64,000 nt of DNA from contig CALHFG010000014.1 of assembly GCA_938029215.1 (NCBI GenBank), positions 1-64,000 on the forward strand, read 5' to 3'. The notes beneath the pieces are model-generated. The model did no database searches. It was not told the DNA's origin and worked only from the letters and a program-made list of their open reading frames with translations. This stretch comes from an uncultured Acidimicrobiales bacterium. Lineage in GTDB: Bacteria > Actinomycetota > Acidimicrobiia > Acidimicrobiales > SZUA-35. Below, one piece after another: positions 1 to 64,000 of this stretch. The first letter of the stretch is position 1. Every line of letters begins with the position of its first letter. Made by a program: the position numbers and the translations under genes.

Positions 1-327
1 CGTCTTGGTGGCGTGCGCTCTGGCCGAATCGAACAGGGACATGATTTCGGCCCGTGATTCGTCGGCACGCGCGTACATGTCGGCGTTGGGGTTGTCTTCG
101 TCATACTCGGCGACATCGAGCCCGTGGGGCTGGTCGAACACATCACCGAAATATCCCAGTTCGACCCAGGCGAGATGTTTCACTAGACCCAGCAGGTTTG
201 TACCAGTTGGGGTCAAGGGTCGTCGTACGTCGTAGTCGTCGACGCCCTCAAGCTTCCAGGTGACTGCGTCATGAGCGACGTTGAGATACCGAAGAAGTGC
301 GTCCTTAGGATTGGTTGGCAACGCCAT
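1..327 (-). CDS. DinB/DUF664-like protein (C-terminal part beyond window)
   Basis: 109 codons read from an ATG at 327 down to the window edge, so the C-terminus is missing. The visible part resembles the N-terminal four-helix-bundle region of actinobacterial DinB/DUF664 proteins: an early PKDALLRYL helix, then NLLGLVKHLAWVELGYFGDV, where the conserved His of HLAWVE is the usual first metal ligand of the family. Family members are putative metal-dependent, thiol-linked enzymes; no specific reaction can be assigned. No Shine-Dalgarno sequence is obvious. Confidence 0.75.
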   Translation of the reverse strand, partial: MALPTNPKDALLRYLNVAHDAVTWKLEGVDDYDVRRPLTPTGTNLLGLVKHLAWVELGYFGDVFDQPHGLDVAEYDEDNPNADMYARADESRAEIMSLFDSARAHATKT

Positions 328-387
328 GCACGTAGTCTGATGCGTTCCTAGCCGCCTGTCGAGGTGGCCTGATGGCGGCAGCCGAGA

Positions 388-1020
388 TCAGTCTTGAGCG
401 AGGCCCTCGTCGTATGCCCGGGCGAGGTCGGCTCGGAACTCCGACGCATCGGTGTCTTTGAATTGGCACGCGTAGATATCGGCGAGATCGGGAGCTTCGG
501 CCAGCGCAGTCCAGGAGGATGGGTCCCAGAGGCCGGAACGACGAAATGCCTTCGCGCAATGGCCAAAGACTTCGTCGGTGGAGATCACCAGCGCCATCTT
601 GGGAGGGCGCAGTTCCTTGGTGAAAGAGCCGAGCAGTTCGGGATCGACCGACAGGTGCGCTGATCCGTTGATTCGCACCGTTTCTTCCTTGCCGGGAATC
701 ATGAGCAACAGTCCGGCTTGGCCGTTGCTGATCACGTTTTCGAAGCTGTCGAGCCGGTTGTTGCCGCCGAGGTCTGGGATCGCCACGGTGGTCTCATCGA
801 CGACTCGGATGAAGCCCGGTGGCCCACCACGAGGCGAAGCGTCGACTCCGCCGTTGCCGTCGGCGGTGCTCAAGACGGCGAAAGGGCACAGGGAAATGAA
901 TCGGGCTGTTTCGGTGTCGATTCGGTGCGTGGTCTTGTTTGCCGCTCGACCCGAGGCAGGTCGATACAACTGGCGGAGCTGCTCGACGGTTTCAATGCGG
1001 TTTTTCATACCACGGTCCAT
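388..1020 (-). CDS. Pyridoxamine 5'-phosphate oxidase-like flavin-binding protein
   Basis: 210 aa. It fits the split-barrel PNPOx-like family (MSMEG_1061-type), which binds FMN or F420. After about 40 residues it shows FISLCPFAVLSTADGNGGVD, then DASPRGGPPGFIRVVDE and IPDLGGNNRLDSFENV, the family signature around the flavin phosphate. The C-terminal half has the HCAKAFRRSGLWDP motif typical of this subgroup. The substrate is unknown. Its start overlaps the 3' end of the upstream RNB ribonuclease gene by 16 bp, so the two are probably cotranscribed. A second, unrelated-looking PNPOx-like protein lies at 38481-39446. Confidence 0.85.
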   Translation of the reverse strand: MDRGMKNRIETVEQLRQLYRPASGRAANKTTHRIDTETARFISLCPFAVLSTADGNGGVDASPRGGPPGFIRVVDETTVAIPDLGGNNRLDSFENVISNGQAGLLLMIPGKEETVRINGSAHLSVDPELLGSFTKELRPPKMALVISTDEVFGHCAKAFRRSGLWDPSSWTALAEAPDLADIYACQFKDTDASEFRADLARAYDEGLAQD

Positions 1021-2417
1021 TTCAGTGTTCGGGTGTTGGTGTCGACGGCATCGAGCCGAACAGCGATCGTTTCTCCGAGCTCGCGGCCCTTCTTGGAAAC
1101 CGAGGACTCGATCGCAGGGTCGACGATCTGGATGTAGGCGAGCCCGCGCTTGTCGTTGATCGAGACCACAGCGGCGTCGCAGACCTCACCGATTCGAGAC
1201 TCGAGCACCACGGTTTCGGTGTAGTCGACCAGTGCCCGTTCGAACGCCGATTCGCGGCTCCGGGCCCTGCCCATGAGGCTAGGAAGTTCTTCGAGGTCAG
1301 TGATGGCCTGATCCGATGGTCGTTCTCCAGCGAACAAAGCCAGCAGGACTTCGTTACCGAAGCGGTCGACTAGTCGACGCAGGGGAGCGGTGACGTGGGC
1401 GTAGTGGGAGGCGATGGCCCCGTGCTCTGACATTTGGGGTAGCTCACCGTCGAACCAGACATAGCCGGCACCTCGGAATGATCGTGCCGCCTGGAGCAGG
1501 AACGCGCTCTTGCGGGCGCTGTCGGGCTCGACGGTGCGAATCATTTCGGCGTAGCTCATGTTGTCGGGCCACTCGACTCCGAGAACCTTGGCTTCGCGGC
1601 GCAGTCGGCGAAGGTCCTGTTTTCGCGGCGAGGGGAGGGTACGCAGTACACCGACCTTTGCGTCCTTCATCTTCAGCCCAGCGACGATTCCAGTGAGCAG
1701 GGATATCTGTGCGTTCCACCCTTCAACCGGAATCGAGTGATCGAACCGCAGGGCATAGGACCCGTTGACCTCTTCTACCTCTTGCGAGGGAAGGTTCAGC
1801 GAGATGCCACCGCGCTCCACCTCTCGCTGTTGCCGTAGGAGACCGATTTCCTTGAGGAGTTGAAGGTTTTCCTGATCGCCGTTGTCGATTCGTTCTTGGG
1901 CAACGGCATACGGGATTGCCTCATGCACTTGCACTAGGGCGCGTTCGAGGGTGGCGTCGACCGGCATTCCTTGGGCGTCCAGGTCGATTGTCCACAGCAG
2001 ACACGGCTTGTCGGTGCCGGCTAGCAGGCTGGCTCGATCTTCTGAAAGCACCGGAGGGTGCAGCGGAGTACGCAGGTCGGGCGAGTAGTAGGTGGTCCCG
2101 CGTTTGCGTGCCTCCACGTCGATCGGATCGCCGCTGGCGACGAATGCTGCGACGTCTGCGATGGCATAGAACACGCGAAACCCGTCGTCTCGTCGTTCTG
2201 CGTGGAACGCCTGATCTAAGTCTCTGGCGCCCGGTGGGTCGATGGCGACGAGGGGAATGTAGCGCTTGTCGGCTCGGCTATCGACGTACCGATCCGTGGC
2301 GGCTTCGGCAGCAGCGAGCACCTCTTTGGGAAACGATCGAGGGATATCGAGTTCGTCTCGAATCGCCTGGAACCCGTCCTCGAACGTGCGCGGCGCAATG
2401 ATCTTTCGAGCCTTCAT
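1005..2417 (-). CDS. RNB-domain (RNase II/R-type) 3'-5' exoribonuclease
   Basis: 470 aa. The RNB catalytic domain fills most of the protein. The metal-binding cluster reads DPPGARDLDQAF near residue 60, followed by YAIADVAAFV and the GTTYYSPDLRTPLHPPVLSE segment that binds RNA in RNase II/R. The HYAHVTAPLRRLVDRFGN motif carries the C-terminal catalytic region. The N-terminal cold-shock domains of RNase R are absent, as in the short actinobacterial RNB proteins. The fourth Asp of the canonical DxDD cluster is Gln here. The predicted role is processive 3'-5' RNA decay in the cytoplasm. It lies just downstream of the marR-type gene on the same strand (10 bp gap) and overlaps the PNPOx gene after it. 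Confidence 0.9.
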   Translation of the reverse strand: MKARKIIAPRTFEDGFQAIRDELDIPRSFPKEVLAAAEAATDRYVDSRADKRYIPLVAIDPPGARDLDQAFHAERRDDGFRVFYAIADVAAFVASGDPIDVEARKRGTTYYSPDLRTPLHPPVLSEDRASLLAGTDKPCLLWTIDLDAQGMPVDATLERALVQVHEAIPYAVAQERIDNGDQENLQLLKEIGLLRQQREVERGGISLNLPSQEVEEVNGSYALRFDHSIPVEGWNAQISLLTGIVAGLKMKDAKVGVLRTLPSPRKQDLRRLRREAKVLGVEWPDNMSYAEMIRTVEPDSARKSAFLLQAARSFRGAGYVWFDGELPQMSEHGAIASHYAHVTAPLRRLVDRFGNEVLLALFAGERPSDQAITDLEELPSLMGRARSRESAFERALVDYTETVVLESRIGEVCDAAVVSINDKRGLAYIQIVDPAIESSVSKKGRELGETIAVRLDAVDTNTRTLKWTVV

Positions 2418-2426
2418 ACCTGGTAG

Positions 2427-2873
2427 TTAACCCGTGAACTCGGCAACCGACTTCCATACCCGGCCAAATGCTGGAAGATCTTCTTGGGGAACGTGGTCGA
2501 GGAGATGGGTTCGGACGTCGGTGACGTGGGTGACCGCAGCCTCGGTGAGGACCTGCATTCCCTTTGTGGTGAGCCCGGCATACAGCCCCCGTCGGTCCTT
2601 GGGCGCCTCGGTCCGCACGACGTACCCCTGTTCGACCAGCCGATCGACTCGGTAGGTCAAACGGCTGCGGGAGACGAGAACGTGGTCAGCGATTTCCGAC
2701 ATTCGAAGCTGGCGGTTCGGCGCCTCGGATAGAAAGACCAAGATCTCATAGTCGGTGAGAGGGATTCCGTGGTTTTCCTGCAGGCTGTGATCGAGGTGTT
2801 CGAGCACTCGATGCACTCCGTAAAGGAAGTTCCGCCAGGTTTCCTGCTCCTGCTCGCCAAGCCACTCCGTCAT
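2427..2873 (-). CDS. MarR-family transcriptional regulator
   Basis: 148 aa, a normal MarR length. The winged HTH spans about residues 55-110: LRMSEIADHVLVSRSRLTYR forms the helix-turn-helix and QGYVVRTEAPKDRRGLYAGL the beta wing with the conserved D-R. Helices at both ends give the dimer interface. The effector is unknown. The ATG is 6 nt downstream of a TAGGTT -10 box, and a direct repeat AACCTAACCTA (2879-2889) sits there, a plausible site for autorepression. It heads the operon with the RNB ribonuclease and PNPOx-like genes. Confidence 0.9.
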   Translation of the reverse strand: MTEWLGEQEQETWRNFLYGVHRVLEHLDHSLQENHGIPLTDYEILVFLSEAPNRQLRMSEIADHVLVSRSRLTYRVDRLVEQGYVVRTEAPKDRRGLYAGLTTKGMQVLTEAAVTHVTDVRTHLLDHVPQEDLPAFGRVWKSVAEFTG

Positions 2874-2879
2874 AGAGTG

Positions 2880-2885
2880 AACCTA
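2880..2885 (-). promoter_or_regulatory. -10 box TAGGTT, leaderless-type start of marR-like gene
   Basis: Minus-strand TAGGTT is followed by 6 nt and then the ATG at 2873, so the transcript should begin at or next to the start codon. It lies within a tandem AACCTA repeat. No Shine-Dalgarno sequence is visible. Confidence 0.55.
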
Positions 2886-2894
2886 ACCTATTGA

Positions 2895-3716
2895 TCAGCG
2901 GCGCTGACAATTTGGACACCACACGGTGGTTCGAGCATCAAGAACAGCGCTGGTCAGGGTGCTGTCGCACCGCAGGCAGGGTTGCCCTCCCCGTCCGTAG
3001 GCCACCAAGCTGTGCTGGTTCTCGCCGGTTCCGCCGTCGACGTTTCGGTAGTCGCGCAGTGTGGTGCCGCCGTTTTCCACGCCCTTTTCCAGGACGTCGC
3101 GCAATTCTTCCAACAGCATTCCCGCCCGATCGAGTCCCAGGCGAGTCACCTTCGGGTTGATCTGTGCTGCCCACAGCGCTTCGTCGGCGTAGATGTTGCC
3201 GACGCCGGCAATTGGCCGTTGGGAGAGCAGCTGAGTCTTGATCGCCCGTTTGCTTTTCTTGATGAGCGAGTGAAACAGCTGTGGCGTCAACACGGGGTCC
3301 CACGGCTCGGGCCCTGCGTTGGCGAGGGTGGGGATGGACGAGTAATCGCCGGCGGGAACGACTCGAATCCGACCGAATCGGCGTACGTCGTGAAAACGCA
3401 ATGTCTGTTCCGGCGCAGTGTGATTTTCCGCCAGCCGCCACCAGGCCCGTAGATACGGGTCTTCGGGGTCGGCAGGCGTATCGCTGAATGACAGTTTGCC
3501 GGTCATTCCAAGATGAATCACGAGCTCTCGAGCGTCGTCCAGCGGTAGAAGAAGAAACTTTCCGCGGCGGTCGGCATGAGTAAGGGATGCCCCGATGGTG
3601 TCGACGGCGGGAACGAACTTTGCCGACGGATGGGATCCGGCTTCGAGCACCTTTCGTCCGCGAACCCGTGGGTCCAGTTCGCGGCGCACCGTCTCGACCT
3701 CGGGCAGTTCAGGCAC
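2895..3716 (-). CDS. mutM: Formamidopyrimidine-DNA glycosylase (Fpg/MutM)
   Basis: 273 aa. It starts with PELPEVETVRREL, with the catalytic Pro2 and Glu3 of Fpg. The beta-lyase Lys region GKFLLLPL and the H2TH motif around VGNIYADEALWAA follow. The C-terminal zinc finger is complete: CLRCDSTL with the partner pair CPNCQRR at the end. It removes 8-oxoguanine and Fapy lesions and nicks the AP site. The GTG start has an AAGGA Shine-Dalgarno about 8 nt upstream. It lies 9 bp after the FAD oxidoreductase gene on the same strand, so cotranscription is likely. Confidence 0.97.
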   Translation of the reverse strand: MPELPEVETVRRELDPRVRGRKVLEAGSHPSAKFVPAVDTIGASLTHADRRGKFLLLPLDDARELVIHLGMTGKLSFSDTPADPEDPYLRAWWRLAENHTAPEQTLRFHDVRRFGRIRVVPAGDYSSIPTLANAGPEPWDPVLTPQLFHSLIKKSKRAIKTQLLSQRPIAGVGNIYADEALWAAQINPKVTRLGLDRAGMLLEELRDVLEKGVENGGTTLRDYRNVDGGTGENQHSLVAYGRGGQPCLRCDSTLTSAVLDARTTVWCPNCQRR

Positions 3717-3725
3717 CGAGCATCC

Positions 3726-4946
3726 TTAGCCGTGGTGCTTCAAAAGTTCGCGGGCAGCTATTCGCCCGCTTTGAATTGCCCCGTTGATACTGGCGTCGTG
3801 CCGGTGGTCGCCACAGATGAACACGCCGCTGTCCAGGCGAGTTGTGGGCTGGTCGTCAAATCCTGGGAGCTGCATGGGCTGGGCCTGCGGGATTCGGTCG
3901 ACCCGTAGCTTTTCCCATTGGGAGGTCTGATCTCCGAGAAGTTCGGTCAGCTGGCTGAGCATCAGTTCTTCTGTTCCTTGTGCCACCGTGGGAGCCGACG
4001 CCACGATCGTATGGCTGCCGGCCGGGGCATAGGCCGAGGAGACCGAGCTCATGGTGACCACCGAGTTCAACGGGCGGGCGCCGGTTCCGTTGAGCACGAT
4101 GATCGGGTCGGTCTCCGCCGGTGCGGGTGCTGCGAACCAGATACTGGTGACGCCCCGCCAACCAGGATCGGGCACATCGGTGAGGCGGGCCGCCTCGGTG
4201 GCACCGGTGGCAACGATGACCGCGTCGGCCGCGATCGACTCGCCACCCTCAAGCGTGATTCCGGTTGCTGTCGTGCTGGCAACCTTGGTGTTGAGGTGCA
4301 GCGTTCCCTCGGCCAGCTTGTCGGCGAGCTGGCCCGGGATCTCTCCCATCCCATGACGCGGGACGGCTGCGTCGCCTTGGGCGAGCATTCGGAAAACAAA
4401 GTCGACCGCTCGGCTGGATCCTCCAAGGTCTGGGTCCAGGGTGATCCCAGCGAACAGCGGCTGGAGGAACCGCTCGATCATGGTGTTGCTGAAGCCGATC
4501 TCGCGGAAACGAGTGCGGGCGGTGACATCTTCGCGATCCCACAGGTCTTCAAGGGACCCCCGAGTGGTGGCCATTCGGTACTGGAGGATGCGGGCCTTGT
4601 CGAGCAGGGATCCGACACTGGCCTTCACCGTGGGTACTAGTTGGTCGGGCTGACGAAACGGGTCGCCGACCACGGCAGTCTCGCCGCCACCAAGCAACAC
4701 CTTCGCCCCGGGATGGAACGTTTGCAGGTCGAGTGCGTTGTAGTCGAGCACTTCCTGTGCAGCCGGATAGGCGGTGAGAAGGATCTGAAACCCGCGGTCG
4801 CACAGATGTCCATCGATCGTGTCGGTTCTGACTCTGCCGCCCACCCCGTCGGCGGCTTCAAAGACAGCTACGGCGTGTCCGTGAGCGGTGAGTTCGGTTG
4901 CTGCGGTAAGCCCAGCCAGGCCCGCTCCTACGACGACGATGTCCAC
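3726..4946 (-). CDS. FAD-dependent amine oxidase/phytoene desaturase-like oxidoreductase
   Basis: 406 aa with GTG start. The N-terminal Rossmann dinucleotide motif is [16 protein letters not shown] followed by [10 protein letters not shown], the R-rich FAD contact of the monoamine-oxidase/protoporphyrinogen-oxidase superfamily. The C-terminal FAD-closing segment is [20 protein letters not shown], with GDH where many relatives have GDW or GDY. Substrate cannot be assigned; members act on carotenoids, porphyrins or amines. It is read divergently from the acyl-CoA synthetase with 55 bp between start codons. Confidence 0.85.
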
Positions 4947-4989
4947 GGTAAGTGGTCTAGCAGGATTACCGGCGAGTTGCGCCTCTCGC

Positions 4990-4995
4990 TATGGT
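4990..4995 (+). promoter_or_regulatory. -10 box TATGGT, leaderless-type start of acyl-CoA synthetase gene
   Basis: TATGGT, then CATCGG, then the ATG at 5002. This spacing supports the start at 5002 rather than an in-frame ATG at 4888 that would run into the divergent neighbour. Confidence 0.5.
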
Positions 4996-5001
4996 CATCG
5001 G

Positions 5002-6735
5002 ATGACTATGCCTTCCGTCACAGATCTGGTCGCGCTCTACCAAAGCCAATGGGACTCACTCATCGCTCCCGGAGCTAAGTACGAGATGGTCGAAACCGAG
5101 GTGCGAGGCGTCTCGATGCGGGTGTTCAAGGACGCTCCAGGAAACATGCGCGACATCTGGGCGTTCTCCGCTGGCTACGGCGACGCTCGCTACTTGGTGT
5201 TTGAAGACGAGAGCCTCACCTATGCCGAGGCCCATGCGACCGTCCGCTCGCTTGCGGCCCACCTGGTGAGCTTGGGGGTAGGACCGGGAGACCGGGTGGC
5301 GGTGGCGATGCGGAACTATGCCGAGTGGGTGTTGAGCTACTGGGCGATCATCAGCACCGGGGCCGCATGTGTTGGGATGAACGCATGGTGGACCACCCCC
5401 GAGATGGAGTACGCCCTCACCGATTCCAGCCCCAAGGTCCTTATCTGTGACGGTGAGCGCCTCGAACGAGTCCTACCCATCCATGACGCTCTCGCCGAAT
5501 CGATCGGCCTCCGGGTCATAACGGTTCGAACCGACGCCGACCTGCCCGCCGCCGGAGAGCGATGGGCCGATGTGGTCGACGCCGCCAACGCACCCGACGC
5601 CCTTCCGGCCGTGGCCATCGACCCCGACGACGACATGTGCATCTTCTACACCTCGGGCACCACCGGGTTCCCCAAGGGTGCCCAGCTCACGCATCGAGGG
5701 GCGGTCCACAATCTGATGCACATCGGTTTCATGCAGGATTTGCCAAAAGGCATGGCTGCCGCCAGCGGGATCGATGTCGAGGCCATGGCGGCCGCCGGCC
5801 CCCAGCCATGCATCATGGCGCCCACGCCGCTCTTTCATGTGACAGCCAACAACTGCCTTCTGCATCCGGCCACCGCGGTCGGGGGAGCGGTGGTCCTCAC
5901 CCACAAGTGGGATCCCGCCCGAGCCCTTGAGCTCATTGAACGTGAGAAAGTCACAAGTCTTAGTGGTGTCCCAACCATGAGCCGCGAGCTGCTCAACCAT
6001 CCAGACTGGGATACGAGGGACACCTCAACTCTCCAAGCACTGGGTGGCGGAGGGGCTGCGATTCAGCCCGACCTCGTTCAGAAGATCGACGACAAACTAC
6101 CGAACGGCGTCCCCTCCACCGGCTATGGGCTCACCGAAACTCACGGCATTCTCACCGCCAACAACGCGGCGTTGTATGTGGCCAAGCCAGCGTCGTGCGG
6201 CACGATCGTGCCCACCAGCGACGCCGTCGTCCGCGACGAATTGGGTAACGACCTCCCGCAGGGCGAGACGGGCATTCTGTGGGCCAAGGGACCCGTGATC
6301 ATCAAGGGTTACCTCAACAAACCCGAGGCCACGGCAGAAGCGATTCAGGACGGGTGGTTCAACACTGGTGACATCGCCTACATCGACGATGACGGGTTCG
6401 TCTTCATCGTCGACCGGGCCAAGGACATGCTGCTGCGAGGCGGAGAAAACATCTACTGCTCCGAGGTTGAGTCTGCGATCTATGAACACCCAGCCGTCGC
6501 CGAGGCAGCAGTTATTGGCGTGCCCGATGAACGACTGGGTGAAGAGGTTGGTGCAGCCATTGTGTTGCTTCCAGGGAAGACGGCCACCGTGGAGGAGATT
6601 CAGTCCTTCGTTGGCGAACGGCTCGCGAAGTTCAAGATCCCCACCACCATTTGGTTCCTGGATGACCAGCTTCCCCGTAACGCCAATGGCAAGTTTGTGA
6701 AGCGCACGCTGAAGGAACAGTTGCTCGAGTCGTAG
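5002..6735 (+). CDS. Long-chain acyl-CoA synthetase / AMP-binding ligase
   Basis: 577 aa. All ANL-superfamily core motifs are present: the phosphate loop YTSGTTGFPKGA near residue 216, the adenine-binding TGYGLTETHG near 374, the hinge/ribose region NTGDIAYIDDDGFVFIVDR with KDMLLRGGENI, and the C-terminal catalytic Lys in RNANGKFVKRTLK. It activates a carboxylic acid, probably a fatty acid, as acyl-AMP and then acyl-CoA. The start was set by the -10 box 6 nt upstream; the same frame is open back to 4888 but that extension overlaps the neighbouring divergent gene. Confidence 0.93.
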   Translation: MTMPSVTDLVALYQSQWDSLIAPGAKYEMVETEVRGVSMRVFKDAPGNMRDIWAFSAGYGDARYLVFEDESLTYAEAHATVRSLAAHLVSLGVGPGDRVAVAMRNYAEWVLSYWAIISTGAACVGMNAWWTTPEMEYALTDSSPKVLICDGERLERVLPIHDALAESIGLRVITVRTDADLPAAGERWADVVDAANAPDALPAVAIDPDDDMCIFYTSGTTGFPKGAQLTHRGAVHNLMHIGFMQDLPKGMAAASGIDVEAMAAAGPQPCIMAPTPLFHVTANNCLLHPATAVGGAVVLTHKWDPARALELIEREKVTSLSGVPTMSRELLNHPDWDTRDTSTLQALGGGGAAIQPDLVQKIDDKLPNGVPSTGYGLTETHGILTANNAALYVAKPASCGTIVPTSDAVVRDELGNDLPQGETGILWAKGPVIIKGYLNKPEATAEAIQDGWFNTGDIAYIDDDGFVFIVDRAKDMLLRGGENIYCSEVESAIYEHPAVAEAAVIGVPDERLGEEVGAAIVLLPGKTATVEEIQSFVGERLAKFKIPTTIWFLDDQLPRNANGKFVKRTLKEQLLES

Positions 6736-6745
6736 GTCGGCGGGT

Positions 6746-7606
6746 CTATGCGGCCACCGCACTGGCCAAAAACCCTTTGGTGAGGTCGGCGAACTGCTTG
6801 GGGTATTCCTCGTGCACAAACAGCTTGGCTTTGGGAATCGTCACGAATTCGGTGGGTCCAGCAAACTGATCCGTCATGGCCCTGGCCTGCTCAACCGGAA
6901 AGAACGGGTCGTCTTCGCCCCACACCAGCAGAACCGGCATTGCCAATTTTGCGTGGACCTCTTCCAGTGCGTCGATGTCGGCGAAGGAGAAGTTTCGAAT
7001 CATCTTCGTGAGGGCGGTCATCGCGTCTGGGTCGTTGAGAATCGGGTCTAGCAGGTTGGTACGCATCTCGCCGTCGAGCAGCGACTTGTCGTGCACGGTG
7101 CCACCAAAAATCATTGGCGAGCGGGCCAAGAAACGGTTGGACATGTTTCTCTTGAACATCGCCTTCGCGCCGGGAAGCTGGGCCATCTTCTTGAAGAATT
7201 GGACGAGCGGCCCGTGGACGCCAGGGATCTCGGTGCCCGCCAACGAAAGTGCGCTCACAACGTTGGGTCGTCGTTCGGCCGCGAAACGACAAACCATGCC
7301 GCCGCTGTCCTGTCCAACCAGTGCGACGTCTTCGAATCCGAGCTGATCGATGAACTCGACCACGCTTTCGGCGTGACCTCGCACGGTGTAGGGCGATTGG
7401 TCGGTGGCCTTGGACTGGCCGGTTCCGGCGAGGTCAAGGACGTATCGGGTGTAGCCGTCGAGGTGGGGGATCACGTTTCGCCACGTATTGCCGTTGAGGG
7501 GCCAGCCGTGCACGAATAGCAGGTTCGGTCCCGTTCCAATCTTCTGGTAGCTGAGCTTGGTGTGTCCTAGGTCGACAACGTGTCGGGTGGTGCCTGGGAT
7601 CGTCAT
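6746..7606 (-). CDS. Alpha/beta hydrolase with Asp nucleophile (epoxide hydrolase/dehalogenase-like)
   Basis: 286 aa. The oxyanion motif is HGWPLNGNTW near residue 33. The nucleophile elbow reads VGQDSGGMV, with Asp rather than Ser, the arrangement of epoxide hydrolases and haloacetate dehalogenases, so hydrolysis via an alkyl-enzyme ester is expected. The VWGEDDPFFPVEQA segment carries the acid residue and KAKLFVHEEYPKQF supplies the late His. A GAGGAG Shine-Dalgarno lies 7 nt before the ATG. The divergent MmyB-like regulator next door is the likely controller; such pairings are common in actinobacteria. The substrate is unknown. Confidence 0.88.
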   Translation of the reverse strand: MTIPGTTRHVVDLGHTKLSYQKIGTGPNLLFVHGWPLNGNTWRNVIPHLDGYTRYVLDLAGTGQSKATDQSPYTVRGHAESVVEFIDQLGFEDVALVGQDSGGMVCRFAAERRPNVVSALSLAGTEIPGVHGPLVQFFKKMAQLPGAKAMFKRNMSNRFLARSPMIFGGTVHDKSLLDGEMRTNLLDPILNDPDAMTALTKMIRNFSFADIDALEEVHAKLAMPVLLVWGEDDPFFPVEQARAMTDQFAGPTEFVTIPKAKLFVHEEYPKQFADLTKGFLASAVAA

Positions 7607-7714
7607 GGGTTCTCCTCGGTTGGTGGGCAGTGGGCGACTACTACCGACCGTATGGAACCGGCTGGCATCGGTCGATTACCTGTGCACGTAAGTGCCCCGT
7701 CCAGGCCCTTTCTC

Positions 7715-7720
7715 TACGAT
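7715..7720 (+). promoter_or_regulatory. -10 box TACGAT, leaderless-type start of MmyB-like regulator gene
   Basis: TACGAT, then CGAGTT, then GTG at 7727. The position decides between GTG 7727 and the in-frame ATGs at 7580 and 7652. Confidence 0.5.
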
Positions 7721-7726
7721 CGAGTT

Positions 7727-8530
7727 GTGGCTTCTTCAAGCGAACGAGTATTTGCCGCCCTGCTCAAGTACTGGCGAGGTCACCGAGGCATGAGTCAGCT
7801 TGATCTTTCCCTGGCCGCAGAGGTGTCCGCTCGACACATCAGTTTTCTTGAGACCGGAAGATCGAACCCGAGCCAGGAGATGGTTCTCGTGTTGGCTCAG
7901 GCCCTCGATGTCCCCATGCGGGACACGAACGAACTCTTGCGGGCAGCGGGATTTGAGAACCGCTACGCAGAACCGGGCGTCGATGAGTTGTTGTCTGGGC
8001 CGCTGGGTGAGGCGGTGGAAACGATGCTCCACCACCACGAGCCGTTTCCCATGATGGTGATTGACCGTCTGTACAACTTGGTTCGCACCAATCGCGCCGG
8101 AAGTCAACTGTTCTTGATCGCCGACGTCGACCTCGCCGCCCACGAGCCGGGCACCGTCAATGTCCTTCGTCTGCTGTTCGATCCGGCGTCGCGGAAGATG
8201 ATCGACAACTGGGAACCGACCGCTGGCACCTTGCTTCGGCGCCTACAACGTGAGGCATTCCACCGACCCCATGATCGTGAGATGGCGGAGTTGTTGGATG
8301 ACTTGATGAATGCCGATGGTGTTCCGGCTGATTGGCGCAATCACGACGACGCCGCTCTGGATCCGATGCTCGGTGTCGAGTTTCGAATGGGCGACCTGGC
8401 GCTGAACTTTCTCACCACGATCACCGAGTTCAACGCACCTCAAAACGTCACCCTGGAAGAGCTCCGAATCGAAAGCTACTTTCCGCTGGATGACCAGACC
8501 AGGTCTCTGTGTGAACAACTACTCATCTGA
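7727..8530 (+). CDS. XRE/MmyB-like transcriptional regulator
   Basis: 267 aa. An N-terminal HTH_31/XRE domain (about residues 8-75) contains RGMSQLDLSLAAEVSARHIS and SFLETGRSNPSQEMVLVLA. From about residue 105 comes the MmyB-like ligand-binding domain (MLTR_LBD), recognised by DRLYNLVRTNRAGSQLF and the VNVLRLLFDP segment. These regulators usually control an adjacent, divergently read oxidoreductase or hydrolase gene; here that is the alpha/beta hydrolase at 6746-7606, with 120 bp between the start codons. GTG 7727 was chosen because a -10 box lies 6 nt upstream and because the domain begins right after it. Confidence 0.9.
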   Translation: MASSSERVFAALLKYWRGHRGMSQLDLSLAAEVSARHISFLETGRSNPSQEMVLVLAQALDVPMRDTNELLRAAGFENRYAEPGVDELLSGPLGEAVETMLHHHEPFPMMVIDRLYNLVRTNRAGSQLFLIADVDLAAHEPGTVNVLRLLFDPASRKMIDNWEPTAGTLLRRLQREAFHRPHDREMAELLDDLMNADGVPADWRNHDDAALDPMLGVEFRMGDLALNFLTTITEFNAPQNVTLEELRIESYFPLDDQTRSLCEQLLI

Positions 8531-8547
8531 TTAACCACGGGCCCGCG

Positions 8548-9912
8548 CTATTCGAGTTGGGGTGTGACCGGCGAGTTGGCGAACAGCCGGAGCAGCGCTG
8601 AACTCGGTCCGGGGTCATGATCGTTCCGGTGTTTCCAACGATGGTGAAACCGACAGAGCAGTTGGCCATTCGAGACTGCCGTTGGCCCACCGCGATGTCT
8701 TGGAACCACGTGGTCAGCATCGCAAGCCGAAGCCGGCCGCAGGCATCCGGGCTGCTGGCAGTGTTGGTCTCGTAGACGAATGAGACGTTTCTGTTTCGCG
8801 GTGAACTCGGCCCCGGTGACATGATCATTGACCAAGTCGCCGTCAAGGTCGAGTCGGTGGCGGCGGACCCGGGCGCCTCGTCGCACTAGTTCGGCGATCA
8901 TGGCTGGTGGGACCAGGGTGCCGCCGACGGTATGCGGATAGCAGACCGAACCAAAACTGCGATCGTGGGCAACCGGGGTTTTCTTGGCCCGGTGGGCGCG
9001 GCCCAGCATGTAGCAGAAGGCGTCGGTGCCGAGATCGTTACCGAACACGATGCCGCCCGTGGGTGTGTTGTCATCGGATGTTGGATCGGGATCGTTGCCA
9101 GCGAGGTCGTCGGGGTCGTGCGGAGGGGACAGAATGTCGATACCAGGAAGCTTCACGCCGTCGCCGTTGGGATCGAGGACCAACTGCACCAGAGCGTCAT
9201 GCTGGGCGGTGTGGATGCCTAGGTCGGCGTCGTCGGCCATGAGTCGCTGGGCGTTGGCTCTCACGGCCTCAGCCAACTGTTCGCCAAACAGTGGTTCCAG
9301 AACGCCGCTCACATGGACGTTGTCGAACAGGTCCTTTTGCAGCACCAGATGACGGCGAGCTTGAGCTCGAATGAATTCGTCGAGGTGTTCGTTGGGGTTG
9401 GCCACCGCTACCCACTGGCGAAGACCCAGTTCGAATTCTTCTGGCGTGGTGAGAACGGCGAAGGCGGCGAGTGCTTCCTCCGCAACGGCCACTTGACCGG
9501 AATCGGCCTTCTTGGCCCAGCGTGTCATGAGATCCACATGGGCCAACGTGATCGAACCGGCGAGCAGGGCCCGGTGAAAGTGAGGGAAACGGTACAGGGC
9601 AGTCCCCGCACGTCTCAGCGATGCGGCACGGGCCCGAGACATTCGACCTTGCGCATTTACCAGGCCGATCATGGTCGACTGTCCTTTGGTGTAGGAGCAG
9701 GCATTGGTCTCGCCAACAGCGAGATAGCGTCCGGCGACCATGGCCAAACGTTCTGATCCTCGGGACAATCCGACCGCGACCTCGGCCATTTCTTCGCGTG
9801 AGTAGTCTCCGGGCTGGGCGTCTCGCACCGCCTGCAAGGTTTCGATGAGGTCGTTGAGTACCGCGCGTTCGTCGTCAAGAACACCCGCTTGATTTCCCGC
9901 CGAGGAACCCAT
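8548..9912 (-). CDS. DUF222 / HNH endonuclease domain protein (13E12 repeat family)
   Basis: 454 aa. The N-terminal 300 residues are the helical DUF222 domain typical of actinobacterial 13E12-type proteins. The C-terminal HNH nuclease fold reads RDQHCQQPGCLRP, then CDADHVVPRHRGGPT, then NGQLLCRFHHRWKHR, with the paired Cys and His residues of the zinc/metal site intact. A linker of about 80 residues rich in D, P and T joins them. These genes are multicopy in actinobacteria and of unknown role, possibly mobile. No terminal repeats or target duplication are visible around this copy. Confidence 0.88.
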   Translation of the reverse strand: MGSSAGNQAGVLDDERAVLNDLIETLQAVRDAQPGDYSREEMAEVAVGLSRGSERLAMVAGRYLAVGETNACSYTKGQSTMIGLVNAQGRMSRARAASLRRAGTALYRFPHFHRALLAGSITLAHVDLMTRWAKKADSGQVAVAEEALAAFAVLTTPEEFELGLRQWVAVANPNEHLDEFIRAQARRHLVLQKDLFDNVHVSGVLEPLFGEQLAEAVRANAQRLMADDADLGIHTAQHDALVQLVLDPNGDGVKLPGIDILSPPHDPDDLAGNDPDPTSDDNTPTGGIVFGNDLGTDAFCYMLGRAHRAKKTPVAHDRSFGSVCYPHTVGGTLVPPAMIAELVRRGARVRRHRLDLDGDLVNDHVTGAEFTAKQKRLIRLRDQHCQQPGCLRPASACDADHVVPRHRGGPTAVSNGQLLCRFHHRWKHRNDHDPGPSSALLRLFANSPVTPQLE

Positions 9913-9918
9913 ACCCGA

Positions 9919-9924
9919 ACCCTA
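9919..9924 (-). promoter_or_regulatory. -10 box TAGGGT, leaderless-type start of DUF222/HNH gene
   Basis: Minus-strand TAGGGT, then TCGGGT, then the ATG at 9912. No Shine-Dalgarno is present. Confidence 0.5.
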
Positions 9925-10066
9925 ATCAGGGGGTGTGACAGGGTTGAGTCTGAGACGGCTCGACGATGGGCACCACGTCCATCCCCGCAGCCTTCATACT
10001 TGAGGTGAAGTCTTCGCATGGGCTATCAGGAATGCTGGTGCCTAAAAGCCGGGTGAGAGGGTCCGC

Positions 10067-10249
10067 ATGTTAAAGATTGCCTGGCTTCTCGGCTGCATCG
10101 GGGTTTCGTCGCTCTTGCTCTGGCGAACGCTTCCTGGCCGCTCGACCACGACCAAACGAGCACTCCAGGCAGGTCTTGGGGCGTTGCCCATGGGCGCTGT
10201 TGTGTATTACTTGGGAGCAATCGCGTCCACGTTCATCTGGGGTGCCTAG
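10067..10249 (+). CDS. Small membrane protein, 60 aa
   Basis: Two hydrophobic stretches, about residues 4-19 and 39-57, separated by a basic loop (RTLPGRSTTTKRALQAG), suggest a two-pass membrane protein. A GAGAGGG Shine-Dalgarno-like sequence lies at 10055-10061, just before the ATG. No family is recognised. It stands alone between the divergent HNH gene and a convergent surface-protein gene. Confidence 0.5.
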   Translation: MLKIAWLLGCIGVSSLLLWRTLPGRSTTTKRALQAGLGALPMGAVVYYLGAIASTFIWGA

Positions 10250-10283
10250 CTCGGCGACACTTCATGTTGCCCAGGCTCGACGG

Positions 10284-11108
10284 TCAGGCTCGACGGGCCG
10301 CCCGCCCACGGGCCCATGCGATGCCCAAGAGCACAATGCCAGCCACGCCCCAGAGAAACCCGTTCGGCCCAGAGGGACCTGGGGTGGTTGGGGTGCTGGC
10401 GACCACGAGGGGTCGCGGCTCATCGGTCGTTTCAGCCGCCACGGAGAGGATTGCCGGTTCGGTGTTCGGAGCGCTCGTATTGGGTGTCGTCGAAGGGGCC
10501 GTTGTTGCTGGCAACGTTGGGATGGGTCGTCCAGATTCGGCGATCTGGACCTCGCCGCTGTTCACCTTGCCCGCTTCCACCTGGAAGCCCGGGCCCGAGA
10601 GGAAAGAGTCCGGGGCGAGGTTGGCGACTTCGGGATCATCCAGTGGCCACTCGCGGGAGATCGGGTACGCCGGTTCCACGCCCACGTTCAGATATCCGCC
10701 GATGAGGTCGCCCAGCCGCTCATCACAAGCCTGGTTGCAATAGTCGAAGAAGTAGGTGCCGGTCGGGATGTCGGTCGGAAGCTGGAAGCTGATCGAGGCT
10801 CGGAGCCGAAGATAACCGGCTGCACCGGTGTCGGTCACGGTTAGTTCACCTACGTCAAGCTGATAGCCGTCGGTGATGTTCCCGTCCTCGTCGGACTGAA
10901 CGATCTTGCCGAAGAACGGACCGTCGTCTATCCAGCCATAGGCACCACCGCCCGTGTAGCCCACCAATGTGGCCACTTCGCCGGGCTCGTAGGTGTCCTT
11001 CACCGGGTCGAACCAACTGCCGCCGGCATGGGCCATCGACGTCGCCGCGAAGACGAACGCGAGAACGCCCGTCAGCCACAGCAGTGACGTCGATGTTCTC
11101 CGGACCAT
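10284..11108 (-). CDS. Secreted protein with C-terminal membrane anchor, unknown function
   Basis: 274 aa. Residues 1-28 are a signal peptide (LLWLTGVLAFVFAATSMAHA, cleavage after AHA). The body (30-180) is acidic and beta-rich, beginning GGSWFDPVKDTYEPGEVATL. A linker of about 70 residues rich in T, P, A and S follows, then a hydrophobic segment (GFLWGVAGIVLLGIAW) and a basic tail RGRAARRA. This is the layout of a wall-associated protein anchored by one C-terminal helix. Two Cys in DYCNQACDE may form a disulphide. No enzymatic motif is recognised. A GAGAGG Shine-Dalgarno precedes the ATG. Confidence 0.7.
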   Translation of the reverse strand: MVRRTSTSLLWLTGVLAFVFAATSMAHAGGSWFDPVKDTYEPGEVATLVGYTGGGAYGWIDDGPFFGKIVQSDEDGNITDGYQLDVGELTVTDTGAAGYLRLRASISFQLPTDIPTGTYFFDYCNQACDERLGDLIGGYLNVGVEPAYPISREWPLDDPEVANLAPDSFLSGPGFQVEAGKVNSGEVQIAESGRPIPTLPATTAPSTTPNTSAPNTEPAILSVAAETTDEPRPLVVASTPTTPGPSGPNGFLWGVAGIVLLGIAWARGRAARRA

Positions 11109-11141
11109 GAAACGATCCTCTCACATCGCTTGCTGGCGCGG

Positions 11142-12041
11142 TCACCGGCCTCGGGTCATCCCATCGGATGTGAGCGACAGGCGGGCCCCGTACTTGGGGG
11201 CTGACCCTAGACCTTTGGCGATACGTATGACCCGCCAGCGGTCGCCCCGGTAGGGCTCCAGAATTTCAAGCATTCGTTCATCGGTGGCTCGGGGTTCGCC
11301 CGCCATGTGCCACGCCACGAGATTGGGAATATGGAAGTCGCCAACCGGCACCGCATCAGGATCGCCAAAGGCCACGGCGGTAACAAGGTTCGATGTCCAT
11401 GGTCCGATGCCACGGATCTTTTCGAGGCGTGCCCGGATGGCGGCGGGTTCTTGAGACCACAGCTCGTCGAGCCGCCGCATTTCTCGCCCGGTGCGAATGA
11501 GAATTTCGGCCCGCTTGCGTTCTACACCGCAGCGGTGGAGGTCGCTGTAGCCAAGCTGGCCTACTGTCTCGGGTGACGGGAGAACGTTGCCTTTGCGACG
11601 TCCGGGTATCTCAGGTCCCGGTGCGGCGTCGCCAAACTTGCGGGCAATGGCTCGGCGCGAATCGACCGCCTTGGTGACCTGCACCTTCTGGCCAAGGATG
11701 GCTCCCACGATGGCATCCCAGGGACGGTCGGTCCGGTTCAGGCGAAACGGACGTCGTTTCCAGGCGCTTCCTATCTTGCCGTCGGGCGCGAAGCCCGACG
11801 GGTCGTCGGCGAGCCCTAGCAGACCGGGCATTTGATCGAGGAGCCACTGGGCGCCATCGCCCCACGCCTGACCCTCGACCTGCCGGGAAGTGCCGACACG
11901 GCTCATGTACAGCGTTCCGGTGCCTGTCGGGGTGCGGGTACTCCACAGCGATCCGTTGGGCCCAATCATCACGGGGAGCTTGGCTCCACGAACCGTCGAC
12001 TGAAGATCCATCCGTTCGGGGATCTCGACCGTCCGCTTCAT
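11142..12041 (-). CDS. AlkA-like DNA-3-methyladenine glycosylase (HhH-GPD superfamily)
   Basis: 299 aa. The helix-hairpin-helix is EKIRGIGPWTSNLVTAVAFG (about residues 214-233), followed by DPDAVPVGDFHIPN, where the Asp of GDFH occupies the catalytic HhH-GPD position. Upstream, ILGQKVQVTKAVDSRR corresponds to the conserved IxxQQ helix of AlkA/OGG-type glycosylases. It is expected to excise alkylated or oxidised bases. No Fe-S cluster Cys motif is present at the C-terminus, which fits the AlkA branch rather than Nth. It has its own promoter. Confidence 0.85.
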   Translation of the reverse strand: MKRTVEIPERMDLQSTVRGAKLPVMIGPNGSLWSTRTPTGTGTLYMSRVGTSRQVEGQAWGDGAQWLLDQMPGLLGLADDPSGFAPDGKIGSAWKRRPFRLNRTDRPWDAIVGAILGQKVQVTKAVDSRRAIARKFGDAAPGPEIPGRRKGNVLPSPETVGQLGYSDLHRCGVERKRAEILIRTGREMRRLDELWSQEPAAIRARLEKIRGIGPWTSNLVTAVAFGDPDAVPVGDFHIPNLVAWHMAGEPRATDERMLEILEPYRGDRWRVIRIAKGLGSAPKYGARLSLTSDGMTRGR

Positions 12042-12047
12042 GGGCGC

Positions 12048-12053
12048 AGGGTA
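12048..12053 (-). promoter_or_regulatory. -10 box TACCCT, leaderless-type start of AlkA-like gene
   Basis: Minus-strand TACCCT, then GCGCCC, then the ATG at 12041. Confidence 0.5.
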
Positions 12054-12116
12054 TCTTCGGGCACGGTCTGCTTGCCCGTCTACATCAAGCCGTGTTCACG
12101 GTGAGCTCTGGGACCT

Positions 12117-14219
12117 TCAGTCCCACAGCGTGGCGAGCATGGAATCGACATGGGTTGCGACGTCCTGTGTGGTTCCTTCGGGAACCCGTAGGTCGATCTC
12201 GGCCAACGCTCCATCGCCAAGAGGTTGGAAGTGTTCCAGTGCGGGTTCGAGGAACCGACTCATCTGGGCATAGACATGTCGGTCGTCCGAGCCGAACCGG
12301 TTGACGTGATAGCGGAGAGGGAACGAGATATTGAGCTCCTCCTTGGCCCGCGTCATAGCCACATACAGAAGTCGCAATTCCTCGGCCATGCCGTCGTTGT
12401 CACCGATGGCCATATCGGATGGGATGTTTCCGTCGGCCGCATGAAGCAGATAGACGTGACGCCACTCGAGCCCCTTGGCCGAGTGGATGGTAGACAGTGT
12501 GAGCCAATCGTCGTCGAGGTGGGGCGGGCCAGCCCAGTCTCCGGTGGCACCAGGAGGATCGAGCGTGAGCTCCACCAGCATCCGACTGCGGGACTGATAC
12601 TGGGCGGCGGTGTTTGCCAGACTGTCGAGATCGGCGAGACGGGCTGCAGCGTTGTCGTACTTGTTGGCGAGCAGCATTTTGCAGAACGGGAGCAGACGGT
12701 TTATCTGGTCGGCGGGGGAGAGTGCGCTGGACTCGGTTCCGTCGGCCAGGCAGTCACCAAGCGCAGCGCGAAGTTCGGCCGTCTGTTCCGACGCGGCAGC
12801 AGGAACGCGGCCAGCACCCTCGATAAAGCGCCGGAGCGATTCGGTCTCGGGTTCCCCGATGCCCAGTTCGGAGATGAGGCGTCGTTCGGTTGCAGGGCCG
12901 ACTCCTTCAAGACCGGACAACACTCGATGCCAGGCCAGCTGGTCGGCAGGATTGTCGAGGACCCTCATGACCGCCAGCAGATCCTTGACGTGCGCTGACT
13001 CGAGATGCTTGAGGCCGCCGTACTTCACGTACGGAATGTCGCGACGGGTGAGCTCGAGTTCCAGCCCATTGCTGTGGTGGCCCGCCCGGAACAGTACGGC
13101 TTGGTCTCGTAGGTCGACTCCTCGTTCTCGGGAATCGAGGATTTGATCTGCGACCCAACTACTTTGCGCCGTTTCGTCGTGGCAGGTGAGAAGCCGGGGG
13201 AGAGGTCCGCTGGGCGTTGTGCTCCACAGCTCTTTTGCGAAGTGGGGAGTCTTGCCGGCGACGGGCTGACTGATCACGGCGTTTGCGGCGTGAAGGATAG
13301 GCATCGTGGATCGGTAGTTCTGCTCCAAGGTGATCGTCACCGCGCCCGGGAAGCGTTCGGTGAAGTTCCACATGTTGGCCACGGTGGCGGAGCGGAATCC
13401 GTAGATCGCTTGTGCATCGTCACCCACGGCGCACAACTGGGTGGTGGGGCCATTCATGCCGGCCACGATGTCAGCCTGAATGGGGTTGGTGTCCTGATAT
13501 TCGTCGATGAGGATGTGGTCGAACAGACTTCCGAGCGCCTCGCCGAGTGAGCTGACGGTGAGAGCCCGCCAGAACAACAAAAGGTCGTCGTAGTCGAGGA
13601 CTGCGTTCTCGCGTTTGCGGGCGGTGTAGGCGGTGAAGATCTCCTTGAGGTCATCGGCATGGTCGGCGCACCACGGAAAGTCCGTCTCTAGTACTTCGTC
13701 GAGCTTGGCTTGACTGCTGACCATGTGGCTGTAGATCGAAGCGATCGTGTTTGCCCGAGGAAACCGCTTCGATCGCTCACCAAAGCCGGCGTCGGTCCGG
13801 ACCATTCCGAAGAGGTCGGTGGCGTCGGAGGCGTCGAGCACGGTGAAGTTTGGTGGGAGACCGGCGGCGGCCCCGAACTGGCGAAGGAGGCGATTTGCGA
13901 CGCTATGGAAGGTGCCTCCCCACACCTGACCGGCGGCTCTGTTGGTGCTGGCGGCACGGACTCGCTGGAGCATCTCGGACGCCGACCGGCGCGTGAAAGT
14001 GAGCAGAAGGATCCGGTTGGGGTCAGCGCCCTCGTCGATGAGTCGAACGACGCGGGCTACGAGCGTCTTGGTCTTGCCGGTGCCGGCGCCGGCGACAATA
14101 AGGAGCGGTGAGTCGTCGTGGTGAACAGCGGATAGCTGGGCGGGGTTGAGGCCACGCTCGCGGGGCGGTGCATCCTCATCCGTCGGCCGATTGATAGCGG
14201 TGGTGTTTGAAGCGAACAT
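12117..14219 (-). CDS. UvrD/PcrA-type superfamily 1 DNA helicase
   Basis: 700 aa from the ATG at 14219. SF1A helicase motifs appear in order: Q-motif RGLNPAQLSAV, Walker A VAGAGTGKTKTLVAR, TFTRRSASEML (Ia), Walker B HILIDEYQDTNPIQ, GDDAQAIYGFR (III), LEQNYRST (IV) and TIHSAKGLEWRHVYLL (V), then LYVAMTRAKEEL (VI). It unwinds DNA 3'-5' in repair. It is slightly short for PcrA/UvrD1 and I saw no C-terminal HRDC domain of UvrD2. The frame is open to 14300, but that part overlaps the divergent promoter. The start codon lies inside a LexA box (see below), so SOS induction is likely. Confidence 0.93.
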   Translation of the reverse strand: MFASNTTAINRPTDEDAPPRERGLNPAQLSAVHHDDSPLLIVAGAGTGKTKTLVARVVRLIDEGADPNRILLLTFTRRSASEMLQRVRAASTNRAAGQVWGGTFHSVANRLLRQFGAAAGLPPNFTVLDASDATDLFGMVRTDAGFGERSKRFPRANTIASIYSHMVSSQAKLDEVLETDFPWCADHADDLKEIFTAYTARKRENAVLDYDDLLLFWRALTVSSLGEALGSLFDHILIDEYQDTNPIQADIVAGMNGPTTQLCAVGDDAQAIYGFRSATVANMWNFTERFPGAVTITLEQNYRSTMPILHAANAVISQPVAGKTPHFAKELWSTTPSGPLPRLLTCHDETAQSSWVADQILDSRERGVDLRDQAVLFRAGHHSNGLELELTRRDIPYVKYGGLKHLESAHVKDLLAVMRVLDNPADQLAWHRVLSGLEGVGPATERRLISELGIGEPETESLRRFIEGAGRVPAAASEQTAELRAALGDCLADGTESSALSPADQINRLLPFCKMLLANKYDNAAARLADLDSLANTAAQYQSRSRMLVELTLDPPGATGDWAGPPHLDDDWLTLSTIHSAKGLEWRHVYLLHAADGNIPSDMAIGDNDGMAEELRLLYVAMTRAKEELNISFPLRYHVNRFGSDDRHVYAQMSRFLEPALEHFQPLGDGALAEIDLRVPEGTTQDVATHVDSMLATLWD

Positions 14220-14226
14220 GCGTTCG
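14213..14226. promoter_or_regulatory. LexA (SOS) box overlapping the helicase start codon
   Basis: CGAACATGCGTTCG matches the actinobacterial LexA consensus CGAACRNRYGTTCG at every defined position. It covers the helicase ATG (14219-14217 on the minus strand) and the presumed transcription start. It is the only full match I noticed in the window. Confidence 0.7.
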
Positions 14227-14228
14227 TC

Positions 14229-14234
14229 AACGTA
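14229..14234 (-). promoter_or_regulatory. -10 box TACGTT of the helicase gene
   Basis: Minus-strand TACGTT ends 9 nt before the ATG at 14219, placing the transcription start 0-3 nt before the start codon and inside the LexA box. LexA bound there would block initiation. Confidence 0.45.
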
Positions 14235-14305
14235 GCAGGGCGTTGGAGCAGTCGGCTCCAGGAGACAGGTCAAATTACTGTTGCAAGATGTCAACAACAC
14301 TTGTT

Positions 14306-14311
14306 TACACT
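14306..14311 (+). promoter_or_regulatory. -10 box TACACT of the LysM gene
   Basis: TACACT, then CAATGAC, then GTG at 14319; a TTGCAA element at 14281-14286 could serve as -35 with a long 19-nt spacer. The arrangement favours a leaderless GTG start. Confidence 0.45.
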
Positions 14312-14318
14312 CAATGAC

Positions 14319-15218
14319 GTGAGCGTGATGGTGAATCCGGCATCCGGATATGCAGAAACCGAGGCCCGTGTCTCCCGTATTGGGGTCGGTGTGGGACTGT
14401 TAGTAGCGGCCGTCGGGATGGTGTTCTCGGCGTCGTCGGTTCAACCGCTGACCCGGCCGAGAGACGTGTCAGCGCTGGCCCCGCTGGCCTGCTGGTGGGT
14501 TGCAGCGTTTCTCTTGGTTTGGCTGGTGTTGAGCCTCGGATTGTGGATGGTGTTGCTGGGGCGCCAGGGCGGCCCTTCCCGATGGGCTCGTTTGATCACG
14601 GTCCCAGGATCTCGCAAGTTGGCCGAAGGGTTGCTGGCCACGGGCGTTCTCGCCGGTGCGTCCGCATGTGCTCCGGGAGTGAGCGAGGTGGCGGCTCCGC
14701 AGATCGAAGTGCTGCGGCCTGCAGAGTCGGCGACCGTTTCAACCTTGGCTGATAGCCAAACCCTGCCAGCGTTCGAACTCCCTCCCATCGATCTCCCACC
14801 GATCGACCTCGACTCGACATCCACCTCGGTGGGAGTTGGGTCATTGGACGATGCGCGTGTGGTCGTCGACACCGCCACGCTCGGGGTCGATGCTGTGGAC
14901 GCTGAGCCTGACCGTTACGACCCGTTCTCGCCAGGTGGGTCCGAACTGGCGCCCTCGTTGTCGCCGTCGGTGCAGTCGCCTGTTGAAGAGCCGGCCGGCG
15001 ATGGGGGAGCAGGTCAGCAGTATGTCATCGTTGCCGGCGACAACTTCTGGGCCATCGCTGAGAGTCGTCTGTCCCATCACCTCGGTCGTGCCGCAGGCCC
15101 AGGAGAAATCACCCCGTATTGGGTTGAGCTGGTGAAGGCGAACGAGCGCAGCATCCAGTCGGGCAATCCTGATCTCGTGTTCCCCGGTGAAGTGATTGTG
15201 CTCCCGCCGCTTCGGTAG
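14319..15218 (+). CDS. LysM-domain membrane protein
   Basis: 299 aa. Two membrane helices lie near the N-terminus (about residues 18-36 and 51-77), followed by a third hydrophobic stretch LLATGVLAGASACA. A region of about 120 residues rich in P, S, L and D includes the repeat ELPPIDLPPIDL. The C-terminus is a LysM-type module: QYVIVAGDNFWAIAESRLSH, then YWVELVKANERSI and NPDLVFPGEVIVLPPL. Its likely place is the cell envelope, bound to peptidoglycan. GTG 14325 and ATG 14328 are alternative in-frame starts. It is divergent from the helicase gene. Confidence 0.82.
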   Translation: MSVMVNPASGYAETEARVSRIGVGVGLLVAAVGMVFSASSVQPLTRPRDVSALAPLACWWVAAFLLVWLVLSLGLWMVLLGRQGGPSRWARLITVPGSRKLAEGLLATGVLAGASACAPGVSEVAAPQIEVLRPAESATVSTLADSQTLPAFELPPIDLPPIDLDSTSTSVGVGSLDDARVVVDTATLGVDAVDAEPDRYDPFSPGGSELAPSLSPSVQSPVEEPAGDGGAGQQYVIVAGDNFWAIAESRLSHHLGRAAGPGEITPYWVELVKANERSIQSGNPDLVFPGEVIVLPPLR

Positions 15219-15255
15219 ATGGAACATCGCCGGGAGATCTGTGGTTGGGTTGTGC

Positions 15256-15684
15256 ATGACCACGATTACCGCAGAACAGGTAGGCGACTACCGCATCGAT
15301 ATCACCAACGGAACCCACGTCTGGCGGGCTGATGAGCCCGTTGATCTCGGCGGGGATAATACGGGCCCGAACCCCTATGACTATCTGCTGGGTTCTCTTG
15401 CTGCCTGCACCACGATCACGCTCACGATGTACGCAAAGCGCAAGAACATCCCAATCGACTCCTTGTCGGTTAGCTACACGTTCGACCGGGTTCACAGCGA
15501 TGACTGCGAAAAGTGTGACGATGACGCTTCTGGACTGATCGACCGGGTGACTTCAGAGATCTTCATCGATGGCGACTTCGACGACGCCACCAGGAAGCGC
15601 CTCGAACAGATCGCTCAACGGTGTCCGGTCCACAAGACCCTTGAGAAGGGCATTCACTTCGAGGAGACGGTCTTCGCGGGCTGA
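15256..15684 (+). CDS. OsmC-family peroxidase-like protein
   Basis: 142 aa, normal for the family. The two conserved Cys are in place: LLGSLAACTTITLTMYAKRK (first) and IAQRCPVHKTLEKG (second), which together form the peroxidatic pair in OsmC/Ohr-type enzymes. Two more Cys in DDCEKCDDD lie in an acidic loop and could bind metal. The preceding PNPYDYLLGS is the usual OsmC signature. The predicted role is reduction of organic peroxides. The ATG at 15256 was chosen because the domain begins right after it. Confidence 0.9.
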   Translation: MTTITAEQVGDYRIDITNGTHVWRADEPVDLGGDNTGPNPYDYLLGSLAACTTITLTMYAKRKNIPIDSLSVSYTFDRVHSDDCEKCDDDASGLIDRVTSEIFIDGDFDDATRKRLEQIAQRCPVHKTLEKGIHFEETVFAG

Positions 15685-15702
15685 CCCAACTGTCGTTCGC
15701 TT

Positions 15703-16299
15703 CTAGAGCTTTGGGCCGATCCAGGCGATCGTGGCCATTGGGATAAGCCAACTGTTCTTCTGGTGATCGATGACCTCGATGTGCCCCTCGGTGACGGCCC
15801 GAATATCGCCGAGAACGGCATTTGCATTGGTTCGCCCAATGGTGCAGCGTTGGCCGCTGCTCCATAGCTCGCGGACCCGCGCAAGCAGAGTCGATGGCCC
15901 GCCGGTGTTGATTCCGCGAGCTTGACCCGGGCGGTCGGCGTTGAACCGAACCGCCAAAATGCGATCCATGTGCAGCGTGAACTGGACACCGCCAATGGTC
16001 TCTACGGTCGCGATCTCGCCTGAGACGTGGGTGATGCGGCCGCGGATCTGCCGGTCGGAGAGCTCGACATCGACTTCATAACTGCGACTTCCGAGCTCCA
16101 TGAGTCGCATGTCGAACGACGTCGACGCCGCAACGGTCTCGGCGACGGCGTCCTCGACCTCTTCCATGTAGGCGCGTTGCTCGGCCCTGATTTCTTGGAG
16201 AACTCGCTCGGACTCGATTGGGTCGTCGGTCAGCTGGGGCATTCGTGCCGGAGGGGTTGGGATGAAGTCCGTCATGGAGTGCTGTATCGGCTTGTCCAC
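15703..16299 (-). CDS. Conserved hypothetical protein, 198 aa
   Basis: No family is recognised. Residues 20-65 are acidic and helical (ESERVLQEIRAEQRAYMEEV), followed by two beta-rich modules: about 66-115 (SYEVDVELSDRQIRGRITHV and VETIGGVQFTLHMDRILAV) and 135-198 (SGQRCTIGRTNANAVLGDIR and HQKNSWLIPMATIAWIGPKL). The two modules look similar in pattern, each an SH3/Sm-like small barrel, which is a guess from strand spacing. GTG start; an ATG at 16275 is an alternative. It is read in the same direction as the two HTH genes upstream. Confidence 0.6.
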   Translation of the reverse strand: MDKPIQHSMTDFIPTPPARMPQLTDDPIESERVLQEIRAEQRAYMEEVEDAVAETVAASTSFDMRLMELGSRSYEVDVELSDRQIRGRITHVSGEIATVETIGGVQFTLHMDRILAVRFNADRPGQARGINTGGPSTLLARVRELWSSGQRCTIGRTNANAVLGDIRAVTEGHIEVIDHQKNSWLIPMATIAWIGPKL

Positions 16300-16322
16300 G
16301 GGACACCCTTGAGGGTGGCGGG

Positions 16323-16586
16323 CTATTTTGCCTTCGCGCGTTCTGTCTTCTTTTTAGCCTCGGTGGCAGGGTCGACCGTGTTTTCGATCAACGTCTCGAT
16401 GATCTGATCTCGGACGTAGTGGAACTTTCGACTTCCGGCGAGCCGACTGGCCGGCAAGCGGCCGTCGCCAGCCATGTTGAGGACCGTCCGAACGTTGAGG
16501 TCCAGCATCTCCGCAACTTGGGCGGTGGTAAGAATCGCCGGGTAGTTCTCACGGACTGCGTCGTAGCCGTCGTTCACATCGCTCAT
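16323..16586 (-). CDS. Small HTH (excisionase/BldC-like) DNA-binding protein
   Basis: 87 aa. The HTH_17/MerR-like domain is YPAILTTAQVAEMLDLNVRT followed by LNMAGDGRLPASRLAGSRKF, with a short wing and the YVRDQIIETLIE helix. The C-terminal KKKTERAKAK tail is basic. The ATG at 16586 is preceded by CATAAT at 6 nt spacing. It is a paralogue of the gene upstream at 16613-16861: both have YP-x-x-LT-x-AQ at the same place. Proteins of this type act as small transcription factors or recombination directionality factors; no integrase is nearby, so a regulatory role is more likely. Confidence 0.75.
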   Translation of the reverse strand: MSDVNDGYDAVRENYPAILTTAQVAEMLDLNVRTVLNMAGDGRLPASRLAGSRKFHYVRDQIIETLIENTVDPATEAKKKTERAKAK

Positions 16587-16592
16587 CCAGTC

Positions 16593-16598
16593 ATTATG
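16593..16598 (-). promoter_or_regulatory. -10 box CATAAT of the small HTH gene
   Basis: Minus-strand CATAAT, then GACTGG, then the ATG at 16586. Confidence 0.4.
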
Positions 16599-16612
16599 GC
16601 GTGGAATTACGC

Positions 16613-16861
16613 CTAATTCCATCGGTTGCTACCAATTCCTTTACTTGTTTGAAGTTGCAAGGCGCTTCGGAGATCAGATTTGTTGACACGCGCACCTTGA
16701 CTCGAAGACCGAATGAGGTTGGTCCGGCGAAGCCAACTGCTCGCGCTGCGAAGGCTGCTCGCACCCATGATGTGAGTGGCCTGGGCAATTGTGAGCATCG
16801 GCGGGTAGTCCTCCCAGCACGGCAGGCCGTCGTCGGTTGTAGCTCCTACTTTCCGTTCCAT
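16613..16861 (-). CDS. Small HTH protein, paralogue of the downstream gene
   Basis: 82 aa. It resembles the 16323-16586 product: YPPMLTIAQATHIMGASSLR then SASSWLRRTNLIRSSSQGAR, with a C-terminal helix SDLRSALQLQ. The recognition-helix region is changed (ASSLRSASSWLRRTN), so a different target or a decayed copy is possible. The frame continues to a TTG at 16870, but a TATATT -10 box 7 nt before the ATG at 16861 makes that ATG the better start. Its promoter overlaps the divergent promoter of the Tad pilus operon. Confidence 0.6.
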   Translation of the reverse strand: MERKVGATTDDGLPCWEDYPPMLTIAQATHIMGASSLRSASSWLRRTNLIRSSSQGARVNKSDLRSALQLQTSKGIGSNRWN

Positions 16862-16868
16862 ATCGCTC

Positions 16869-16898
16869 AATATAAGTTGATTCGGTTGATTACGTCAA
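16869..16898 (-). promoter_or_regulatory. Promoter of the upstream HTH gene, overlapping the tad promoter
   Basis: Minus strand: -35 TTGACG (16898-16893), 18-nt spacer, -10 TATATT (16874-16869), then 7 nt to the ATG at 16861. It occupies the same DNA as the plus-strand tad promoter (16877-16906). Confidence 0.55.
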
Positions 16899-16906
16899 CA
16901 TACACT
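16877..16906 (+). promoter_or_regulatory. Promoter of the Tad pilus operon
   Basis: -35 TTGATT (16877-16882), 18-nt spacer, -10 TACACT (16901-16906), then 6 nt to an ATG at 16913. It overlaps the divergent promoter of the HTH gene almost completely. Confidence 0.6.
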
Positions 16907-16912
16907 CACGGA

Positions 16913-17650
16913 ATGTGGTTGCATGAAGGCCCACCTGCCTCTAACGAGGGTGTTCGCACACCCAGTACGTTCTCGGTCATGTCCCTGACGAACCGACTTC
17001 CTGCCCGCTTCACGCTGGCTCATGGCTTGATGATCCTGGCCGGTCTGATGACCTTTGTCCTGGTCAACCGGGCACTAAGCGACAATCGCGAGACCGTCGT
17101 TGCGTACTTTGCAACCGATCAGGCCGTTGCAGGGAGGACCTTCACCCCTGAGGTCGATCGGGTGCCCGCCGACACCCCCGGCGTGCAGTTCTTTGCGACC
17201 GAAGATGAACTACGGAACAAGGTGTTGGTGCGAACGATCCAGTCGGGTCAGATCATCATGTCGTCCGATCTGGTGCCGAAGGGTTCGCTTTCGTTCCGGA
17301 CCTTTGCCATCCCGGTGGAGGACTACCACATCCAGGGCTTGGGGCTCACTCGAAACGATCGTGTCGACGTCGTCGGCTTTGACGATGATGACAACCCGCT
17401 CTACCTTGCCACCGACCTGGTCGTCGACAGCACCTCGGCCAGCTCGGTTCCCGAGGGTCTCGGGGCTGGTTCTCGTGATACCTACATAACGGTCCAGGTC
17501 GACGACGCCCAGGCGTTGCAGCTGGCACTGGGTCAGAAAAACGGGCCTCTCCATCTCGTGCGCAGCACCGGCGCCTCCCCGGTATCGGTCGTGGTCGTCC
17601 CCGAAGCTGCGGCGAGCGCGGACGAGACTGCCGAAGGCAACCAGCCATGA
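16913..17650 (+). CDS. cpaB: CpaB/RcpC-like Flp pilus assembly protein (SAF domain)
   Basis: 245 aa. A short cytoplasmic N-terminus is followed by one membrane helix (LAHGLMILAGLMTFVLVNRAL, here split as AHGLMILAGLMTFVLV). The SAF region includes TFTPEVDRVPADTPG and VRTIQSGQIIMSSDLVPKG, and the C-terminal half SLSFRTFAIPVEDYHIQGLG and NDRVDVVGF matches RcpC/CpaB. It is an inner-membrane-anchored extracytoplasmic pilus-assembly factor. ATG 16913 follows a promoter at leaderless spacing; ATG 16979 (223 aa) is an alternative, with no Shine-Dalgarno. The stop overlaps the next start (ATGA). Confidence 0.85.
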   Translation: MWLHEGPPASNEGVRTPSTFSVMSLTNRLPARFTLAHGLMILAGLMTFVLVNRALSDNRETVVAYFATDQAVAGRTFTPEVDRVPADTPGVQFFATEDELRNKVLVRTIQSGQIIMSSDLVPKGSLSFRTFAIPVEDYHIQGLGLTRNDRVDVVGFDDDDNPLYLATDLVVDSTSASSVPEGLGAGSRDTYITVQVDDAQALQLALGQKNGPLHLVRSTGASPVSVVVVPEAAASADETAEGNQP

Positions 17651-18897
17651 CCCCGATGCTCGTAGCTGCTTCGCTCAGCAACCGAGAATGGCGAGCCGCC
17701 CTACAGCGACAGGTCAGAGACCACGAGTCCGACATTGTTGTCGAGCTGGTCCGCGATCGCCACCAGGCCCTCGCCGACGCAGTCGACCTGGTTATTGTCG
17801 ACGACGACACCAGCTGGATCAGTCGTGTGGTTGTCAGCGGTCTGGTTGATGCTGGCAAACGGGTGATCGGTGTCTTCGATCCAGCCGAGGGCGATGGATA
17901 CGGCGAAAAGTTCCTGCGGGAAACCGGAATCGATCTTGTTGTTCCATCCGACCTGCCCACCGAGGCACTGATCGCGTTCCTGCGGCAACACCGACCGAAC
18001 CGAACGCAGATGCTCGAAGACGCTGCCGCTCTCGAGCAGCTCGACGATCTGGTCCCCCTCGCCGAACGACGCGTCGTTGCGGTCGGCGGGCCCTCCGGCG
18101 CCGGTGTTACCGAGGTCGCGGTGGCGCTCGCCCAGCTGATGTCGGACCAGCGAACGGTCCTCGTTGATGCCGATGAAAACCACCCGGGGATATCGCGTCG
18201 TCTTGGACTCAATATTCATCCCCACATCGTCACCGCTACCGACATCATTCGTCACGGTCACACGCTCGCCCCCCAAGGCGACGACAATTCGGTGGCTTCG
18301 TGCTTGGCTAGGCCAGCTATCAACCAGGGAGCCCTTCCCTTCGATGTCATCGCTGGCCTTGCCTCTCGCGACGATTGGTCGCTGCTGCGAGCCGACGACG
18401 CCGTTGGGCTGCTCGACGTGCTAGCTCAGCGTTGGGTCAACGTGATCGCCAAGATCGGATCCACGCTCGATGAGCTTCCCGGTACGCCGCGTTATGAAGT
18501 GAGCCGCCAAATTATCCAGCGGGCAGAGCGAATCGTGGCGGTCACGCAGGCATCCCCAACCGGCCTCCTTCATTTCGTCGATTGGCTCGTGGAGGCGGTT
18601 CCATTGGCAGGTGATGCGCCGATAGACGTTGTCGTCAATAAGGCGCCCACCAACCCTGCGCTCCGAGGACAGATAGAAACCGAGTTGATCAACATCACCG
18701 GTGAACGTCTGAACTCGATCGTGTTCGTGCCGCCTGATCGTCGCGTGGAACGGGCCGCCTGGGATGCCACGACCGTCGCCAAAGGTCCCTTCCTTCGCAG
18801 CCTTAGCGGACTGCTCGGTGCAGTGCCGAGCCGGTTTGCGTGGCGAAAAATCTCTGTCCCTGCCCGCACCCCCGCAACCAACGAACAGGCCGCCTAG
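17647..18897 (+). CDS. tadZ: TadZ/CpaE-like pilus localisation protein with degenerate Walker A
   Basis: 416 aa. Residues 1-130 form a receiver-like N-terminal domain (VELVRDRHQALADAVDLVIV and DDDTSWISRVVVSG). From about residue 140 comes a MinD/ParA-type ATPase domain: VVAVGGPSGAGVTEVAVALA where a deviant Walker A (KGGxGKT) is expected, then VLVDADENHPGISRRLGL. Neither the signature Lys nor the P-loop Lys is present, so ATP hydrolysis is doubtful; atypical TadZ proteins are known. It marks the pole or membrane site of Tad pilus assembly. It overlaps cpaB by 4 bp and ends at the first base of the tadA GTG. Confidence 0.85.
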   Translation: MTPMLVAASLSNREWRAALQRQVRDHESDIVVELVRDRHQALADAVDLVIVDDDTSWISRVVVSGLVDAGKRVIGVFDPAEGDGYGEKFLRETGIDLVVPSDLPTEALIAFLRQHRPNRTQMLEDAAALEQLDDLVPLAERRVVAVGGPSGAGVTEVAVALAQLMSDQRTVLVDADENHPGISRRLGLNIHPHIVTATDIIRHGHTLAPQGDDNSVASCLARPAINQGALPFDVIAGLASRDDWSLLRADDAVGLLDVLAQRWVNVIAKIGSTLDELPGTPRYEVSRQIIQRAERIVAVTQASPTGLLHFVDWLVEAVPLAGDAPIDVVVNKAPTNPALRGQIETELINITGERLNSIVFVPPDRRVERAAWDATTVAKGPFLRSLSGLLGAVPSRFAWRKISVPARTPATNEQAA

Positions 18898-20201
18898 TGA
18901 GTATCGCGATCGTAGACGCCTACGAAGACCTCCGACATCAAGCACTGGACGCCATCCGGCTCCGGAGCATCGACCTACGTGAAATCGGCGAGGTCCGTAC
19001 GCTCGTTCAACAGCTGGTCAACCAGTACCAGGCCGATGCCACCAGCGGTGGCAGTCGGCGCCCCCTCGCCGATCCGGCGTCCATGATGAGTCGCCTGAGC
19101 CGGAGCCTGCTCGAATTTGGCCCTCTGACGCCATTTCTCGACGGTTCCCTTGACTACGAGGAACTGATAATCCACGGCGACAACGTCATGTACGTCGACA
19201 CCGAGGGCCGCATGTTGGCCTGGCCCGATCCGGTCAGCGAGGAAGAGGTCACCCACGTTGTGCAGAAACTTCTGTCCAGCGTCGGTCAGGCGGTCGATGA
19301 GAGCCGCCCAGTGATCCAAGCGCAGATCCTCGATGGCAGTGCGCGCATTGGTGTCGTGTTGCCCCCGATCGCCGATGCGATCGACGTTACGATTCGACGC
19401 TACCTCTCCAAGCGCGAGACGTTCAACGAGCTCATGGAATGGCGGGCCATCAGTCGGCCCGCGGCCAACCTGCTGGCGGCATCGATGGCGACGGCAACCG
19501 GTGTAATTATCACCGGACAACCTGGTTCGGGAAAGACCACGCTGGTCAACTCGATGCTTCGGTCAGCGCCCTCGACTCTTCGGGTGATTGCGTGTGAGGA
19601 CACACCGGAGGTTTCGGTGGAACACCTCCACGCAGCCCGTTGGAAGACAAGGCAAGCGGGACCGGATGGATCCAACGAGGTCTCTCTCCGTGATCTGGTA
19701 AAGATCTCGCTAGGCATGCGGCCTGATCTCATCGTTGTGGGGGAGGTCCGAGGCGCCGAGGCCTACGAACTCACCCGAGCCGGCAATGCCGGCGCCGGGA
19801 TGCTGTCCACGATCCACGCCAACAATGCGCGGCAGGGTCTACAAGCCTTGGTTTCTACCGCCGTCATGGCGGGTCCGAACGTCGCCCCGGAACAGATCCG
19901 TACCGTGTTCTCGAGCATCATTGATCTGGTTGTCCATACCGCCAAGGAACCGTCGGCTGCCATGGCCGGAGGTGTGGGCGGTCGTCGCAAGATCATGGAG
20001 ATCGTGGCGGTACCCGCCATGCAGTCCGACGAGTTCGATTTCACGACCGAGCCGATATTCGCTCGCGAATCGTTCGATCATGAGCTTCGCTGGACCGGCG
20101 CTCCACTCCCCGCCGATCTCGAACAGCGACTGGAACGAGTGTTGGCGCCTCACGGGCTCTCCGTGCAGTCCATCTTGAGCGGAACGGGTCAGCTGATATG
20201 A
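18897..20201 (+). CDS. tadA: TadA/CpaF type IV pilus secretion ATPase
   Basis: 434 aa, GTG start whose G is the last base of the tadZ stop codon. The N-terminal domain leads to SLLEFGPLTPFLDGSLDYEE. The core has Walker A IITGQPGSGKTTLVNSML (about residue 202), the Asp box EDTPEV, Walker B DLIVVGEVRGAEAYEL and the His box STIHANNARQGL. It is a hexameric cytoplasmic ATPase that powers Flp pilus extension (and retraction in CpaF homologues). Confidence 0.95.
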   Translation: MSIAIVDAYEDLRHQALDAIRLRSIDLREIGEVRTLVQQLVNQYQADATSGGSRRPLADPASMMSRLSRSLLEFGPLTPFLDGSLDYEELIIHGDNVMYVDTEGRMLAWPDPVSEEEVTHVVQKLLSSVGQAVDESRPVIQAQILDGSARIGVVLPPIADAIDVTIRRYLSKRETFNELMEWRAISRPAANLLAASMATATGVIITGQPGSGKTTLVNSMLRSAPSTLRVIACEDTPEVSVEHLHAARWKTRQAGPDGSNEVSLRDLVKISLGMRPDLIVVGEVRGAEAYELTRAGNAGAGMLSTIHANNARQGLQALVSTAVMAGPNVAPEQIRTVFSSIIDLVVHTAKEPSAAMAGGVGGRRKIMEIVAVPAMQSDEFDFTTEPIFARESFDHELRWTGAPLPADLEQRLERVLAPHGLSVQSILSGTGQLI

Positions 20202-21082
20202 GACTTCTCGCAGGCCTGTGTGCAGGCATCTTCGTGTACCTCAGTCTCGGAGCTCTCGTAGGGATCACACCCCGCTTCCTCGATCGCACTCCTTCGGGCG
20301 AGCGGCAGCGACGCGACCGAGCCCAAGACTGGCTACAGCAGGCCGGCGCCGACGTGACACCGCTCCAGTTCTTCGCCGTCTCGATCGGCATGGCCGTCTT
20401 CGTGGCGTTTCTGATGCAGGCGCTCACCGGCGTGCTGGCGCTCAGCTTCGTGGCTGGGGGACTGGCCCTGTGGATACCACGGTCGTTCTACGGTCGCCGA
20501 CGAAACAAGATCGCTCAGGAACGAATCAATGCGTGGCCGGATGCGCTTCGCGATCTGATCGCTCACCTCAAATCGTCCATGTCGGTCCACGCATCGCTCA
20601 ACGAACTGGGTCGCAGTGGTCCGGTAGCGCTGCGGCCATACTTCAATCGATATACCGGCCTGGCCGCAACGCTGGATCAGCGCACAGCTCTCGAGGTCGT
20701 CCGGGAAGAACTGGCCGATCCGGTAAGTGATCGCGTGTTGGAGATCATCCTGGTTGCGTTCGAGCAAGGTTCGGCGGTCGTCGTAGACATCTTGGCCGAC
20801 CTGGCCGAAGCGACCGCGGGCGACATCGCCCTTCACGAAGAGATCCAGACCGCACAACTTGAGGTCCGACTCGAGTCCAGAAGTGCCGCCGTCCTTCCGT
20901 TCTTCGTCTTGATCATGATGATCGCGACGTCGGATGACTACGCGGAGTTCTACCGATCAGGTGCGGGCTGGCTCGTCATTGGCATAGGCGGAATCCTGTG
21001 TCTTCTCGGCCTGATGTCGATCGGAAAACTGGGTCGAGTTCCAACCGAGCAGCGAATCCTCGCATCCGGCGGGGTGGTATGA
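20198..21082 (+). CDS. tadB: TadB-like inner-membrane pilus platform protein
   Basis: 294 aa. Hydrophobic helices lie at residues 1-22, 50-90, and two near the C-terminus (VLPFFVLIMMIATSDD; GWLVIGIGGILCLLGLMSIG). Between them is the T2SSF domain with WPDALRDLIAHLKSSMSVHA. This is the standard platform protein that works with TadA. ATGA overlap with tadA and with tadC. Confidence 0.9.
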   Translation: MRLLAGLCAGIFVYLSLGALVGITPRFLDRTPSGERQRRDRAQDWLQQAGADVTPLQFFAVSIGMAVFVAFLMQALTGVLALSFVAGGLALWIPRSFYGRRRNKIAQERINAWPDALRDLIAHLKSSMSVHASLNELGRSGPVALRPYFNRYTGLAATLDQRTALEVVREELADPVSDRVLEIILVAFEQGSAVVVDILADLAEATAGDIALHEEIQTAQLEVRLESRSAAVLPFFVLIMMIATSDDYAEFYRSGAGWLVIGIGGILCLLGLMSIGKLGRVPTEQRILASGGVV

Positions 21083-22014
21083 GTACGGCCCTCCTCGCCT
21101 CGCTCTTTGCCGCCTCATTCGCGGCGCTAGTTTCTCGCGCCATCGTTACCCCGCGTCGATTGCTCGCAGGCCGGGTTCGTCCCTACGCAGCTATCTCTCG
21201 CTCTCGCCTAGGCACCGGCTATGCCGACATCTCGGTTGCGTCGATCACCCGACATGATGACCGAACCGCCGTCGGTCGGGTCTTCGGTCCGCTGTTGGCG
21301 CAGTGGGCAGAGCAGCTTGGGGCCCTCGTAGACGCGGCTGATCATGACACGTTGCGGCGTCGACTTCGCAACGCAGGCTTCGCCGATACTGATCCGGCGC
21401 AATATCGCTTGCGTCAGCTCGCGCATACCGTCGGAGGTGTTGCCTTCGGCATCACCCTTGGATTGGTGCTCAATAACGTTTCGTTTGCGCTGTTGTTCAT
21501 GGTTTGCTTCGGCTTCTACGGTGCCACCTACCAGCGGAGTCGGCTCACCGCGGCCACCGAGAAACGCGCCGCTCGAATGCGTAGTGAGGTCTATACGGTC
21601 GCCCAGTTGTTGGCCGTCCGACTACGAACCGGGAGCGGTCCGGTCGACGCCGTGCGATCGGTGTGTCAGTTGGCTCGCGGTCCCGTGGTTGCCGAACTCA
21701 ACGAAGCGGTTTCGTGGATCTCATCGGGCGTGGGCGCTCAGCGAGCCTACGAAAAACTTGCGGAGGCCACCGATGAACCAGCAGCGGCGCGTCTGTACCG
21801 CCTGCTGTCGGCAAGTTCTAACAGCGGTGGCGACATCGCCAGCTCGCTGCTCTCCGTCGCCGAAGACCTGCGACTTGAACGCAAACAAGATCTCGCTCGG
21901 GCTGCGGTGAAGCGCCGCACTGCAATGCTCGTCCCCCTTCTTCTCTTCATCACCCCGGTGATGATTCTGTTCGTCGCAGTTCCCCTGCTTCCCATGATCT
22001 TCGGCACCTTTTAG
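21079..22014 (+). CDS. tadC: TadC-like inner-membrane pilus platform protein
   Basis: 311 aa. N-terminal helix LLASLFAASFAALVSRAIV, a helix pair near residues 115-150 (VGGVAFGITLGLVLNNVSFA), the T2SSF domain with YTVAQLLAVRLRTGSGPVDA and SSNSGGDIASSLLSVAEDLR, and a C-terminal helix MLVPLLLFITPVMILFVAVP. It pairs with TadB in the pilus platform. The ATG at 21079 overlaps the tadB stop. Confidence 0.9.
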   Translation: MSTALLASLFAASFAALVSRAIVTPRRLLAGRVRPYAAISRSRLGTGYADISVASITRHDDRTAVGRVFGPLLAQWAEQLGALVDAADHDTLRRRLRNAGFADTDPAQYRLRQLAHTVGGVAFGITLGLVLNNVSFALLFMVCFGFYGATYQRSRLTAATEKRAARMRSEVYTVAQLLAVRLRTGSGPVDAVRSVCQLARGPVVAELNEAVSWISSGVGAQRAYEKLAEATDEPAAARLYRLLSASSNSGGDIASSLLSVAEDLRLERKQDLARAAVKRRTAMLVPLLLFITPVMILFVAVPLLPMIFGTF

Positions 22015-22056
22015 GCGCCGTCGAAACCTGTTTCACAACAACCAAGGAAATTCAAC

Positions 22057-22245
22057 ATGCTTACCATCGCACTTCTTCAACTCAGGATCGCAGACGATCG
22101 ACAGCGCGAACGCGGCGCCGGCGTCGTCGAGTATCTCGGCCTCGCAGCTCTGGGTGTCGCCATTGTGGCCCTCCTGCTAACCGGCATGACAGGCGTGACT
22201 GAGACCTTGATGGGTCGCATCGGCGACATGGTCACCGGCGGCTAA
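22057..22245 (+). CDS. flp: Flp/Fap-type major pilin
   Basis: 62 aa. A positively charged leader ends in RERG, then AGVVEYLGLAALGVAIVALL. Cleavage after that Gly gives a mature pilin with Glu5 and Tyr6, the hallmark of Flp pilins processed by a TadV/CpaA-type peptidase. Mature length is about 42 aa. An AAGGAA Shine-Dalgarno precedes the ATG. It is the only pilin-type gene seen; the processing peptidase is not in the window. Confidence 0.9.
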   Translation: MLTIALLQLRIADDRQRERGAGVVEYLGLAALGVAIVALLLTGMTGVTETLMGRIGDMVTGG

Positions 22246-22256
22246 CGGCGACGTCG

Positions 22257-22700
22257 GTGCCTTTCCCTTCGTCTACAACACATCCGAGGTCGATTCGATC
22301 GAGACGCAGGGATTGCGCGCGCTCGGCTGAACGCGGCGCGATCCTGCTCCCGGGCGTCGTGGGCATCGCAATGCTGTTCTTCGCTTTTGTGTTGATCACG
22401 CAGTTTGCAGTTTGGCAATACGGCAGGGGAGCGGTGCAGTCAGCAGCCAATGAAGCCGCGCGTTCAGCGGCAGGCTTTGGCTCGGACCCGGGTGAATGTT
22501 TCCGGGTGTTTAATGCCGCACGCAACGACTTGCTCGGCGGCTCCTTGGGAGCTGGCGTTGGGTCTCCGCGCTGCACCGTCGGAGCTGAGTTTGTGGAGGT
22601 TGTCGTTCCCGTGCGTTTTGAGCGCTGGCTGCCGGTTTCCCCCGACTGGGAATTTGAGGTTCGAGCGGTGGCAGCAATCGAACGGCTGCCCGAACCATGA
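22257..22700 (+). CDS. TadE-like pseudopilin
   Basis: 147 aa, GTG start. After a basic N-terminus (RSIRSRRRDCARSAERGA) comes one hydrophobic helix (ILLPGVVGIAMLFFAFVLIT) and a TadE-type QYGRGAVQSAANEAARSAAG segment. Two Cys later (ECF, RCT) may form a disulphide outside the membrane. It is a minor pseudopilin of the Tad system. It overlaps the next gene by ATGA. Confidence 0.8.
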   Translation: MPFPSSTTHPRSIRSRRRDCARSAERGAILLPGVVGIAMLFFAFVLITQFAVWQYGRGAVQSAANEAARSAAGFGSDPGECFRVFNAARNDLLGGSLGAGVGSPRCTVGAEFVEVVVPVRFERWLPVSPDWEFEVRAVAAIERLPEP

Positions 22701-23116
22701 AGCCTGCTGTCGAACGAGGCCGACGGTCAGAACGTGGCACCGCGGTGATCGAAATCCCTATGGTCCTGGGTTTTCTCATCATTCCAGTGGCCTTTCTGAT
22801 CTTGACGATCCCTACATGGCTCCAGGGCATCCACGCGGCCAACGATGCGGCTGCGGAGTCGGCCCGAGCGTTCGTGCTCAGTGGCGCCGATCCGGATTCG
22901 GTGACTCGGGCGCTGACCGCCAGTGCGAGCAGTCATGGGTATGAGGATCGTCTTCAGCTGGCTTCAGCAACGACCACAGGGATCGGACCGGGCGACGAGG
23001 TCACGGTGACCGTGAACGTGCAGTTGCGTGCCATCGCGCTGTTCAACGTCGGTTCCTTCACCTACACCGCGAGCCATGTGGAGCGGTATCCCAGCTACGT
23101 TCGGACCCCCCGATGA
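22697..23116 (+). CDS. TadE/TadF-like pseudopilin
   Basis: 139 aa. The short leader SERGTAVIEIPMVLGFLIIP places Glu shortly after a Gly, matching pseudopilin processing signals. A single hydrophobic helix continues to WLQGIHAANDAAAESARAFV, then a beta-rich extracytoplasmic domain. Coupled by ATGA overlap to both neighbours. Confidence 0.82.
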   Translation: MKPAVERGRRSERGTAVIEIPMVLGFLIIPVAFLILTIPTWLQGIHAANDAAAESARAFVLSGADPDSVTRALTASASSHGYEDRLQLASATTTGIGPGDEVTVTVNVQLRAIALFNVGSFTYTASHVERYPSYVRTPR

Positions 23117-23568
23117 AACCGACGAAGGCGAAGGAGCCGAACAACGAGCGAGGATCGATCACCATCCTGGGGCTAGGCATGACCTTGCTGCTCTTCGTGG
23201 TAGGTGGAATCAGCATCGATGTTTGGCGAGTGGTCGCAGCTCGTCAAGATCTAGTGCAGCGGGCTGATGCCGCAGCGACTGCGGGGGCCAACGCGATCGA
23301 TGTCGACGAGTTTCGAGACACCGGCGCCCTCATTCTGTACGAGCCCGACGCGATAGCGGCAGCCGAAAGCGTTCTTGGCGCGCCGAGCACCTGGGACTTC
23401 ACCGGTACGGGCCGGGTTGAGGATGTCGATGCCGATGGCCTGGAGGACGACATGGTGGTCGTTCTCACGCGAGAGGTCGAGTTCGCACTTCTCGGCATCC
23501 TGTCGGACCAGAAGTCGGTGACCTTACGCATCGAGGCGGTCGCTTCGCCTCAGCGAACCGGGAACTAG
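23113..23568 (+). CDS. TadG-like pilus assembly protein, short
   Basis: 151 aa. N-terminus NNERGSITILGLGMTLLLFV followed by VGGISIDVWRVVAARQDLVQ and RADAAATAGANAI, the conserved TadG/DUF2134 N-terminal pattern. The long von Willebrand A-type region found in full TadG is missing, so this is the short actinobacterial form. It is the last gene of the Tad operon and converges with a small ORF on the other strand. Confidence 0.82.
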   Translation: MKPTKAKEPNNERGSITILGLGMTLLLFVVGGISIDVWRVVAARQDLVQRADAAATAGANAIDVDEFRDTGALILYEPDAIAAAESVLGAPSTWDFTGTGRVEDVDADGLEDDMVVVLTREVEFALLGILSDQKSVTLRIEAVASPQRTGN

Positions 23569-23726
23569 GTCGACTCGTTGTCCTTCAGGGCCGGGAGACC
23601 GGTGAGAAAGAAGAGTCGAGCCTGTGTTGCTTGCTCGATTGCTGCATCCAGATCAGGCAACTCGGGGGGTTGGTCATAGACCAGCTCCGCAAGATTGCCA
23701 TCCCCGCCGCGGGGCGTGTTTTCCAT
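23565..23726 (-). CDS. Small acidic hypothetical protein, 53 aa
   Basis: Read from ATG 23726 to a TAG at 23565-23567. The peptide begins MENTPRGGDGNLAELVYDQP and continues with an acidic helix (PELPDLDAAIEQATQARLFF). Codon use looks like its neighbours. GAGGT directly abuts the ATG, too close for an ideal Shine-Dalgarno. It fills the space between the Tad operon and the phosphatase gene. No homologue is recognised, so it may not be a gene. Confidence 0.4.
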   Translation of the reverse strand: MENTPRGGDGNLAELVYDQPPELPDLDAAIEQATQARLFFLTGLPALKDNEST

Positions 23727-23762
23727 ACCTCAGATATCGGTTGATCCAAAGGGGTGTCTGGA

Positions 23763-23776
23763 GGGCCGATCGGCCC
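23763..23776. repeat. 14-bp perfect palindrome GGGCCGATCGGCCC
   Basis: It lies about 70 bp upstream of the phosphatase gene and is nested in a longer AAGGGG (23749-23754) / CCCCTT (23774-23779) pairing. No gene ends just before it, so it looks like an operator or 5' leader structure rather than a terminator. Confidence 0.4.
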
Positions 23777-23848
23777 CTTGTTACTTAGGGTTTCATTCCT
23801 AGTGAATCTGCCCGGCACGACAGCTGCCCGATACCGTAGAAGTCCGCT

Positions 23849-24505
23849 ATGGCCAAGAAAAAGCCCGCATCGCCCCAACCCACCACCGTGTTTCTGGTCC
23901 GTCATGGAAAGACCCCAACCACCGGTGCTGTGCTTCCGGGACGAGCCAAAGGTCTCCATCTAGCCGACGAAGGTGTGCGGCAGGCCGAACGAGCCGCCGA
24001 ACGCTTGGCGGGGCTGGGTTCGGATTCGTTTGCCGCGGTGTACGCCAGTCCTATGGAGCGAACACGCGAAACGGCCGCCCCGATTGCGAAGGCGCTTTCT
24101 CAGAAGGTGCGCATCCGCAAAGGTCTCATCGAGGCCGAGTTTGGCGAGTGGACCGGTGCCAAGCTGAAGGATCTGTACAAGTTGCCCGAATGGGAGAAGG
24201 TTCAGAAGTACCCCAGCGGATTCCGATTCCCCGGCGGCGAGTCGTTCTCGGAGATGCAGCAACGGATCAGCGGCACGCTGCACGAACTGGTGAGCGAACA
24301 CCCGGGCGAACGAATCGTGTGTGTCTCCCATGCCGATCCCATCAAGGCCGCCGTTGCCGACGCCCTCGGAACCCACCTTGATCAATTCCAACGGATCGTC
24401 GTAGGGCCGTGTTCGATTTCGGCGATCCTCTTCACCCACACCGGCCCTCGGGTTCTGGCGGTCAATTCGACCGGCGATGACCTGGCTAGCCTTGCTCTCT
24501 CCTAG
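23849..24505 (+). CDS. Histidine phosphatase family protein (MSMEG_4193 type)
   Basis: 218 aa. The RHG motif is TVFLVRHGKTPTTG near residue 14; the second catalytic region is YASPMERTRETAAP and the late His is VCVSHADPIKAAVADALG. It belongs to the phosphoglycerate-mutase-like superfamily; the MSMEG_4193 branch is an actinobacterial marker of unknown substrate. It heads a set of three genes (this one, DUF3090, SCO1664-type) known to stay together across actinobacteria. The N-terminus MAKKKPASPQP is a short basic extension. Confidence 0.92.
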   Translation: MAKKKPASPQPTTVFLVRHGKTPTTGAVLPGRAKGLHLADEGVRQAERAAERLAGLGSDSFAAVYASPMERTRETAAPIAKALSQKVRIRKGLIEAEFGEWTGAKLKDLYKLPEWEKVQKYPSGFRFPGGESFSEMQQRISGTLHELVSEHPGERIVCVSHADPIKAAVADALGTHLDQFQRIVVGPCSISAILFTHTGPRVLAVNSTGDDLASLALS

Positions 24506-24514
24506 GCCTCGAAT

Positions 24515-25036
24515 ATGAGCGAACTGTACGAATACCGAGACACCACCCACTTCACCGCAGGTGCGGTCGGCGAGCCCGGAGCCCGGACGTTCTACATTCA
24601 AGCCGGGGATGGTTTTGGCAATCACAGCGTGAAGCTCGAAAAGCAACAGGTCTCCGCACTCGCCGATTTCCTGCGAACGATCCTTGAAGACCTCCCCGCG
24701 CCAGCCAACAACGTGTTTACCCCGGTTCCGCTTATCGAACCGGTACAGCCGGTGTTCGTAGTCGGCCAAATCGCCGTCGGGATCGACGAGATCGAAAGTC
24801 GCGTGGTCCTCGTCGTGGAAGAACTGGTCGACCAGCCAACCATGGAGGAAGAGCTCGCTGCGGTTGTTGATGAACAAGACCTCAAGGGCTCGACCCTGCG
24901 AGTGCACTTGTCGGTCGAGCAAGCGGCAGCTTTTATCGAGACGTCAGAGAACTTGATGGAAGGGGGTCGGCCTCCGTGTCGCCTCTGCGGTCAACCACTC
25001 GACCCTTCGGGCCATCCGTGTCCGCGGTTGAACTGA
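24515..25036 (+). CDS. DUF3090 family protein
   Basis: 173 aa. The family start is SELYEYRDTTHFTAGAVGEP, and the C-terminus has a CRLCGQPLDPSGHPCPRLN zinc-ribbon-like cluster with three Cys and one His. No activity is established. It lies 9 bp after the phosphatase gene and 14 bp before the SCO1664-type gene. Confidence 0.9.
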   Translation: MSELYEYRDTTHFTAGAVGEPGARTFYIQAGDGFGNHSVKLEKQQVSALADFLRTILEDLPAPANNVFTPVPLIEPVQPVFVVGQIAVGIDEIESRVVLVVEELVDQPTMEEELAAVVDEQDLKGSTLRVHLSVEQAAAFIETSENLMEGGRPPCRLCGQPLDPSGHPCPRLN

Positions 25037-25050
25037 CCTGAGCACGACCG

Positions 25051-25803
25051 ATGGCTGACGCGCTTGAGATCCGAGACACGGGTGACCCTTTCGATGCCCC
25101 GGCCGACACGCTCGTGGAGCTATTCGAGTCCGGCGACTTCGAAATTGAAGGCCGCATGCCCTACAGCTCCAACCTGACGTTACTGGTCCACTTCACCGAC
25201 GCCGAAGGAACGGACGTGCGGGGCATCTACAAACCTGGTCAGGGTGAACGCCCGCTGTGGGACTTTCCCGACAAGTTATACAAACGCGAGGCTGCCACCT
25301 ATCGCTTGGCCAAGGCGTTGGGGTGGTCGGTTATCCCGCCCACCACGATCGCAAATGGCGCAATGGGCGAGGGCTCGGTACAGGCGTTCGTCAACGCCGA
25401 CTTCGGCGAGCATTACTTCACCCTGTACGAGGCGGGCGTTGCGATTCCAGACCTTCAACAGCTTTGTGTGCTGGACTACATCGCCAACAACACCGACCGA
25501 AAGAGCGGGCACTGCCTGCTGGCGCCCGACGGGCACGTGTATGGAATCGACAACGGCCTGTCGTTTCACTCGGAGTTCAAACTTCGCACGGTCATCTGGG
25601 ATTTCGCCGAAGACCCAATCCCGACCGAGATTCTGGCGGATGTGCAGAGATTTGTAGACGCCGGTCTGCCGGTTGAGATAGCAGCGCTGCTCAACCCGTT
25701 CGAACAGGACGCCGTAATGGCCCGAGCCAAAGCGGTGCTCAGCGAAGCCTGCTTTCCTCATGACGACACCGACGGCCATCGCTGGCCGTGGCCGCTGGTC
25801 TAA
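25051..25803 (+). CDS. SCO1664-family protein (PI3/4-kinase-like fold)
   Basis: 250 aa. Motifs of this family: GIYKPGQGERPLWDFPD (ATP-binding Lys region), LYKREAATYRLAKALGW, then the catalytic-like loop VLDYIANNTDRKSGHCLL and VYGIDNGLSFHSEFKLR. These match the lipid/protein-kinase-like fold, with D-x-x-x-N in the loop and ID as the metal-binding Asp. It is expected to bind ATP; the substrate is unknown. It is the third gene of the trio and converges with modC, overlapping it by 4 bp. Confidence 0.9.
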   Translation: MADALEIRDTGDPFDAPADTLVELFESGDFEIEGRMPYSSNLTLLVHFTDAEGTDVRGIYKPGQGERPLWDFPDKLYKREAATYRLAKALGWSVIPPTTIANGAMGEGSVQAFVNADFGEHYFTLYEAGVAIPDLQQLCVLDYIANNTDRKSGHCLLAPDGHVYGIDNGLSFHSEFKLRTVIWDFAEDPIPTEILADVQRFVDAGLPVEIAALLNPFEQDAVMARAKAVLSEACFPHDDTDGHRWPWPLV

Positions 25804-26846
25804 CGCTCGCCCGTTGGCGACGCTCGGATCTCCGTAGCTTTCACCGAAGCCCAAATTTGCACGCCGGGCGCCAAGCCCAGCGATGCGGTGGACGCGGGGG
25901 TGATATCAACAGAGATGGGTAGCGGCGCGGCCAACAGGATCCTGGTGGTGTCGCCCAAAGGTTCGACCGCGGCCACTGTGGTGAGCCAGGTGTTTCGAGG
26001 GCTGCCATGAGGCTGGGCGGGATGGAGCGATACCGCCCGAGGGTGGATGGTGATCAGTACGTCACCGGCCATCTGAACGTCGGAGGTTTGAAGCGTGTGC
26101 GGATGGTCGGCCAGAGTCAGCGTTCCGTTGTCGTTGGTGCCGTGCAGCAGGTTGGTGCCAGCGACGGCTGCGGCATAGGAGGTGGCTGGCTTCTGGCGAA
26201 TCTCCTCCGCCGTGCCCGACTGGGTGATCCGACCGTTCTCCATCATGTAGATCCGGTCGGCCAACAAAAAGGCATCGGCCGGGTCGTGGGTGATGAGCAG
26301 CTTCGGACCCTGGAACTGGCGCAGGTGCTCGGCCAGGGTTCGCCGGGTCGCCGTGCGAGTTTCAACGTCGAGGGCGGCGAGCGGTTCGTCCAGCAGCAGA
26401 AGATCGGGTTCGATGGCGAGCGCTCGACCCAGCGCTACTCGCTGTTGCTGGCCGCCAGATAACTGCCGGGGTGACATCGAAAGGAGATCGCTGATGCCCA
26501 GCTGTTCAGCGACTCGCGTAGCCTTTGCCTCAGTGGCACCGAAGCCCAGGTTCTCTTGTACCGACAGGTGGTCGAACAAAAGGTAGTCCTGGAACACCAC
26601 GCCGACCTTTCGCTGGGCCGGGCTCACGAATATGTTGCCACCGTCGTCGAGAACCCGCCCGTTCACTGCGATCTGTCCGGCCGACACCCGCGCAAGTCCT
26701 GCGATGGCCTCGACCGTGGTCGACTTGCCTGCGCCGTTGTGGCCAAGGAGTGCCACCGTTTCTCCCGGCGCGATGGCCAGCTCGATGTCGAGGCTGAACG
26801 TTGGCGAGCGGTCGACTCGAATCCGGGCACGAAGTCCTTCGGTCAT
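25800..26846 (-). CDS. modC: Molybdate ABC transporter ATP-binding protein
   Basis: 348 aa. Walker A LLGHNGAGKSTTVEAIAG, Q-loop VGVVFQDYLLFDHLSVQEN, signature LSGGQQQRVALGRALA, Walker B LLLLDEPLAALD and H-loop LLITHDPADAF. The C-terminal part (from about 230) is a MOP-like beta domain that binds oxyanion in ModC, ending LAPGVQIWASVKATEIRASP. The start was set at the ATG (26846) that overlaps the modB stop by 4 bp; the open frame further upstream lies inside modB. Confidence 0.93.
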   Translation of the reverse strand: MTEGLRARIRVDRSPTFSLDIELAIAPGETVALLGHNGAGKSTTVEAIAGLARVSAGQIAVNGRVLDDGGNIFVSPAQRKVGVVFQDYLLFDHLSVQENLGFGATEAKATRVAEQLGISDLLSMSPRQLSGGQQQRVALGRALAIEPDLLLLDEPLAALDVETRTATRRTLAEHLRQFQGPKLLITHDPADAFLLADRIYMMENGRITQSGTAEEIRQKPATSYAAAVAGTNLLHGTNDNGTLTLADHPHTLQTSDVQMAGDVLITIHPRAVSLHPAQPHGSPRNTWLTTVAAVEPLGDTTRILLAAPLPISVDITPASTASLGLAPGVQIWASVKATEIRASPTGER

Positions 26847-27640
26847 CGGGCCCCCCACCAGCGGTCGCGTAGCGAAACAAGAACGGTCAACGAGATAGCC
26901 ACCAAGATCAGGCTGATCGCAAGGGCTGGCTCTCGATCGGCCGATTGAAGGTTGACAAAGACCGCCAGCGGCAGGGTTTGGGTTCGACCCTGCAAGTTTC
27001 CGGCGAAGGTGATGGTTGCGCCGAACTCGCCGAGGCTTCGGGCCCACGCCAGCAGCAGACCTGCCTTTAGTGATGGAGCGATCATGGGGAGCGTGATCCT
27101 ACGGAATACCTCCAGATCGGTGGCTCCCAGCGTCTGCGCCGCGGCCTCGTGGCGGCGATCAATGCCGTTGAGGGCACCTTCCACCGTGAGAATTAGGAAC
27201 GGCATCGCCACGAACGTGTTGGCCAGAATTACCCCCCACACCGAGAACGGAGAGAAACCCGTGACGTCGTTGAGGAACCCGCCGATCAGACCGTTGCGAC
27301 CCAACGCAAAAAGCAGGGCCGCTCCACCAACAACGGGCGGCAGCACCATTGGCAGTGTCACGATGGCTCGTGCGATTGCCCTCCCTCGGAACTGAAGGCG
27401 AGAAAGTACCCACGCGATTGGGACGCCGAAGAGGGCGCTGAGTACAGCTGCCGCGATCGAGGTGACCGCCGAAAGAACCAGCGCATCGACGACGATGTCG
27501 TCGCTCAGGATCGAGCCCAGCCGGCTCCAGGGCGTTTCCGTTAGGAGGCCAAGGAGGGGGAGGACGAAGAGCGTGCCACCGATGAGGGATAGAACGACGA
27601 GCGCTCGAGGCGCCCGGCTGGGTGTCCGCGGAGCGGTCAT
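26843..27640 (-). CDS. modB: Molybdate ABC transporter permease
   Basis: 265 aa. Five to six membrane helices, beginning ALVVLSLIGGTLFVLPLLGL. The EAA loop that contacts ModC is HEAAAQTLGATDLEVFRRIT, preceded by FVAMPFLILTVEGAL, and the C-terminus is LVSLRDRWWGAR. ARSLGEFGATITFAGNL is the ModB signature. The ATG at 27640 overlaps the modA stop (ATGA). Confidence 0.94.
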   Translation of the reverse strand: MTAPRTPSRAPRALVVLSLIGGTLFVLPLLGLLTETPWSRLGSILSDDIVVDALVLSAVTSIAAAVLSALFGVPIAWVLSRLQFRGRAIARAIVTLPMVLPPVVGGAALLFALGRNGLIGGFLNDVTGFSPFSVWGVILANTFVAMPFLILTVEGALNGIDRRHEAAAQTLGATDLEVFRRITLPMIAPSLKAGLLLAWARSLGEFGATITFAGNLQGRTQTLPLAVFVNLQSADREPALAISLILVAISLTVLVSLRDRWWGAR

Positions 27641-28386
27641 CGGGACACCGACCCGAACCCGAACTGCTGAATAATGCTGCGCCCTTCGCCCTGTTGGAGG
27701 AAGTCGACAAAGCGCTTGGCGGCCGCTGCGTTTGTGGCCCCGGAGGTTGGAGCGATCACATAGGTGGTGGACTGCTGCTCCCACGCTTTCAGCGCAACCA
27801 ACTCGACTCGGGGGTCGGCGGCGACATCGCTGATGTACACCACACCCGCATCGAGTTCGCCGCCGGCCACCTTGGCGAGGAGCGAACGCACGTCGGGCTC
27901 TTCGGTATCGAGGGAAGGGTCGATGTCGCTCGTGGCGAACGCTGCTCGGGCGAGCTGTCCACACGGGACGGCCGACGCGCAGATGCCGAGCAGGAGCTCG
28001 GGTCGGGCGAAGTCGGACAGCGATTGAACATCGGCAGGGTTTCCGGCCGGCACAGCGATAGCCAGTTCGTTTCGGGCTATTGCGGTCTCGGGCCCGTCGA
28101 CGTCGCCGGCGGCGATAGCTTCGGCCATGATCTCTGGGTCGGCCGGAATGAAAAGGTCGGCATCGGCACCGCTACGAATCTGCTCTCGTAGCGCATTGCT
28201 TCCACCGAGGTTCAGAACCACGTCGATGCCCGGGTTGTCCTGTTCGAATTGTTCTTCCGCTGCTTGTAAGACGTCGGTGAGCGAGGCGGCGCCGAAAACC
28301 ACAAGATCGTCGTCGGAACGGGCTGAGCAGGAGGTTGCCAGCAGGCACAAGGCCAGCCCCCCGACCGCGAATCCCCCCAATCTCAC
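27637..28386 (-). CDS. modA: Molybdate-binding lipoprotein
   Basis: 249 aa. A signal peptide with lipobox (LALCLLATSC, Cys near 20) leads to VVFGAASLTDVLQAAEEQF, the ModA oxyanion site (AASL with the Ser). LNLGGSNALREQIRSGADAD and DLFIPADPEIM are further ModA motifs; VVYISDVAADPRVELV is near the hinge. It captures molybdate or tungstate outside the membrane. First gene of modABC; no modE-like regulator is seen nearby. Confidence 0.93.
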   Translation of the reverse strand: MRLGGFAVGGLALCLLATSCSARSDDDLVVFGAASLTDVLQAAEEQFEQDNPGIDVVLNLGGSNALREQIRSGADADLFIPADPEIMAEAIAAGDVDGPETAIARNELAIAVPAGNPADVQSLSDFARPELLLGICASAVPCGQLARAAFATSDIDPSLDTEEPDVRSLLAKVAGGELDAGVVYISDVAADPRVELVALKAWEQQSTTYVIAPTSGATNAAAAKRFVDFLQQGEGRSIIQQFGFGSVSR

Positions 28387-28493
28387 GTCCTCAGTTTGCC
28401 ATCAACGGCTCGAAACGCTGGCCTTGATGGCGCTGATCCTTGCTTCGGGCCGTTTCACGTGGCCCTGACGAATTATCTCGCCTGAGGCACATG

Positions 28494-28507
28494 ACCCACG
28501 TGTGGGT
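28494..28507. promoter_or_regulatory. Candidate operator, inverted repeat upstream of modA
   Basis: ACCCAC-GT-GTGGGT, 6-bp arms, lies about 110 bp upstream of the modA start in an otherwise gene-free 209-bp stretch (28387-28595). Nothing else stands out in this stretch. The binding factor is unknown. Confidence 0.3.
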
Positions 28508-28595
28508 TCCCAGAAGCGCTTGATGGGCATTGCGACCACTCTTTTGGGCCCTACGGCCCGTCAGGAACCCTGAGGCCATCCCCGATACATAGAAC

Positions 28596-28832
28596 ATGCC
28601 CGCACATCGCCCCCACACTTCGTCCGACAGCCTCGACCGCCGCCCGGTGGTTGTTGACGGCGACGTTGTATGGCTACCGACCTTGGCTGGCCTGCTAAAA
28701 GGCGAGACGGCGACACTGCCTTCGGCCGACCGGTCTGACCTGTGGAGCACCCTTGCGGCCGCCGTCATGGCTCAGGCCACGTTTGATGAAATCGGTTTCA
28801 CCGCCGAACCCGTCCTCGACCTGCGCCCGTAA
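28596..28832 (+). CDS. Small hypothetical protein, 78 aa
   Basis: It starts MPAHRPHTSSDSLDRRPVVV and has a middle beta/helix stretch (VDGDVVWLPTLAGLLKG, SDLWSTLAAAVMAQATFDEI). No domain is recognised. It is the only reasonable gene between modA and the NUDIX gene, in the same direction as the latter. No clear Shine-Dalgarno or -10 at leaderless spacing. Confidence 0.42.
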   Translation: MPAHRPHTSSDSLDRRPVVVDGDVVWLPTLAGLLKGETATLPSADRSDLWSTLAAAVMAQATFDEIGFTAEPVLDLRP

Positions 28833-28856
28833 CCGCTTGGGTCGCCGACCCTCCGG

Positions 28857-28862
28857 TACGCT
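28857..28862 (+). promoter_or_regulatory. -10 box TACGCT, leaderless-type start of NUDIX gene
   Basis: TACGCT, then CGCCCG, then GTG at 28869. Confidence 0.5.
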
Positions 28863-28868
28863 CGCCCG

Positions 28869-29423
28869 GTGACCTCGGGCCTCGATCTTTCGATACAGCA
28901 AATCAACGCAATCGACCTCGACGACGCAGAACAACAGACCTACCAGACCCAAATCGTTGATTTCTGCCGGGATCATCCCGATGCCTTGTTTCGGACCTGC
29001 CTCCAAGGTCACCTCACCGGGTCAGCTGCGGTGGTCGATCCCGGCCGAGGAGCGGCGCTCATCCTGCATCATGTGAAGCTGGGTCGATGGCTTCAGCCGG
29101 GCGGACATGCGGACGGCGTCGCCGACCTGGCACAAGTCGCGCTGACCGAAGCGACCGAGGAGACCGGCATTGAAGGTCTGAGGGTTGTTCAGCCAGCGTT
29201 GGATCTGGATGTCCATGCCATCCCCGCCCGACCGGGCGAGCCCGAACATCTCCATTTGGACGTCCGGTTCCTTGTGATGGCACCCCCGAACTGCTCGGTG
29301 CAAGGAAATCACGAATCTCACGCTCTTGCCTGGTGGACACCGAATACCGATGGTCCCCATCCCGACGATTCGACCGTGAGGTTGTTGAAAAAGGCTCTTA
29401 CAGCAGCTGACGGGCTCGGTTAA
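28869..29423 (+). CDS. NUDIX hydrolase
   Basis: 184 aa, GTG start. The Nudix box is GGHADGVADLAQVALTEATEETGI (given here in two parts: GGHADGVADLAQVAL and TEATEETGI). The catalytic EExxG core EATEETG is intact; the first conserved Glu and the Arg of REUXEE are replaced (A/D and T), which is common in this actinobacterial branch. The next lines LDVHAIPARPGEPEHLHLDV are typical of the subgroup. It hydrolyses a nucleoside diphosphate linked to some moiety X. It converges with the UDG gene, overlapping by 26 bp. Confidence 0.88.
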   Translation: MTSGLDLSIQQINAIDLDDAEQQTYQTQIVDFCRDHPDALFRTCLQGHLTGSAAVVDPGRGAALILHHVKLGRWLQPGGHADGVADLAQVALTEATEETGIEGLRVVQPALDLDVHAIPARPGEPEHLHLDVRFLVMAPPNCSVQGNHESHALAWWTPNTDGPHPDDSTVRLLKKALTAADGLG

Positions 29424-30057
29424 AGACGGCGTCGAGCATCGGTTCGGTGAGCTTGCCGGTGAACGTGTTCTGCTGGCTTACGTGATAACTCCCGAGGACG
29501 GTGGTCCGATCATCGATCTGGACCTCGACCGCGTGACCAAACTTGGGTCGAGGTCGGACGTCGAAGTGGCGAATGACCGAGCTAAAGCCGATCCCTCCGA
29601 GAGCGATGAGCACCCGTGGTTTCAGCAGCGCCAGTTCTCGTTCGAAGAACGGACGACAGGTGGCGATCTCTTCCGTCGTCGGTTTGTTGAGCGGCGGCGC
29701 ACACTTGACCGGAGACGTAACCCACGCGCCCGTGAGCTTCAAGCCGTCGTTTACCGATGTGCTCTCGGGCTGGTTGGCGAAACCGGCCCGAAACAACGCC
29801 CCGTACAGCCAATCGCCGCTTCGGTCACCGGTGAACATCCTCCCGGTTCGGTTCGCTCCGTGAGCGGCTGGTGCGAGGCCGACGATCATCAGCTTGGCCT
29901 TTGCATCGCCAAAGCCGGGGACGCCGCGGCCCCAGTATTCGTCGTCGGCATAGGACGCCCGCTTCTCATCTGCTACCTGCTCGCGCCAGTCCACCAACCT
30001 CGGGCACTGTCGGCAATCAGAAACCTCAAGGTCCAGTTTCTTCAACGTCACGTTCAC
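29398..30057 (-). CDS. Uracil-DNA glycosylase, family 5 (UDGb)
   Basis: 219 aa. Four Cys for a [4Fe-4S] cluster: DCRQCPRL near the start and VKCAPPLN plus IATCRPF later. The uracil pocket motif GLAPAAHGANRTGRMFTGD is that of family 5, which lacks the polar catalytic Asp/Asn of other families. The late motif SYHVSQQNTFTGKL is also characteristic. It removes uracil, and often hypoxanthine or xanthine, from DNA. The GTG start lies close to a TAGCTT sequence. Confidence 0.94.
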   Translation of the reverse strand: MNVTLKKLDLEVSDCRQCPRLVDWREQVADEKRASYADDEYWGRGVPGFGDAKAKLMIVGLAPAAHGANRTGRMFTGDRSGDWLYGALFRAGFANQPESTSVNDGLKLTGAWVTSPVKCAPPLNKPTTEEIATCRPFFERELALLKPRVLIALGGIGFSSVIRHFDVRPRPKFGHAVEVQIDDRTTVLGSYHVSQQNTFTGKLTEPMLDAVFNRARQLL

Positions 30058-30125
30058 AAGCTACCGATCGCTACTGATACGGGCGCATTTCGCCACGTTG
30101 GGCTGGAGGCGAACGAAGGCAAAAA

Positions 30126-31307
30126 TTACAACCCCACGCGTACCTCGTCGCGAGCCCACTCGGGCCAACGTTCGCGGCTCTTCTTTGCCAAACGATGCAT
30201 CAGTGCGATGGCGGCAGGGTCGTCGTCGCCGGGGCGGGTTTCGATGACGCCGTCGGCGATCATGGCGTCGATGATCGCCCGGCCCAACTCGGTACGGACC
30301 ACCGTCAGTGTCCAGTCGGTTTCGTTACCGATTCCGCCGGTGGAGATGTCGGCGTGCTCGGCGGCGAAGTCAGGGCAGTGGTTGCACCCCTCCCGTGTCC
30401 AGGCGTGGCATTCCTTCAGCGGGATCTCGTGGTAACTGCCGTCCTTCATCCACACCTGAAAGACACCCTTGATGTTCATCTTGACGATGTCTTCTTTAGG
30501 TAGTCGATATTTGGTCCAGAACAACTCGTCAAAAAGGGCATCGTCGAAGCTCTTGGAGCACAGGAGACCGATGTTCAACTTGATCGGCTTCGATACCTTG
30601 CCGACCTTGCGGTTCCACATGACGGGGGCGACCGAGGTTTGGCAGCTCATCCCGACCAGCGCGAGATCGGATAGGCCTTTCTCCATCGCTTCGTCGTAGG
30701 CGATGGTGTTGGCCGAGTAGGTGTAGCGACTACCGGCCGAGGCCATTACCTCGGCCTTGTTGGTTGCGACTCCGGGGATGGCTTTCCAGCCTCCCTGGCC
30801 GGTCCCGGCGGCGTCTTCGAGCATGGAGACCAGAGCGCCATCGATGATGTTGTTCTCTAGGCACCAGATGAGGATGGCGCTGACCAGCCCACCGTCTTGG
30901 CCGTTGTCGTACACACCGTCATCGGCGGCCCGCACCAGGAGGATGTCGCGGTAGATGCCAGACATCTCGTCGGGTTCGCGTGTGCGCCCGAAGAGATGCT
31001 CATCAGCCGCGGTTTCCCAGTCTCGGAATCGGGGACAGGCTCGGGTGCACGAGGTGCATCCTTTTTGCCCGTGGCCGCAGTCGTCGGGGCCGAGGTCGAG
31101 CTCGAGATGGAACGGCTTGTAGGCGCCCGGCTCGTGCTTGTAGCCAATGACGTCGTGGGGGCAGGCAATCACGCAGCCCGCGCAGCCGGTGCATAGGCCC
31201 GAGGTGATGACTTCGTCGTACAGCTCTTTCCATTGGAATCGCCAACGACCCTTGGATTCAGCCGGTGCGCTGGCAGTAGCTTCGGTGGAAGTCTCGATGG
31301 AGGTCAC
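30126..31307 (-). CDS. Coenzyme F420 hydrogenase/dehydrogenase beta subunit family protein
   Basis: 393 aa. Two ferredoxin-like Cys clusters near the N-terminus, CTGCAGCVIACPHDVIG and CGHGQKGCTSCTRACP, are followed by the FrhB/FdhB flavin-binding region (DGVYDNGQDGGLVSAILIWC; VASNK-like VATNKAEVMASAGSRYTYSA) and a C-terminal CNHCPDFAAEHADISTGGIG. Such proteins move electrons between F420H2 (or ferredoxin) and a partner via FAD and Fe-S clusters. The stand-alone form here lacks alpha or gamma subunits nearby, so the physiological partner is unknown. Overlaps the lipoprotein gene by 4 bp. Confidence 0.88.
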   Translation of the reverse strand: MTSIETSTEATASAPAESKGRWRFQWKELYDEVITSGLCTGCAGCVIACPHDVIGYKHEPGAYKPFHLELDLGPDDCGHGQKGCTSCTRACPRFRDWETAADEHLFGRTREPDEMSGIYRDILLVRAADDGVYDNGQDGGLVSAILIWCLENNIIDGALVSMLEDAAGTGQGGWKAIPGVATNKAEVMASAGSRYTYSANTIAYDEAMEKGLSDLALVGMSCQTSVAPVMWNRKVGKVSKPIKLNIGLLCSKSFDDALFDELFWTKYRLPKEDIVKMNIKGVFQVWMKDGSYHEIPLKECHAWTREGCNHCPDFAAEHADISTGGIGNETDWTLTVVRTELGRAIIDAMIADGVIETRPGDDDPAAIALMHRLAKKSRERWPEWARDEVRVGL

Positions 31308-31672
31308 AGTGCGCCTTCTTGCTTGATGCAGTTGATCAATTCGATCCGGATGGCAGTTTGTAGCGGGCGGCTGAGATCAGCCCGCAGCTCTGAGTCGTAC
31401 TCTTCAAAGCGCTGGTAACCGACTTTCTGTTCCAGCGAGTTGATGGTGCACCGGCAGATCTCTGTCTGCAGCGACCGCAGGTTTTCCTCTTCCAGCCGGG
31501 TCTGCCGGGTTTCAGCGTCGGCATCCAGGGCCAGCGGTTCCGGTGTGCTGGTGTCAGCACAGGAAGCGAGGAAGTTGGCCTCGGTCTCGGCGGTGTAGAA
31601 CTGTTGAGGGTCGCTACCGCAGCTTGCGGCGAGCAGTGCCAGGCTGCATACCGCTACGACGATTCGACCCAC
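31304..31672 (-). CDS. Small lipoprotein coupled to the F420 dehydrogenase gene
   Basis: 122 aa, GTG start. Signal peptide with lipobox LALLAASCGSD (Cys near 18). The mature part is helical and acidic and has four further Cys or pairs of interest: SCADTS, EICRCTINS and INCIKQ. This is the layout of actinobacterial small lipoproteins with a CxC in the middle. No family is recognised. Its stop overlaps the next start (ATGA), so the two are translated together, and a TATAGT -10 box lies 7 nt upstream of the GTG. Confidence 0.7.
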   Translation of the reverse strand: MGRIVVAVCSLALLAASCGSDPQQFYTAETEANFLASCADTSTPEPLALDADAETRQTRLEEENLRSLQTEICRCTINSLEQKVGYQRFEEYDSELRADLSRPLQTAIRIELINCIKQEGAL

Positions 31673-31679
31673 AGGTCTA

Positions 31680-31685
31680 ACTATA
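31680..31685 (-). promoter_or_regulatory. -10 box TATAGT, leaderless-type start of lipoprotein-F420 gene pair
   Basis: Minus-strand TATAGT, then TAGACCT, then GTG at 31672. It overlaps the stop codon of the EssC-like gene. Confidence 0.55.
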
Positions 31686-32988
31686 TGCCCCGCAGATACT
31701 GAGAGATGTCGTGGGTGGTTTCGGGGTCGAATCCCAGCGGAGTTGCAACACGGGTGGTGGTCGATCCGCGCCGAAAGTCCAGCAGAGCGGCCGATCCGGA
31801 CGGCTGGATCTCCAGAACCGTGCCACAGAGCGACGGGATGTCGTGCAGCTGGTCATCGATGATGATGCCGCCGCCGGTGTCGGGCTCGATCAACGATTGC
31901 CGCATGCCGTGTTCGCTCACTTGGCGCATGCCGTCGAAGAACATGATTGGCATTCCCATGCCGGTGCCGGCGGAGAGCTGGTCGAGCCAGGCCCAGTCGT
32001 TCACCGCTCCCTCGGATCGGAGCAGCGAGAAGGTGATGGCGTCGACCGGTGACAGGACCCGCAAGGTGAGGGCAATCTGTCGGGCTACCGCCAGGCAAGC
32101 TTCGCGGTTTCCGACGATGCCGAGGTGGCCGTTCTTTAGATCTGCGAACAGCGGAACCGACGGCAGGATCGAATGCTGCTGTACCTCGGCTACGTACTGG
32201 GCCGGAATCCGGTCGGGGCGATCGATTGGTGGCTGCCATGTGAGATCGCCATAGGCGACCGGCACAACTGCGAAGTCGTCATCGCCCGGCTCCAAATAGC
32301 CGCGATGGTCTTCGGTGGCCATGGCCATTTGTTTCAACAGGCCCGGATCGGGGAACCGGTTTCGCTCGTGCTGAACCCAGTCGGCTCGAACGGACAGAAT
32401 CCGGTCGATCAGCGGTCGCTGGGTCTGGTCGGTGGCCCGATCCGCCCCGCGCTTGCCGAACCGGCGGCGTTTTGCGGACGGGGTCGGAGCCTCTTCTTCC
32501 AGGAATTCGCTAATCCGAATGCGTTGCACCGTGGGAGTTGCAGGTTTGGTGGTGGCGACCCGTGCGCCGTTGCCGCCTCGCCGCCGAGCGGGCGGTTTCG
32601 ATTGAGCCACGACGAATCGAGCCGAGCCGGCGTCGATGACCTGTCGAGTGATACGGGTCTTGGTCTTGGTGACGATGCCATCGATCCGCACGTTCACGTC
32701 GGTGGTCATGAATACATCGAGGTCGTCGGTAACGGTGAGAGTAAACGCCTTGGTGCGCGCATCCCCGGCGTCGCTGTTGCTGTCGGTACCAAAGTGGTGT
32801 TTCCCAGGAGGCAGCGACTGCGTGTAGCCAGCGTTCAATCCGGCAACCTGGCGGAGTTCAAGACCCACCGGAGGTGCTTCGGCCATCTCGAAAACGGGTG
32901 CCTCAGTCGATTCTGATCCGAGAATTCGGTCCAGATCGGTGCCCAGTTGGGCGGCAAGTGCTTTGGCGAGCGCCGCGGATTCCGACAT
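31681..32988 (-). CDS. EssC-like protein without ATPase domains
   Basis: 435 aa. Residues 38-105 resemble the N-terminal FHA-like/ubiquitin-like part of type VII secretion EssC proteins (LELRQVAGLNAGYTQSLPPG, then KAFTLTVTDDLDVFM). A basic linker (about 125-195, with PPARRRGGNG, SAKRRRFGKRG) follows. Residues 195-435 match the region that precedes the FtsK/SpoIIIE domains of EssC: RNRFPDPGLLKQMAM, LEPGDDDFAVVPVAYGDLTW, NGHLGIVGNREACLAVAR and NDWAWLDQL. No Walker A is present in the protein. A strong AAGGAG Shine-Dalgarno is 6 nt before the ATG. It may be a scaffold or regulator; no WXG100 gene is nearby. Confidence 0.65.
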   Translation of the reverse strand: MSESAALAKALAAQLGTDLDRILGSESTEAPVFEMAEAPPVGLELRQVAGLNAGYTQSLPPGKHHFGTDSNSDAGDARTKAFTLTVTDDLDVFMTTDVNVRIDGIVTKTKTRITRQVIDAGSARFVVAQSKPPARRRGGNGARVATTKPATPTVQRIRISEFLEEEAPTPSAKRRRFGKRGADRATDQTQRPLIDRILSVRADWVQHERNRFPDPGLLKQMAMATEDHRGYLEPGDDDFAVVPVAYGDLTWQPPIDRPDRIPAQYVAEVQQHSILPSVPLFADLKNGHLGIVGNREACLAVARQIALTLRVLSPVDAITFSLLRSEGAVNDWAWLDQLSAGTGMGMPIMFFDGMRQVSEHGMRQSLIEPDTGGGIIIDDQLHDIPSLCGTVLEIQPSGSAALLDFRRGSTTTRVATPLGFDPETTHDISQYLRGI

Positions 32989-33050
32989 GTCTCCTTACAA
33001 AATCGGTCGGAACCTGCTTGCACTTGAGGTTTCGAGTGACTCTTTTGGGC

Positions 33051-33650
33051 CTATCGGGCGTGACAACCTTGTAGATGGTCGTTGACGACTCCCATCGCCT
33101 GCATTGCGGCGTAGCACGTTGTTGGGCCAACAAACTTGAATCCGGCCTTCTTTAGCGCTTTGGAGAGCGCAATCGACTCGGGTGTCGTTGCAGGAATATC
33201 AGCCATCTGTGCGGGAATCTTGGGGTCAGTAGGAGCTGCGTCCCAGAAAAGCTGGCGTAGCGAGCCCCCAGACTCATGCAGAGTCAACAGCACCCGGGCG
33301 TTGTTGATCGTGGCCTCGATCTTCCCGCGGTGGCGGATGATTCGGGCGTCTTGGAGGAGGCGAAGCACATCGGATTCGTCCATTGCCGCGACCGCCGAGG
33401 GCTCAAAGTTGTGGAAGACCTCCCGAAACGCCGGTCGTTTCTTCAGGATCGTGAGCCAGCTGAGACCAGACTGGAACCCTTCGAGGCAGACCTTTTCGAA
33501 CAGTGTTCGCTCGTCGGTCACCGGGTCGCCCCATTCGTTGTCGTGGTAGTCCAGGTAGATGTCGGGCGAAGAACCCCAGGCACATCGAGGCAGCCCATCT
33601 GCACCGGTTACGAGATCGCTGCCATCATCGGACATGTCTTGATCGGCCAT
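33051..33650 (-). CDS. tag: DNA-3-methyladenine glycosylase I
   Basis: 199 aa. Start-proximal LPRCAWGSSPDIYLDYHDNE carries the Cys and His zinc ligands; WG, EGFQSGLSWLTILKKRPAF and the FVGPTTCYAAMQAMG block are Tag signatures, and VNDHLQGCHAR supplies the last two zinc ligands (His and Cys). It excises 3-methyladenine from DNA. The ATG has a TATCGT -10 box 6 nt upstream. Fourth base-excision glycosylase gene in this window. Confidence 0.95.
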   Translation of the reverse strand: MADQDMSDDGSDLVTGADGLPRCAWGSSPDIYLDYHDNEWGDPVTDERTLFEKVCLEGFQSGLSWLTILKKRPAFREVFHNFEPSAVAAMDESDVLRLLQDARIIRHRGKIEATINNARVLLTLHESGGSLRQLFWDAAPTDPKIPAQMADIPATTPESIALSKALKKAGFKFVGPTTCYAAMQAMGVVNDHLQGCHAR

Positions 33651-33656
33651 GTGTCG

Positions 33657-33662
33657 ACGATA
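33657..33662 (-). promoter_or_regulatory. -10 box TATCGT, leaderless-type start of tag
   Basis: Minus-strand TATCGT, then CGACAC, then the ATG at 33650. Confidence 0.5.
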
Positions 33663-33680
33663 GTGGCCTGGTGTGACGCG

Positions 33681-35249
33681 CTATTCGCAGACCGTTCCCG
33701 GGGGAGGCGTGCCTGGCACGATTCCGACTTCGATGGTGGGGGATGCCCCAACCGGCGGAGTGGGCGACAGGTCGGCTCCGGCGGGGACCGGGACCACCGG
33801 TGCCGACACCGCGTCGGCCTCAAGAGCGATCTCCCGGATGCCGGTGTAGTCGGTTCCGGTGGTGAGCGAGATGCCTTTGGCATCTGGGTCGGGCACAAAG
33901 GTAGGTGCGGTCTCGAGGAATCGAGCGATGCGTTCGGCTCCCAGTTCCATACCGGGCCCGTAGGTGATGAGGGTCTCGGCGGTGGTCGGACCGTTGTCGA
34001 TGAGGGCGATCTCAAACCCCTCGGCGCCCAAGGCTCGCTCCACCTCGCCGGCCTGGCCCGGAGTGCGGCTGCCGTTGAAGATCGACAGTCGCACCGCGGC
34101 CTCTTCGGCCACGATCGGTTCGGGCTCGATTCCTCGGAAGATGGCGAGCACGGGCTGAGCCTCTGCGGGCTGCATCGCAAGCACGGCTGCCCCGCCTGGG
34201 GTCCGGAACGGAACCGTGGGAAGAACGTGGGTCGTGATCGACTCGCCGCCGAGCCCGCGGAAGATTCGAGCTAGTTCGACCATGCGGTCGGTGGTGATAC
34301 CCGAATCGACGGTGAGGTTGTCGCCGGCCGCACCGAGCAGGCGGGCCATGGTGCCGACGTCGGTGATGTCGAGCGAGTTCGACGCGTGTTCGGCCATTCG
34401 CTCCAACAGGAACTTCTGACGGGTCGAGCGACCCAGGTCGCCGCTTCCGTCCTGACGCCAAGCCTGGCCGTCATAGAACTCGAGCTTGCGTGAACGAGCG
34501 AAGGCAAGGGCTTCGAATCCATCCAGCACGTGGCAGCCGGGCGTATCGATCTGTAGGCCCGAACCCGGGTCGCGGAGCGCCCGGTCGAACCACACCGGGA
34601 CACCACCCATGGCGTCAACGCCAGCCTGGAAGCCGACGAAGTTGATCTCGGCATAGTGGTGGATCTCGATCCCCAGCACGTTCTGGGCGGTGTTGATGAG
34701 CCGCTGCTGCCCGTCCTCGCCGTTGAATGCGCTGTTGATCCGGCCGTCGCGAGCCGTTCCGTCGATCGGCACCCATAGGTCCCGGGGCAGCGACATGAGA
34801 TCGACGAGGCCGGTGTCGGTATCCAATCGGGCCACCATGATCGTGTCGGTTCGCCGACCAATGACCTCTTCGCCGATGAAGACCTCCGAACCCTGGGAAC
34901 TTTCGGAGATTCCCTCTCGGGAGTCGCTGCCCACGATGAGCCAGTTGGTCTGGGCGGTGTTGGCAGGCGCCGCGGTGTTCACATCGGTCGAAATGGAATC
35001 GACCTGTCCTTGGACCCACACCAACGAGCCCGCCACAAAGAGCAAGAAAGCGACCGAGAGAAACCCGAGGGTGATCAGTAGTTCTTGCCGGTTGGTCCGT
35101 CGCGGCCGCTGGGTCTTGCCCTGCAGGTTGCGGCGACCCTTGCGGACGGGGCGTTCATCGGACCGATGAGTGGTCCGGTCGGCATGGATGGTGAGCTCGT
35201 CTGGCGCCGACGTCTCGGACGTTTCGGTATCGGAGTGCGTAAGGGCCAT
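33681..35249 (-). CDS. LytR-CpsA-Psr (LCP) family glycopolymer ligase with LytR_C domain
   Basis: 522 aa. A cytoplasmic N-terminus of about 65 basic residues precedes one membrane helix (LLITLGFLSVAFLLFVAGSL). The LCP core follows: LIVGSDSREGISESSQGSEV, RRTDTIMVARLDTDTGLVDL, MSLPRDLWVPIDG, and ALAFARSRKLEFYDGQAWRQ with the conserved Arg. A C-terminal LytR_C domain lies near 390-460 (VRLSIFNGSRTPGQAGEVE). It transfers undecaprenyl-linked glycopolymers to the wall. It sits beside the polysaccharide region and faces away from it. Confidence 0.93.
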   Translation of the reverse strand: MALTHSDTETSETSAPDELTIHADRTTHRSDERPVRKGRRNLQGKTQRPRRTNRQELLITLGFLSVAFLLFVAGSLVWVQGQVDSISTDVNTAAPANTAQTNWLIVGSDSREGISESSQGSEVFIGEEVIGRRTDTIMVARLDTDTGLVDLMSLPRDLWVPIDGTARDGRINSAFNGEDGQQRLINTAQNVLGIEIHHYAEINFVGFQAGVDAMGGVPVWFDRALRDPGSGLQIDTPGCHVLDGFEALAFARSRKLEFYDGQAWRQDGSGDLGRSTRQKFLLERMAEHASNSLDITDVGTMARLLGAAGDNLTVDSGITTDRMVELARIFRGLGGESITTHVLPTVPFRTPGGAAVLAMQPAEAQPVLAIFRGIEPEPIVAEEAAVRLSIFNGSRTPGQAGEVERALGAEGFEIALIDNGPTTAETLITYGPGMELGAERIARFLETAPTFVPDPDAKGISLTTGTDYTGIREIALEADAVSAPVVPVPAGADLSPTPPVGASPTIEVGIVPGTPPPGTVCE

Positions 35250-35509
35250 GGCGGGTCAAAGACTAGTTTCCCGGTTCGCTTCGTTGGTGGAGGGCCCGGG
35301 GTCTCGCGACCTTTTTCAGCCCGGGTCGTCCGACCTAGGTCCAACATGAATTCGCTTACAGCGCTGTTGGGCAGGTCGATGACATCATGTACAGGTGCCG
35401 AGTTGTGGTGCCGATGACACGTTGACACCCCTACTCGACTCAATTTCCTGCACACGGCTCCGGTCGTGCGCTCTGAACTTCGAACACCTGTCCCTGAAAG
35501 GGAACCGCA

Positions 35510-37171
35510 GTGACATCCCCCACCCAATCAGATGCAGTCGTCGGGCTAGACGATTCTGTCACCGTGCTGCGAAGGCACTGGAAGCTGATCGCGCTCTGCG
35601 CCCTCGCCGGACTTGCGCTTGGTCTGGCCAGCTTGACCCAGCGCACCCAGACGTTCGTCTCAGACTCTCTCGTCGAAGTTCGGCCCCTGATCAGCCAAGG
35701 CGACTCGCCGAACCTCGACGCGGCTCGCCAGGTAAACCCCGAAACCGAACAGTCGATCGCGTCATCCCAGCGCGTTGTGGAGCGCGCCCTTGCTCTGCTC
35801 GACGCCTCTGAGCAGTTGGGAAACCCCGACCTCGATGACCTTGAGGTCGAGACGATGGCTACCGAGCTGGTCGGTTCGGTCGATGGAGACGTCGCCCGCC
35901 GGGTACAGAATCAGATCGAAGTGACCTTCGAGCAAAACTCACTGGTGCTCCAGATCGAGGCCACCGCGGGCCGCAGCGAGCGTGCTCAGGAGCTGGCCCA
36001 GTCGGTCGCCCACGCCTACCTCGACTTTCGGGTTGACGCTGCGACCGGTGCGACCAACGAAGCGCGTCAGCGGCTTCTCGACCGAGAGCAAGAGTTGCTC
36101 GACGAGCTGGACACCATCGCCGCAAAGATCGAGGTCCTCGAACAGGGCCTCATCGATAGCGCCGAACTCATCGACCCCGAGGATCCAACCTCGTTCCGTG
36201 AGCAGGTCCGACCGTCGGAGCTTCGGAGTCTCGAACTCTCCGAGGTCTCAAAACGACAGAACCTTGAAGGCATCGGTAGTCGCCTGGCCAACATCGACTC
36301 CATCACCATCAACGCCGGTGAGATTCTCGATGACGCCGAGGTCCCCTTGAATCCCAGCGGTATTCCTGCCCCTGTGGCCCCGGTCGCCGGACTCCTGCTC
36401 GGCCTCGGTTTGGGTGTCGGTTTTGCCTTCATCCAGGATCGTTCCGACGCCACCATCCGCCAGCCGATGAAGGAACTGCCCCAGATCGGCAGCGACATCC
36501 TTGGCTTCAGCCCATCCGTCAACCACATCGCCGTGACAGAAGGCTCCGAGGCCAGGGTCGACGAGGCCTATCGCCGAACTCAGGCTGGCCTGTTGTTCAA
36601 GATGGACCGAGAGGACCGTCAGGTAGTCCTCGTGACCGGCACCACCGAAGCCGGTGGGTCCGATACCGCCGCCATCGCGGCAGCCAACCTCGCAGTTGCC
36701 GCGGCCCGAGTCGGTCGCAAGACGCTCTTGGTATTGTCGGACCTGCGTGATCCGGTTGTGCATCCTCGCTTCAAGGTCGACAACAGCCAGGGTCTCGCCG
36801 AGGTCATCAACGGCAAGGCGAGCCTTAGCGAGGTCTCTCAGCAACTGGCAGAACTGACCGCCATGCACGTGCTGCCTCCTGGAACCGACATCGGCTCGCC
36901 CACCCGGTTGCTCCAGAGCAGCAACATGGGACGACTGCTCGACAACGCCCGCAGTGGTTTCGACCTCGTCGTCGTTCAGGCCCCGACGCTTACCGACTAC
37001 GCCGATGCGGTCGTGCTCGGACCGCTGTGTGACACCGCCGTTCTTGTGGTCGAACCCGACAAGAGCCTGCGTACCGACGTGGAATCGTCACTTCGTCAGC
37101 TGAAGGCAGTGGGCCTCGACGTCTCCGGATCGATCGTGGCCGACACCGTCGGTTCTCGCTCGCGCAAATAA
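35510..37171 (+). CDS. Wzz / BY-kinase-like chain-length regulator with degenerate ATP site
   Basis: 553 aa, GTG start with a GAAAGGG Shine-Dalgarno. First membrane helix WKLIALCALAGLALGLASL (about 24-43), a long coiled extracytoplasmic part including RQRLLDREQELLDELDTIAA, second helix VAGLLLGLGLGVGFAFIQD (about 288-306). The C-terminal domain has the CpsD/BY-kinase fold, but the Walker A position reads TGTTEAGGSDTAA near 373 with no Lys; the Walker A' Asp is kept (LLVLSDLRDP). No Tyr-rich tail exists. So it regulates polymer length but is unlikely to phosphorylate. Confidence 0.85.
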   Translation: MTSPTQSDAVVGLDDSVTVLRRHWKLIALCALAGLALGLASLTQRTQTFVSDSLVEVRPLISQGDSPNLDAARQVNPETEQSIASSQRVVERALALLDASEQLGNPDLDDLEVETMATELVGSVDGDVARRVQNQIEVTFEQNSLVLQIEATAGRSERAQELAQSVAHAYLDFRVDAATGATNEARQRLLDREQELLDELDTIAAKIEVLEQGLIDSAELIDPEDPTSFREQVRPSELRSLELSEVSKRQNLEGIGSRLANIDSITINAGEILDDAEVPLNPSGIPAPVAPVAGLLLGLGLGVGFAFIQDRSDATIRQPMKELPQIGSDILGFSPSVNHIAVTEGSEARVDEAYRRTQAGLLFKMDREDRQVVLVTGTTEAGGSDTAAIAAANLAVAAARVGRKTLLVLSDLRDPVVHPRFKVDNSQGLAEVINGKASLSEVSQQLAELTAMHVLPPGTDIGSPTRLLQSSNMGRLLDNARSGFDLVVVQAPTLTDYADAVVLGPLCDTAVLVVEPDKSLRTDVESSLRQLKAVGLDVSGSIVADTVGSRSRK

Positions 37172-37189
37172 GCCTGAGATACTGAAGCT

Positions 37190-38476
37190 ATGGCGTTGGC
37201 GGAGCGAGTAGGCGAAGGGACGGGCGAACCCTTTGTTGAGCGACGCCGAAACCGAGTGCAGCGACAGGTTCTGCCCGACTGGCCAATCAGGGCTGCCTTC
37301 ACCCTCATACCGATCTATTTCCTGACCGGCCTGGCCGGATTCATGTGGGTGATCTTGGCGATCCCCATGCTGGCCGCCCTGTTCCAGAAGAAAGATCTGG
37401 TTACCTTCCGAGGCACATCGTGGTGGTTCTTTTTCATGGGCGCCGCCTTTCTGTCAGGGCTCAACCTCGACAGCGCCGGTCGAATCGCCGGATGGATGCT
37501 CCGCATGGGCTACTTCGTGGCAGCCATCATCTTTGGTCTCTACATGCTCAACGGGGGTCGAACCCTCACCAAATGGACGATCATCCGTTCGCTCACGTGG
37601 CTCTGGGTTGCCACTGTCGTGGGCGGCTATCTCGCTTTCGCCATGGGGACGTTCAGCTACGCATCACCGATGGCCTACATCATGCCTGGCGCGTTGCTGG
37701 AGAACGATCTGATCAAGACCTTGGTGACGCCCGGCTTCGCCGATGTTCAGGACATCATCGGGGTTGAACTGCCGCGGCCGAAGGCACCCTTCCCGTACAC
37801 CAACACCTGGGGATCGATGTTGGCCCTCCTTACGCCGTTCGCGCTGATCGCCGTGTCGGACAATCGGGTAGGGATCTCCCGCCAACTGGTTCGTTTCATG
37901 CTCGCCGCCTCGGTGATCCCGGCGGTCGTCTCACTCAATCGGGGCCTGTGGCTCTCGCTTGGAATCGGCATTGCATACGTGGCAATCCGCCTCGGCCTCC
38001 TGGGGAGCGGCGGTCTCCTCATGCGGTTGTTCTTCGCGGTCTTCCTCCTCGTTCTGGCGCTGTTCGTGACCCCGCTAGGCGACCTGATCGTGACTCGGAT
38101 AGACACCGGACATTCCAACGAAGGTCGTACCGAACTGGTGCAGACCGCGTTGGAGGGCACTGCGGAGCGACCCCTGCTCGGCTGGGGTGCTCCTCGGCCA
38201 AACCGTGATGGTCTACCTCCCAAGGGAACACACGGCCAGATGTGGTACCTGCTCTTCTCCCACGGAATCCTGGGTGCGGTCGGCTACTGCGGCTTCTTCG
38301 CCTCGGTCGGTTTGAGGACGTGGAAGCAGAAGTCGGTGCCCGGCCTCTGGTCTCACGCGGTGCTCATCATTGGAGCGGTGCAAATGTTCTTCTATCTCAC
38401 GATGCCCAATCAGCTCTTCGTGATGATGGCCGCGTGCGCACTGGCCGTCAGGTTCCAGTCCGACGCGCTGGAATAG
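37190..38476 (+). CDS. O-antigen ligase/polymerase family membrane protein (Wzy-like)
   Basis: 428 aa with about ten to eleven membrane helices (for example AAFTLIPIYFLTGLAGFMWV and LLMRLFFAVFLLVLALFVTP). The Wzy_C-type loop GHSNEGRTELVQTALEGTAE followed by PLLGWGAP and a late HGQMWYLLFSHGILGAVGYC matches the O-antigen polymerase/ligase superfamily. It acts in the membrane on a lipid-linked glycan. 18 bp downstream of the chain-length gene, same direction; convergent with the next gene. Confidence 0.87.
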   Translation: MALAERVGEGTGEPFVERRRNRVQRQVLPDWPIRAAFTLIPIYFLTGLAGFMWVILAIPMLAALFQKKDLVTFRGTSWWFFFMGAAFLSGLNLDSAGRIAGWMLRMGYFVAAIIFGLYMLNGGRTLTKWTIIRSLTWLWVATVVGGYLAFAMGTFSYASPMAYIMPGALLENDLIKTLVTPGFADVQDIIGVELPRPKAPFPYTNTWGSMLALLTPFALIAVSDNRVGISRQLVRFMLAASVIPAVVSLNRGLWLSLGIGIAYVAIRLGLLGSGGLLMRLFFAVFLLVLALFVTPLGDLIVTRIDTGHSNEGRTELVQTALEGTAERPLLGWGAPRPNRDGLPPKGTHGQMWYLLFSHGILGAVGYCGFFASVGLRTWKQKSVPGLWSHAVLIIGAVQMFFYLTMPNQLFVMMAACALAVRFQSDALE

Positions 38477-38480
38477 ACAG

Positions 38481-39446
38481 CTAGCTTCGCGCCCTGGGCG
38501 TGGCCGGGTTGGCCATATTCGGCTGGATATCGAAGGCCTCGATGTCTGTCCATGTGCCAACGTCAGCCCAGCTGCTGCGGACCTCGTCGATAGCGATGAG
38601 CAGGGTGCGCTGTGAGTAAACGTCGTGAGCGTTGGCAGGCTGGATCGACCCCCGACCGGTGAGTTGTAGCAGTCTGCCGGTTTCGAAGTCGACACTCGAA
38701 AGACCAACACGGTCATCGAGTTGAAGGTTTCCAAGTGTCTGAAACATGCCATTGCCCATGTAGTCGGGCATCGTGATGGTGTTGTCGTCGACGACGCTAA
38801 CAAACCCTGCGGGCCCGCCGCGGTGGGTGGCGTCTGCGCCGAAGCGGTCGCTATGGCTCGCGAGGAATGTGGTGTCGGTTGAGCCAAGTTGGGCTTTGTC
38901 GTCAGCCGACAGTCCGGCGCGGGCGGCGAACTCGACATTGCGACGTTGGGTGGTCGAAGGCTCGACGTCGTTCGATCGCTTGAATATGTATTTGTTGCAA
39001 ATGCCAAAGTTTCGATGCATCCGGTATTCGAAGGTTCCGGAGTTGTCGGTCGTCGCTCGGCCCAGAGACTTGGCTCGTCGACGACGCGACGGGTCGAAAT
39101 AGAGAACCCCCATCTCGCCGTTCGACCGCACGTTGTCATGCAGCGGATCGCCGGCAATCGGCTGAGGCTTCACTCGAACGGTCGTGTCGTCTTGCACGGT
39201 GAACAACTCTCCGGCGGGACCGAAGAGTGGTGACGCCCAGGGTCGGCCGCCGTCGTCGATCGAGGCCGCCACCGAAAACGTTCGAGCGCCAACGAACCGG
39301 ACCTCGATGGGGCTGAGCGCTGGACGAAACGCTTCTTCGACACCGCGGTCGAACGCAGCGGTGTCGATCCCGACCGAGGCTTGAATCTGGGCTTCGCCTT
39401 CGTGGAAATTGCGAAACTGATTCTTGGGCGAACTCTCGAGGTTCAT
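38481..39446 (-). CDS. Pyridoxamine 5'-phosphate oxidase-like protein, long form
   Basis: 321 aa. Two split-barrel halves: RTFSVAASIDDGGRPWASPL with FGPAGELFTVQDD, and from about 190 FLASHSDRFGADATHRGGPA with GFVSVVDDNTITMPDYMGNG. The latter resembles the flavin-binding motif of the 210-aa PNPOx-like protein at 388-1020 (GGPxGFxxVVD). It probably binds a flavin; the substrate is unknown. It interrupts the polysaccharide gene block and has no apparent link to it. Confidence 0.8.
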   Translation of the reverse strand: MNLESSPKNQFRNFHEGEAQIQASVGIDTAAFDRGVEEAFRPALSPIEVRFVGARTFSVAASIDDGGRPWASPLFGPAGELFTVQDDTTVRVKPQPIAGDPLHDNVRSNGEMGVLYFDPSRRRRAKSLGRATTDNSGTFEYRMHRNFGICNKYIFKRSNDVEPSTTQRRNVEFAARAGLSADDKAQLGSTDTTFLASHSDRFGADATHRGGPAGFVSVVDDNTITMPDYMGNGMFQTLGNLQLDDRVGLSSVDFETGRLLQLTGRGSIQPANAHDVYSQRTLLIAIDEVRSSWADVGTWTDIEAFDIQPNMANPATPRARS

Positions 39447-39513
39447 CTCTTCTCGATTCCAGTCGAAGGTTGGGTTTAGGTGCCAACACCGTCCGGTGAG
39501 GAGAGATTCCCAG

Positions 39514-40977
39514 CTACGTGGCGAAGTCGGAAAGGCCGAGGTCGTTGCGCTTCAACACCACGCCGCCCAGCCCGATTACTGCACCCACGGCGAGGGTAAT
39601 GATCAGGCCCACGTTGTTGTTCGGAGTTGCCAGGCCGATGGGCACGATGGCTAGCACGGCGATTACTGCTGCGGTCACGGCGGGCCGAGCAAACGACGTG
39701 ACCCCGTACCAATCGTTGGAGAAGTAGGTGTTGACCAGGTTCTTGCCGCCGAGGCTGATCGCCCAGGCGATGGCGGCGCCGGTGAGCCCGAGCCAGCTGC
39801 CGAGCACCAGAATCAAGACGACGTCGGTGATCAGTGATCCCGCTGTCACTTTCATCGTGGTCTTCGAGTGACCCCGCATCAGGAGATGCAGCTCCACCGG
39901 TCCGGTCAGAACGTTGACAACCATTCCGATGACGAGGAAGGAAAGCAGCCGGGAATCAGGAATCAGCTCGGAGTTGAGCAGCCCAGCGAGCGGCACGGTC
40001 TTGATGCCGACGATGAGCAGATAGGGGAGGGTCGCAAGGATCATCCAGCCGGCTGCTTTGTGGAACAGTTTGAGAACCTGCTCTTCTTTGCCAGCATTGA
40101 CGGCTTTGCGAATGTTGGGCGACACCGCTTGAGAAATTGCGTACCCAATGAAGTTTCCAGCCGTGGCGAAGCGGCTGAGGCTGCCATAGACGCCAGCGGC
40201 TGCGGTTCCGAGCACGGCACCGATGACGAGCTGGTCGCCTCGTTCCAGTGCGATCTGAAGCGAGTTGGACACCGCATTGGGTCGAACAAAGGACCAGTAC
40301 TCCTTGGACTCGACCGCTCCCGCTCCCGTCGTTTGCATGCCGCCCAGGTATGCAACGGCGCCGGCGGCTGCAAAGGCAGCCAACACCACCGGGATACCCC
40401 AGGCGATCGCGATGTTCTGCGGTGTCAGGCTGTCGGTGATGGCGAGGATCACGAGACCGGCGATCTGCAAGGCGGGTCGGCCGACCTGTTGGATGACCGT
40501 CGTTGGCGTCACCGTCCCGAGACCGCGGGTAGCCCCAAGAAAGCCGGCGGTGAGACTCCAAGCTGGGATCGTTGGTGCAAGTAACTTCAGGACCGCCGTG
40601 GTCTCATCGGGAAGCGCGCCGCCGAACAACTGGCCCAACGGTCCGCTGAAGGCGAACACGGCGAGAGCGGCCAGGAACGACGCCAGAGCAACCGGACCGA
40701 GCGCAACCCGAAGCAGAGCCCGCGGGTCGGGCCTGTCATCGGTCAGAACCCGAGGCATGAAGTACACGAGGCCCACCTGGGTGCCGAACGCCATCGACGT
40801 GCCAATGATGGAGACCAGGGCTGTCGTATTGAAGAAGACGCCAGCGACATCGAGGCCGTCGGGGAGGTTGACAAGTTTGGCGATACCGAAGGTGGCCACC
40901 ATCGTGGTGGCAGCACCAACGAGGGCCAGGCCGGAAGCGAAGAGGCTCGATTGATTCCGGCCAACGCTTTTGGTCAA
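39514..40977 (-). CDS. Wzx-like polysaccharide flippase (MOP superfamily)
   Basis: 487 aa from TTG 40977. Fourteen or so membrane helices, starting SLFASGLALVGAATTMVATF and ending VGLIITLAVGAVIGLGGVVL. The pattern of paired helices with ALERGDQLVIGAVLGTAAAG is that of the polysaccharide transporter family. It flips lipid-linked oligosaccharide. The TTG start overlaps the stop of the APH-like gene (TTGA). A longer open frame upstream lies inside that gene and is not credible. Confidence 0.85.
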   Translation of the reverse strand: MTKSVGRNQSSLFASGLALVGAATTMVATFGIAKLVNLPDGLDVAGVFFNTTALVSIIGTSMAFGTQVGLVYFMPRVLTDDRPDPRALLRVALGPVALASFLAALAVFAFSGPLGQLFGGALPDETTAVLKLLAPTIPAWSLTAGFLGATRGLGTVTPTTVIQQVGRPALQIAGLVILAITDSLTPQNIAIAWGIPVVLAAFAAAGAVAYLGGMQTTGAGAVESKEYWSFVRPNAVSNSLQIALERGDQLVIGAVLGTAAAGVYGSLSRFATAGNFIGYAISQAVSPNIRKAVNAGKEEQVLKLFHKAAGWMILATLPYLLIVGIKTVPLAGLLNSELIPDSRLLSFLVIGMVVNVLTGPVELHLLMRGHSKTTMKVTAGSLITDVVLILVLGSWLGLTGAAIAWAISLGGKNLVNTYFSNDWYGVTSFARPAVTAAVIAVLAIVPIGLATPNNNVGLIITLAVGAVIGLGGVVLKRNDLGLSDFAT

Positions 40978-42128
40978 GGAAGTAGACCTTCGATGGCGGC
41001 GGTCAGCGGTGCCCGGTATCCAGACATGGCGCCCGACCAGCCTTGACCTGACAGTTGGCTTTCGCGGATGGCGACATCGGCGAGATAGATCGCAAGCTCG
41101 CCGGCTGTTGACGGTCCCTGAAGTTCCTGTTCCACGAACGAACCGACAGCTGCCTCGGCTGATATCGAGGTCGTTCGACGAATCGCTTCGAACCGAAGGT
41201 GGCGGCGATCCTGTCCGATGGGCCGGTCGAGCCCGGCGAACTCCCAGTCGATCACGCCGACGCCAACGTTGTTGGAAATCAAATTCCATGGGTTGAGGTC
41301 GCCATGCCACAGCCCGACTTCAACCTCGGTTTCACCAAACCGCTCGGGAACGAGGGAGACGGCAGATTCCAGACTGGTCTCCAACCGGTCGGTTCTTTCA
41401 CCGAAGTGTGGGTCGGTAAGCCATTGCAGGTCCGAAACCACCGTGGTGCGGTGGCCGACGGCTCGTCCCATCTGGTCTATCTGCTCGGGCAACAATGGTT
41501 TGGGGCGAGCCCAGTCGTGACTTTGCATGGCGGAGGTCACGGCGATCAGTTGGTCTGGCCGCTCGATGAGGCGCATGGGAGCTGGGGTGAGAATGGGCCG
41601 AGGAAGACGCCCGTCGACAAGTTGAAGGATCGAAAACTCGTTGCGAGTGAGCTCCATGGTGAATCGAGACCAGCCAACCTTGGCAAAGCCGGCAATTTCG
41701 CCGGTGCCACGAATCATCATGACCACCGGCTTTCGGTTGCGCCGGGGTGGGCCGGCGCCGATGGAGATCTGCAGTGTCGGGTCACCGATGAGCTGTTGGA
41801 GATCCAGCAACACCCTGGTCATCGGAAAGTCGATGCGTTCGCCGGTGAGGCGGGGGAGCAGGCCAAGTCGCCCGATCGTTCGACCCGCGGTGGTGAGCGC
41901 TCGCGCCCGCGGTCCCCGGTCATCGTGAGCCCGGCGAAGGGCCGCCTCGGTTGCGGCGTTGGTGCCCAGAGGCAACAAAAGCTCGGGCTCAGCTGCGCTC
42001 GGCCGGGCCAACATGGGCTGGGTCGGCCCGTCGACGATGCCGCCCATGGCGCGAACCAACCAGTCGTAGCTGGACTCGGTGCTCGGCTGGTCCGAAGACT
42101 CGTTGTCGGGTTGGGTGCTGTCGCTCAT
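40974..42128 (-). CDS. Aminoglycoside phosphotransferase/choline-kinase-like protein
   Basis: 384 aa. The kinase motifs are at the C-terminal half: catalytic loop GLWHGDLNPWNLIS (HGDxxPWN) and metal-binding VGVIDWEFAGLDRPIG. A less clear ATP-Lys region is VVMMIRGTGEIAGFAKVGWS. It probably phosphorylates a small molecule or a sugar; coupling to the flippase (4-bp overlap) suggests a glycan precursor. Start set at ATG 42128; upstream frame has no support. Confidence 0.78.
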   Translation of the reverse strand: MSDSTQPDNESSDQPSTESSYDWLVRAMGGIVDGPTQPMLARPSAAEPELLLPLGTNAATEAALRRAHDDRGPRARALTTAGRTIGRLGLLPRLTGERIDFPMTRVLLDLQQLIGDPTLQISIGAGPPRRNRKPVVMMIRGTGEIAGFAKVGWSRFTMELTRNEFSILQLVDGRLPRPILTPAPMRLIERPDQLIAVTSAMQSHDWARPKPLLPEQIDQMGRAVGHRTTVVSDLQWLTDPHFGERTDRLETSLESAVSLVPERFGETEVEVGLWHGDLNPWNLISNNVGVGVIDWEFAGLDRPIGQDRRHLRFEAIRRTTSISAEAAVGSFVEQELQGPSTAGELAIYLADVAIRESQLSGQGWSGAMSGYRAPLTAAIEGLLP

Positions 42129-42321
42129 TGGAACCTGTTGCAAGAGTACGGGGGCCGCCCGCGAATGCGGGAGAGGAGAATTGACTTTAAGAGTGGACCA
42201 AGAGGCCCCTACGCGATGGATTCTCGCTTGGCACACTAGTAGTTCCAGTCATACCAATAACCGGAGGCCAGAGCGCCTACGGTTGAGCGGCACGGTTTGA
42301 CGGATTAAGGATTCGGCACGT

Positions 42322-42789
42322 ATGAAAAACGCGACACGACGAAGGGTTCTCTTCGTCTGTTCTTCCGGTGGCCATCTCGCCCAGTTGCTCGAGCTCGAAC
42401 ATTGGTGGGGCGATCACGACTGCCACTGGGTCACCTTCGATCTGCCCGACGCACGTAGCAGGCTCGGCGCCGACGGGTTCACCGCGGCGCATTACCCCAC
42501 CACGCGCAACCTGCCTAATGCGGTCCGCAACTTGATACTGGCTCGTACCGTGATGAAGGAATTCAAGCCCGATGTGGTCATCTCCAATGGGGCCGCGGTT
42601 GCTGTTCCCTTCTTTCTCGAAGCGAAGCGTCGTGGGATTCCCACCGTCTTCATCGAGGTGTATGACCGAATCGACTCTCGAACCATGACGGGCCGCCTGG
42701 TCAAGCCCTTCGCCACCTCGTTCTTGGTGCAGTGGCCCGAACAGCAGGAGCTTTATCCTGGATCGACCTTGATCGGAACGCTGTACTGA
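42322..42789 (+). CDS. PssD/Alg14-like glycosyltransferase membrane subunit
   Basis: 155 aa. The Rossmann start RRVLFVCSSGGHLAQLLEL is the Alg14 signature (SSGGH). Later parts: PDVVISNGAAVAVPFFLEAK and IPTVFIEVYDRIDSRTMTG. With the next gene it forms the two-part transferase of the PssD-PssE/Alg14-Alg13 type, which adds a sugar to a lipid-linked acceptor. The TGATG junction couples both. Confidence 0.9.
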   Translation: MKNATRRRVLFVCSSGGHLAQLLELEHWWGDHDCHWVTFDLPDARSRLGADGFTAAHYPTTRNLPNAVRNLILARTVMKEFKPDVVISNGAAVAVPFFLEAKRRGIPTVFIEVYDRIDSRTMTGRLVKPFATSFLVQWPEQQELYPGSTLIGTLY

Positions 42790-43319
42790 TGGCTGAGGCT
42801 CCCCGGTATCCAGTCGTCGTCTCGGTCGGGACCGACAAGCACCCCTTTGATCGTCTGGTTGGCTGGATCGATCAGTGGGCCAGTGCCCACCCCGAGGTCC
42901 CGGTCTTTGTGCAGCATGGTAACTCCGCGGCCCCAGTCCATGCCCACGGTGCCGCGCTGATCCCACACGCAGAACTTCTGGCAATGATCGAACAGGCGTC
43001 GGTCGTGGTCTCTCATGGCGGCCCATCGACGGTGATGGACGTTCGTTCCAGAGGTCGGATGCCCATCGTCATTGGTCGTAATCCCGAGTTCGGCGAGCAC
43101 GTCGATGAACATCAAATGCGATTTGCCGACCATCTCGACCGCCACGAAATGGCATTGTGCGTCGCAGATCAGATGTCCCTAAATCGGCAGATCGACCGGG
43201 GACTCGCCAACCCGGCAAGCTTGCAACTTAGAGTTGATGGCGATTCGGTTCCCAGCGGCGTCAAGGCGTTTGCGGCCCACATGAACACTTTGCTCAATAT
43301 TCCCACGGAGGCGACATGA
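42789..43319 (+). CDS. PssE/Alg13-like glycosyltransferase catalytic subunit
   Basis: 176 aa. N-terminal VVVSVGTDKHPFDRLVGWID and the UDP-sugar pocket ASVVVSHGGPSTVMDVRSRG, then PIVIGRNPEFGEHVDEHQMR match Alg13/MurG C-terminal fold. It needs the PssD partner. ATG shares one base with the upstream stop (TGATG), and its stop overlaps the GT2 start. Confidence 0.9.
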   Translation: MAEAPRYPVVVSVGTDKHPFDRLVGWIDQWASAHPEVPVFVQHGNSAAPVHAHGAALIPHAELLAMIEQASVVVSHGGPSTVMDVRSRGRMPIVIGRNPEFGEHVDEHQMRFADHLDRHEMALCVADQMSLNRQIDRGLANPASLQLRVDGDSVPSGVKAFAAHMNTLLNIPTEAT

Positions 43320-44272
43320 GCGACATACCTACCCCTACCAACGAAGGTGCGGGCTCTACCGCCGGCACGCGAGACCCCGTCTCGGTTGTTGTCGCCACAC
43401 GGGATCGTCCGGTTCTCTTGCGCCGCACGATCGAGTCGATCCTTACCCAGGACTACGACGGACCGATCGAGATGATCATCGTCTTCGACCGCTCCGAACC
43501 CGACCCCGATCTCATTCGAGACGACCCCAACCGAAGCGTTCGCCTCACCACCAATGTCAATACGCCAGGTCTGGCCGGTGCCCGCAACAGTGGCATCGCA
43601 CTGGTTGAGAACCCGTGGGTTGCCTTTTGCGACGACGACGATGAATGGCTGCCCGGCAAGCTAAAGGCGCAGATGGATGACATCGAGCGCACCGGATCCA
43701 AGTTCTCCATGACCGGTTCGCTCGTCAACTACCGCGGGGCCGACAATGTGCGACGTGCCGACGCTAGCGAGGTCAACAAGATGGGACTCCTTCATAGTCG
43801 CATCTTCGAGATTCCCTCGTCGTCGTTCATTCTCGACACCGAGTTCCTGCGAGACGATTTGGGCGGCATCGACGAGGTGCTCCCCGGGAGTTACGGCGAA
43901 GACTACGACCTGATGTTGCGAGCAGCGGATCACACGGTGATGTCGGTGGTTGAAGACCCGCTTTGTCGGGTCTATTGGCACGGATCGTCGTTTTTCTTCG
44001 AGCGATGGAAGTTGATCGATGAAGCGCTCGAGTACATGCTCAACAAGTTCCCCGAGTTCGACACCGCGCCCAAGGGCAAAGCTCGGATCGTGGGACAGCA
44101 GGCCATCGCCCAAGCCGAGATCGGTCAGCGCAAGCAAGCCATTGGCTCGATCAAGGATGTCATCAAGCTGAACTGGAAAGAACCCCGCTGGCCGCTCGCG
44201 ATCCTCGTGGTTCTCGGAATGCCAGCCAATGTTCTCTTGAAGGTTCTTCACCGATTCGGCAAAGGCATCTAG
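43316..44272 (+). CDS. Family 2 glycosyltransferase
   Basis: 318 aa. GT-A fold: SVVVATRDRPVLLRRTIESI, then FCDDDDEWLPGKLKAQMDDI with the DDD metal motif near residue 105. The C-terminal region has a GSYGEDYDLMLRAADHTVMS acceptor motif (ED). It adds one sugar in the polysaccharide pathway together with PssD/PssE. Converges with the DsbA-like gene, overlapping by 4 bp. Confidence 0.92.
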   Translation: MSDIPTPTNEGAGSTAGTRDPVSVVVATRDRPVLLRRTIESILTQDYDGPIEMIIVFDRSEPDPDLIRDDPNRSVRLTTNVNTPGLAGARNSGIALVENPWVAFCDDDDEWLPGKLKAQMDDIERTGSKFSMTGSLVNYRGADNVRRADASEVNKMGLLHSRIFEIPSSSFILDTEFLRDDLGGIDEVLPGSYGEDYDLMLRAADHTVMSVVEDPLCRVYWHGSSFFFERWKLIDEALEYMLNKFPEFDTAPKGKARIVGQQAIAQAEIGQRKQAIGSIKDVIKLNWKEPRWPLAILVVLGMPANVLLKVLHRFGKGI

Positions 44273-45024
44273 TCCCAGCGGCGAGAGCCAGCTTTCCAGT
44301 CTTCTTGGATCCCGGCCTCGTCTGCACTGAGCCCAAACGCTCGAAGCTGAGGTTGTTCTCGTAGCGAGCGCTTCATTTCGGTGAAGCTGGGAAAACTGGC
44401 CAGCGTGATGACCGAGTCCCAGAGCTTCAGCGCGTCCTCATCGTTGGGAACCCGGCTGATGACCGGCCCGAAGAACGAGGGTCCTTCAGGCGGCTGAAAT
44501 GAGATGATTGGGGTTCCAACGTCGCGGCCGGTCTTTTCCAGGGCTGCGTCGGTGTCCGCTTGCACGATCTCGGTCAGTGAGTCGTCGTCGGCAGCCGCGG
44601 CGTAGCCCAGGTCATAGCCAAGCGGTTCCAGGATCGACTCGAGATGTTCAGCTGTACCCAGCCATTCCCTGGGTTGGGCATCGGGATCCAGACCATCGGG
44701 CCTGCGGTCCACATCGAAGACCGATGCCCCAAACGCATCGTAGAGAGCCTCCATAGCCTCGTTTCCGTGGTCCCGTCGAATAGCCGCCGCGACCCTGAGC
44801 ATCCGAAGACCAGCGGTATGTCCGTGCTCGTAGCCGGCTGGAAAGTGGGCGTCGTAGTCGATGTTGGCGTTTAACAGCCGAAGGGAGATGAACCGCCAAT
44901 TGACCGTGTAATCGCGTTGAGCCTGAACCTTGTGAACCCATCGAGACGTGACCCAGGCAAAGGGGCACACGGGATCCCAGAAGAAGTCGATGTCGTAGTT
45001 CTCGCCTGACGCGGTGGAAGTCAT
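44269..45024 (-). CDS. DsbA-like / mycothiol-dependent nitroreductase Rv2466c family protein
   Basis: 251 aa. FFWDPVCPFAWVTSRWVHKV corresponds to FWFDPLCPWCWITSRW of Rv2466c; the resolving Cys of the CPxC site is Ala (CPFA) here, so the protein has a monothiol site. The rest fits the family: RFISLRLLNANIDYDAHFPA, a helical domain with RMLRVAAAIRRDHGNEAMEA, and DVGTPIISFQPPEGPSFFGP with cis-Pro. It may reduce substrates with mycothiol. ATG 45024 was preferred to an earlier in-frame start. Confidence 0.85.
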   Translation of the reverse strand: MTSTASGENYDIDFFWDPVCPFAWVTSRWVHKVQAQRDYTVNWRFISLRLLNANIDYDAHFPAGYEHGHTAGLRMLRVAAAIRRDHGNEAMEALYDAFGASVFDVDRRPDGLDPDAQPREWLGTAEHLESILEPLGYDLGYAAAADDDSLTEIVQADTDAALEKTGRDVGTPIISFQPPEGPSFFGPVISRVPNDEDALKLWDSVITLASFPSFTEMKRSLREQPQLRAFGLSADEAGIQEDWKAGSRRWD

Positions 45025-45095
45025 GCGCACAACAACAGCGGAACGGTCCACGGTGTTCCAAATCGATCGAAGCTGACGACCCTTCAGCCAGTGGT

Positions 45096-45101
45096 TACTG
45101 T
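45096..45101 (+). promoter_or_regulatory. -10 box TACTGT, leaderless-type start of esterase gene
   Basis: TACTGT, then CTGACT, then the ATG at 45108. Confidence 0.5.
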
Positions 45102-45107
45102 CTGACT

Positions 45108-46046
45108 ATGGACTTTGGTGTTGAACAGACCTCGGACGTGGAGCCCGATATCCGGATGCTGCTCGACAATCCCGGTCCGGTCGGTCCGGACATCTTTACC
45201 GCGAGCCCGGAAGAGATTCGTGCCCACTACCGAACGACCCGCAATCCCAAGGCCATCCCCGAGGTGGCTGAGGTTACCGATCGCACCTTCGAAGGGCCCG
45301 GTGGACCGGTGGCGGTTCGCGTGTACCGGGCCGACACCACCGACCACGCGGCCCCCACGCTGCTGTGGTTTCATGGCGGCGGCTGGGTCGTTGGCGACCT
45401 GTTCACAGCTGAGCTCCCGGCTCGAGCCCTGTGCCGCGACGCACGGTGCACGGTCATCAGCGTCGACTATCGCCTTGCCCCTGAAACCAAATTTCCGGGC
45501 GCCTATGACGACTGTGTCGCGTCGCTCGCATGGGTTCGGCAGAACGCGTCGGAGCTTCAGGTCGACGCGGAGCGGTTGGTGGTCGGGGGTGATAGCGCAG
45601 GCGGTAACCTCGCCGCCGCTGTTACGGTTGCCGACCGCGACACCGGGGGAGATCTGAAAGGTCAGCTGTTGATCTATCCGGTGGTCGAAGCCGAACCCGA
45701 CTGGACGGCTCGAGACACTCGGGGCGAGGACTATTTGCTCGGAGGCGTGGCCATGGACTGGTTCTTTGACCAATACGTTGCGTCGGAGAGCGACCGATCC
45801 GATTGGCGTCTCGCGCCTGCACTAGCGAACCTGGAACGCACCCCTGCGGCCTTCATTCAGACCTGCGGATTCGATCTGCTTGCAGCAGAAGGTCTGCGCT
45901 ATGCCACCAAGTTGCGGACTGCAGGAGTCGACGTGACCGTCGATCATCTTCCCGGCTCCGTCCATGCGTCGTTTGCAATGGAGATCGATGCCGGCGTGCG
46001 CGGTCGTGCCTCGGCGGCCGCCTGGTTGCGCGAGATCTTTAGCTAG
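45108..46046 (+). CDS. Hormone-sensitive-lipase-like alpha/beta hydrolase (esterase)
   Basis: 312 aa. Oxyanion motif WFHGGGWVVG (HGGG), nucleophile elbow VVGGDSAGGNLAAA, acid/His later: TCGFDLLAAEGLRYATKLRT and HLPGSVHASFAM. It is a carboxylester hydrolase of the HSL type, cytoplasmic, no signal peptide. It overlaps the MurD2 gene tail to tail by 8 bp. Confidence 0.92.
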   Translation: MDFGVEQTSDVEPDIRMLLDNPGPVGPDIFTASPEEIRAHYRTTRNPKAIPEVAEVTDRTFEGPGGPVAVRVYRADTTDHAAPTLLWFHGGGWVVGDLFTAELPARALCRDARCTVISVDYRLAPETKFPGAYDDCVASLAWVRQNASELQVDAERLVVGGDSAGGNLAAAVTVADRDTGGDLKGQLLIYPVVEAEPDWTARDTRGEDYLLGGVAMDWFFDQYVASESDRSDWRLAPALANLERTPAAFIQTCGFDLLAAEGLRYATKLRTAGVDVTVDHLPGSVHASFAMEIDAGVRGRASAAAWLREIFS

Positions 46047-47334
46047 AAAGAACCGCAGCTTCAAACGCCGCTGATCGGTTCGACCAGTTCCCGTGCTGAG
46101 GCGGGGTCGGAGCCGCCGGGCTGAACAACACGGTGGAGTGCTGCCGAGCGGCGGTGCGAATGAGTGCTACCGCGCTCTCTACATCCGGCGCGTGGAGTTG
46201 CTGCTCGATCACAACGTCTGCTGCAGTGAGATCTGCCACGAGATCAGCTCCGTTATCTGGAACTGCGACGATCGATACGGATTGCGTGGAAGACCGGAGC
46301 GCTTCTGCCAACGGAGCGGGCGACACTTTGCGGTCGATCCCGCCGAGAATGAGCCAGAGGTGATCGTCGGCGAATGCTGCCACAGCCGCAGCCGCGCCCG
46401 ATGGATTCGAAGCCAGCGAATCGTCGAACCAACGGTGACCGTCTTGGGAGTGGATTTCCCGCAGCCGCCCGACCATCGCGGGAAGATCGAGGAGCGTTTG
46501 CGCCGGGTCGCGTACCACCACGGCGCCAAAATCGGCTTGAAGTCGCTCCGCTGCGGCGAGGGCGAGGCGAGCGTTCGAGGCCATGTGCGCTGGCAGTTCG
46601 CTGAGGCGATCAGGGGTGTCCGGGGTCTCGACGACGAAGGCGTTGGAATGAGCGGACACCAGTCCGTCGAGATCGGCAATTGTTAGAACACGGGAGGCCT
46701 GGTGGATCGCTGCCAGTTTGTCGGCGTGATAGCGCTCCACCGAACCGTGCCAGCTGATGTGGTCCTCACTGAGGCTCGTGAGAATCGCAAGGTCAGCCCG
46801 GTGCGTGAAATCGACGGCCTGGTAGCTACTGACCTCACAGACCATCACGGTCCCTGCTGGCGGAGGTTGCACGGACCAGATTGGCGTGCCAATGTTGCCG
46901 ACCAGTTCGCTGTGGGGAAGGAGTGCGGCCAACATCCGCGCCACCGTGCTCTTGCCCTTGGTGCCGGTGATGATCACGGTCGGGAACCGGTCTCCAAAGG
47001 TAGTGAGCCACAGGTTGATCGCGGTCGTTACCGATTGGATGGGTGTGCCGTCCAGGGCTCGCGCGACATCTTCTCGATACCGCGGAAATCCTGGCGACCG
47101 GACGACAAGTCTGTTCGGCGAAGGGGACTCTGCAACCCAGTTGGAAACCGCGCCGACCGAAGCTCGATAGCGCGCGCATTCCTGGCGTATGTGGTCGGGA
47201 ACGGCGTCGATGTCATCCACCCACACACGAACCTGCGACGCGTCGGTCAGATGGGGGAGCAGAGCCATGTTGTCTATCCCTGCCCCGAGCAGGTCTACGG
47301 AGCGACCAGCGATCAGAGGGTCGAACTCCGTCAT
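46039..47334 (-). CDS. murD2: MurD2-type ligase (UDP-MurNAc-L-Ala : L-Glu)
   Basis: 431 aa. Mur-ligase central domain with ATP loop VIITGTKGKSTVARMLAALL, EVSSYQAVDFTHRADLAILT and SLSEDHISWHGSVERYHADK; N-terminal part has GRSVDLLGAGIDNMALLPHL. It is MurD-like but shorter and lacks other dcw genes nearby. Because it follows a MurL gene, with the start overlapping its stop by 4 bp, it most likely adds L-Glu to UDP-MurNAc-L-Ala, as MurD2 does in Xanthomonas. The usual D-Glu-adding MurD should be elsewhere or absent. Confidence 0.82.
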   Translation of the reverse strand: MTEFDPLIAGRSVDLLGAGIDNMALLPHLTDASQVRVWVDDIDAVPDHIRQECARYRASVGAVSNWVAESPSPNRLVVRSPGFPRYREDVARALDGTPIQSVTTAINLWLTTFGDRFPTVIITGTKGKSTVARMLAALLPHSELVGNIGTPIWSVQPPPAGTVMVCEVSSYQAVDFTHRADLAILTSLSEDHISWHGSVERYHADKLAAIHQASRVLTIADLDGLVSAHSNAFVVETPDTPDRLSELPAHMASNARLALAAAERLQADFGAVVVRDPAQTLLDLPAMVGRLREIHSQDGHRWFDDSLASNPSGAAAAVAAFADDHLWLILGGIDRKVSPAPLAEALRSSTQSVSIVAVPDNGADLVADLTAADVVIEQQLHAPDVESAVALIRTAARQHSTVLFSPAAPTPPQHGNWSNRSAAFEAAVLSS

Positions 47335-48707
47335 CGTGTTGTCCGCTGAGTGGCGTCAAGAAGACGCCGCTGGAACGCCGGCGGCGCCGGGCGAGGTGTA
47401 AGCCCGAGATCGTCCGAACCCAGCTCAGCCCACTTGCCCAACTGCAACGCCGCCTCGGCCGAAGGACGCAGCCGTTTGACCAGCAGGTGATCATCCCAGG
47501 CAGGGTCCGACGAGACCGTCAGCAGTGCGTTCGCTGCGTCGACCCGTTCGCCAACGCACTCGAGCGGCTTGTCCGGGGCCCACAGCCGAGCGAACTCCTG
47601 CTCGAGCTCGTCGGTGTCGAGCAAGTTGGCACCGAAGACCTGCCGCAATCGCTTGGGCTTCAATTCGGTGGCGAGCATGAGATAGGTGAACACGCACTTT
47701 GGGCACTCGCCGCACCATCGCTGGGGGGCTTCGTCGTCCGCTCCAGCGGTTCGCCCGGCGAATGCTCGATTGCAGCTGACCAACACATCGAGCGCTGCGT
47801 CCTGCCCGCTCAGCAGCGAGATGATGTCTGGTTCCTCGACAGTGCGCAACCACGAGAAGTATCGGATGTCGATCCCCGCGGCAGTGATCGCGCGGTCGAA
47901 CAACGCCTCGAACGTTGCGCCCTTCGACCACTGATGGTTGACCGCCCTGCCCGCCGAATTTGAGTGTTGGGAGATGAGCGTCGGCTCGTTTGCGGCCTCT
48001 TCGTTGGCCAGAACAACCGAGGTGAAGTTGTCACGGGCGGCGAGGGCAACCGAGATGGCCGAGACGATAGCGGTGATGGGAATGTGGCCGTTGAGACGGT
48101 CGGGTCGGGTGAGTTCGTCTAGCTGGTCCACTCTTCGGGCAACGGAAATCAACTCGTGCCCCAGCACCTCTGCGACTGCTCTGTGGGTGGAGGTGCCATT
48201 GATAGTGACAGGCCGAGCTTCAGGAAGCAGGCTGAGAACCACGGTTGAATCCTTGCCGCCACCGAAGGGAACCAGCGGGTGTCCGATCGTTGATTCCGTG
48301 GGCGGTTCCTCCTTGCGGGCTCGTGGTCCACCGGCCCACTGAAATGTGGTGACGAGCGGAATCGGCAGCTGGTTGACGTAGGCGAACTCACGAAGTCCGT
48401 GGTCGAACAGCTCGGTGACGAGAGCCCGTTCCTCTTCGGAGGTGGCGACCTCAACGATCACCGTCTGGGGAGCCTGGGATTTGTAGTACGACGTTCCGGC
48501 TACCAATAACAGTAGGTTGACCGCAGCATCGAAGGCGGCTGATTGCTGAGCGGCGTCGGCTGGCGGTAGTTGGATTCGTTCGGTGAACCAGGGCCCTTCG
48601 GAGAACCCGTAGTGCAATTCGATTAGGCCGGTCTGGGCGTTGCTCGTTGCTGAGCGAATGTGGAACGGACTCGAGCCCTGTTTCATCGTCCCCGCGGCGT
48701 CGGTCAC
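47331..48707 (-). CDS. murL: MurL-type UDP-MurNAc-L-Ala-L-Glu epimerase
   Basis: 458 aa, GTG start. Motifs of the MurL family: TSYYKSQAP (the YK site), VPFGGGKDSTVVLSLL near 147 (PP-loop-like, ATP binding), FSWLRTVEEPDI, SCNRAF and RWCGECPKCVFTYLMLA near 332. MurL epimerises the terminal L-Glu of UDP-MurNAc-L-Ala-L-Glu to D-Glu in an ATP-dependent reaction, replacing glutamate racemase. It is upstream of and coupled to murD2. A TAGACT -10 box is 6 nt before the GTG. Confidence 0.87.
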   Translation of the reverse strand: MTDAAGTMKQGSSPFHIRSATSNAQTGLIELHYGFSEGPWFTERIQLPPADAAQQSAAFDAAVNLLLLVAGTSYYKSQAPQTVIVEVATSEEERALVTELFDHGLREFAYVNQLPIPLVTTFQWAGGPRARKEEPPTESTIGHPLVPFGGGKDSTVVLSLLPEARPVTINGTSTHRAVAEVLGHELISVARRVDQLDELTRPDRLNGHIPITAIVSAISVALAARDNFTSVVLANEEAANEPTLISQHSNSAGRAVNHQWSKGATFEALFDRAITAAGIDIRYFSWLRTVEEPDIISLLSGQDAALDVLVSCNRAFAGRTAGADDEAPQRWCGECPKCVFTYLMLATELKPKRLRQVFGANLLDTDELEQEFARLWAPDKPLECVGERVDAANALLTVSSDPAWDDHLLVKRLRPSAEAALQLGKWAELGSDDLGLTPRPAPPAFQRRLLDATQRTTR

Positions 48708-48713
48708 CCCGAG

Positions 48714-48719
48714 AGTCTA
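48714..48719 (-). promoter_or_regulatory. -10 box TAGACT, leaderless-type start of murL-murD2
   Basis: Minus-strand TAGACT, then CTCGGG, then GTG at 48707. It drives the two-gene unit. Confidence 0.5.
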
Positions 48720-48769
48720 CCCAACTCCCGCAAACCAGGAGGGGGCCGGGTCGGGTTGGTTCGGCGCGT

Positions 48770-48775
48770 TACGAT
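48770..48775 (+). promoter_or_regulatory. -10 box TACGAT, leaderless-type start of soxB-like operon
   Basis: TACGAT, then CTCCACG, then the ATG at 48783. This favours the ATG at 48783 over the longer frame from 48660, which would overlap murL. Confidence 0.5.
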
Positions 48776-48782
48776 CTCCACG

Positions 48783-49976
48783 ATGTTGGAGCCCGAAGAG
48801 CAAGCTGAGCACTGGCGGGATGCCGGCGCGCTCGAGGACAGCTACGACGTCGTGATTGTTGGCGGTGGTCTCCCAGGCGTCGCGCTGGCGTACTACCTGG
48901 CGACTTCGCACTCGGTCAGTAACGTCGCGGTTTTGGCGAAGGGATCGCTCTTCGGCCCGCCGAACGCGTCGCCGTACGCCCTCGTGTCGCCTCAGCCGTG
49001 GTGGCCCTTCGGGGCCGAATTTGGGCTGCGTAGCAGTCCGCTGTTCGAGCAACTGCAAGCCGAGACCGACGGTCCAGAGCTGTTGACCGAACGGGACCGG
49101 GTGGTGATAGCTCGAAACAACGACGAGCTGAATTCGTGTCGCTGGCGCACCGAGCTGTCCAAAGCCCATGGAACGGACGCTCCAATAATCGACGCCACCG
49201 CGGTGCAGAAACTGCTCCCCGGCGCGGGGAACGCCAACACCCCTTCCATCGTGGGTGGTCAAGTGATTCCGCGAGGCGGTGTCTTGCGGGTCGATCGGGC
49301 GATCGCTGCCTATGCGTCCGGAGCGCACGAGGCCGGTGTCCGACTGGCCGAGGGCACCCCGGTCGTCGATGTGGAGGTTGAGAACGGGCGGGTTCGTGGC
49401 ATCCGGACAACAGCTGGATTGGTGAGAGCGCCGGTGGTAGTCGTCTGTGCGCCCGGATCATCGTCGCTGGTAGCGCAGATGGCCGGGGTCGCGTTGCCGT
49501 TGCTGACGCGTCGACACGAATCGATGCTCACCGAATCCACCGACGTCGACATCGAGGTGGTCGCCGGATTCGAATCGGACGACATCGTGGTCGCACCGGT
49601 CGATCAGGGCAGAACGCTCGTGACCGGTGTGACGTCCCATTTCGGGACCTACTCCTCCGAGCCTTCGCTAGACGCTCTTGACCGGCTGGCCACGGGAGCC
49701 CTCGCTGTACTCCCCGACTTGGCCGGTACGCGGCTGCACCGCCACTTTCGCTGCTTGATCGATACGACCGCCGACGGTCGCCCGCTGATCGGTACGACCA
49801 CAGTCGAAGGGGTGCTGGCAAATGTGGGATGGGGTGCTGACGGAACCGAACTGCTTCCGGCCGTCGTGAGTGAACTGGCAGCCTCGATTGCACGCAACGA
49901 GCTATCGCCCTTGCTCGATTCGTTGTTGCCGAGTCGTTTCGATCTCGCTCGCCCCCATCGATTGGCTGCCTCGTGA
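48783..49976 (+). CDS. soxB: Sarcosine-oxidase beta-subunit-like FAD oxidoreductase, divergent
   Basis: 397 aa. Dinucleotide motif YDVVIVGGGLPGVALAYYLA and VSNVAVLAKGSLFG follow the SoxB plan, and the C-terminus has DTTADGRPLIGTT. Two changes: the FAD-side loop normally NTGRN is ASPYALVSPQ, and the segment that carries the covalent-FMN His in heterotetrameric enzymes (RHDAVxWxYA) is RVDRAIAAYA, with Val for His. Family enzymes oxidise N-methyl groups of sarcosine. Stop overlaps the next GTG (GTGA). Substrate is uncertain. Confidence 0.8.
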   Translation: MLEPEEQAEHWRDAGALEDSYDVVIVGGGLPGVALAYYLATSHSVSNVAVLAKGSLFGPPNASPYALVSPQPWWPFGAEFGLRSSPLFEQLQAETDGPELLTERDRVVIARNNDELNSCRWRTELSKAHGTDAPIIDATAVQKLLPGAGNANTPSIVGGQVIPRGGVLRVDRAIAAYASGAHEAGVRLAEGTPVVDVEVENGRVRGIRTTAGLVRAPVVVVCAPGSSSLVAQMAGVALPLLTRRHESMLTESTDVDIEVVAGFESDDIVVAPVDQGRTLVTGVTSHFGTYSSEPSLDALDRLATGALAVLPDLAGTRLHRHFRCLIDTTADGRPLIGTTTVEGVLANVGWGADGTELLPAVVSELAASIARNELSPLLDSLLPSRFDLARPHRLAAS

Positions 49977-52366
49977 GTACGCCAGCGCCTCGTCGGCTTC
50001 CGGTTCAACCGGGTGAACTGATCGATCGGACGGTCCCGGTGAGCTTCCGCCTCGACCGGACGCCCATGACCGGATTCGAGGGTGACTCCATCGTCTCGGC
50101 CGTGAGCGCAAACGGAAAGAGATCGGTATCGAAAGCTGGCGGATTCTTCAGCGACGATGTCTGGGACCCAAGGTGTCTCGTCAGAGTCGATGGTGAGCCC
50201 AATGTGCGAGCGGGCCACCGGCGAGTGGTTGAGGGCATGGTGGTCGATTCCCTGCCACGAGCCCAGCCCGGCGGGCGACTCCCTCAAACCCTGGTTCGGC
50301 TCCAGGACCGAATTGGCAGGGGAGTTGCGGCCGATTCGATCCATCCGGTCAGGGTTGGTCGCCAAACGGTTCACGTTGACGTTCTTATTCGGGGCGGCGG
50401 CCCAGCGGGCCTTGCCGCAGCGGTTGCGGCCGTCCGCGAAGGAGCGCGGGTTCAGGTGGTTGATCATCGCCACTACCTGGGCGGCCACCTCCGTTGGGGT
50501 GACGATTCCGATCGAGCTCTCGCCCAGGAACTCGAAGCCGCCGTTCGAGCCCAACCCGATATAGCGGTTTTGCTTGGAGCGTCGGTCGTCGGTCCCCTCG
50601 AAGACGGATGGGCCTTGGTGAGCCAGCAGCAGGTGGACGGGTTTGACGACTATCTCTGGGCGTATCGCGCCGGGTCCTACGTGGAGTCGGCCGATCTTCG
50701 AATCGCGTCACCGAGGTTCGAAGGTGGCGATGAGGCCGGAGTCATGTCCGCCGAAGCGGTGCGCCGGCTGATCAACCTGTATGCGGTATTGCCGGGGGAT
50801 CGAGCCGTTCTCGTGGGTGGAACGAGCGAGGCCGATGCTGCCCGAGCGGACATGGAACGCGTTGGCATCGATGTGGTTCAGGCGCTCGACCCGCGGGAGG
50901 ATCCGCGGTCGATCGAATCGGTCTCGAAGTCAAGAAAGTCGCTCCAGGTGAAGCTGTCCGATGGATCTTCCGTCGACGCTGATCTTGTTGTTGTGGGCAA
51001 AGAGTGGACCCATTGGGCCGAGCCGGAATCGAACAGCGCCCTCTTGACGGGCCGGGCAGTCGTAGGGGTCCCTCGCCGTGGGGATCGGCAACACGAGTCG
51101 TTGGTAGCACACGGCGTCGCTACCGGGAGGCTGGCCGCACGACGAGCTATCGCTCAACGCCAGCGTGAGAACCGGCTCACGCCCGGTTCGCAAACCTCCG
51201 CGGAACAAGGGGTCACTTGGCCGACCGATACTCGGCCATTCCGCAAAGCCGTCGACCTGGGACCAACCGAGTCGGGGCTCGGCGTTGCGCCAACGTTGGG
51301 AGCACTTGCCGGAGCTGGCAGTCAAGGATCGTGCGGTCGTCCGCGCCATGAGAGCGCCGTTCAACCTTGGCTCGAGAACAACGGGGCGGTTCAGACCGTC
51401 GTCGCGGGCCGGGTGAGGACCGAGCACTTTGGCGATCCGCTCGACGAGGTTCGTAAGGCGCGATCTGGAGTCGGCGTCCACACGGTGGAGTCGAACGCGA
51501 TCCTCTTGCTCAGCGGCCGCAGCGCCGGCGCGCTCCTTGGGTCGTTGGCCAAAGACTGGGCGGATCTCAAGCTCGGCCAGTTGCGAGTTGGCGAAATTCG
51601 TGCCCTCGGCTCGTCGGCCCTTCGGGGGTTTGCCGGGGCGCTGACTAATGAGTCCTTCGTTCTCACGGTGCCGACCGAGTTCGAATCGTTAGCCGTTCAG
51701 GTCGGACGTCGCTGGATCGCCCGCCACGACCCCGCCGGTGATACTTCGATCCACCCGATGACGGCGGGCTACACCGGAATCCGGGTGAGCGGCCCGAACG
51801 CACTGGACCTTGTCAGTCGTCTGAGCGATGGAATTGTCACCGATTTTCCACCTGGGCGTCTGGAGCGACTGTGGTTGGCTGGTGCGGCAGATTGCCTTGT
51901 CATGCGCCCGGCTATCGGGATCGATCCGTTCCTCGAGCTGTATGTGCCAGCAGGTTTCGGAAGGCATGTGTGGGAGATGATGTTTGAGCTTTCGACCGGC
52001 GAGTGCATTACTCCTGTGGGCTCGAGAGCCGATCGAATTCTTCAGTTGGAGACGGGTCAACTGTGGGTGCCGGTTGGTAGCGACTCCCCGTGGAGCGGGT
52101 CGACCGTAGTGGAGCTAGAGACGGAGGATCCTTCCCTCGTACCCCAAGAATCGTGCCGAATTGTCTCGGGTGAGGGAGTTCAAACCCTCGGGAGGGTGTT
52201 GGTGGCCGAGTTCTGCCCGTCCATCAAGAGATCGCTCTGTCTCGCAGAGATTGCACCGCAGCCCGCTGGCGCCGTTGAATCGTTGATGGTGGTCAATCCC
52301 GACGGTGAGCGGATCAGCGTCCGCGCTCGAACGAAACCCCTCCAACCGGTGGTGGCAGATGTTTGA
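49973..52366 (+). CDS. soxA: Sarcosine-oxidase alpha-subunit-like protein
   Basis: 797 aa, GTG start, shorter than typical SoxA (about 950-1000 aa). Residues 20-100 correspond to the N-terminal ferredoxin-like NAD region (FEGDSIVSAVSANGKRSVSK) without its Cys. Residues 135-400 are an NAD/FAD-binding oxidoreductase unit (LIRGGGPAGLAAAVAAVREG, VVDHRHYLGGHLRW). From about 430 comes the GcvT/aminomethyltransferase part (APTLGALAG, ENNGAVQT, TAGYTGIRVSGPNALDL, ITPVGSRA). The last part would pass formaldehyde to tetrahydrofolate. I checked for a frameshift at the junction near 51300 and found the frame intact. Confidence 0.8.
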   Translation: MSTPAPRRLPVQPGELIDRTVPVSFRLDRTPMTGFEGDSIVSAVSANGKRSVSKAGGFFSDDVWDPRCLVRVDGEPNVRAGHRRVVEGMVVDSLPRAQPGGRLPQTLVRLQDRIGRGVAADSIHPVRVGRQTVHVDVLIRGGGPAGLAAAVAAVREGARVQVVDHRHYLGGHLRWGDDSDRALAQELEAAVRAQPDIAVLLGASVVGPLEDGWALVSQQQVDGFDDYLWAYRAGSYVESADLRIASPRFEGGDEAGVMSAEAVRRLINLYAVLPGDRAVLVGGTSEADAARADMERVGIDVVQALDPREDPRSIESVSKSRKSLQVKLSDGSSVDADLVVVGKEWTHWAEPESNSALLTGRAVVGVPRRGDRQHESLVAHGVATGRLAARRAIAQRQRENRLTPGSQTSAEQGVTWPTDTRPFRKAVDLGPTESGLGVAPTLGALAGAGSQGSCGRPRHESAVQPWLENNGAVQTVVAGRVRTEHFGDPLDEVRKARSGVGVHTVESNAILLLSGRSAGALLGSLAKDWADLKLGQLRVGEIRALGSSALRGFAGALTNESFVLTVPTEFESLAVQVGRRWIARHDPAGDTSIHPMTAGYTGIRVSGPNALDLVSRLSDGIVTDFPPGRLERLWLAGAADCLVMRPAIGIDPFLELYVPAGFGRHVWEMMFELSTGECITPVGSRADRILQLETGQLWVPVGSDSPWSGSTVVELETEDPSLVPQESCRIVSGEGVQTLGRVLVAEFCPSIKRSLCLAEIAPQPAGAVESLMVVNPDGERISVRARTKPLQPVVADV

Positions 52367-52922
52367 GGTCGCGCAGCCAGCTTCACCTTTTGGCGCTATG
52401 CCAGAGGGACCGGATTCGGTCGAAATCGAGGATGCGTCATCACTCACCATGGTGCTGTTGCGCGGCGCGAAGACGTCCAACGTGGCGGTTCAGCTCTCCG
52501 GGGTCGGCCTTGGCCAGACCGTCATGCGCGGTCCTGTTCTGATCGCACGTGCCACGTTGTCCGAATGGCTCTATTTCGGCACAGCCGATGACGTCGCCCA
52601 TGCGATTGCCGAGCTCGATCTCGCCGGGCCCACTTCGATCGTGGATCTCTCCCACGCCCGAGCTCGGTTGCGGCTGACAGGGCCGGGAGCCGCGTCATGG
52701 CTTCAGCAGCGGTCGGCAATCGATTTCGACAACGACTCGTTTCCGAACCAGCGGGTCACCGTGGTCCAGATCGCCACTGTGCGATGCGAGGTCATACGAG
52801 CGGACCAGGGCTCTCAGCGATCGTTCATCGTTGCTTTCGACCGCACCTTGGCGCGATGGATGATTGACTTAGCCGGCAGCGCGAGCCCGGGTGAGCCAGC
52901 GATCCACGTCGGTGCGATGTGA
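52359..52922 (+). CDS. soxG: Sarcosine-oxidase gamma-subunit-like protein
   Basis: 187 aa, ATG overlapping the end of the soxA-like gene by 8 bp. GcvT-N-type fold with IVDLSHARARLRLTGPGAAS, LQQRSAIDFDNDSFPNQRVT and a C-terminal AFDRTLARWMIDLAGSA. SoxG stabilises the heterotetramer. Its last 54 bp overlap the converging betaine-type binding protein gene. No soxD lies in the operon. Confidence 0.78.
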   Translation: MFEVAQPASPFGAMPEGPDSVEIEDASSLTMVLLRGAKTSNVAVQLSGVGLGQTVMRGPVLIARATLSEWLYFGTADDVAHAIAELDLAGPTSIVDLSHARARLRLTGPGAASWLQQRSAIDFDNDSFPNQRVTVVQIATVRCEVIRADQGSQRSFIVAFDRTLARWMIDLAGSASPGEPAIHVGAM

Positions 52923-54032
52923 TTCGATCCACTCGGTCGCATGCCGGGCAACATCGGCCGGAGTGTCCTCGCCAGCCAACATCTTGACGTTCTGGAACGA
53001 CACGTCGAGCACGCCGATCTTCACCTGCTTCAAGAGTTCGGCAGCTGCAGGCTCTGCGGCCAAGAAGTCTGAATTCGCGGTGACCACGATGTCTGACGGG
53101 CTGAAGCCCATGGTGCAGGGGGACAAACCGCATTGGTCGGCGGGGAGATCGGCGGCGACGTTCTGTCCCGGCCCCGGGTTCTCAACGCCCAGCCACATGG
53201 CATTCTCACCCGGTGTGAGTTGGGTGATAAACGGTCCGGGAGTCCACACGTACGCCAGGACCGGCTCTCCCTCTTCGGCCCGTGCCACTTGAGCTGCAAA
53301 AAGATCGCCGTGCACACCCTTCATCTGCTCAAGGACATCGGACCAACCGTTGCTCTCGATAAGGGTGTCGATCACGCCTTCGCAGCCCCAGCCCACGTCG
53401 CAGCCGGCGATTTCTGCCAGTCCGTTGCCATCGCTATCGAACTCGGCGCGGATCTCTGGATCGTTGGCGATGTCGTCGAGGGTGGAGATGCCAAGCCGGT
53501 CGGCCGTTGCGGTATCAACCAGGAACCCTTGTAGTCCGCCGAGCACCATCTGTTGGCCAACGAACTCGACCTTGTCGCCGATGAGGCCACCGCCGGGGGC
53601 GGTCTGTTCGAAGAACGCCCCCTGCACGATTGGCCAGGTGTTGGCCCAGAAGTCGTACTCGCCGTCGGCGAGCGCAGGGTAGAACTCTTCGGGCGCGAGT
53701 GCGGTGCCGCGGTCTACTTCGTGGCCCAGTTCCTCGAGTAGCTGGGCATAGATTTCCGCTTGCATGGCGCCGCTGGACCAATTGGCCCTGGCCATGCTGA
53801 TCGAGCTGCGCGGGCCGGGCTCGGCGGTTGTGGCGTCGTCGCCGTCTGACTCGGTGTCGTCGAAGGCCAACCCGTCGTCGTCGGCGGTCTCGGAGGTGCC
53901 GCCTACGATCAGTTCTCCGTCGCCCAACAACTCGCCGTTGGGGCCAGCCCCGATGGTCGTGCCTGCGCAGGCAGAAGCGATCAGCGCCGCTAGGGCGAGG
54001 AAGCCGCTGATTCGTAGGTGCCGAGAATGCAT
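52869..54032 (-). CDS. Glycine betaine/proline-type ABC substrate-binding protein
   Basis: 387 aa. Signal peptide with Cys near residue 22 (LAALIASACAG), then about 55 acidic residues, then the ProX/OpuAC domain: MARANWSSGAMQAEIYAQLL and LADGEYDFWANTWPIVQGAF; further Trp in GENAMWLGVENPG. It binds quaternary ammonium compounds. The cognate permease and ATPase are not in the window. Next to a sarcosine-oxidase-like operon, a role in feeding betaine breakdown is plausible. The 3' ends overlap by 54 bp. Confidence 0.85.
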   Translation of the reverse strand: MHSRHLRISGFLALAALIASACAGTTIGAGPNGELLGDGELIVGGTSETADDDGLAFDDTESDGDDATTAEPGPRSSISMARANWSSGAMQAEIYAQLLEELGHEVDRGTALAPEEFYPALADGEYDFWANTWPIVQGAFFEQTAPGGGLIGDKVEFVGQQMVLGGLQGFLVDTATADRLGISTLDDIANDPEIRAEFDSDGNGLAEIAGCDVGWGCEGVIDTLIESNGWSDVLEQMKGVHGDLFAAQVARAEEGEPVLAYVWTPGPFITQLTPGENAMWLGVENPGPGQNVAADLPADQCGLSPCTMGFSPSDIVVTANSDFLAAEPAAAELLKQVKIGVLDVSFQNVKMLAGEDTPADVARHATEWIESHRTDVDRWLTRARAAG

Positions 54033-54134
54033 TGTTCGCCTAGATCCTTGAGAAGAGAGGTCCGCCCACTTCTGACGCTAGTTCACCGAGAGCGGCCGTT
54101 GGTGGTTGCTAGGTGACTGGATCTGTGGTGGTTG

Positions 54135-55436
54135 CTAGTCGAGATCGATTCCAGCCGCGCCGGCGAATGCTCGTGCTACCCGGCTTGGCTCGAACGTGTC
54201 GGCGGCGAAGGCGCGGCCTCGGTTCCCCATGCTGCGTCGGCGTTCCGGATCGTCGAGGAGCTCGCGGATGACGGCGGCTGCGGCGTGGATATCGGCGGCG
54301 GCGACGCCAGCACCAACGTTCTCCACCAACTCGGCCGATGGATTCTCCGCCTTCATGAGCGCGACCACTGGGCGGGCGGCGCACAGATAGGACAAGATCT
54401 TCGATGGCACAAGCGCTTCACTAGCACGGTCGTCCAGCGTTCCAAGGAGGATGTCTGCCGAGGCCAGAACGTCGGCGAGCTGACCGAGAGGCTGGAGATC
54501 GATGAAGTGGATGTTTGGGTGGGAGATGAGTTCGGGTCGGTTCTTGAGCGAATCGACGCCGGGGCCTCCTGCCACGATCACCACATCGGTGTCGCCGTTT
54601 GCCGTGACCATCAGCGCAAGTGCGGCAACCTCTTCCGGTCGATGTTCAAGCCCCATGCGACCGCTGTAGAGAACTCGCTGACGCTCCGGATGAAGACCCT
54701 GGTCGGTGGACCACTGGTTCACGCGATGCCGATTGGGGAGGTATCGGAGCGGCGCCCAGTTGGGCAGCACCGTTACGTCGGTTTCGCCATTCTTGCGGTT
54801 CTTGGCAGCGAACTGAGCGAAGCCGTCGGAGATAGCGATGACGCGGTCGGCCGCGCCTGCGATGCGCCGTTCGAGCGTGGTGACCACTTTGCTCGGCATG
54901 CTGCGCGTGCCGGGAATTGCCGCCAGGTCGGACTGCAACTGTTGAAGCCACAGCACAACGTTCTGTCGACGGGCCTTTGCCGCGCCCTGGATTACGACCG
55001 CGGCGGCCACGGGGACTTGGCAAAGAATCACGGTGGCCGAGGCGGGCATGTTTCGAATCAGCTTCGCCACCGCCCACCCAAACTGTTGCTCGTCGCGGAA
55101 CTGACGTCGAAGCTGAGACTGATCTACTGGCCGACCGAGATCGATGTCGTGGACCGTTACGCCGTCGTTGGTTGCGTCTGAGAAGTCACCGTGGGGATTT
55201 GACTCGTTGGACGAGCTGAACACGTAGTGAACATCGGCTCCCGACCGCTGGAGGGAGATCGCAAGGTCGGCGGTGAATGGATGTCCGCCGAAATCGATCA
55301 GGACAACGGGCACGCTGGAGTCTGCAGACGACACCCCCTCACCGTAGTCCTCTCCAAACCAAGACCAGAACGCTTGCAGTCGCGGCCATTTCGTCAGTTG
55401 TTTCGCCAGGTATTTCACCGTCGACAGCAGAAACAC
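54135..55436 (-). CDS. Family 4-type glycosyltransferase
   Basis: 433 aa, GTG start. GT-B fold with N-terminal VVLIDFGGHPFTADLAISLQ and the C-terminal GT4 nucleotide-sugar motif LYSGRMGLEHRPEEVAALAL, then IHFIDLQPLGQLADVLASAD and EALVPSKILSYLCAARPVVA, where the Glu of ExxxxxxxE is visible. A hydrophobic stretch is absent so it is probably cytosolic and peripheral. It may add a sugar to envelope polymers; the divergent gene encodes a secreted surface protein. Confidence 0.9.
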   Translation of the reverse strand: MFLLSTVKYLAKQLTKWPRLQAFWSWFGEDYGEGVSSADSSVPVVLIDFGGHPFTADLAISLQRSGADVHYVFSSSNESNPHGDFSDATNDGVTVHDIDLGRPVDQSQLRRQFRDEQQFGWAVAKLIRNMPASATVILCQVPVAAAVVIQGAAKARRQNVVLWLQQLQSDLAAIPGTRSMPSKVVTTLERRIAGAADRVIAISDGFAQFAAKNRKNGETDVTVLPNWAPLRYLPNRHRVNQWSTDQGLHPERQRVLYSGRMGLEHRPEEVAALALMVTANGDTDVVIVAGGPGVDSLKNRPELISHPNIHFIDLQPLGQLADVLASADILLGTLDDRASEALVPSKILSYLCAARPVVALMKAENPSAELVENVGAGVAAADIHAAAAVIRELLDDPERRRSMGNRGRAFAADTFEPSRVARAFAGAAGIDLD

Positions 55437-55535
55437 CTTTACCCATGCGCACTGATTCTCTAGGGTCTCTCTCAGACGGGCCCAATACGGTTACTCTGGG
55501 CCTTCGGCGAGTACCAAATTTCATTGGGCGTGACT

Positions 55536-57950
55536 ATGAACAAGCGTGTTTCAACCATCTTCTTTTCCTTTTTGCTCGTTTTGGGCATTCTTGCGGTGCC
55601 CTCACCGGCCGCTGCGGAACTTGGAGACAACAACAACCTCCCGTGGGGAGTGGACGGAACCAACCTTCCCGATAACTCCGCTCGGATCCGAACCGAGGTG
55701 TGGGCCATCGAGCAGATCGCCGATCGGATCTTCCTGGGTGGCCGGTTTCAGGAGGTCACCGATGGTCAGGTCTCGATCGGCCAACCGTTTCTCGCCGCAT
55801 TTGACGCTGGAACCGGACAATACATCAGTTCGTTCACACCACAACTCGATGACGTTGTCCATGCGCTCGCTGCCTCGCCCGATGGATCTCGACTCTTCGT
55901 CGGCGGAAACTTCACCTCCGTCAACGGCCAGGCCATCGATGCCATCGTTGCGCTCGACCCCATCACCGGCGCCATCGACTCGTCATGGACCGGTGACTTA
56001 AACGGTGCTCCATCGGTTCGCAGCATGACCGTGCTTGGCGACTGGCTGTATGTGTCGGGCAGTTTTGGAGCGGTCGTCTCTAGTACGGGGAACAACGCGG
56101 CGAAGGGAGCCATTCGGTTCGATGTGACGACCGGGGGACACGACGCCGACTGGCGGCCGATCCTTACCGGCGGCGCCGTCTGGGGAATCGCTCCGAGCCC
56201 CGACCTTGACCGGGTCTACATGGCCGGCTACTTCGAGGAAGTCAACGGACAGCCCGTCGTCGGTGGCTTTGCAGCCGTCTCGTCTATCGACGGGTCCCTG
56301 GTGCAGGGCGTCCAAGACATCAACATCAACACCACCAGTTCGAGCCGCCAGTACCTCTACGACGTCGTTGTCGTGAACGGATACGTGTGGATCGCTGGCT
56401 CTGAACACTTCGTGCAGGTGCTCAACGAAAGCGACCTTTCACTTCATCGATTCCACCTTGCCGATCCCCGCGGTGACTATCAGGATCTCGAAGTTGTCGG
56501 CGACCGGGTGTATGCCGGTTGCCATTGTCGAAACAGCGCCACGATGCAGAGCGCTGAGGGCGTCATCTGGTTCCGAAATCCTCCCCCCGGTGAGCAGAGC
56601 GCTCCGCTGATCGCAGAGGGACCGACCTCGTGGGTGGCTGCGTTCGATGCCATCACCGGTGAATGGATTCCCACTTTTGTGCCCGATATTGAGGCGGCAA
56701 GAGCTGGCGTGTGGGCGATTCATGGAGACTCCAACGGCTGTGTATGGTTCGGCGGCGACCTCACGTTTGCCGGAACCGACTCGGTCGACAGCGTTATACG
56801 TCTTTGTGAGGACGGTTCCCTCGATACCGAGGTTCCATCGATCCCGGGTCCGGTGCAGGTCGGTGCGATCGGCGCAGACTCGGTAGATCTCAGTTGGGCT
56901 GCTTCCACCGACAACGTCGGTGTAACCGGGTACCAAATCTTCGATTCGTCAACGAATTTCATCGTGGGATCGACATCGACTAACTCGGTCACGCTCACCG
57001 GGCTCGCACCGGGGGATTACAGCGTGTACGTGAAGTCCTTCGACGCCGCAGGTAATCAATCCTCTCGAACGAGCTTCCGTTCCTTCACCGTTACCGGCGT
57101 GGCCATCGATGATCAACGGCCCTCGGTTCCGGGAGCCATTCAGGTGGTTTCGGTGGGCGCCGACAGCGTCGAGCTTGCCTGGAACGAATCCACTGACAAC
57201 GTCGGTGTCGCCGGCTACCGGCTGTATGAGGCAGGAACGAACAACCTGGTGGTCGAGGTCCCCACCAACTCCGCCACGCTGACCGGCCTGGCCGCGGGGT
57301 CCTACAGCCTGTATGTCAGAGCATTCGACGCGGTTGGCAACGTTTCCTATCGCACCGGATTCAGGAACTTCACCGTCACCGGAGCCGTGCCCGACACCGA
57401 GCGACCTCGAGTCACCAGTGGGCTCATGGTCGACGCCGTCGGCGTCGATTCGATCACGATGTCCTGGACGCCGGCGACCGACAACGTCGGCGTAACCGGG
57501 TATCGCATCTACGATGCCGACACCAATGCCCAACTGATTCAAGTGACCGACACAACCGTGACCTTCGACTCGCTGGCCGCAGGAACCTATCGCTTCTACG
57601 CCCGAGCCGAAGATGCCGCAGGCAACCTTTCATACCGGACCGGAATCCGGACCGTGGTCGTGGTCGGTTCAACCGACACCCAACGACCGAGCGTGCCTGG
57701 CGCCATCGTGGTCGACAGCGTTGTTGGTGAGACGGTGGCCCTTTCGTGGGGGCCAGCCACCGACAATGTTGGCGTTGTGGGCTACCGAGTGTTCAACTTC
57801 GATGGTCGCGCGATCCTCAGCGAAACCAGTGCGCCAAGCGCGGCCTTCGATCTTCCAGCCGGGACCTACCAAGTCTTTGTTAAGGCATTCGATGCGGCCG
57901 GCAACGAGTCCTACCGGACGGGGTTGCGCACGGTTGTGACACCTGGCTGA
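55536..57950 (+). CDS. Secreted delta-60 repeat / four-FN3 surface protein
   Basis: 804 aa. Signal peptide ISTIFFSFLLVLGILA-like, cut after PAAA (residues 1-27). Residues 30-420 are a beta-propeller of delta-60 type with FVGGNFTSVNGQAIDAIVAL, VYMAGYFEEVNGQPVVGG and CVWFGGDLTFAGTDSVD. Residues 430-804 are four fibronectin type III modules, each with S/ATDNVGVxGY; units are about 95 residues. No membrane anchor or LPXTG is seen. It resembles extracellular adhesins or sugar-binding proteins; no catalytic residues are recognised. The start is the ATG at 55536; a TTG at 55524 is an alternative. Confidence 0.88.
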   Translation: MNKRVSTIFFSFLLVLGILAVPSPAAAELGDNNNLPWGVDGTNLPDNSARIRTEVWAIEQIADRIFLGGRFQEVTDGQVSIGQPFLAAFDAGTGQYISSFTPQLDDVVHALAASPDGSRLFVGGNFTSVNGQAIDAIVALDPITGAIDSSWTGDLNGAPSVRSMTVLGDWLYVSGSFGAVVSSTGNNAAKGAIRFDVTTGGHDADWRPILTGGAVWGIAPSPDLDRVYMAGYFEEVNGQPVVGGFAAVSSIDGSLVQGVQDININTTSSSRQYLYDVVVVNGYVWIAGSEHFVQVLNESDLSLHRFHLADPRGDYQDLEVVGDRVYAGCHCRNSATMQSAEGVIWFRNPPPGEQSAPLIAEGPTSWVAAFDAITGEWIPTFVPDIEAARAGVWAIHGDSNGCVWFGGDLTFAGTDSVDSVIRLCEDGSLDTEVPSIPGPVQVGAIGADSVDLSWAASTDNVGVTGYQIFDSSTNFIVGSTSTNSVTLTGLAPGDYSVYVKSFDAAGNQSSRTSFRSFTVTGVAIDDQRPSVPGAIQVVSVGADSVELAWNESTDNVGVAGYRLYEAGTNNLVVEVPTNSATLTGLAAGSYSLYVRAFDAVGNVSYRTGFRNFTVTGAVPDTERPRVTSGLMVDAVGVDSITMSWTPATDNVGVTGYRIYDADTNAQLIQVTDTTVTFDSLAAGTYRFYARAEDAAGNLSYRTGIRTVVVVGSTDTQRPSVPGAIVVDSVVGETVALSWGPATDNVGVVGYRVFNFDGRAILSETSAPSAAFDLPAGTYQVFVKAFDAAGNESYRTGLRTVVTPG
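56829..57947 (+). repeat. Four tandem FN3-coding repeats, unit 267-285 bp
   Basis: Units at 56829-57113, 57114-57398, 57399-57680 and 57681-57947. Each encodes one FN3 module; the stretch encoding TDNVGV and GY is the best conserved. Lengths of 285, 285 and 282 bp suggest duplication of one unit within the gene. Confidence 0.75.
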
Positions 57951-57985
57951 CCAGCCAAATCTCCGATCGGACCCCATTCGTGGGG

Positions 57986-57991
57986 TACGGT
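57986..57991 (+). promoter_or_regulatory. -10 box TACGGT, leaderless-type start of PAP2-like gene
   Basis: TACGGT, then ATTCCGA, then the ATG at 57999. No Shine-Dalgarno. Confidence 0.5.
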
Positions 57992-57998
57992 ATTCCGA

Positions 57999-58694
57999 AT
58001 GCACCCGACGACGTCAACGGGCTGGCCCGCGGTCGCCAAAGGGGTCCGGTCCATCGTCTTGCTGGCCGTGGCGACGGTCCTGGTCTCGGTTGCCGTCGGC
58101 AAGGTCTTTGCGTGGTCTCCGGTACAGAACTGGCACGACGCAACGTTCGATTCCATTGTTGACTCGCTGCAAAGCATCCCCCTTCTTCTCGGTGCCAGCG
58201 GGTTCCTGACAGACGCCGGTCATACCACGGTGAACTTCCTGATGTTGCTGGCGCTCGCCGTGGTGGCGCTCGTTGTCAAGAAAACCGCTGCGCTTCCGTG
58301 GCTGCTGACCCTGGCAGCCGTGGCGTTCGTTCTACGCCCATTTCAGTCACTCATCACGGTGATGGTCGATGGGACGACCCCCCAATCGTCCTTGATCGAG
58401 GGCACTGCGGGACCGTATTTCTCCGGTGGCGTTTTTCGGGTCACGGTGATCTTCGGCGTGGGTGCGGCCCTCCTTGGTCTGTCAAAGGGGTCGATTCTTC
58501 TGGTCGCCTTGGTCGCCGGCTCGCTGGAAGGTCTCACCAGGATGGTGCTTGGGCGGCACTGGCCCCTCGACATTGTTGCGTCGGTTCCCATCGGGTTGGC
58601 GGCCCTCGGGCTGGCGCTTTTGTGCGAACAAACGATACGTGAGGCTGTGGCTTTGGCTCGTCCTAGTCGATCCTTTTCGGAAAACCCAATTTGA
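57999..58694 (+). CDS. PAP2-like multi-pass membrane protein
   Basis: 231 aa with about six membrane helices. The third PAP2 motif is intact in spacing (TRMVLGRHWPLDIVAS: Arg-x5-His-x3-Asp), and RPFQS fits the first. The middle motif PSGH is not present; the position reads GPYFSGGVFR. Loss of the PSGH His questions phosphatase activity. It may bind lipid phosphates. It follows the FN3 gene by 48 bp with its own -10 box. Confidence 0.7.
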   Translation: MHPTTSTGWPAVAKGVRSIVLLAVATVLVSVAVGKVFAWSPVQNWHDATFDSIVDSLQSIPLLLGASGFLTDAGHTTVNFLMLLALAVVALVVKKTAALPWLLTLAAVAFVLRPFQSLITVMVDGTTPQSSLIEGTAGPYFSGGVFRVTVIFGVGAALLGLSKGSILLVALVAGSLEGLTRMVLGRHWPLDIVASVPIGLAALGLALLCEQTIREAVALARPSRSFSENPI

Positions 58695-58737
58695 GTGGCT
58701 TGCCAAAGGTCACAGACTGAACAATTGCAGTAGCGCC

Positions 58738-58743
58738 TAGTCT
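58738..58743 (+). promoter_or_regulatory. -10 box TAGTCT, leaderless-type start of padR-like gene
   Basis: TAGTCT, then CTGATGC, then the ATG at 58751. Confidence 0.5.
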
Positions 58744-58750
58744 CTGATGC

Positions 58751-59098
58751 ATGGTCGCCTCTGCAAATAGCTATCCCCTTTCGCCGAAAGAAGAGATCGT
58801 TCTCGGAGCGGTCGCCGTTTCATCCAAGGGCCGCAAAAAGGTGCACGGATATCCGCTGGCCCAAGAGATCGCGGCGCTGCGACCCCGTCACTTTTCGATG
58901 AACTACGCCACCCTGTATCGGGTGCTAAACCGCCTGGAAGAGCGCGGGCTTCTGGTATCAGAACTTGCCAAGCCCGGAACGTTCCCCGGTCGAAGCCGGC
59001 GTTCCTACGGGGTGTCGCCTGAAGGTCGCAAGCTCTTGAAGAAGAGCGAAGTTGCCGTAAAGCGCGACGAGGACGAAGAGCTCTACATCGAGTTCTAA
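58751..59098 (+). CDS. PadR-family transcriptional regulator
   Basis: 115 aa. Winged HTH with HGYPLAQEIAALRPRHFSMN, the PadR marker TLYRVLNRLEERGLL, and a wing RRSYGVSPEGRKLLKKSEVA. It is short, without the C-terminal dimer helices of longer PadR (family group 1), as in subgroup 2. The target is unknown; the convergent neighbour is the TetR-like duplicate. Confidence 0.88.
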   Translation: MVASANSYPLSPKEEIVLGAVAVSSKGRKKVHGYPLAQEIAALRPRHFSMNYATLYRVLNRLEERGLLVSELAKPGTFPGRSRRSYGVSPEGRKLLKKSEVAVKRDEDEELYIEF

Positions 59099-59110
59099 CC
59101 TGCCGGCCGC

Positions 59111-60724
59111 TCAGTGGGCATCGCGTCGGGCTGGTCCGGCCAGGAAATCCACCACACACCAGCAGCCGATCGCTAGAAGATTCCATTCTTGCGGTTCGTC
59201 TTCGGCGATCGCGAGGCGATACGTGGATGTTTCACCCATCATGCGAGTGCGCGCTACAACGCCGTCGGCAATGACATCGACACACCGAGCTGCGATAACA
59301 CAGGCTTGATCCAGAGTGAGTCCGGTCCAGGCGTGAGGCTCGTAGTCGAGGACCTCGGCAATCGTCTTGAACATGGTTGACCAGGCGTTGATGTCGTGTT
59401 CATAGGTCTGGTGAAGCGCATCGCCGATCACGTCGCTCCGGTCCGAGTTCAACGCATGAAAGGCCATCACCGCTTGGGACAGCATCCACGGTGTGGAACC
59501 GGTGGTTACCGCGAGGGTGTCGGCGGCCCCGACCCGGATGGAGCGGGCCATCGCCACACGGGTTCCGTCGGTGGCGCTCAGATCGGTGCGGGTGATTTCT
59601 TCCGCCGCACGCTCGGCTATTGCGTCGATATGTAGCGACATCCGGTCGAGCGTCGCCAGCCGGAGAAGTTCCAGTTGGAAGTCGTCCTGGGACCCCCAGA
59701 TCCTGCCGTGCACCTGGGCCCGGGAGATGGATAGGTCGTGTTTGGCCTGGACTCGCTCGAAGACACGGCTATAGGTGATCTGTTCGGCGCCGTGGCCGAA
59801 CCCCTGTTCTACGAGGACCGCGACCCCGGCCTCGATCATCAGACTTCGTAGTGTGTCTCGGTCGAGGCGCCCGGTCGGTGGCTCACCGGCGAACGAACCG
59901 GGCTCGATGGTCGTCGGAACATCGTGGCTTGGGCTGGGTGCGCCCGCTTGGGCGGAGGAGCGAGGGCCGTCGATCATGGCGATGTGCGAAGCGAGCGCTG
60001 CGGCGCCGAGCCCTTCGACCGACCAGCTCCGCCCCCCGATGTGCATCTCTTGCAGACTGGTCTCGAAGGTGGAGCGGCCGCTGGCGCCGTGATTGAGACA
60101 ACTGATGAGTTCGGAGAACATCGCAAGACCCTCGGGCTGATCGAGGCCCCACGCGGAGCCCGGCGCGGCGTTGAAGACCTCGGCGATGTATTCGTACACC
60201 GAAACAAACCGGGCCATGACAGAACGGGTGCTGTCCACGATGGCATCGCGAACCGCGGTGGTCTCGGCCGAGTCCATGTTGCCGAGGCTGTACATCACCG
60301 AGACGGCGTCGTGGGCGGCGATCGATCCCTGCGTCTTCAACGAGATTGCGTTCGTGTCGGTGAGGTCGGCGGCAATGTCGGTGATGAGGGTGGTGCGTTC
60401 CTCGGTTGAGGTGCCTTCCAACTGCAATTCCTTCAGGCTCGATTCCAACGCTTCTACCGTGGCGATGTAGCTATGGCCCGGGGTGTAGCCAGCGATCGCC
60501 AAAATGACGTCTTGCCGGTAGTCATCGAGCGAATCCCAGATCCTTCGATGCACCTGAGCGCGCGAAACCGAGATCGAGTGATGCTCCTCCAGCCAGCGGA
60601 ACGCATCGACATACCCGATCGGCGCAGTTCTGGCGCCCAGACCATCCTGGTAGAGGAGTTCCATGCCGGCATCGAGGACGAGCGCCTTCAATTCGTCGCG
60701 ACGTAGACGTGTCTTTTCGCTCAT
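59111..60724 (-). CDS. Internally duplicated TetR-like protein with two HTH domains
   Basis: 537 aa. Two similar halves offset by 280 residues. N-half: RRDELKALVLDAGMELLYQD from about 8, HTH with SVSRAQVHRRIW (about 52-63). C-half: DRDTLRSLMIEAGVAVLVEQ from about 288, HTH with SISRAQVHGRIW (about 332-343). Each half then has a helical region; the last part ends with EWNLLAIGCWCVVDFLAGPA. TetR proteins normally carry one HTH and dimerise; a fused pair could bind as an intramolecular dimer. The start is the ATG at 60724 with a GGAG-type Shine-Dalgarno upstream. Ligand and target are unknown. Confidence 0.78.
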   Translation of the reverse strand: MSEKTRLRRDELKALVLDAGMELLYQDGLGARTAPIGYVDAFRWLEEHHSISVSRAQVHRRIWDSLDDYRQDVILAIAGYTPGHSYIATVEALESSLKELQLEGTSTEERTTLITDIAADLTDTNAISLKTQGSIAAHDAVSVMYSLGNMDSAETTAVRDAIVDSTRSVMARFVSVYEYIAEVFNAAPGSAWGLDQPEGLAMFSELISCLNHGASGRSTFETSLQEMHIGGRSWSVEGLGAAALASHIAMIDGPRSSAQAGAPSPSHDVPTTIEPGSFAGEPPTGRLDRDTLRSLMIEAGVAVLVEQGFGHGAEQITYSRVFERVQAKHDLSISRAQVHGRIWGSQDDFQLELLRLATLDRMSLHIDAIAERAAEEITRTDLSATDGTRVAMARSIRVGAADTLAVTTGSTPWMLSQAVMAFHALNSDRSDVIGDALHQTYEHDINAWSTMFKTIAEVLDYEPHAWTGLTLDQACVIAARCVDVIADGVVARTRMMGETSTYRLAIAEDEPQEWNLLAIGCWCVVDFLAGPARRDAH

Positions 60725-60869
60725 CCTGTCTTTCTCCGTCTTGCCGCCGCGCAAGGTCGTGCTCCCACACAACTACAACATGATTGTAGGTGCTGAAACA
60801 GGACACTGAAAAGGGTTGTTCGGCACTCAAAGCGATCTCGTCGCCACTATTCGGGTACATATAGAGGCA

Positions 60870-62012
60870 ATGGGAGCTCGATCCGACCGTCCAAACGCCG
60901 ATGCTGTGGCCATTTGTCCCGTCGGACTCGAAGCGATTTGTGCCGATGAGCTACGAGACCTTGGATACAAGGTGGGCGGCCCAACCGCCGGGGTTGTGCC
61001 ATTTCGTGGCAGCACTCGGGCGGTCTATGAGGCCAATCTGTGGCTGCGGACGGCCACTCGAATTCTGGTCCGCGTCGCCCGATTTCGAGCCACCGATTTT
61101 GCCCACTTGGAACGCCGCGTTTCCGAGGCTGAACTGGGCACGTACCTCGGCCCAGGCGTCGCGCCGCGATTTCGGGTCACGTCCCGCAAGAGCGGGCTGT
61201 TTCACACCGATGCGGTTACCGAGCGACTGCACTCGATCGTCGGTGCGCCGAAGGCTGACGATGACCATCCCGAACAGGTCTTCATCGTGCGGGTAGACCA
61301 CGACACCGTGACCGTCAGCGTGGATACCAGCGGCGAACCTCTGCACAAACGAACCTGGCGGGCCGACACCGTGTCTGCGTCGCTCCGACCCACACTTGCC
61401 GCTGCCGCAATCTTGGGGTCTCGCTGGAATCGAAGCACTCCGGTAATTGACCCGTTTGCCGGTTCGGGCACGTTCGTTATCGAGGCCGGCTTGATCGCTG
61501 CCGCCCTTCCCCCCAGCGTTGGCCGCGAGTACGCGTTCCACCAGTGGCCAACCTTTGAAGGCGGTACCTGGGCATCGGTAACGGGCGCCGCAGCTAGCCG
61601 AACCGCGCAACGGTCCGTTCCCGAGCCGCCTCTGCTCGAAGCGAGTGACCGCGATGAGGTCGCTATTCGGCACACGCTGGCCAATGCCGAGCGGGCCGGC
61701 GTGTCCGTAACCGCGGACGTTCGACCGGTTGGGCAGCTGTCGAGCCACAAGGGCCCGGGGCTTGTAATCAGTAATCCGCCATACGGCAAACGATCCCCGT
61801 CGGGATCAAAGGGGACCTCGCCGGTCTACAAACGGTTTGGTGAGGTCGTGCGGGAGCGGCGGGCCGAGAGCACGCTGACCGTCGTTGTCCCCTCCGACAC
61901 CCGGGTGATCGACGGTCGTCTAAAGAAGTTCGCCAAGGCCAGCAACGGTGGCATCGATGTGCGTTTCGCCACGATGACCCCGACGTCAGGATCCGATTCG
62001 GAGCCGGCCTAG
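60870..62012 (+). CDS. THUMP-domain rRNA/tRNA guanine methyltransferase (RlmL/TrmN-like)
   Basis: 380 aa. THUMP-type region: AICPVGLEAICADELRDLGY and WLRTATRILVRVARFRATDF, then the methyltransferase core with DPFAGSGTFVIEAGLIAAAL (SAM motif I) and LVISNPPYGKR (NPPY catalytic). It makes N2-methylguanosine in rRNA or tRNA. The ATG at 60870 has AGAGG upstream and avoids an open frame from 60816. The last 27 bp overlap the convergent lipoprotein gene. Confidence 0.9.
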   Translation: MGARSDRPNADAVAICPVGLEAICADELRDLGYKVGGPTAGVVPFRGSTRAVYEANLWLRTATRILVRVARFRATDFAHLERRVSEAELGTYLGPGVAPRFRVTSRKSGLFHTDAVTERLHSIVGAPKADDDHPEQVFIVRVDHDTVTVSVDTSGEPLHKRTWRADTVSASLRPTLAAAAILGSRWNRSTPVIDPFAGSGTFVIEAGLIAAALPPSVGREYAFHQWPTFEGGTWASVTGAAASRTAQRSVPEPPLLEASDRDEVAIRHTLANAERAGVSVTADVRPVGQLSSHKGPGLVISNPPYGKRSPSGSKGTSPVYKRFGEVVRERRAESTLTVVVPSDTRVIDGRLKKFAKASNGGIDVRFATMTPTSGSDSEPA

Positions 62013-62444
62013 GAGGGTCGCCCTGTCGTTGAGAAGGCGATAGCCGCCCTCCTCGGCCTCGACTGAGGCGACGCTCTCGAGCAGCTGCTGGATGTCGTCG
62101 ACGACACCTTCTTGTTGGTCCGAACAGCCACGATCTTCACGGCCGGGTAGCGAAAACGACGTGGTCGCACCGCCGTCGAGAAAAGTCAACGAACCCAATA
62201 GTCGTGAACAGCTGGTACGACCGTCAACCTGAGCGGTCTCGATATCGATGTCCAAGTTCAGGTCGGTGCCCTGCAAGATCCACAAGCCATCGAGCGAGCT
62301 CGGGACCAGTTCACCGACGAACCCGTCGTCCAATGGGCCGGTTCCGTCGGCGCCGCAGGAGGCTGAAAAGAGAGCGATCCCGACGACTCCCATCCAGAGC
62401 TGGTAGCTCTTGCGTAGACCGACTCGTTGAGACACCTCGACCAT
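61986..62444 (-). CDS. META-domain-like lipoprotein
   Basis: 152 aa. Membrane leader with lipobox (VVGIALFSASCGAD, Cys near 30). The mature part resembles HslJ/META: LDGLWILQGTDLNLDIDIET, then VDGRTSCSRLLGSLTFLDGG, and a second Cys in REDRGCSDQQ. Predicted envelope location. Overlaps the methyltransferase 3' end by 27 bp. Confidence 0.65.
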   Translation of the reverse strand: MVEVSQRVGLRKSYQLWMGVVGIALFSASCGADGTGPLDDGFVGELVPSSLDGLWILQGTDLNLDIDIETAQVDGRTSCSRLLGSLTFLDGGATTSFSLPGREDRGCSDQQEGVVDDIQQLLESVASVEAEEGGYRLLNDRATLLGRLRIGS

Positions 62445-62524
62445 GATCGCAGCGTGGGGTTAATCAGGCAACGTAGGAATCAAAGGCAGAATCCGAACCC
62501 TCCCTCGCAGCGCCAAAAAGGCAC

Positions 62525-62530
62525 TAGTTT
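62525..62530 (+). promoter_or_regulatory. -10 box TAGTTT, leaderless-type start of SsnA-like gene
   Basis: TAGTTT, then ATGAGGC, then the ATG at 62538. GAGG in the spacer could also act as a close Shine-Dalgarno. Confidence 0.45.
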
Positions 62531-62537
62531 ATGAGGC

Positions 62538-63713
62538 ATGAAACGTCGCGGCTTCTTTGGTCAGGTTCCCGAATCAGAGCAGCAGACGTCGGTGCCCGCA
62601 GCACCGACCCGAGTCATTGGCACGCTGGAGCGACCTCCCGCGGCCGAGCCGGAGACCCAGACCACACCAGCCCCGGCGGCTCAGATCCGCTCCGGCGGCT
62701 CCACTCCCGGTTTGGTGTCGGCCCATCACCGTCTCTATGCCTCGATCGCCAGAGGTCTACCGGCACCTCGATCGACGCCCCGCAACTTCAGCGACCTTCT
62801 CAAGAACGTCATCTGGCCCATCGAGAACGCCCTCGATAGCGCCATGATCGATGCCGCCGCTCGTTTGAGCGCTTTGGAGGCGTTGGAGGCCGGCTGCACC
62901 ACCGTGATCGACCATCACGCCAGTCCTCGTGCGATCGAGGGCTCGCTCACGTTAATCGCCCGGGCGTGTACCGATGTCGGTGTTCGGGTGGTGTGTTCCT
63001 ACGCAGCCTCGGACCTTCGCGGCCCCGATCGTGCTCGTCAGGGTCTTGAGGAGTCTCGCCGATTCATCCAGGCCGGCGGCCGCGGAATGATCGGGATCGA
63101 CGCGTCCTTCACCGCAAGCCCGGAGACCATCGATCTAGCAATCGGCATCGCAAACGAACTGGGTGTAGGGGTGCATGCCAAGGTTGCCGAAGGGATCGGC
63201 GATTCCGGTGGCGGCTCCGACCTGGTCCGCCGATCCAAAGACAGCTGGGTGCTGGCCCACGGTGTGCACCTGCCCGACGGTCTTGAGATCGCAGGAACCA
63301 TCGCTCACTGCCCCCGCTCCAACATGGACCGCGGCGTTGGGTACGGCATGCCCAGCCGGTTTGGACCCCGCGTCGCTTTAGGAACCGACGGTTTTGGTGG
63401 CGATCTCCTCGAAGAGTTCCGCATCGCGTATGGCCGGCTGCGAGAGATCAATGTAGGTACGAGCCCGCGCACACCCTGGGGCTGGCTCGAGGCTGGCTGG
63501 TTGCTCGTCCCCGAAGCCCGTCAGGACCGAGTGCGATGGTCACTGAAAGAGATCGAACCCGAGCACCTGGTAGCAAATACCGGAATTCGGGCCCGCAGCG
63601 TGCAGGTGGCAGGTCGAACCGTGTTTGACGGTGGCCGACCCACCCAGGTGGACGCCGATGAGATCCGGGCGAAGGCCGCTGAGCAGACCCGACGGCTGAT
63701 CACTCGGTTGTAA
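62538..63713 (+). CDS. SsnA-like amidohydrolase with altered metal site
   Basis: 391 aa, shorter than SsnA (about 440). The first 55 residues are P, A and T rich and replace the usual N-terminal beta-sandwich. The core aligns with SsnA: PGLVSAHHRLYASIARGLPA, TTVIDHHASPRAIEGSL, GVHAKVAEG, WVLAHGVHLPDGLEIAG, HCPRSNMDRGVGYG and VALGTDGFGGDLLEEFR. In SsnA the metal motif is AHHHLY; here the third His is Arg (residue 65), so one zinc ligand is missing. It may be an inactive or changed deaminase/hydrolase. No selenium or xanthine dehydrogenase genes accompany it. Confidence 0.78.
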   Translation: MKRRGFFGQVPESEQQTSVPAAPTRVIGTLERPPAAEPETQTTPAPAAQIRSGGSTPGLVSAHHRLYASIARGLPAPRSTPRNFSDLLKNVIWPIENALDSAMIDAAARLSALEALEAGCTTVIDHHASPRAIEGSLTLIARACTDVGVRVVCSYAASDLRGPDRARQGLEESRRFIQAGGRGMIGIDASFTASPETIDLAIGIANELGVGVHAKVAEGIGDSGGGSDLVRRSKDSWVLAHGVHLPDGLEIAGTIAHCPRSNMDRGVGYGMPSRFGPRVALGTDGFGGDLLEEFRIAYGRLREINVGTSPRTPWGWLEAGWLLVPEARQDRVRWSLKEIEPEHLVANTGIRARSVQVAGRTVFDGGRPTQVDADEIRAKAAEQTRRLITRL

Positions 63714-63715
63714 CT

Positions 63716-64000
63716 TTGATTCCCTCATCCGTGGCGGCCATGAAGCGAGCCGCAACCGGCTTGCTGATCTTCGCGGGCCTGGTGTTCGTTGTTGCCAAGC
63801 TCAACGAGGACGGCCGCACGTGGGTTGGGTATGTGCGAGCCACAGCCGAAGCCGCAATGGTGGGAGCAATAGCCGACTGGTTTGCGGTGACGGCGCTGTT
63901 CCGCCATCCGTTGGGCTTGCCGATTCCGCATACGGCCATCGTGAAGAAACGCAAGAACGAAATTGGCAGCGCACTGAGCGAGTTCGTGACCCAGAACTTC
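63716..64000 (+). CDS. DUF445 family membrane protein (N-terminal part)
   Basis: 95 codons to the window edge. AATGLLIFAGLVFVVAKLNE is a membrane helix; then VRATAEAAMVGAIADWFAVT and ALFRHPLGLPIPHTAIVKK, the invariant start of DUF445 (GAIADWFAVTALFRHPLG). Start codon is uncertain: TTG 63716, GTG 63731 or ATG 63740 all fit the frame. Function is unknown. The stop of the SsnA-like gene is 3 bp upstream of the TTG. Confidence 0.85.
   Translation, partial: MIPSSVAAMKRAATGLLIFAGLVFVVAKLNEDGRTWVGYVRATAEAAMVGAIADWFAVTALFRHPLGLPIPHTAIVKKRKNEIGSALSEFVTQNF

What the first reader, a model, noticed from the sequence alone, without database searches (positions are those of the whole stretch)
46039..48707. 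MurL-MurD2 pair: alternative route to D-glutamate in peptidoglycan in a probable acidimicrobial actinobacterium
The upstream gene (47331-48707) has the MurL hallmarks (SYYK, GGGKDS, CGECPKC), and the downstream gene is a Mur ligase with an intact P-loop. They overlap by ATGA and share one promoter. In Xanthomonas, MurD2 adds L-Glu and MurL epimerises it, replacing MurI and MurD. If the organism lacks murI, its wall synthesis depends on this pair.
Basis: partly seen in the sequence, partly recalled or inferred. Interest (0 to 1): 0.72.

Follow-up and report, generated by a model that had tools for sequence, protein, structure and literature searches.

The report
MurL–MurD2 replacing MurI and MurD
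This actinobacterium (class Acidimicrobiia) has lost the two usual enzymes that put D-glutamate into its cell wall and carries a known but uncommon two-enzyme detour, MurD2 plus MurL, which adds L-glutamate and then flips it; the MurL model also suggests how the flip is powered, because it folds like an ATP-using enzyme family called QueC.

Summary
Confirmed. Window 47331-48707 (-) encodes MurL and 46039-47334 (-) a MurD-type ligase; they overlap by ATGA. The organism's assembly (3.94 Mb, 94.6% complete) has no MurI, no Asp/Glu racemase and no other MurD. Its dcw cluster lacks murD: mraY and ftsW overlap directly. In 148 genomes of the class, 14 have MurL and 89 a clear MurI; none has both. 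All 25 MurL-positive genomes tested from a second collection also lack MurI. Every MurL-linked ligase aligned (92 of 92) has Ile/Leu where 26 of 26 canonical MurDs have Lys319; the window has Leu. It also has Arg348 and Pro414 like Xanthomonas MurD2, but keeps Asp182, where published MurD2 has Glu197. So the pair almost certainly is the organism's route to D-Glu: a new member of a known pathway, in a class not on the published host list. New here: the confident MurL model has the fold of QatC/QueC PP-loop ATPases (Z 19 and 13), with the PP-loop and four invariant cysteines spaced as in QatC's zinc site. That gives a structural basis for the adenylation mechanism proposed in the literature. Activity and stereochemistry remain untested.

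The parts
47331..48707 (-). [quoted passage not shown]
   Evidence: NF041275 E 2.9e-81; 60-member alignment; model pLDDT 93.5, fold of QatC/QueC
46039..47334 (-). [quoted passage not shown]
   Evidence: TIGR01087 E 1.7e-53 below the MurD cut-off; model pLDDT 92.9, Z 38 to E. coli MurD; residue table
47331..47334 (-). ATGA overlap of the murL stop and murD2 start (translational coupling likely)
   Evidence: sequence
48480..48491 (-). MurL SYYK motif (residues 73-76; S73, Y74 and K76 invariant in 60 MurLs)
48246..48263 (-). MurL PP-loop GGGKDS (residues 149-154), predicted pyrophosphate-binding loop for ATP
   Evidence: invariant in A2 (partly selected for by the scan pattern); MurL profile hits the PP-loop of TtuA at E 9e-4; hhalign aligns it to the QueC SGGxDS loop, E 0.012
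47772..47774 (-). MurL Cys312, first of four predicted zinc ligands
   Evidence: invariant in A2; hhalign to E. coli QueC zinc motif
47694..47714 (-). MurL CGECPKC (Cys332, Cys335, Cys338), remaining predicted zinc ligands
   Evidence: C332, C335 and C338 invariant in A2; spacing C-x19-C-x2-C-x2-C equals QatC C334/C354/C357/C360 (PMC13279940)
46945..46965 (-). MurD2 P-loop GTKGKST (residues 124-130)
46762..46764 (-). MurD2 Asp191 (E. coli MurD Asp182): Asp as in canonical MurD, not Glu as in Xanthomonas MurD2
46414..46416 (-). MurD2 Leu307 (E. coli MurD Lys319): Ile/Leu in 92/92 MurL-linked ligases, Lys in 26/26 canonical MurDs
46330..46332 (-). MurD2 Arg335 (E. coli MurD Lys348, Xanthomonas MurD2 Arg358)
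46108..46110 (-). MurD2 Pro409 (E. coli MurD Ala414, Xanthomonas MurD2 Pro433)

Best explanation
The two genes are the organism's only route to D-glutamate in peptidoglycan. [quoted passage not shown] MurL most likely works as a PP-loop ATP pyrophosphatase of the QueC/QatC fold. It adenylates the alpha-carboxylate of the terminal L-Glu and releases pyrophosphate. The mixed anhydride acidifies the alpha-proton, the centre inverts, and hydrolysis releases AMP, making the reaction one-way. Shown here: gene pair, missing murI and murD, residue signature, predicted fold and conserved motifs. Known for other members (PMC8788868): ATP use, AMP formation, one-way L to D epimerisation. Inferred: L-Glu specificity of this ligase, zinc binding, and the acid/base step.
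For: No MurI, no PF01177 racemase, no second MurD, and a dcw cluster with mraY directly overlapping ftsW. MurL and MurI never co-occur in 148 class genomes: 14 MurL, 89 clear MurI, 0 both, Fisher p 9e-7 (relatedness not corrected, MurL in 4 families). 25 of 25 further MurL genomes lack MurI over the cut-off. All 14 class members have a MurD-like ligase directly downstream of MurL; in G009 the two are one 861-aa protein. In actinobacterium G220 the pair sits right after mraY, in the murD slot. The ligase has L319, R348 and P414, the MurL-linked pattern. MurL fold: QatC Z 19.1 over 311 residues, QueC Z 13; sequence profile hits PP-loop enzymes; four invariant cysteines.
Against: The assembly is a 144-contig draft at 94.6% completeness, so single absences are not proof. 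The ligase keeps Asp182, and in Xanthomonas MurD2 the E197D change altered stereospecificity (PMC8788868). One branched-chain/D-amino-acid-type aminotransferase (L025) is not classified with certainty, so a D-Glu source other than MurI is not fully excluded. The sequence-only link of MurL to QueC is weak: hhalign probability 4-12%, E 0.002-0.012, and one Pfam QueC match in 60 members at E 0.07.
Confidence: 0.92

Rival explanations
1. The ligase is an ordinary D-Glu-adding MurD that moved out of the dcw cluster; D-Glu comes from a D-amino-acid aminotransferase, and MurL does something else or is redundant.
For: Asp182 is kept as in canonical MurD. One Aminotran_4 protein (L025) scores 113 bits with the D-amino-acid transaminase model.
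Against: That score is far below the 277-bit cut-off, and the protein scores better as a branched-chain aminotransferase (210 bits). Lys319 is Leu, as in all MurL-linked ligases; MurI-less relatives without MurL (family f15) keep Lys319 in their MurD. The MurL linkage is universal among MurL genomes of the class.
Confidence: 0.05
2. murI and a canonical murD exist in this genome but are missing from the draft assembly.
For: The assembly is 94.6% complete, 144 contigs.
Against: murD is missing from the inside of an assembled cluster with mraY and ftsW overlapping, which is a real loss. All 14 MurL genomes of the class and 25 of 25 named ones lack MurI.
Confidence: 0.03
3. The pair serves a specialised peptide (natural product or accessory wall peptide) and not the main wall pathway.
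For: It lies outside the dcw cluster, next to unrelated genes (an esterase, a sarcosine-oxidase-like operon).
Against: No other MurD remains to make the main wall, and no biosynthetic-cluster genes were seen beside it. In another actinobacterium the pair sits in the dcw cluster itself.
Confidence: 0.02

Closest known systems
Xanthomonas oryzae MurL (XOO_1319) and MurD2 (XOO_1320); Micromonospora and Salinispora orthologues assayed in vitro (PMC8788868)
   Same: MurL over its full length with all invariant residues (about 37-40% identity to Xanthomonadales MurLs); adjacent L-Glu-type ligase; Arg358 and Pro433 equivalents; no murI.
   Different: The ligase has Asp and not Glu at the position of Glu197, Pro and not Phe at Phe435, and Leu where Xanthomonadales ligases have Ile at the Lys319 position. 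Host class Acidimicrobiia is not on the published list. The genes overlap by 4 nt; in most Micromonosporaceae seen here they are divergent.
QatC (qatABCD anti-phage defence) and QueC (7-cyano-7-deazaguanine synthase)
   Same: Predicted fold over QatC's core plus N- and C-terminal extensions (Z 19.1, 311 aligned); PP-loop GG.DS; four cysteines in the QatC spacing C-x19-C-x2-C-x2-C.
   Different: Only 10-18% identity; first PP-loop residue is Gly instead of Ser; the QueC substrate motifs VPxRN and YPDC are absent; substrate is a UDP-linked dipeptide, not carboxy-deazaguanine.
Canonical MurD (E. coli)
   Same: Same three-domain fold (Z 38, 401 residues), same metal, ATP and carbamylated-Lys residues.
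   Different: Lys319 to Leu, Lys348 to Arg, Ala414 to Pro, 24% identity; not in the dcw cluster.

Membership tests
[quoted passage not shown]
   NF041275 residues 12-420, E 2.9e-81; below the Xanthomonadales-specific 700-bit cut-off, which no actinobacterium of 296 reaches
[quoted passage not shown]
   Aligned with 59 MurLs from Xanthomonadales, Micromonosporaceae and others; the invariant columns are by definition shared by the window protein
[quoted passage not shown]
[quoted passage not shown]
   needs purified protein
MurD2 (L-Glu-adding ligase) | MurD fold with intact catalytic residues | tested here: met
   N138, E157, H183, K198 and D317 equivalents present; Z 38 to MurD
MurD2 (L-Glu-adding ligase) | Arg at E. 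coli Lys348 (Arg358 of X. oryzae MurD2) | tested here: met
   Arg335; Arg in 91/92 MurL-linked ligases
MurD2 (L-Glu-adding ligase) | Glu at E. coli Asp182 (Glu197 of X. oryzae MurD2) | tested here: not met
   Asp; also Asp in 23 of 24 acidimicrobial-type MurL-linked ligases, so not a family-wide trait. The claim rests therefore on 'works like MurD2'
MurD2 (L-Glu-adding ligase) | Loss of Lys319 (signature found in this work) | tested here: met
   Leu307; Ile/Leu in 92/92 versus Lys in 26/26 canonical
MurD2 (L-Glu-adding ligase) | Uses L-Glu | not testable with these tools
   needs enzyme assay
QueC/QatC superfamily (for MurL) | PP-loop Rossmann-like ATPase fold | tested here: met
   predicted model pLDDT 93.5; QatC Z 19.1, QueC Z 13
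QueC/QatC superfamily (for MurL) | SGGxDS and Cys4 zinc motif | tested here: met
   GGGKDS (Gly for the first Ser) and C312/C332/C335/C338; zinc itself not shown
canonical QueC (preQ0 synthase) | VPxRN and YPDC substrate motifs | tested here: not met
   absent from the sequence; motifs from PMC13329287

The most novel reading that the evidence does not exclude
MurL is a so far unrecognised branch of the QueC/QatC PP-loop superfamily: a zinc-containing, carboxylate-adenylating enzyme recruited to make a one-way peptide epimerase. Its partner ligase gains L-Glu specificity chiefly by losing Lys319, with Glu197 only an addition in some lineages.
Probability: 0.6. Interest if true: 0.65.

Novelty: new member of a known kind. 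Interest (0 to 1): 0.5.

Why it matters
It adds the class Acidimicrobiia, in at least two separate MurL lineages, to the bacteria that build their walls without MurI or canonical MurD, so inhibitors of those two would be expected to miss them. The comparison gives a simple sequence test (Lys319 to Ile/Leu) for L-Glu ligases. The fold of MurL gives a concrete, testable explanation of an epimerase whose mechanism was called unclear because it lacks known conserved domains (PMC5808125).

Tried and rejected
Pfam gives no family for MurL and PADLOC none. phmmer of MurL against PDB finds no relative, and the profile search finds only PP-loop segments, so no MurL structure was found in that copy. Promoter scan was uninformative. 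The idea that Glu197 marks all MurD2s was tested and dropped. A first residue table used numbering off by one and was redone with crystallographic numbering. Four of 30 canonical MurD loci could not be parsed and were left out. G141's weak MurI match (E 4e-7) is partial and not over the cut-off; similar weak hits in family f15 are a 230-aa Asp/Glu-racemase-like protein.

Full report
Observation. The window holds two minus-strand genes at the stated places. The upstream protein (458 aa) matches the NCBIfam MurL model over almost its whole length with E 2.9e-81, and the downstream protein (431 aa) matches MurD with E 1.7e-53 but below the MurD cut-off. The stop of the first and the start of the second overlap as ATGA. 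A shared promoter is likely from the overlap but was not shown.

Genome test. The window lies in an assembly of 3.94 Mb, 144 contigs, 94.6% complete. It contains no glutamate racemase and no member of the wider Asp/Glu racemase family. The only full-length MurD-like protein is the window gene; the three weaker matches are MurE, MurC and a MurF-type ligase elsewhere (the MurF call rests on reading the sequence, not on a profile). By profile or by reading the sequence, the dcw cluster on contig 56 runs rsmH, ftsL, ftsI, murE, mraY, ftsW, murG, murC, murB, ftsQ, ftsZ. mraY and ftsW overlap by four bases, exactly where murD normally stands, so murD was lost and not merely unassembled. MurE passes the cut-off of a DAP-adding model, so the wall still needs a D-Glu residue. 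Of three class IV aminotransferases, one is IlvE, one a PabB-PabC-like fusion, and one (L025) is best called branched-chain type, well below the D-amino-acid transaminase cut-off.

Distribution. In 148 genomes of the class, MurL is found in 14 and a clear MurI in 89; no genome has both (Fisher p 9e-7; relatedness not corrected, but MurL occurs in four families). Each MurL genome has the ligase directly downstream; in G009 both are one 861-aa protein, an independent sign of joint action. Among 296 genomes of the phylum, 18 have MurL, none over the NCBIfam cut-off. A scan of GTDB genomes gave more than 580 relatives; the best 80 come from Acidimicrobiia, Micromonosporaceae, Solirubrobacteraceae, Mycolicibacterium, Xanthomonadales, Alphaproteobacteria and Peregrinibacteria among others. 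All 25 of these genomes tested lack MurI over the cut-off. In G220 the gene order is murF, mraY, murL, murD2, so the pair occupies the murD slot of the dcw cluster.

Origin. In the MurL tree the window protein groups with Acidimicrobiales MAGs at 59-64% identity, inside a supported clade of 15 mostly acidimicrobial proteins that includes the isolate Aciditerrimonas ferrireducens. The other large acidimicrobial set (family f5) forms a separate clade with GGG[IL]DS in place of GGGKDS. The neighbouring DAO-type oxidoreductase and esterase are partly shared with the nearest relatives.

Ligase specificity. Published work names four positions that separate X. oryzae MurD2 from E. coli MurD: Asp182 to Glu, Lys348 to Arg, Ala414 to Pro, Leu416 to Phe. 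E197D plus R358K turned MurD2 into a D-Glu enzyme, and K319T let E. coli MurD accept L-Glu (PMC8788868). I aligned 92 MurL-linked ligases with 26 canonical acidimicrobial MurDs and E. coli MurD. Lys319 is Ile or Leu in 92 of 92 linked ligases and Lys in 26 of 26 canonical ones. Lys348 is Arg in 91 of 92 versus Lys in 25 of 26. Glu at position 182 occurs in all 17 Xanthomonadales and 15 Micromonosporaceae ligases tabulated but not in the acidimicrobial-type set (Asp in 23 of 24). The window ligase has Asp182, Leu319, Arg348, Pro414 and Pro416. Two MurDs of family f15, which lacks both MurI and MurL, keep Lys319, so the change follows MurL and not the loss of MurI. These sequences are related, so the counts are not independent events.

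MurL fold and mechanism. With 60 MurLs as alignment, the window MurL was predicted at mean pLDDT 93.5 and pTM 0.94. Its best structural matches are QatC (Z 19.1, 3.3 A over 311 residues), then QueC (Z 13) and other PP-loop enzymes. The PP-loop GGGKDS stands at the first strand of that domain. A MurL profile alone hits the PP-loop of TtuA with E 9e-4. Profile comparison to QueC gives weak but correctly registered matches at both hallmark sites: the cysteine motif (E 0.0024) and the PP-loop (E 0.012). Four cysteines (312, 332, 335, 338) are invariant in the alignment, and in the window protein their spacing equals that of the zinc ligands of QatC (PMC13279940); across MurLs the first gap varies from 12 to 19 residues. 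QueC uses ATP to convert a carboxylate substrate (PMC13329287). MurL consumes ATP and forms AMP, and its authors proposed adenylation of the alpha-carboxylate but found no known domain (PMC5808125, PMC8788868). The fold makes that proposal concrete. Two 2026 papers on the QueC family contain no mention of an epimerase, and no paper in the library holds both names MurL and QueC. Subscription papers are not covered, so the priority of this link cannot be settled here.

Verdict. The pair is a new member of a known pathway in a class not on the published list. The wider interest lies in the Lys319 signature and the QueC-type fold of MurL, both testable.

Noticed in passing
L106, L110: Mycolicibacterium frederiksbergense and M. 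bacteremicum carry MurL plus a Lys319-to-Leu ligase and lack MurI: mycobacteria that appear to have swapped to the L-Glu route.
   Followed up: partly
L010 1354-2682 and downstream (G009:C24:13459-15993): MurL and MurD2 fused in one 861-aa open frame.
   Followed up: partly
L008-L009, L011-L014, L016-L020 (family f5): MurLs with GGGIDS or GGGLDS in place of GGGKDS, still next to MurD2 and without MurI; the PP-loop lysine is dispensable or replaced there.
   Followed up: no
L157-L160 (family f15, about 1 Mb genomes): No MurI over the cut-off and no MurL, but a canonical short MurD (NDSKSTN) and a 230-aa Asp/Glu-racemase-like protein: their D-Glu source is unassigned.
   Followed up: partly
L028 156-3818: Gene order murF, mraY, murL, murD2: the pair sits in the murD slot of the dcw cluster in another actinobacterium.
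   Followed up: yes
NCBIfam NF041275 versus 296 genomes of the phylum: The 700-bit cut-off of the MurL model excludes every actinobacterial MurL seen, so annotation by that model alone will miss them.
   Followed up: yes
window 48777-52922: Divergent neighbour: a sarcosine-oxidase-like set (DAO, 2Fe-2S/FAD/GCV_T protein, small subunit) followed by a glycine-betaine-type binding protein.
   Followed up: no

Follow-up and report, generated by a model that had tools for sequence, protein, structure and literature searches.

Gene content of the locus and the place of soxD

The window (the whole 64,000-nucleotide stretch of DNA that was analysed) carries three overlapping genes on the + strand in the order B-A-G, all of them homologues of subunits of the SoxBDAG sarcosine oxidase (TSOX; 1VRQ, 2GAG). 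The first gene (48783..49976, ATG start, 397 aa) encodes a diverged homologue of SoxB, the TSOX beta subunit, as judged from PDB sequences, the NCBIfam soxB model TIGR01373 and a family alignment. It overlaps by 4 nt the second gene (49973..52366, 797 aa), which encodes a shortened homologue of SoxA (TSOX alpha) and whose start codon is the GTG of the GTGA overlap, and the third gene (52359..52922, 187 aa), a homologue of SoxG (TSOX gamma), overlaps the second by 8 nt. Comparison with PDB sequences matched B to TSOX beta (1vrq_B, E 5e-43; 2gag_B, E 1e-42) and A to TSOX alpha (1vrq_A, E 4e-23), and G gave a weak match to TSOX gamma (E 0.003). The curated NCBIfam cut-offs were missed by all three proteins (soxB 198 vs 529 bits, soxA 171 vs 1164, soxG 32 vs 144). 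A preliminary description of this DNA had reported that B overlaps A directly with no soxD inside the operon, and that SoxA is some 150-200 residues short. The ORF coordinates agree with the former, and the latter is correct since A is 167 aa shorter than the 964 aa of 1vrq_A.

The operon is flanked on both sides by conserved genes on the - strand. A MurL-like gene (47331..48707) lies outside the complex and fixes the locus as orthologous within the genus, and a ProX/OpuAC glycine-betaine binding protein gene (52869..54032) forms the opposite flank and is taken as context only. The MurL-like gene is paired with a MurD2-like gene (46039-48707 for the pair); its product scores 273 bits against a cut-off of 700 for a Xanthomonadales model, and within the 39-genome taxonomic family MurL was found in this genus only (5/39, E<=1e-60). 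Also beside the locus, and conserved there in genus-mates, is a gene (55524-57950) whose 808-aa product has three stretches of fibronectin type III.

The preliminary description also held that soxD was lacking, and this has to be withdrawn. A PF04267 search of the genome (G000, the source of the window) found soxD in two places, on contigs C116 and C98. The first belongs to an ordinary soxB-D-A set at the end of C116, whose soxA continues, together with soxG, on C34. The second is a diverged stand-alone gene of 69 residues (G000:C98, L080:6775-6984), unlinked to B-A-G and identified by both PF04267 (32.2 bits vs a cut-off of 27) and 2gag_D (E 8e-6). It is shortened in the middle, with residues 25-49 of 2gag_D skipped in an alignment that is itself short, though the CPTC and WHC..GC cysteine positions of TSOX delta, which we take to be zinc ligands, are retained. 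The four homologous subunits of TSOX are thus all represented, B, A and G in the window and D on C98, though not in a single soxB-D-A-G operon, since B overlaps A and D lies on a separate contig.

Two side observations concern soxD. The stop codon of the C98 gene overlaps the start of a fumarylacetoacetate-hydrolase gene (FAH, PF01557) by ATGA (L080:6775-7811 for both), and this soxD-FAH pair is common to genus-mates G009 and G012; on C98 an FMN-dependent dehydrogenase gene (PF01070) follows on the opposite strand. Additionally, in G014 the SoxD of an ordinary-looking B-D-A-G operon (L044:5937-6233, MLLVPTPFGPRN...WYDRVNRVYF) has lost all four cysteine positions and so probably binds no zinc.

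The genus sample consisted of five genomes, G000 and its genus-mates G009, G010, G011 and G012. A D-less B-A-G operon occupies the MurL/ProX locus in three of the four mates (G009, G011, G012). The flanks in G011 are those of the window, with DsbA-like, esterase, MurD2 and MurL genes on one side and ProX, glycosyltransferase (GT) and fn3 genes on the other; in the fetched stretches the agreement runs from esterase to fn3 in G012 and from MurL to GT in G009. The window operon is therefore orthologous to the D-less soxB-A-G of its genus-mates and occupies the same place on the chromosome. In all three of these mates an intact soxD stands alone at another place in the genome (G011:C69, G012:C52, G009:C104), so the split of soxD from the operon is a trait of the genus and is not specific to this locus. 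The operon and the remote soxD occur together in 4/4 genomes and are both missing in the remaining one, G010, which has the FAH gene with no soxD in front of it and, between ProX and MurL, an unrelated 527-codon ORF in place of B-A-G. This ORF (G010:C90, L078:8518-10211) resembles a SulP-type permease, as judged by eye.

Residue and domain losses in B and A

The losses in B were counted against all 28 non-window SoxB matches from the 39-genome family. All 28 have the His that carries FMN, Arg in SGRNT, Arg and Tyr in RSNY, Lys in GFK and an Asp or Glu at residue 52; the window protein has, in that order, Val, Ser, Ser, Pro, Glu and Ala at these six sites. Residue 52 (Ala52, 48936..48938, +) lies at the end of beta-2, where the acid presumably contacts the FAD ribose. 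In the FAD site of B the GGGxxG motif is present, while this acid and the SGRNT motif are lost.

The FMN-linked residue of 2GAG is H173, as given in PMC9045290. In the alignment with 2gag_B this residue corresponds to Val170 (49290..49292, +), as the preliminary description had proposed on the basis of a motif; this sequence comparison with TSOX beta puts a Val, and no His, at the FMN site. The covalent FMN attachment of TSOX is therefore not matched in B. Ser69 and Pro72 (48987..48998, +) take the place of the Arg and Tyr partners of the substrate carboxylate (Arg52 and Tyr55 of monomeric Sox), and Glu356 (49848..49850, +) that of the Lys conserved in GFK, which corresponds to Lys348 of monomeric Sox; the latter change reverses the charge. 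These assignments come from the family alignment, with RSNY and GFK equated to the monomeric residues by motif matching, and the carboxylate roles of Arg52, Tyr55 and Lys348 are those described in PMC12582975. None of the three TSOX residues for the substrate carboxylate is thus present in B.

Much of B is nevertheless recognizable. In tables of identity and retention built from 19 of the 28 SoxBs (those in fetched regions), 57 of the 115 family-invariant residues are retained, including 17 of the 31 invariant columns in residues 1-75. With these residues and the GGGxxG motif, B may still carry out flavin chemistry. An AlphaFold2 model of B, made from an alignment with one relative (L032), had a mean pLDDT of 32.5, too low to be informative.

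The changes in A are larger. Among 348 columns invariant in 13 SoxAs, a count that omits the two contig halves of the ordinary SoxA of this genome, A retains 135, has deleted 78 and has substituted 135. The deletions include the KYHRP loop, a helical linker, the GQDTDG segment and most of the A3 domain (PF17806), which in TSOX alpha we take to sit at the FMN site. What is left of A3 is a remnant at 51233..51328 (+); of the 53 invariant columns of this region 8 are retained and 35 are missing, around residues 421-460. No PF17806 match was found in A by Pfam, compared to 92.5 bits for the A protein of G012, so this feature of TSOX is also gone. The GCV_T folate domain (51368..52060, +) is diverged, scoring 51.6 bits vs 207 in a genus-mate, and the DDGVTGRL and GFTGELSFE motifs, presumably the functional folate motifs of SoxA, are replaced. 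The best-retained element of A is the NAD(P)-type Rossmann motif (50378..50494, +; GGGPAGLAAAVAAV...VVDHRHYLGG), where 15 of 20 invariant columns in residues 131-180 are kept, as in TSOX. We know of no established role for the NAD site of SoxA.

In the genus-mates G009, G011 and G012 every SoxB residue examined is retained, and the A3 region is present in SoxA by alignment (the score of the G012 protein, given above, being from the one scanned); their sets are otherwise ordinary.

Coordinated divergence under constraint

The window's SoxB is 34% identical to those of the three mates that have the operon, which are 78-85% identical among themselves. The same pattern holds for SoxA (40% vs 74-77%), SoxG (39-44% vs 55-58%) and the remote SoxD (36-39% vs 71-78%). 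For MurL, ProX, GT, MurD2 and DsbA, the divergence of G000 from the mates does not exceed that among the mates themselves. Among the genes compared, only those for the four sox subunits, at two unlinked loci, have diverged in this way. Their joint divergence is the feature peculiar to this genome, the split of D itself being genus-wide. In maximum-likelihood trees A, G, concatenated A+B+G and D join the group with D-less operons and remote soxD (supports 100, 98, 99 and 93, respectively), and the B tree by itself leaves the placement of B unresolved. The branches leading to the G000 proteins have lengths of 2.54 (A), 1.42 (G), 1.53 (D) and 4.66 (B). The diverged form is known from one genome, a 144-contig assembly that is 94.6% complete, so selection is not measurable between two diverged copies.

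Constraint was judged against null models, which are simple in having one composition and no indels. The reading frames of B, A and G contain no stops. When the B gene of G012 was mutated neutrally to 45% identity, a mean of 7.6 stops arose (100 runs, lowest 1), and at a milder 60% identity the mean was 5.6 (lowest 0). Neutral mutation of its A gene gave a mean of 15.6 stops at 52% identity (30 runs, lowest 10) and 9.3 at a milder 70% (lowest 3). In a second null, stops were forbidden and neutral runs (300 each) were taken to the observed identity. Columns that are always hydrophobic in the relatives are still hydrophobic in 81% of cases in B and 82% in A, compared to neutral values of 65% for B and 68% for A and a maximum of 76% for each. 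G, with 88% retained vs a neutral maximum of 91%, lies within the neutral range. Since there are no stops and hydrophobic retention exceeds that of all neutral runs, at least B and A continue to be constrained as folded proteins.

Possible functions and comparison with known systems

The interpretation that we find on balance probable is that this sarcosine oxidase has been retired from catalysis and persists as a folded, FMN-free complex that binds dinucleotides (NAD, perhaps FAD). It is suggested by the fact that all steps of TSOX chemistry with a residue signature are affected (carboxylate binding, covalent FMN, A3, folate) while the fold, GGGxxG, the NAD motif and the D cysteines are retained. 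Under this model the ordinary soxBDAG on C116/C34 would have taken over sarcosine oxidation, which would have left the diverged set redundant, and all four subunits would then have been rewritten together in this species from two unlinked loci. The covalent FMN site, A3 domain, substrate-carboxylate residues and folate-domain motifs would have been lost, and the folded cores, the GGGxxG of B, the NAD Rossmann motif of A and the cysteines of D kept. The four proteins probably still assemble, would contain no FMN and would not oxidise sarcosine, and the retained function may be binding or regulation.

A less probable alternative, though one that deserves some weight, is an active FMN-free oxidoreductase in which B uses FAD and acts on a substrate that has no carboxylate and may be a cationic amine, with oxygen or the NAD site of A receiving the electrons. 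The constrained folds, the GGGxxG and N-terminal invariant columns of B and the 15/20 NAD motif of A are consistent with this, and the charge is reversed precisely at the carboxylate-binding position (Lys to Glu; also Arg to Ser). However, B has also lost the SGRNT loop and the acid for the FAD ribose. That a betaine-binding protein gene adjoins the operon might also seem favourable, but the gene is conserved in G010 as well, where the operon is absent; this neighbour is therefore uninformative on substrate and was rejected as a clue. The preliminary description had proposed a different cofactor arrangement or another substrate. With the FMN His gone that proposal was fair, and it is strengthened by the loss of A3 in A and of the carboxylate Arg, Tyr and Lys in B, though its other premise, a missing soxD, did not hold. 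From the sequences it could also be imagined, at rather long odds, that an FMN-free four-subunit complex uses a charge-reversed B site to sense, or to act upon, an amine that is cationic or has no carboxylate, and relays electrons or a signal to A at its NAD site, the two unlinked loci that encode it having been rewritten together within a single genus.

Plain relaxed selection, in which the set is redundant with the ordinary soxBDAG, is drifting to loss and is intact by chance, seems unlikely. The same genome does have an ordinary soxB-D-A and soxG, all four subunits have diverged fast, and the whole set is missing from genus-mate G010. However, the simulations put about 23 stops in B plus A compared to zero found in B, A and G, hydrophobic retention in B and A exceeds all 300 neutral runs, the overlaps between genes are retained, and the D cysteine positions survive despite the deletion. 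An ordinary sarcosine oxidase that merely goes without soxD, as the B-A-G order and overall homology to TSOX might suggest, is highly improbable, because the substrate, FMN and folate residues are all lost and a remote soxD exists.

The diverged set is related to known systems as follows. It shares with TSOX homologous B, A, G and D subunits, the B-A-G order, the DAO fold family of B and the Fer2_4, Rossmann and GCV_T regions of A, and differs in its unlinked and shortened soxD, the His-to-Val change, the lost Arg, Tyr and Lys, and an A protein 167 aa shorter that is without A3 and the folate motifs. The sets of G009, G011 and G012 share its locus and its D split and group nearest to it in the trees of A, G, D and the concatenated subunits; there, however, the SoxB residues examined and the A3 region are intact, and the window B is 34% identical. 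The alpha-beta proline dehydrogenase PDH1 (1Y56), known for its non-covalent FMN, gave weak matches to B (53.8 bits) and A (33.9 bits), but window A has 797 residues with Fer2_4 and GCV_T compared to a 493-residue 1Y56 chain.

The pair formed within this genus is a natural before-and-after comparison, with three species ordinary and one without FMN, substrate and folate sites at the same locus, and it lets the parts of a multi-cofactor complex that serve catalysis be told from those that serve assembly. Because the NAD motif is the best-retained element of A, the case bears on the purpose of the SoxA NAD site. It also indicates that soxD is able to leave the operon yet evolve in step with its partners. 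A literature search combining sarcosine oxidase and pseudoenzyme returned no paper, and no comparable case was found within the reach of the literature searches.

Beyond the window, no close relative of the diverged B (E<=1e-66) was found in 397 genomes sampled from the order and 395 from the class, and none of the diverged A (E<=1e-112) in the 397 from the order. These searches scored the top few candidates per genome, and the two samples overlap; 292/397 and 268/395 genomes, respectively, were >=90% complete with <=5% contamination. No SoxB relatives were found by a scan of viral contigs. One scan of genome contigs yielded only a Chloroflexi locus (25% identical), and a comparison of B with plasmids returned 801 records, all <60% identical, with the ten matches listed at ~31%. 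In the stretches fetched around L039, L040 and L041 (G012:C155, G008:C251, G002:C89), where nothing matched the SoxA or SoxG of the window, SoxB and SoxD form a separate lineage, its SoxBs being 44-49% identical to other SoxBs.
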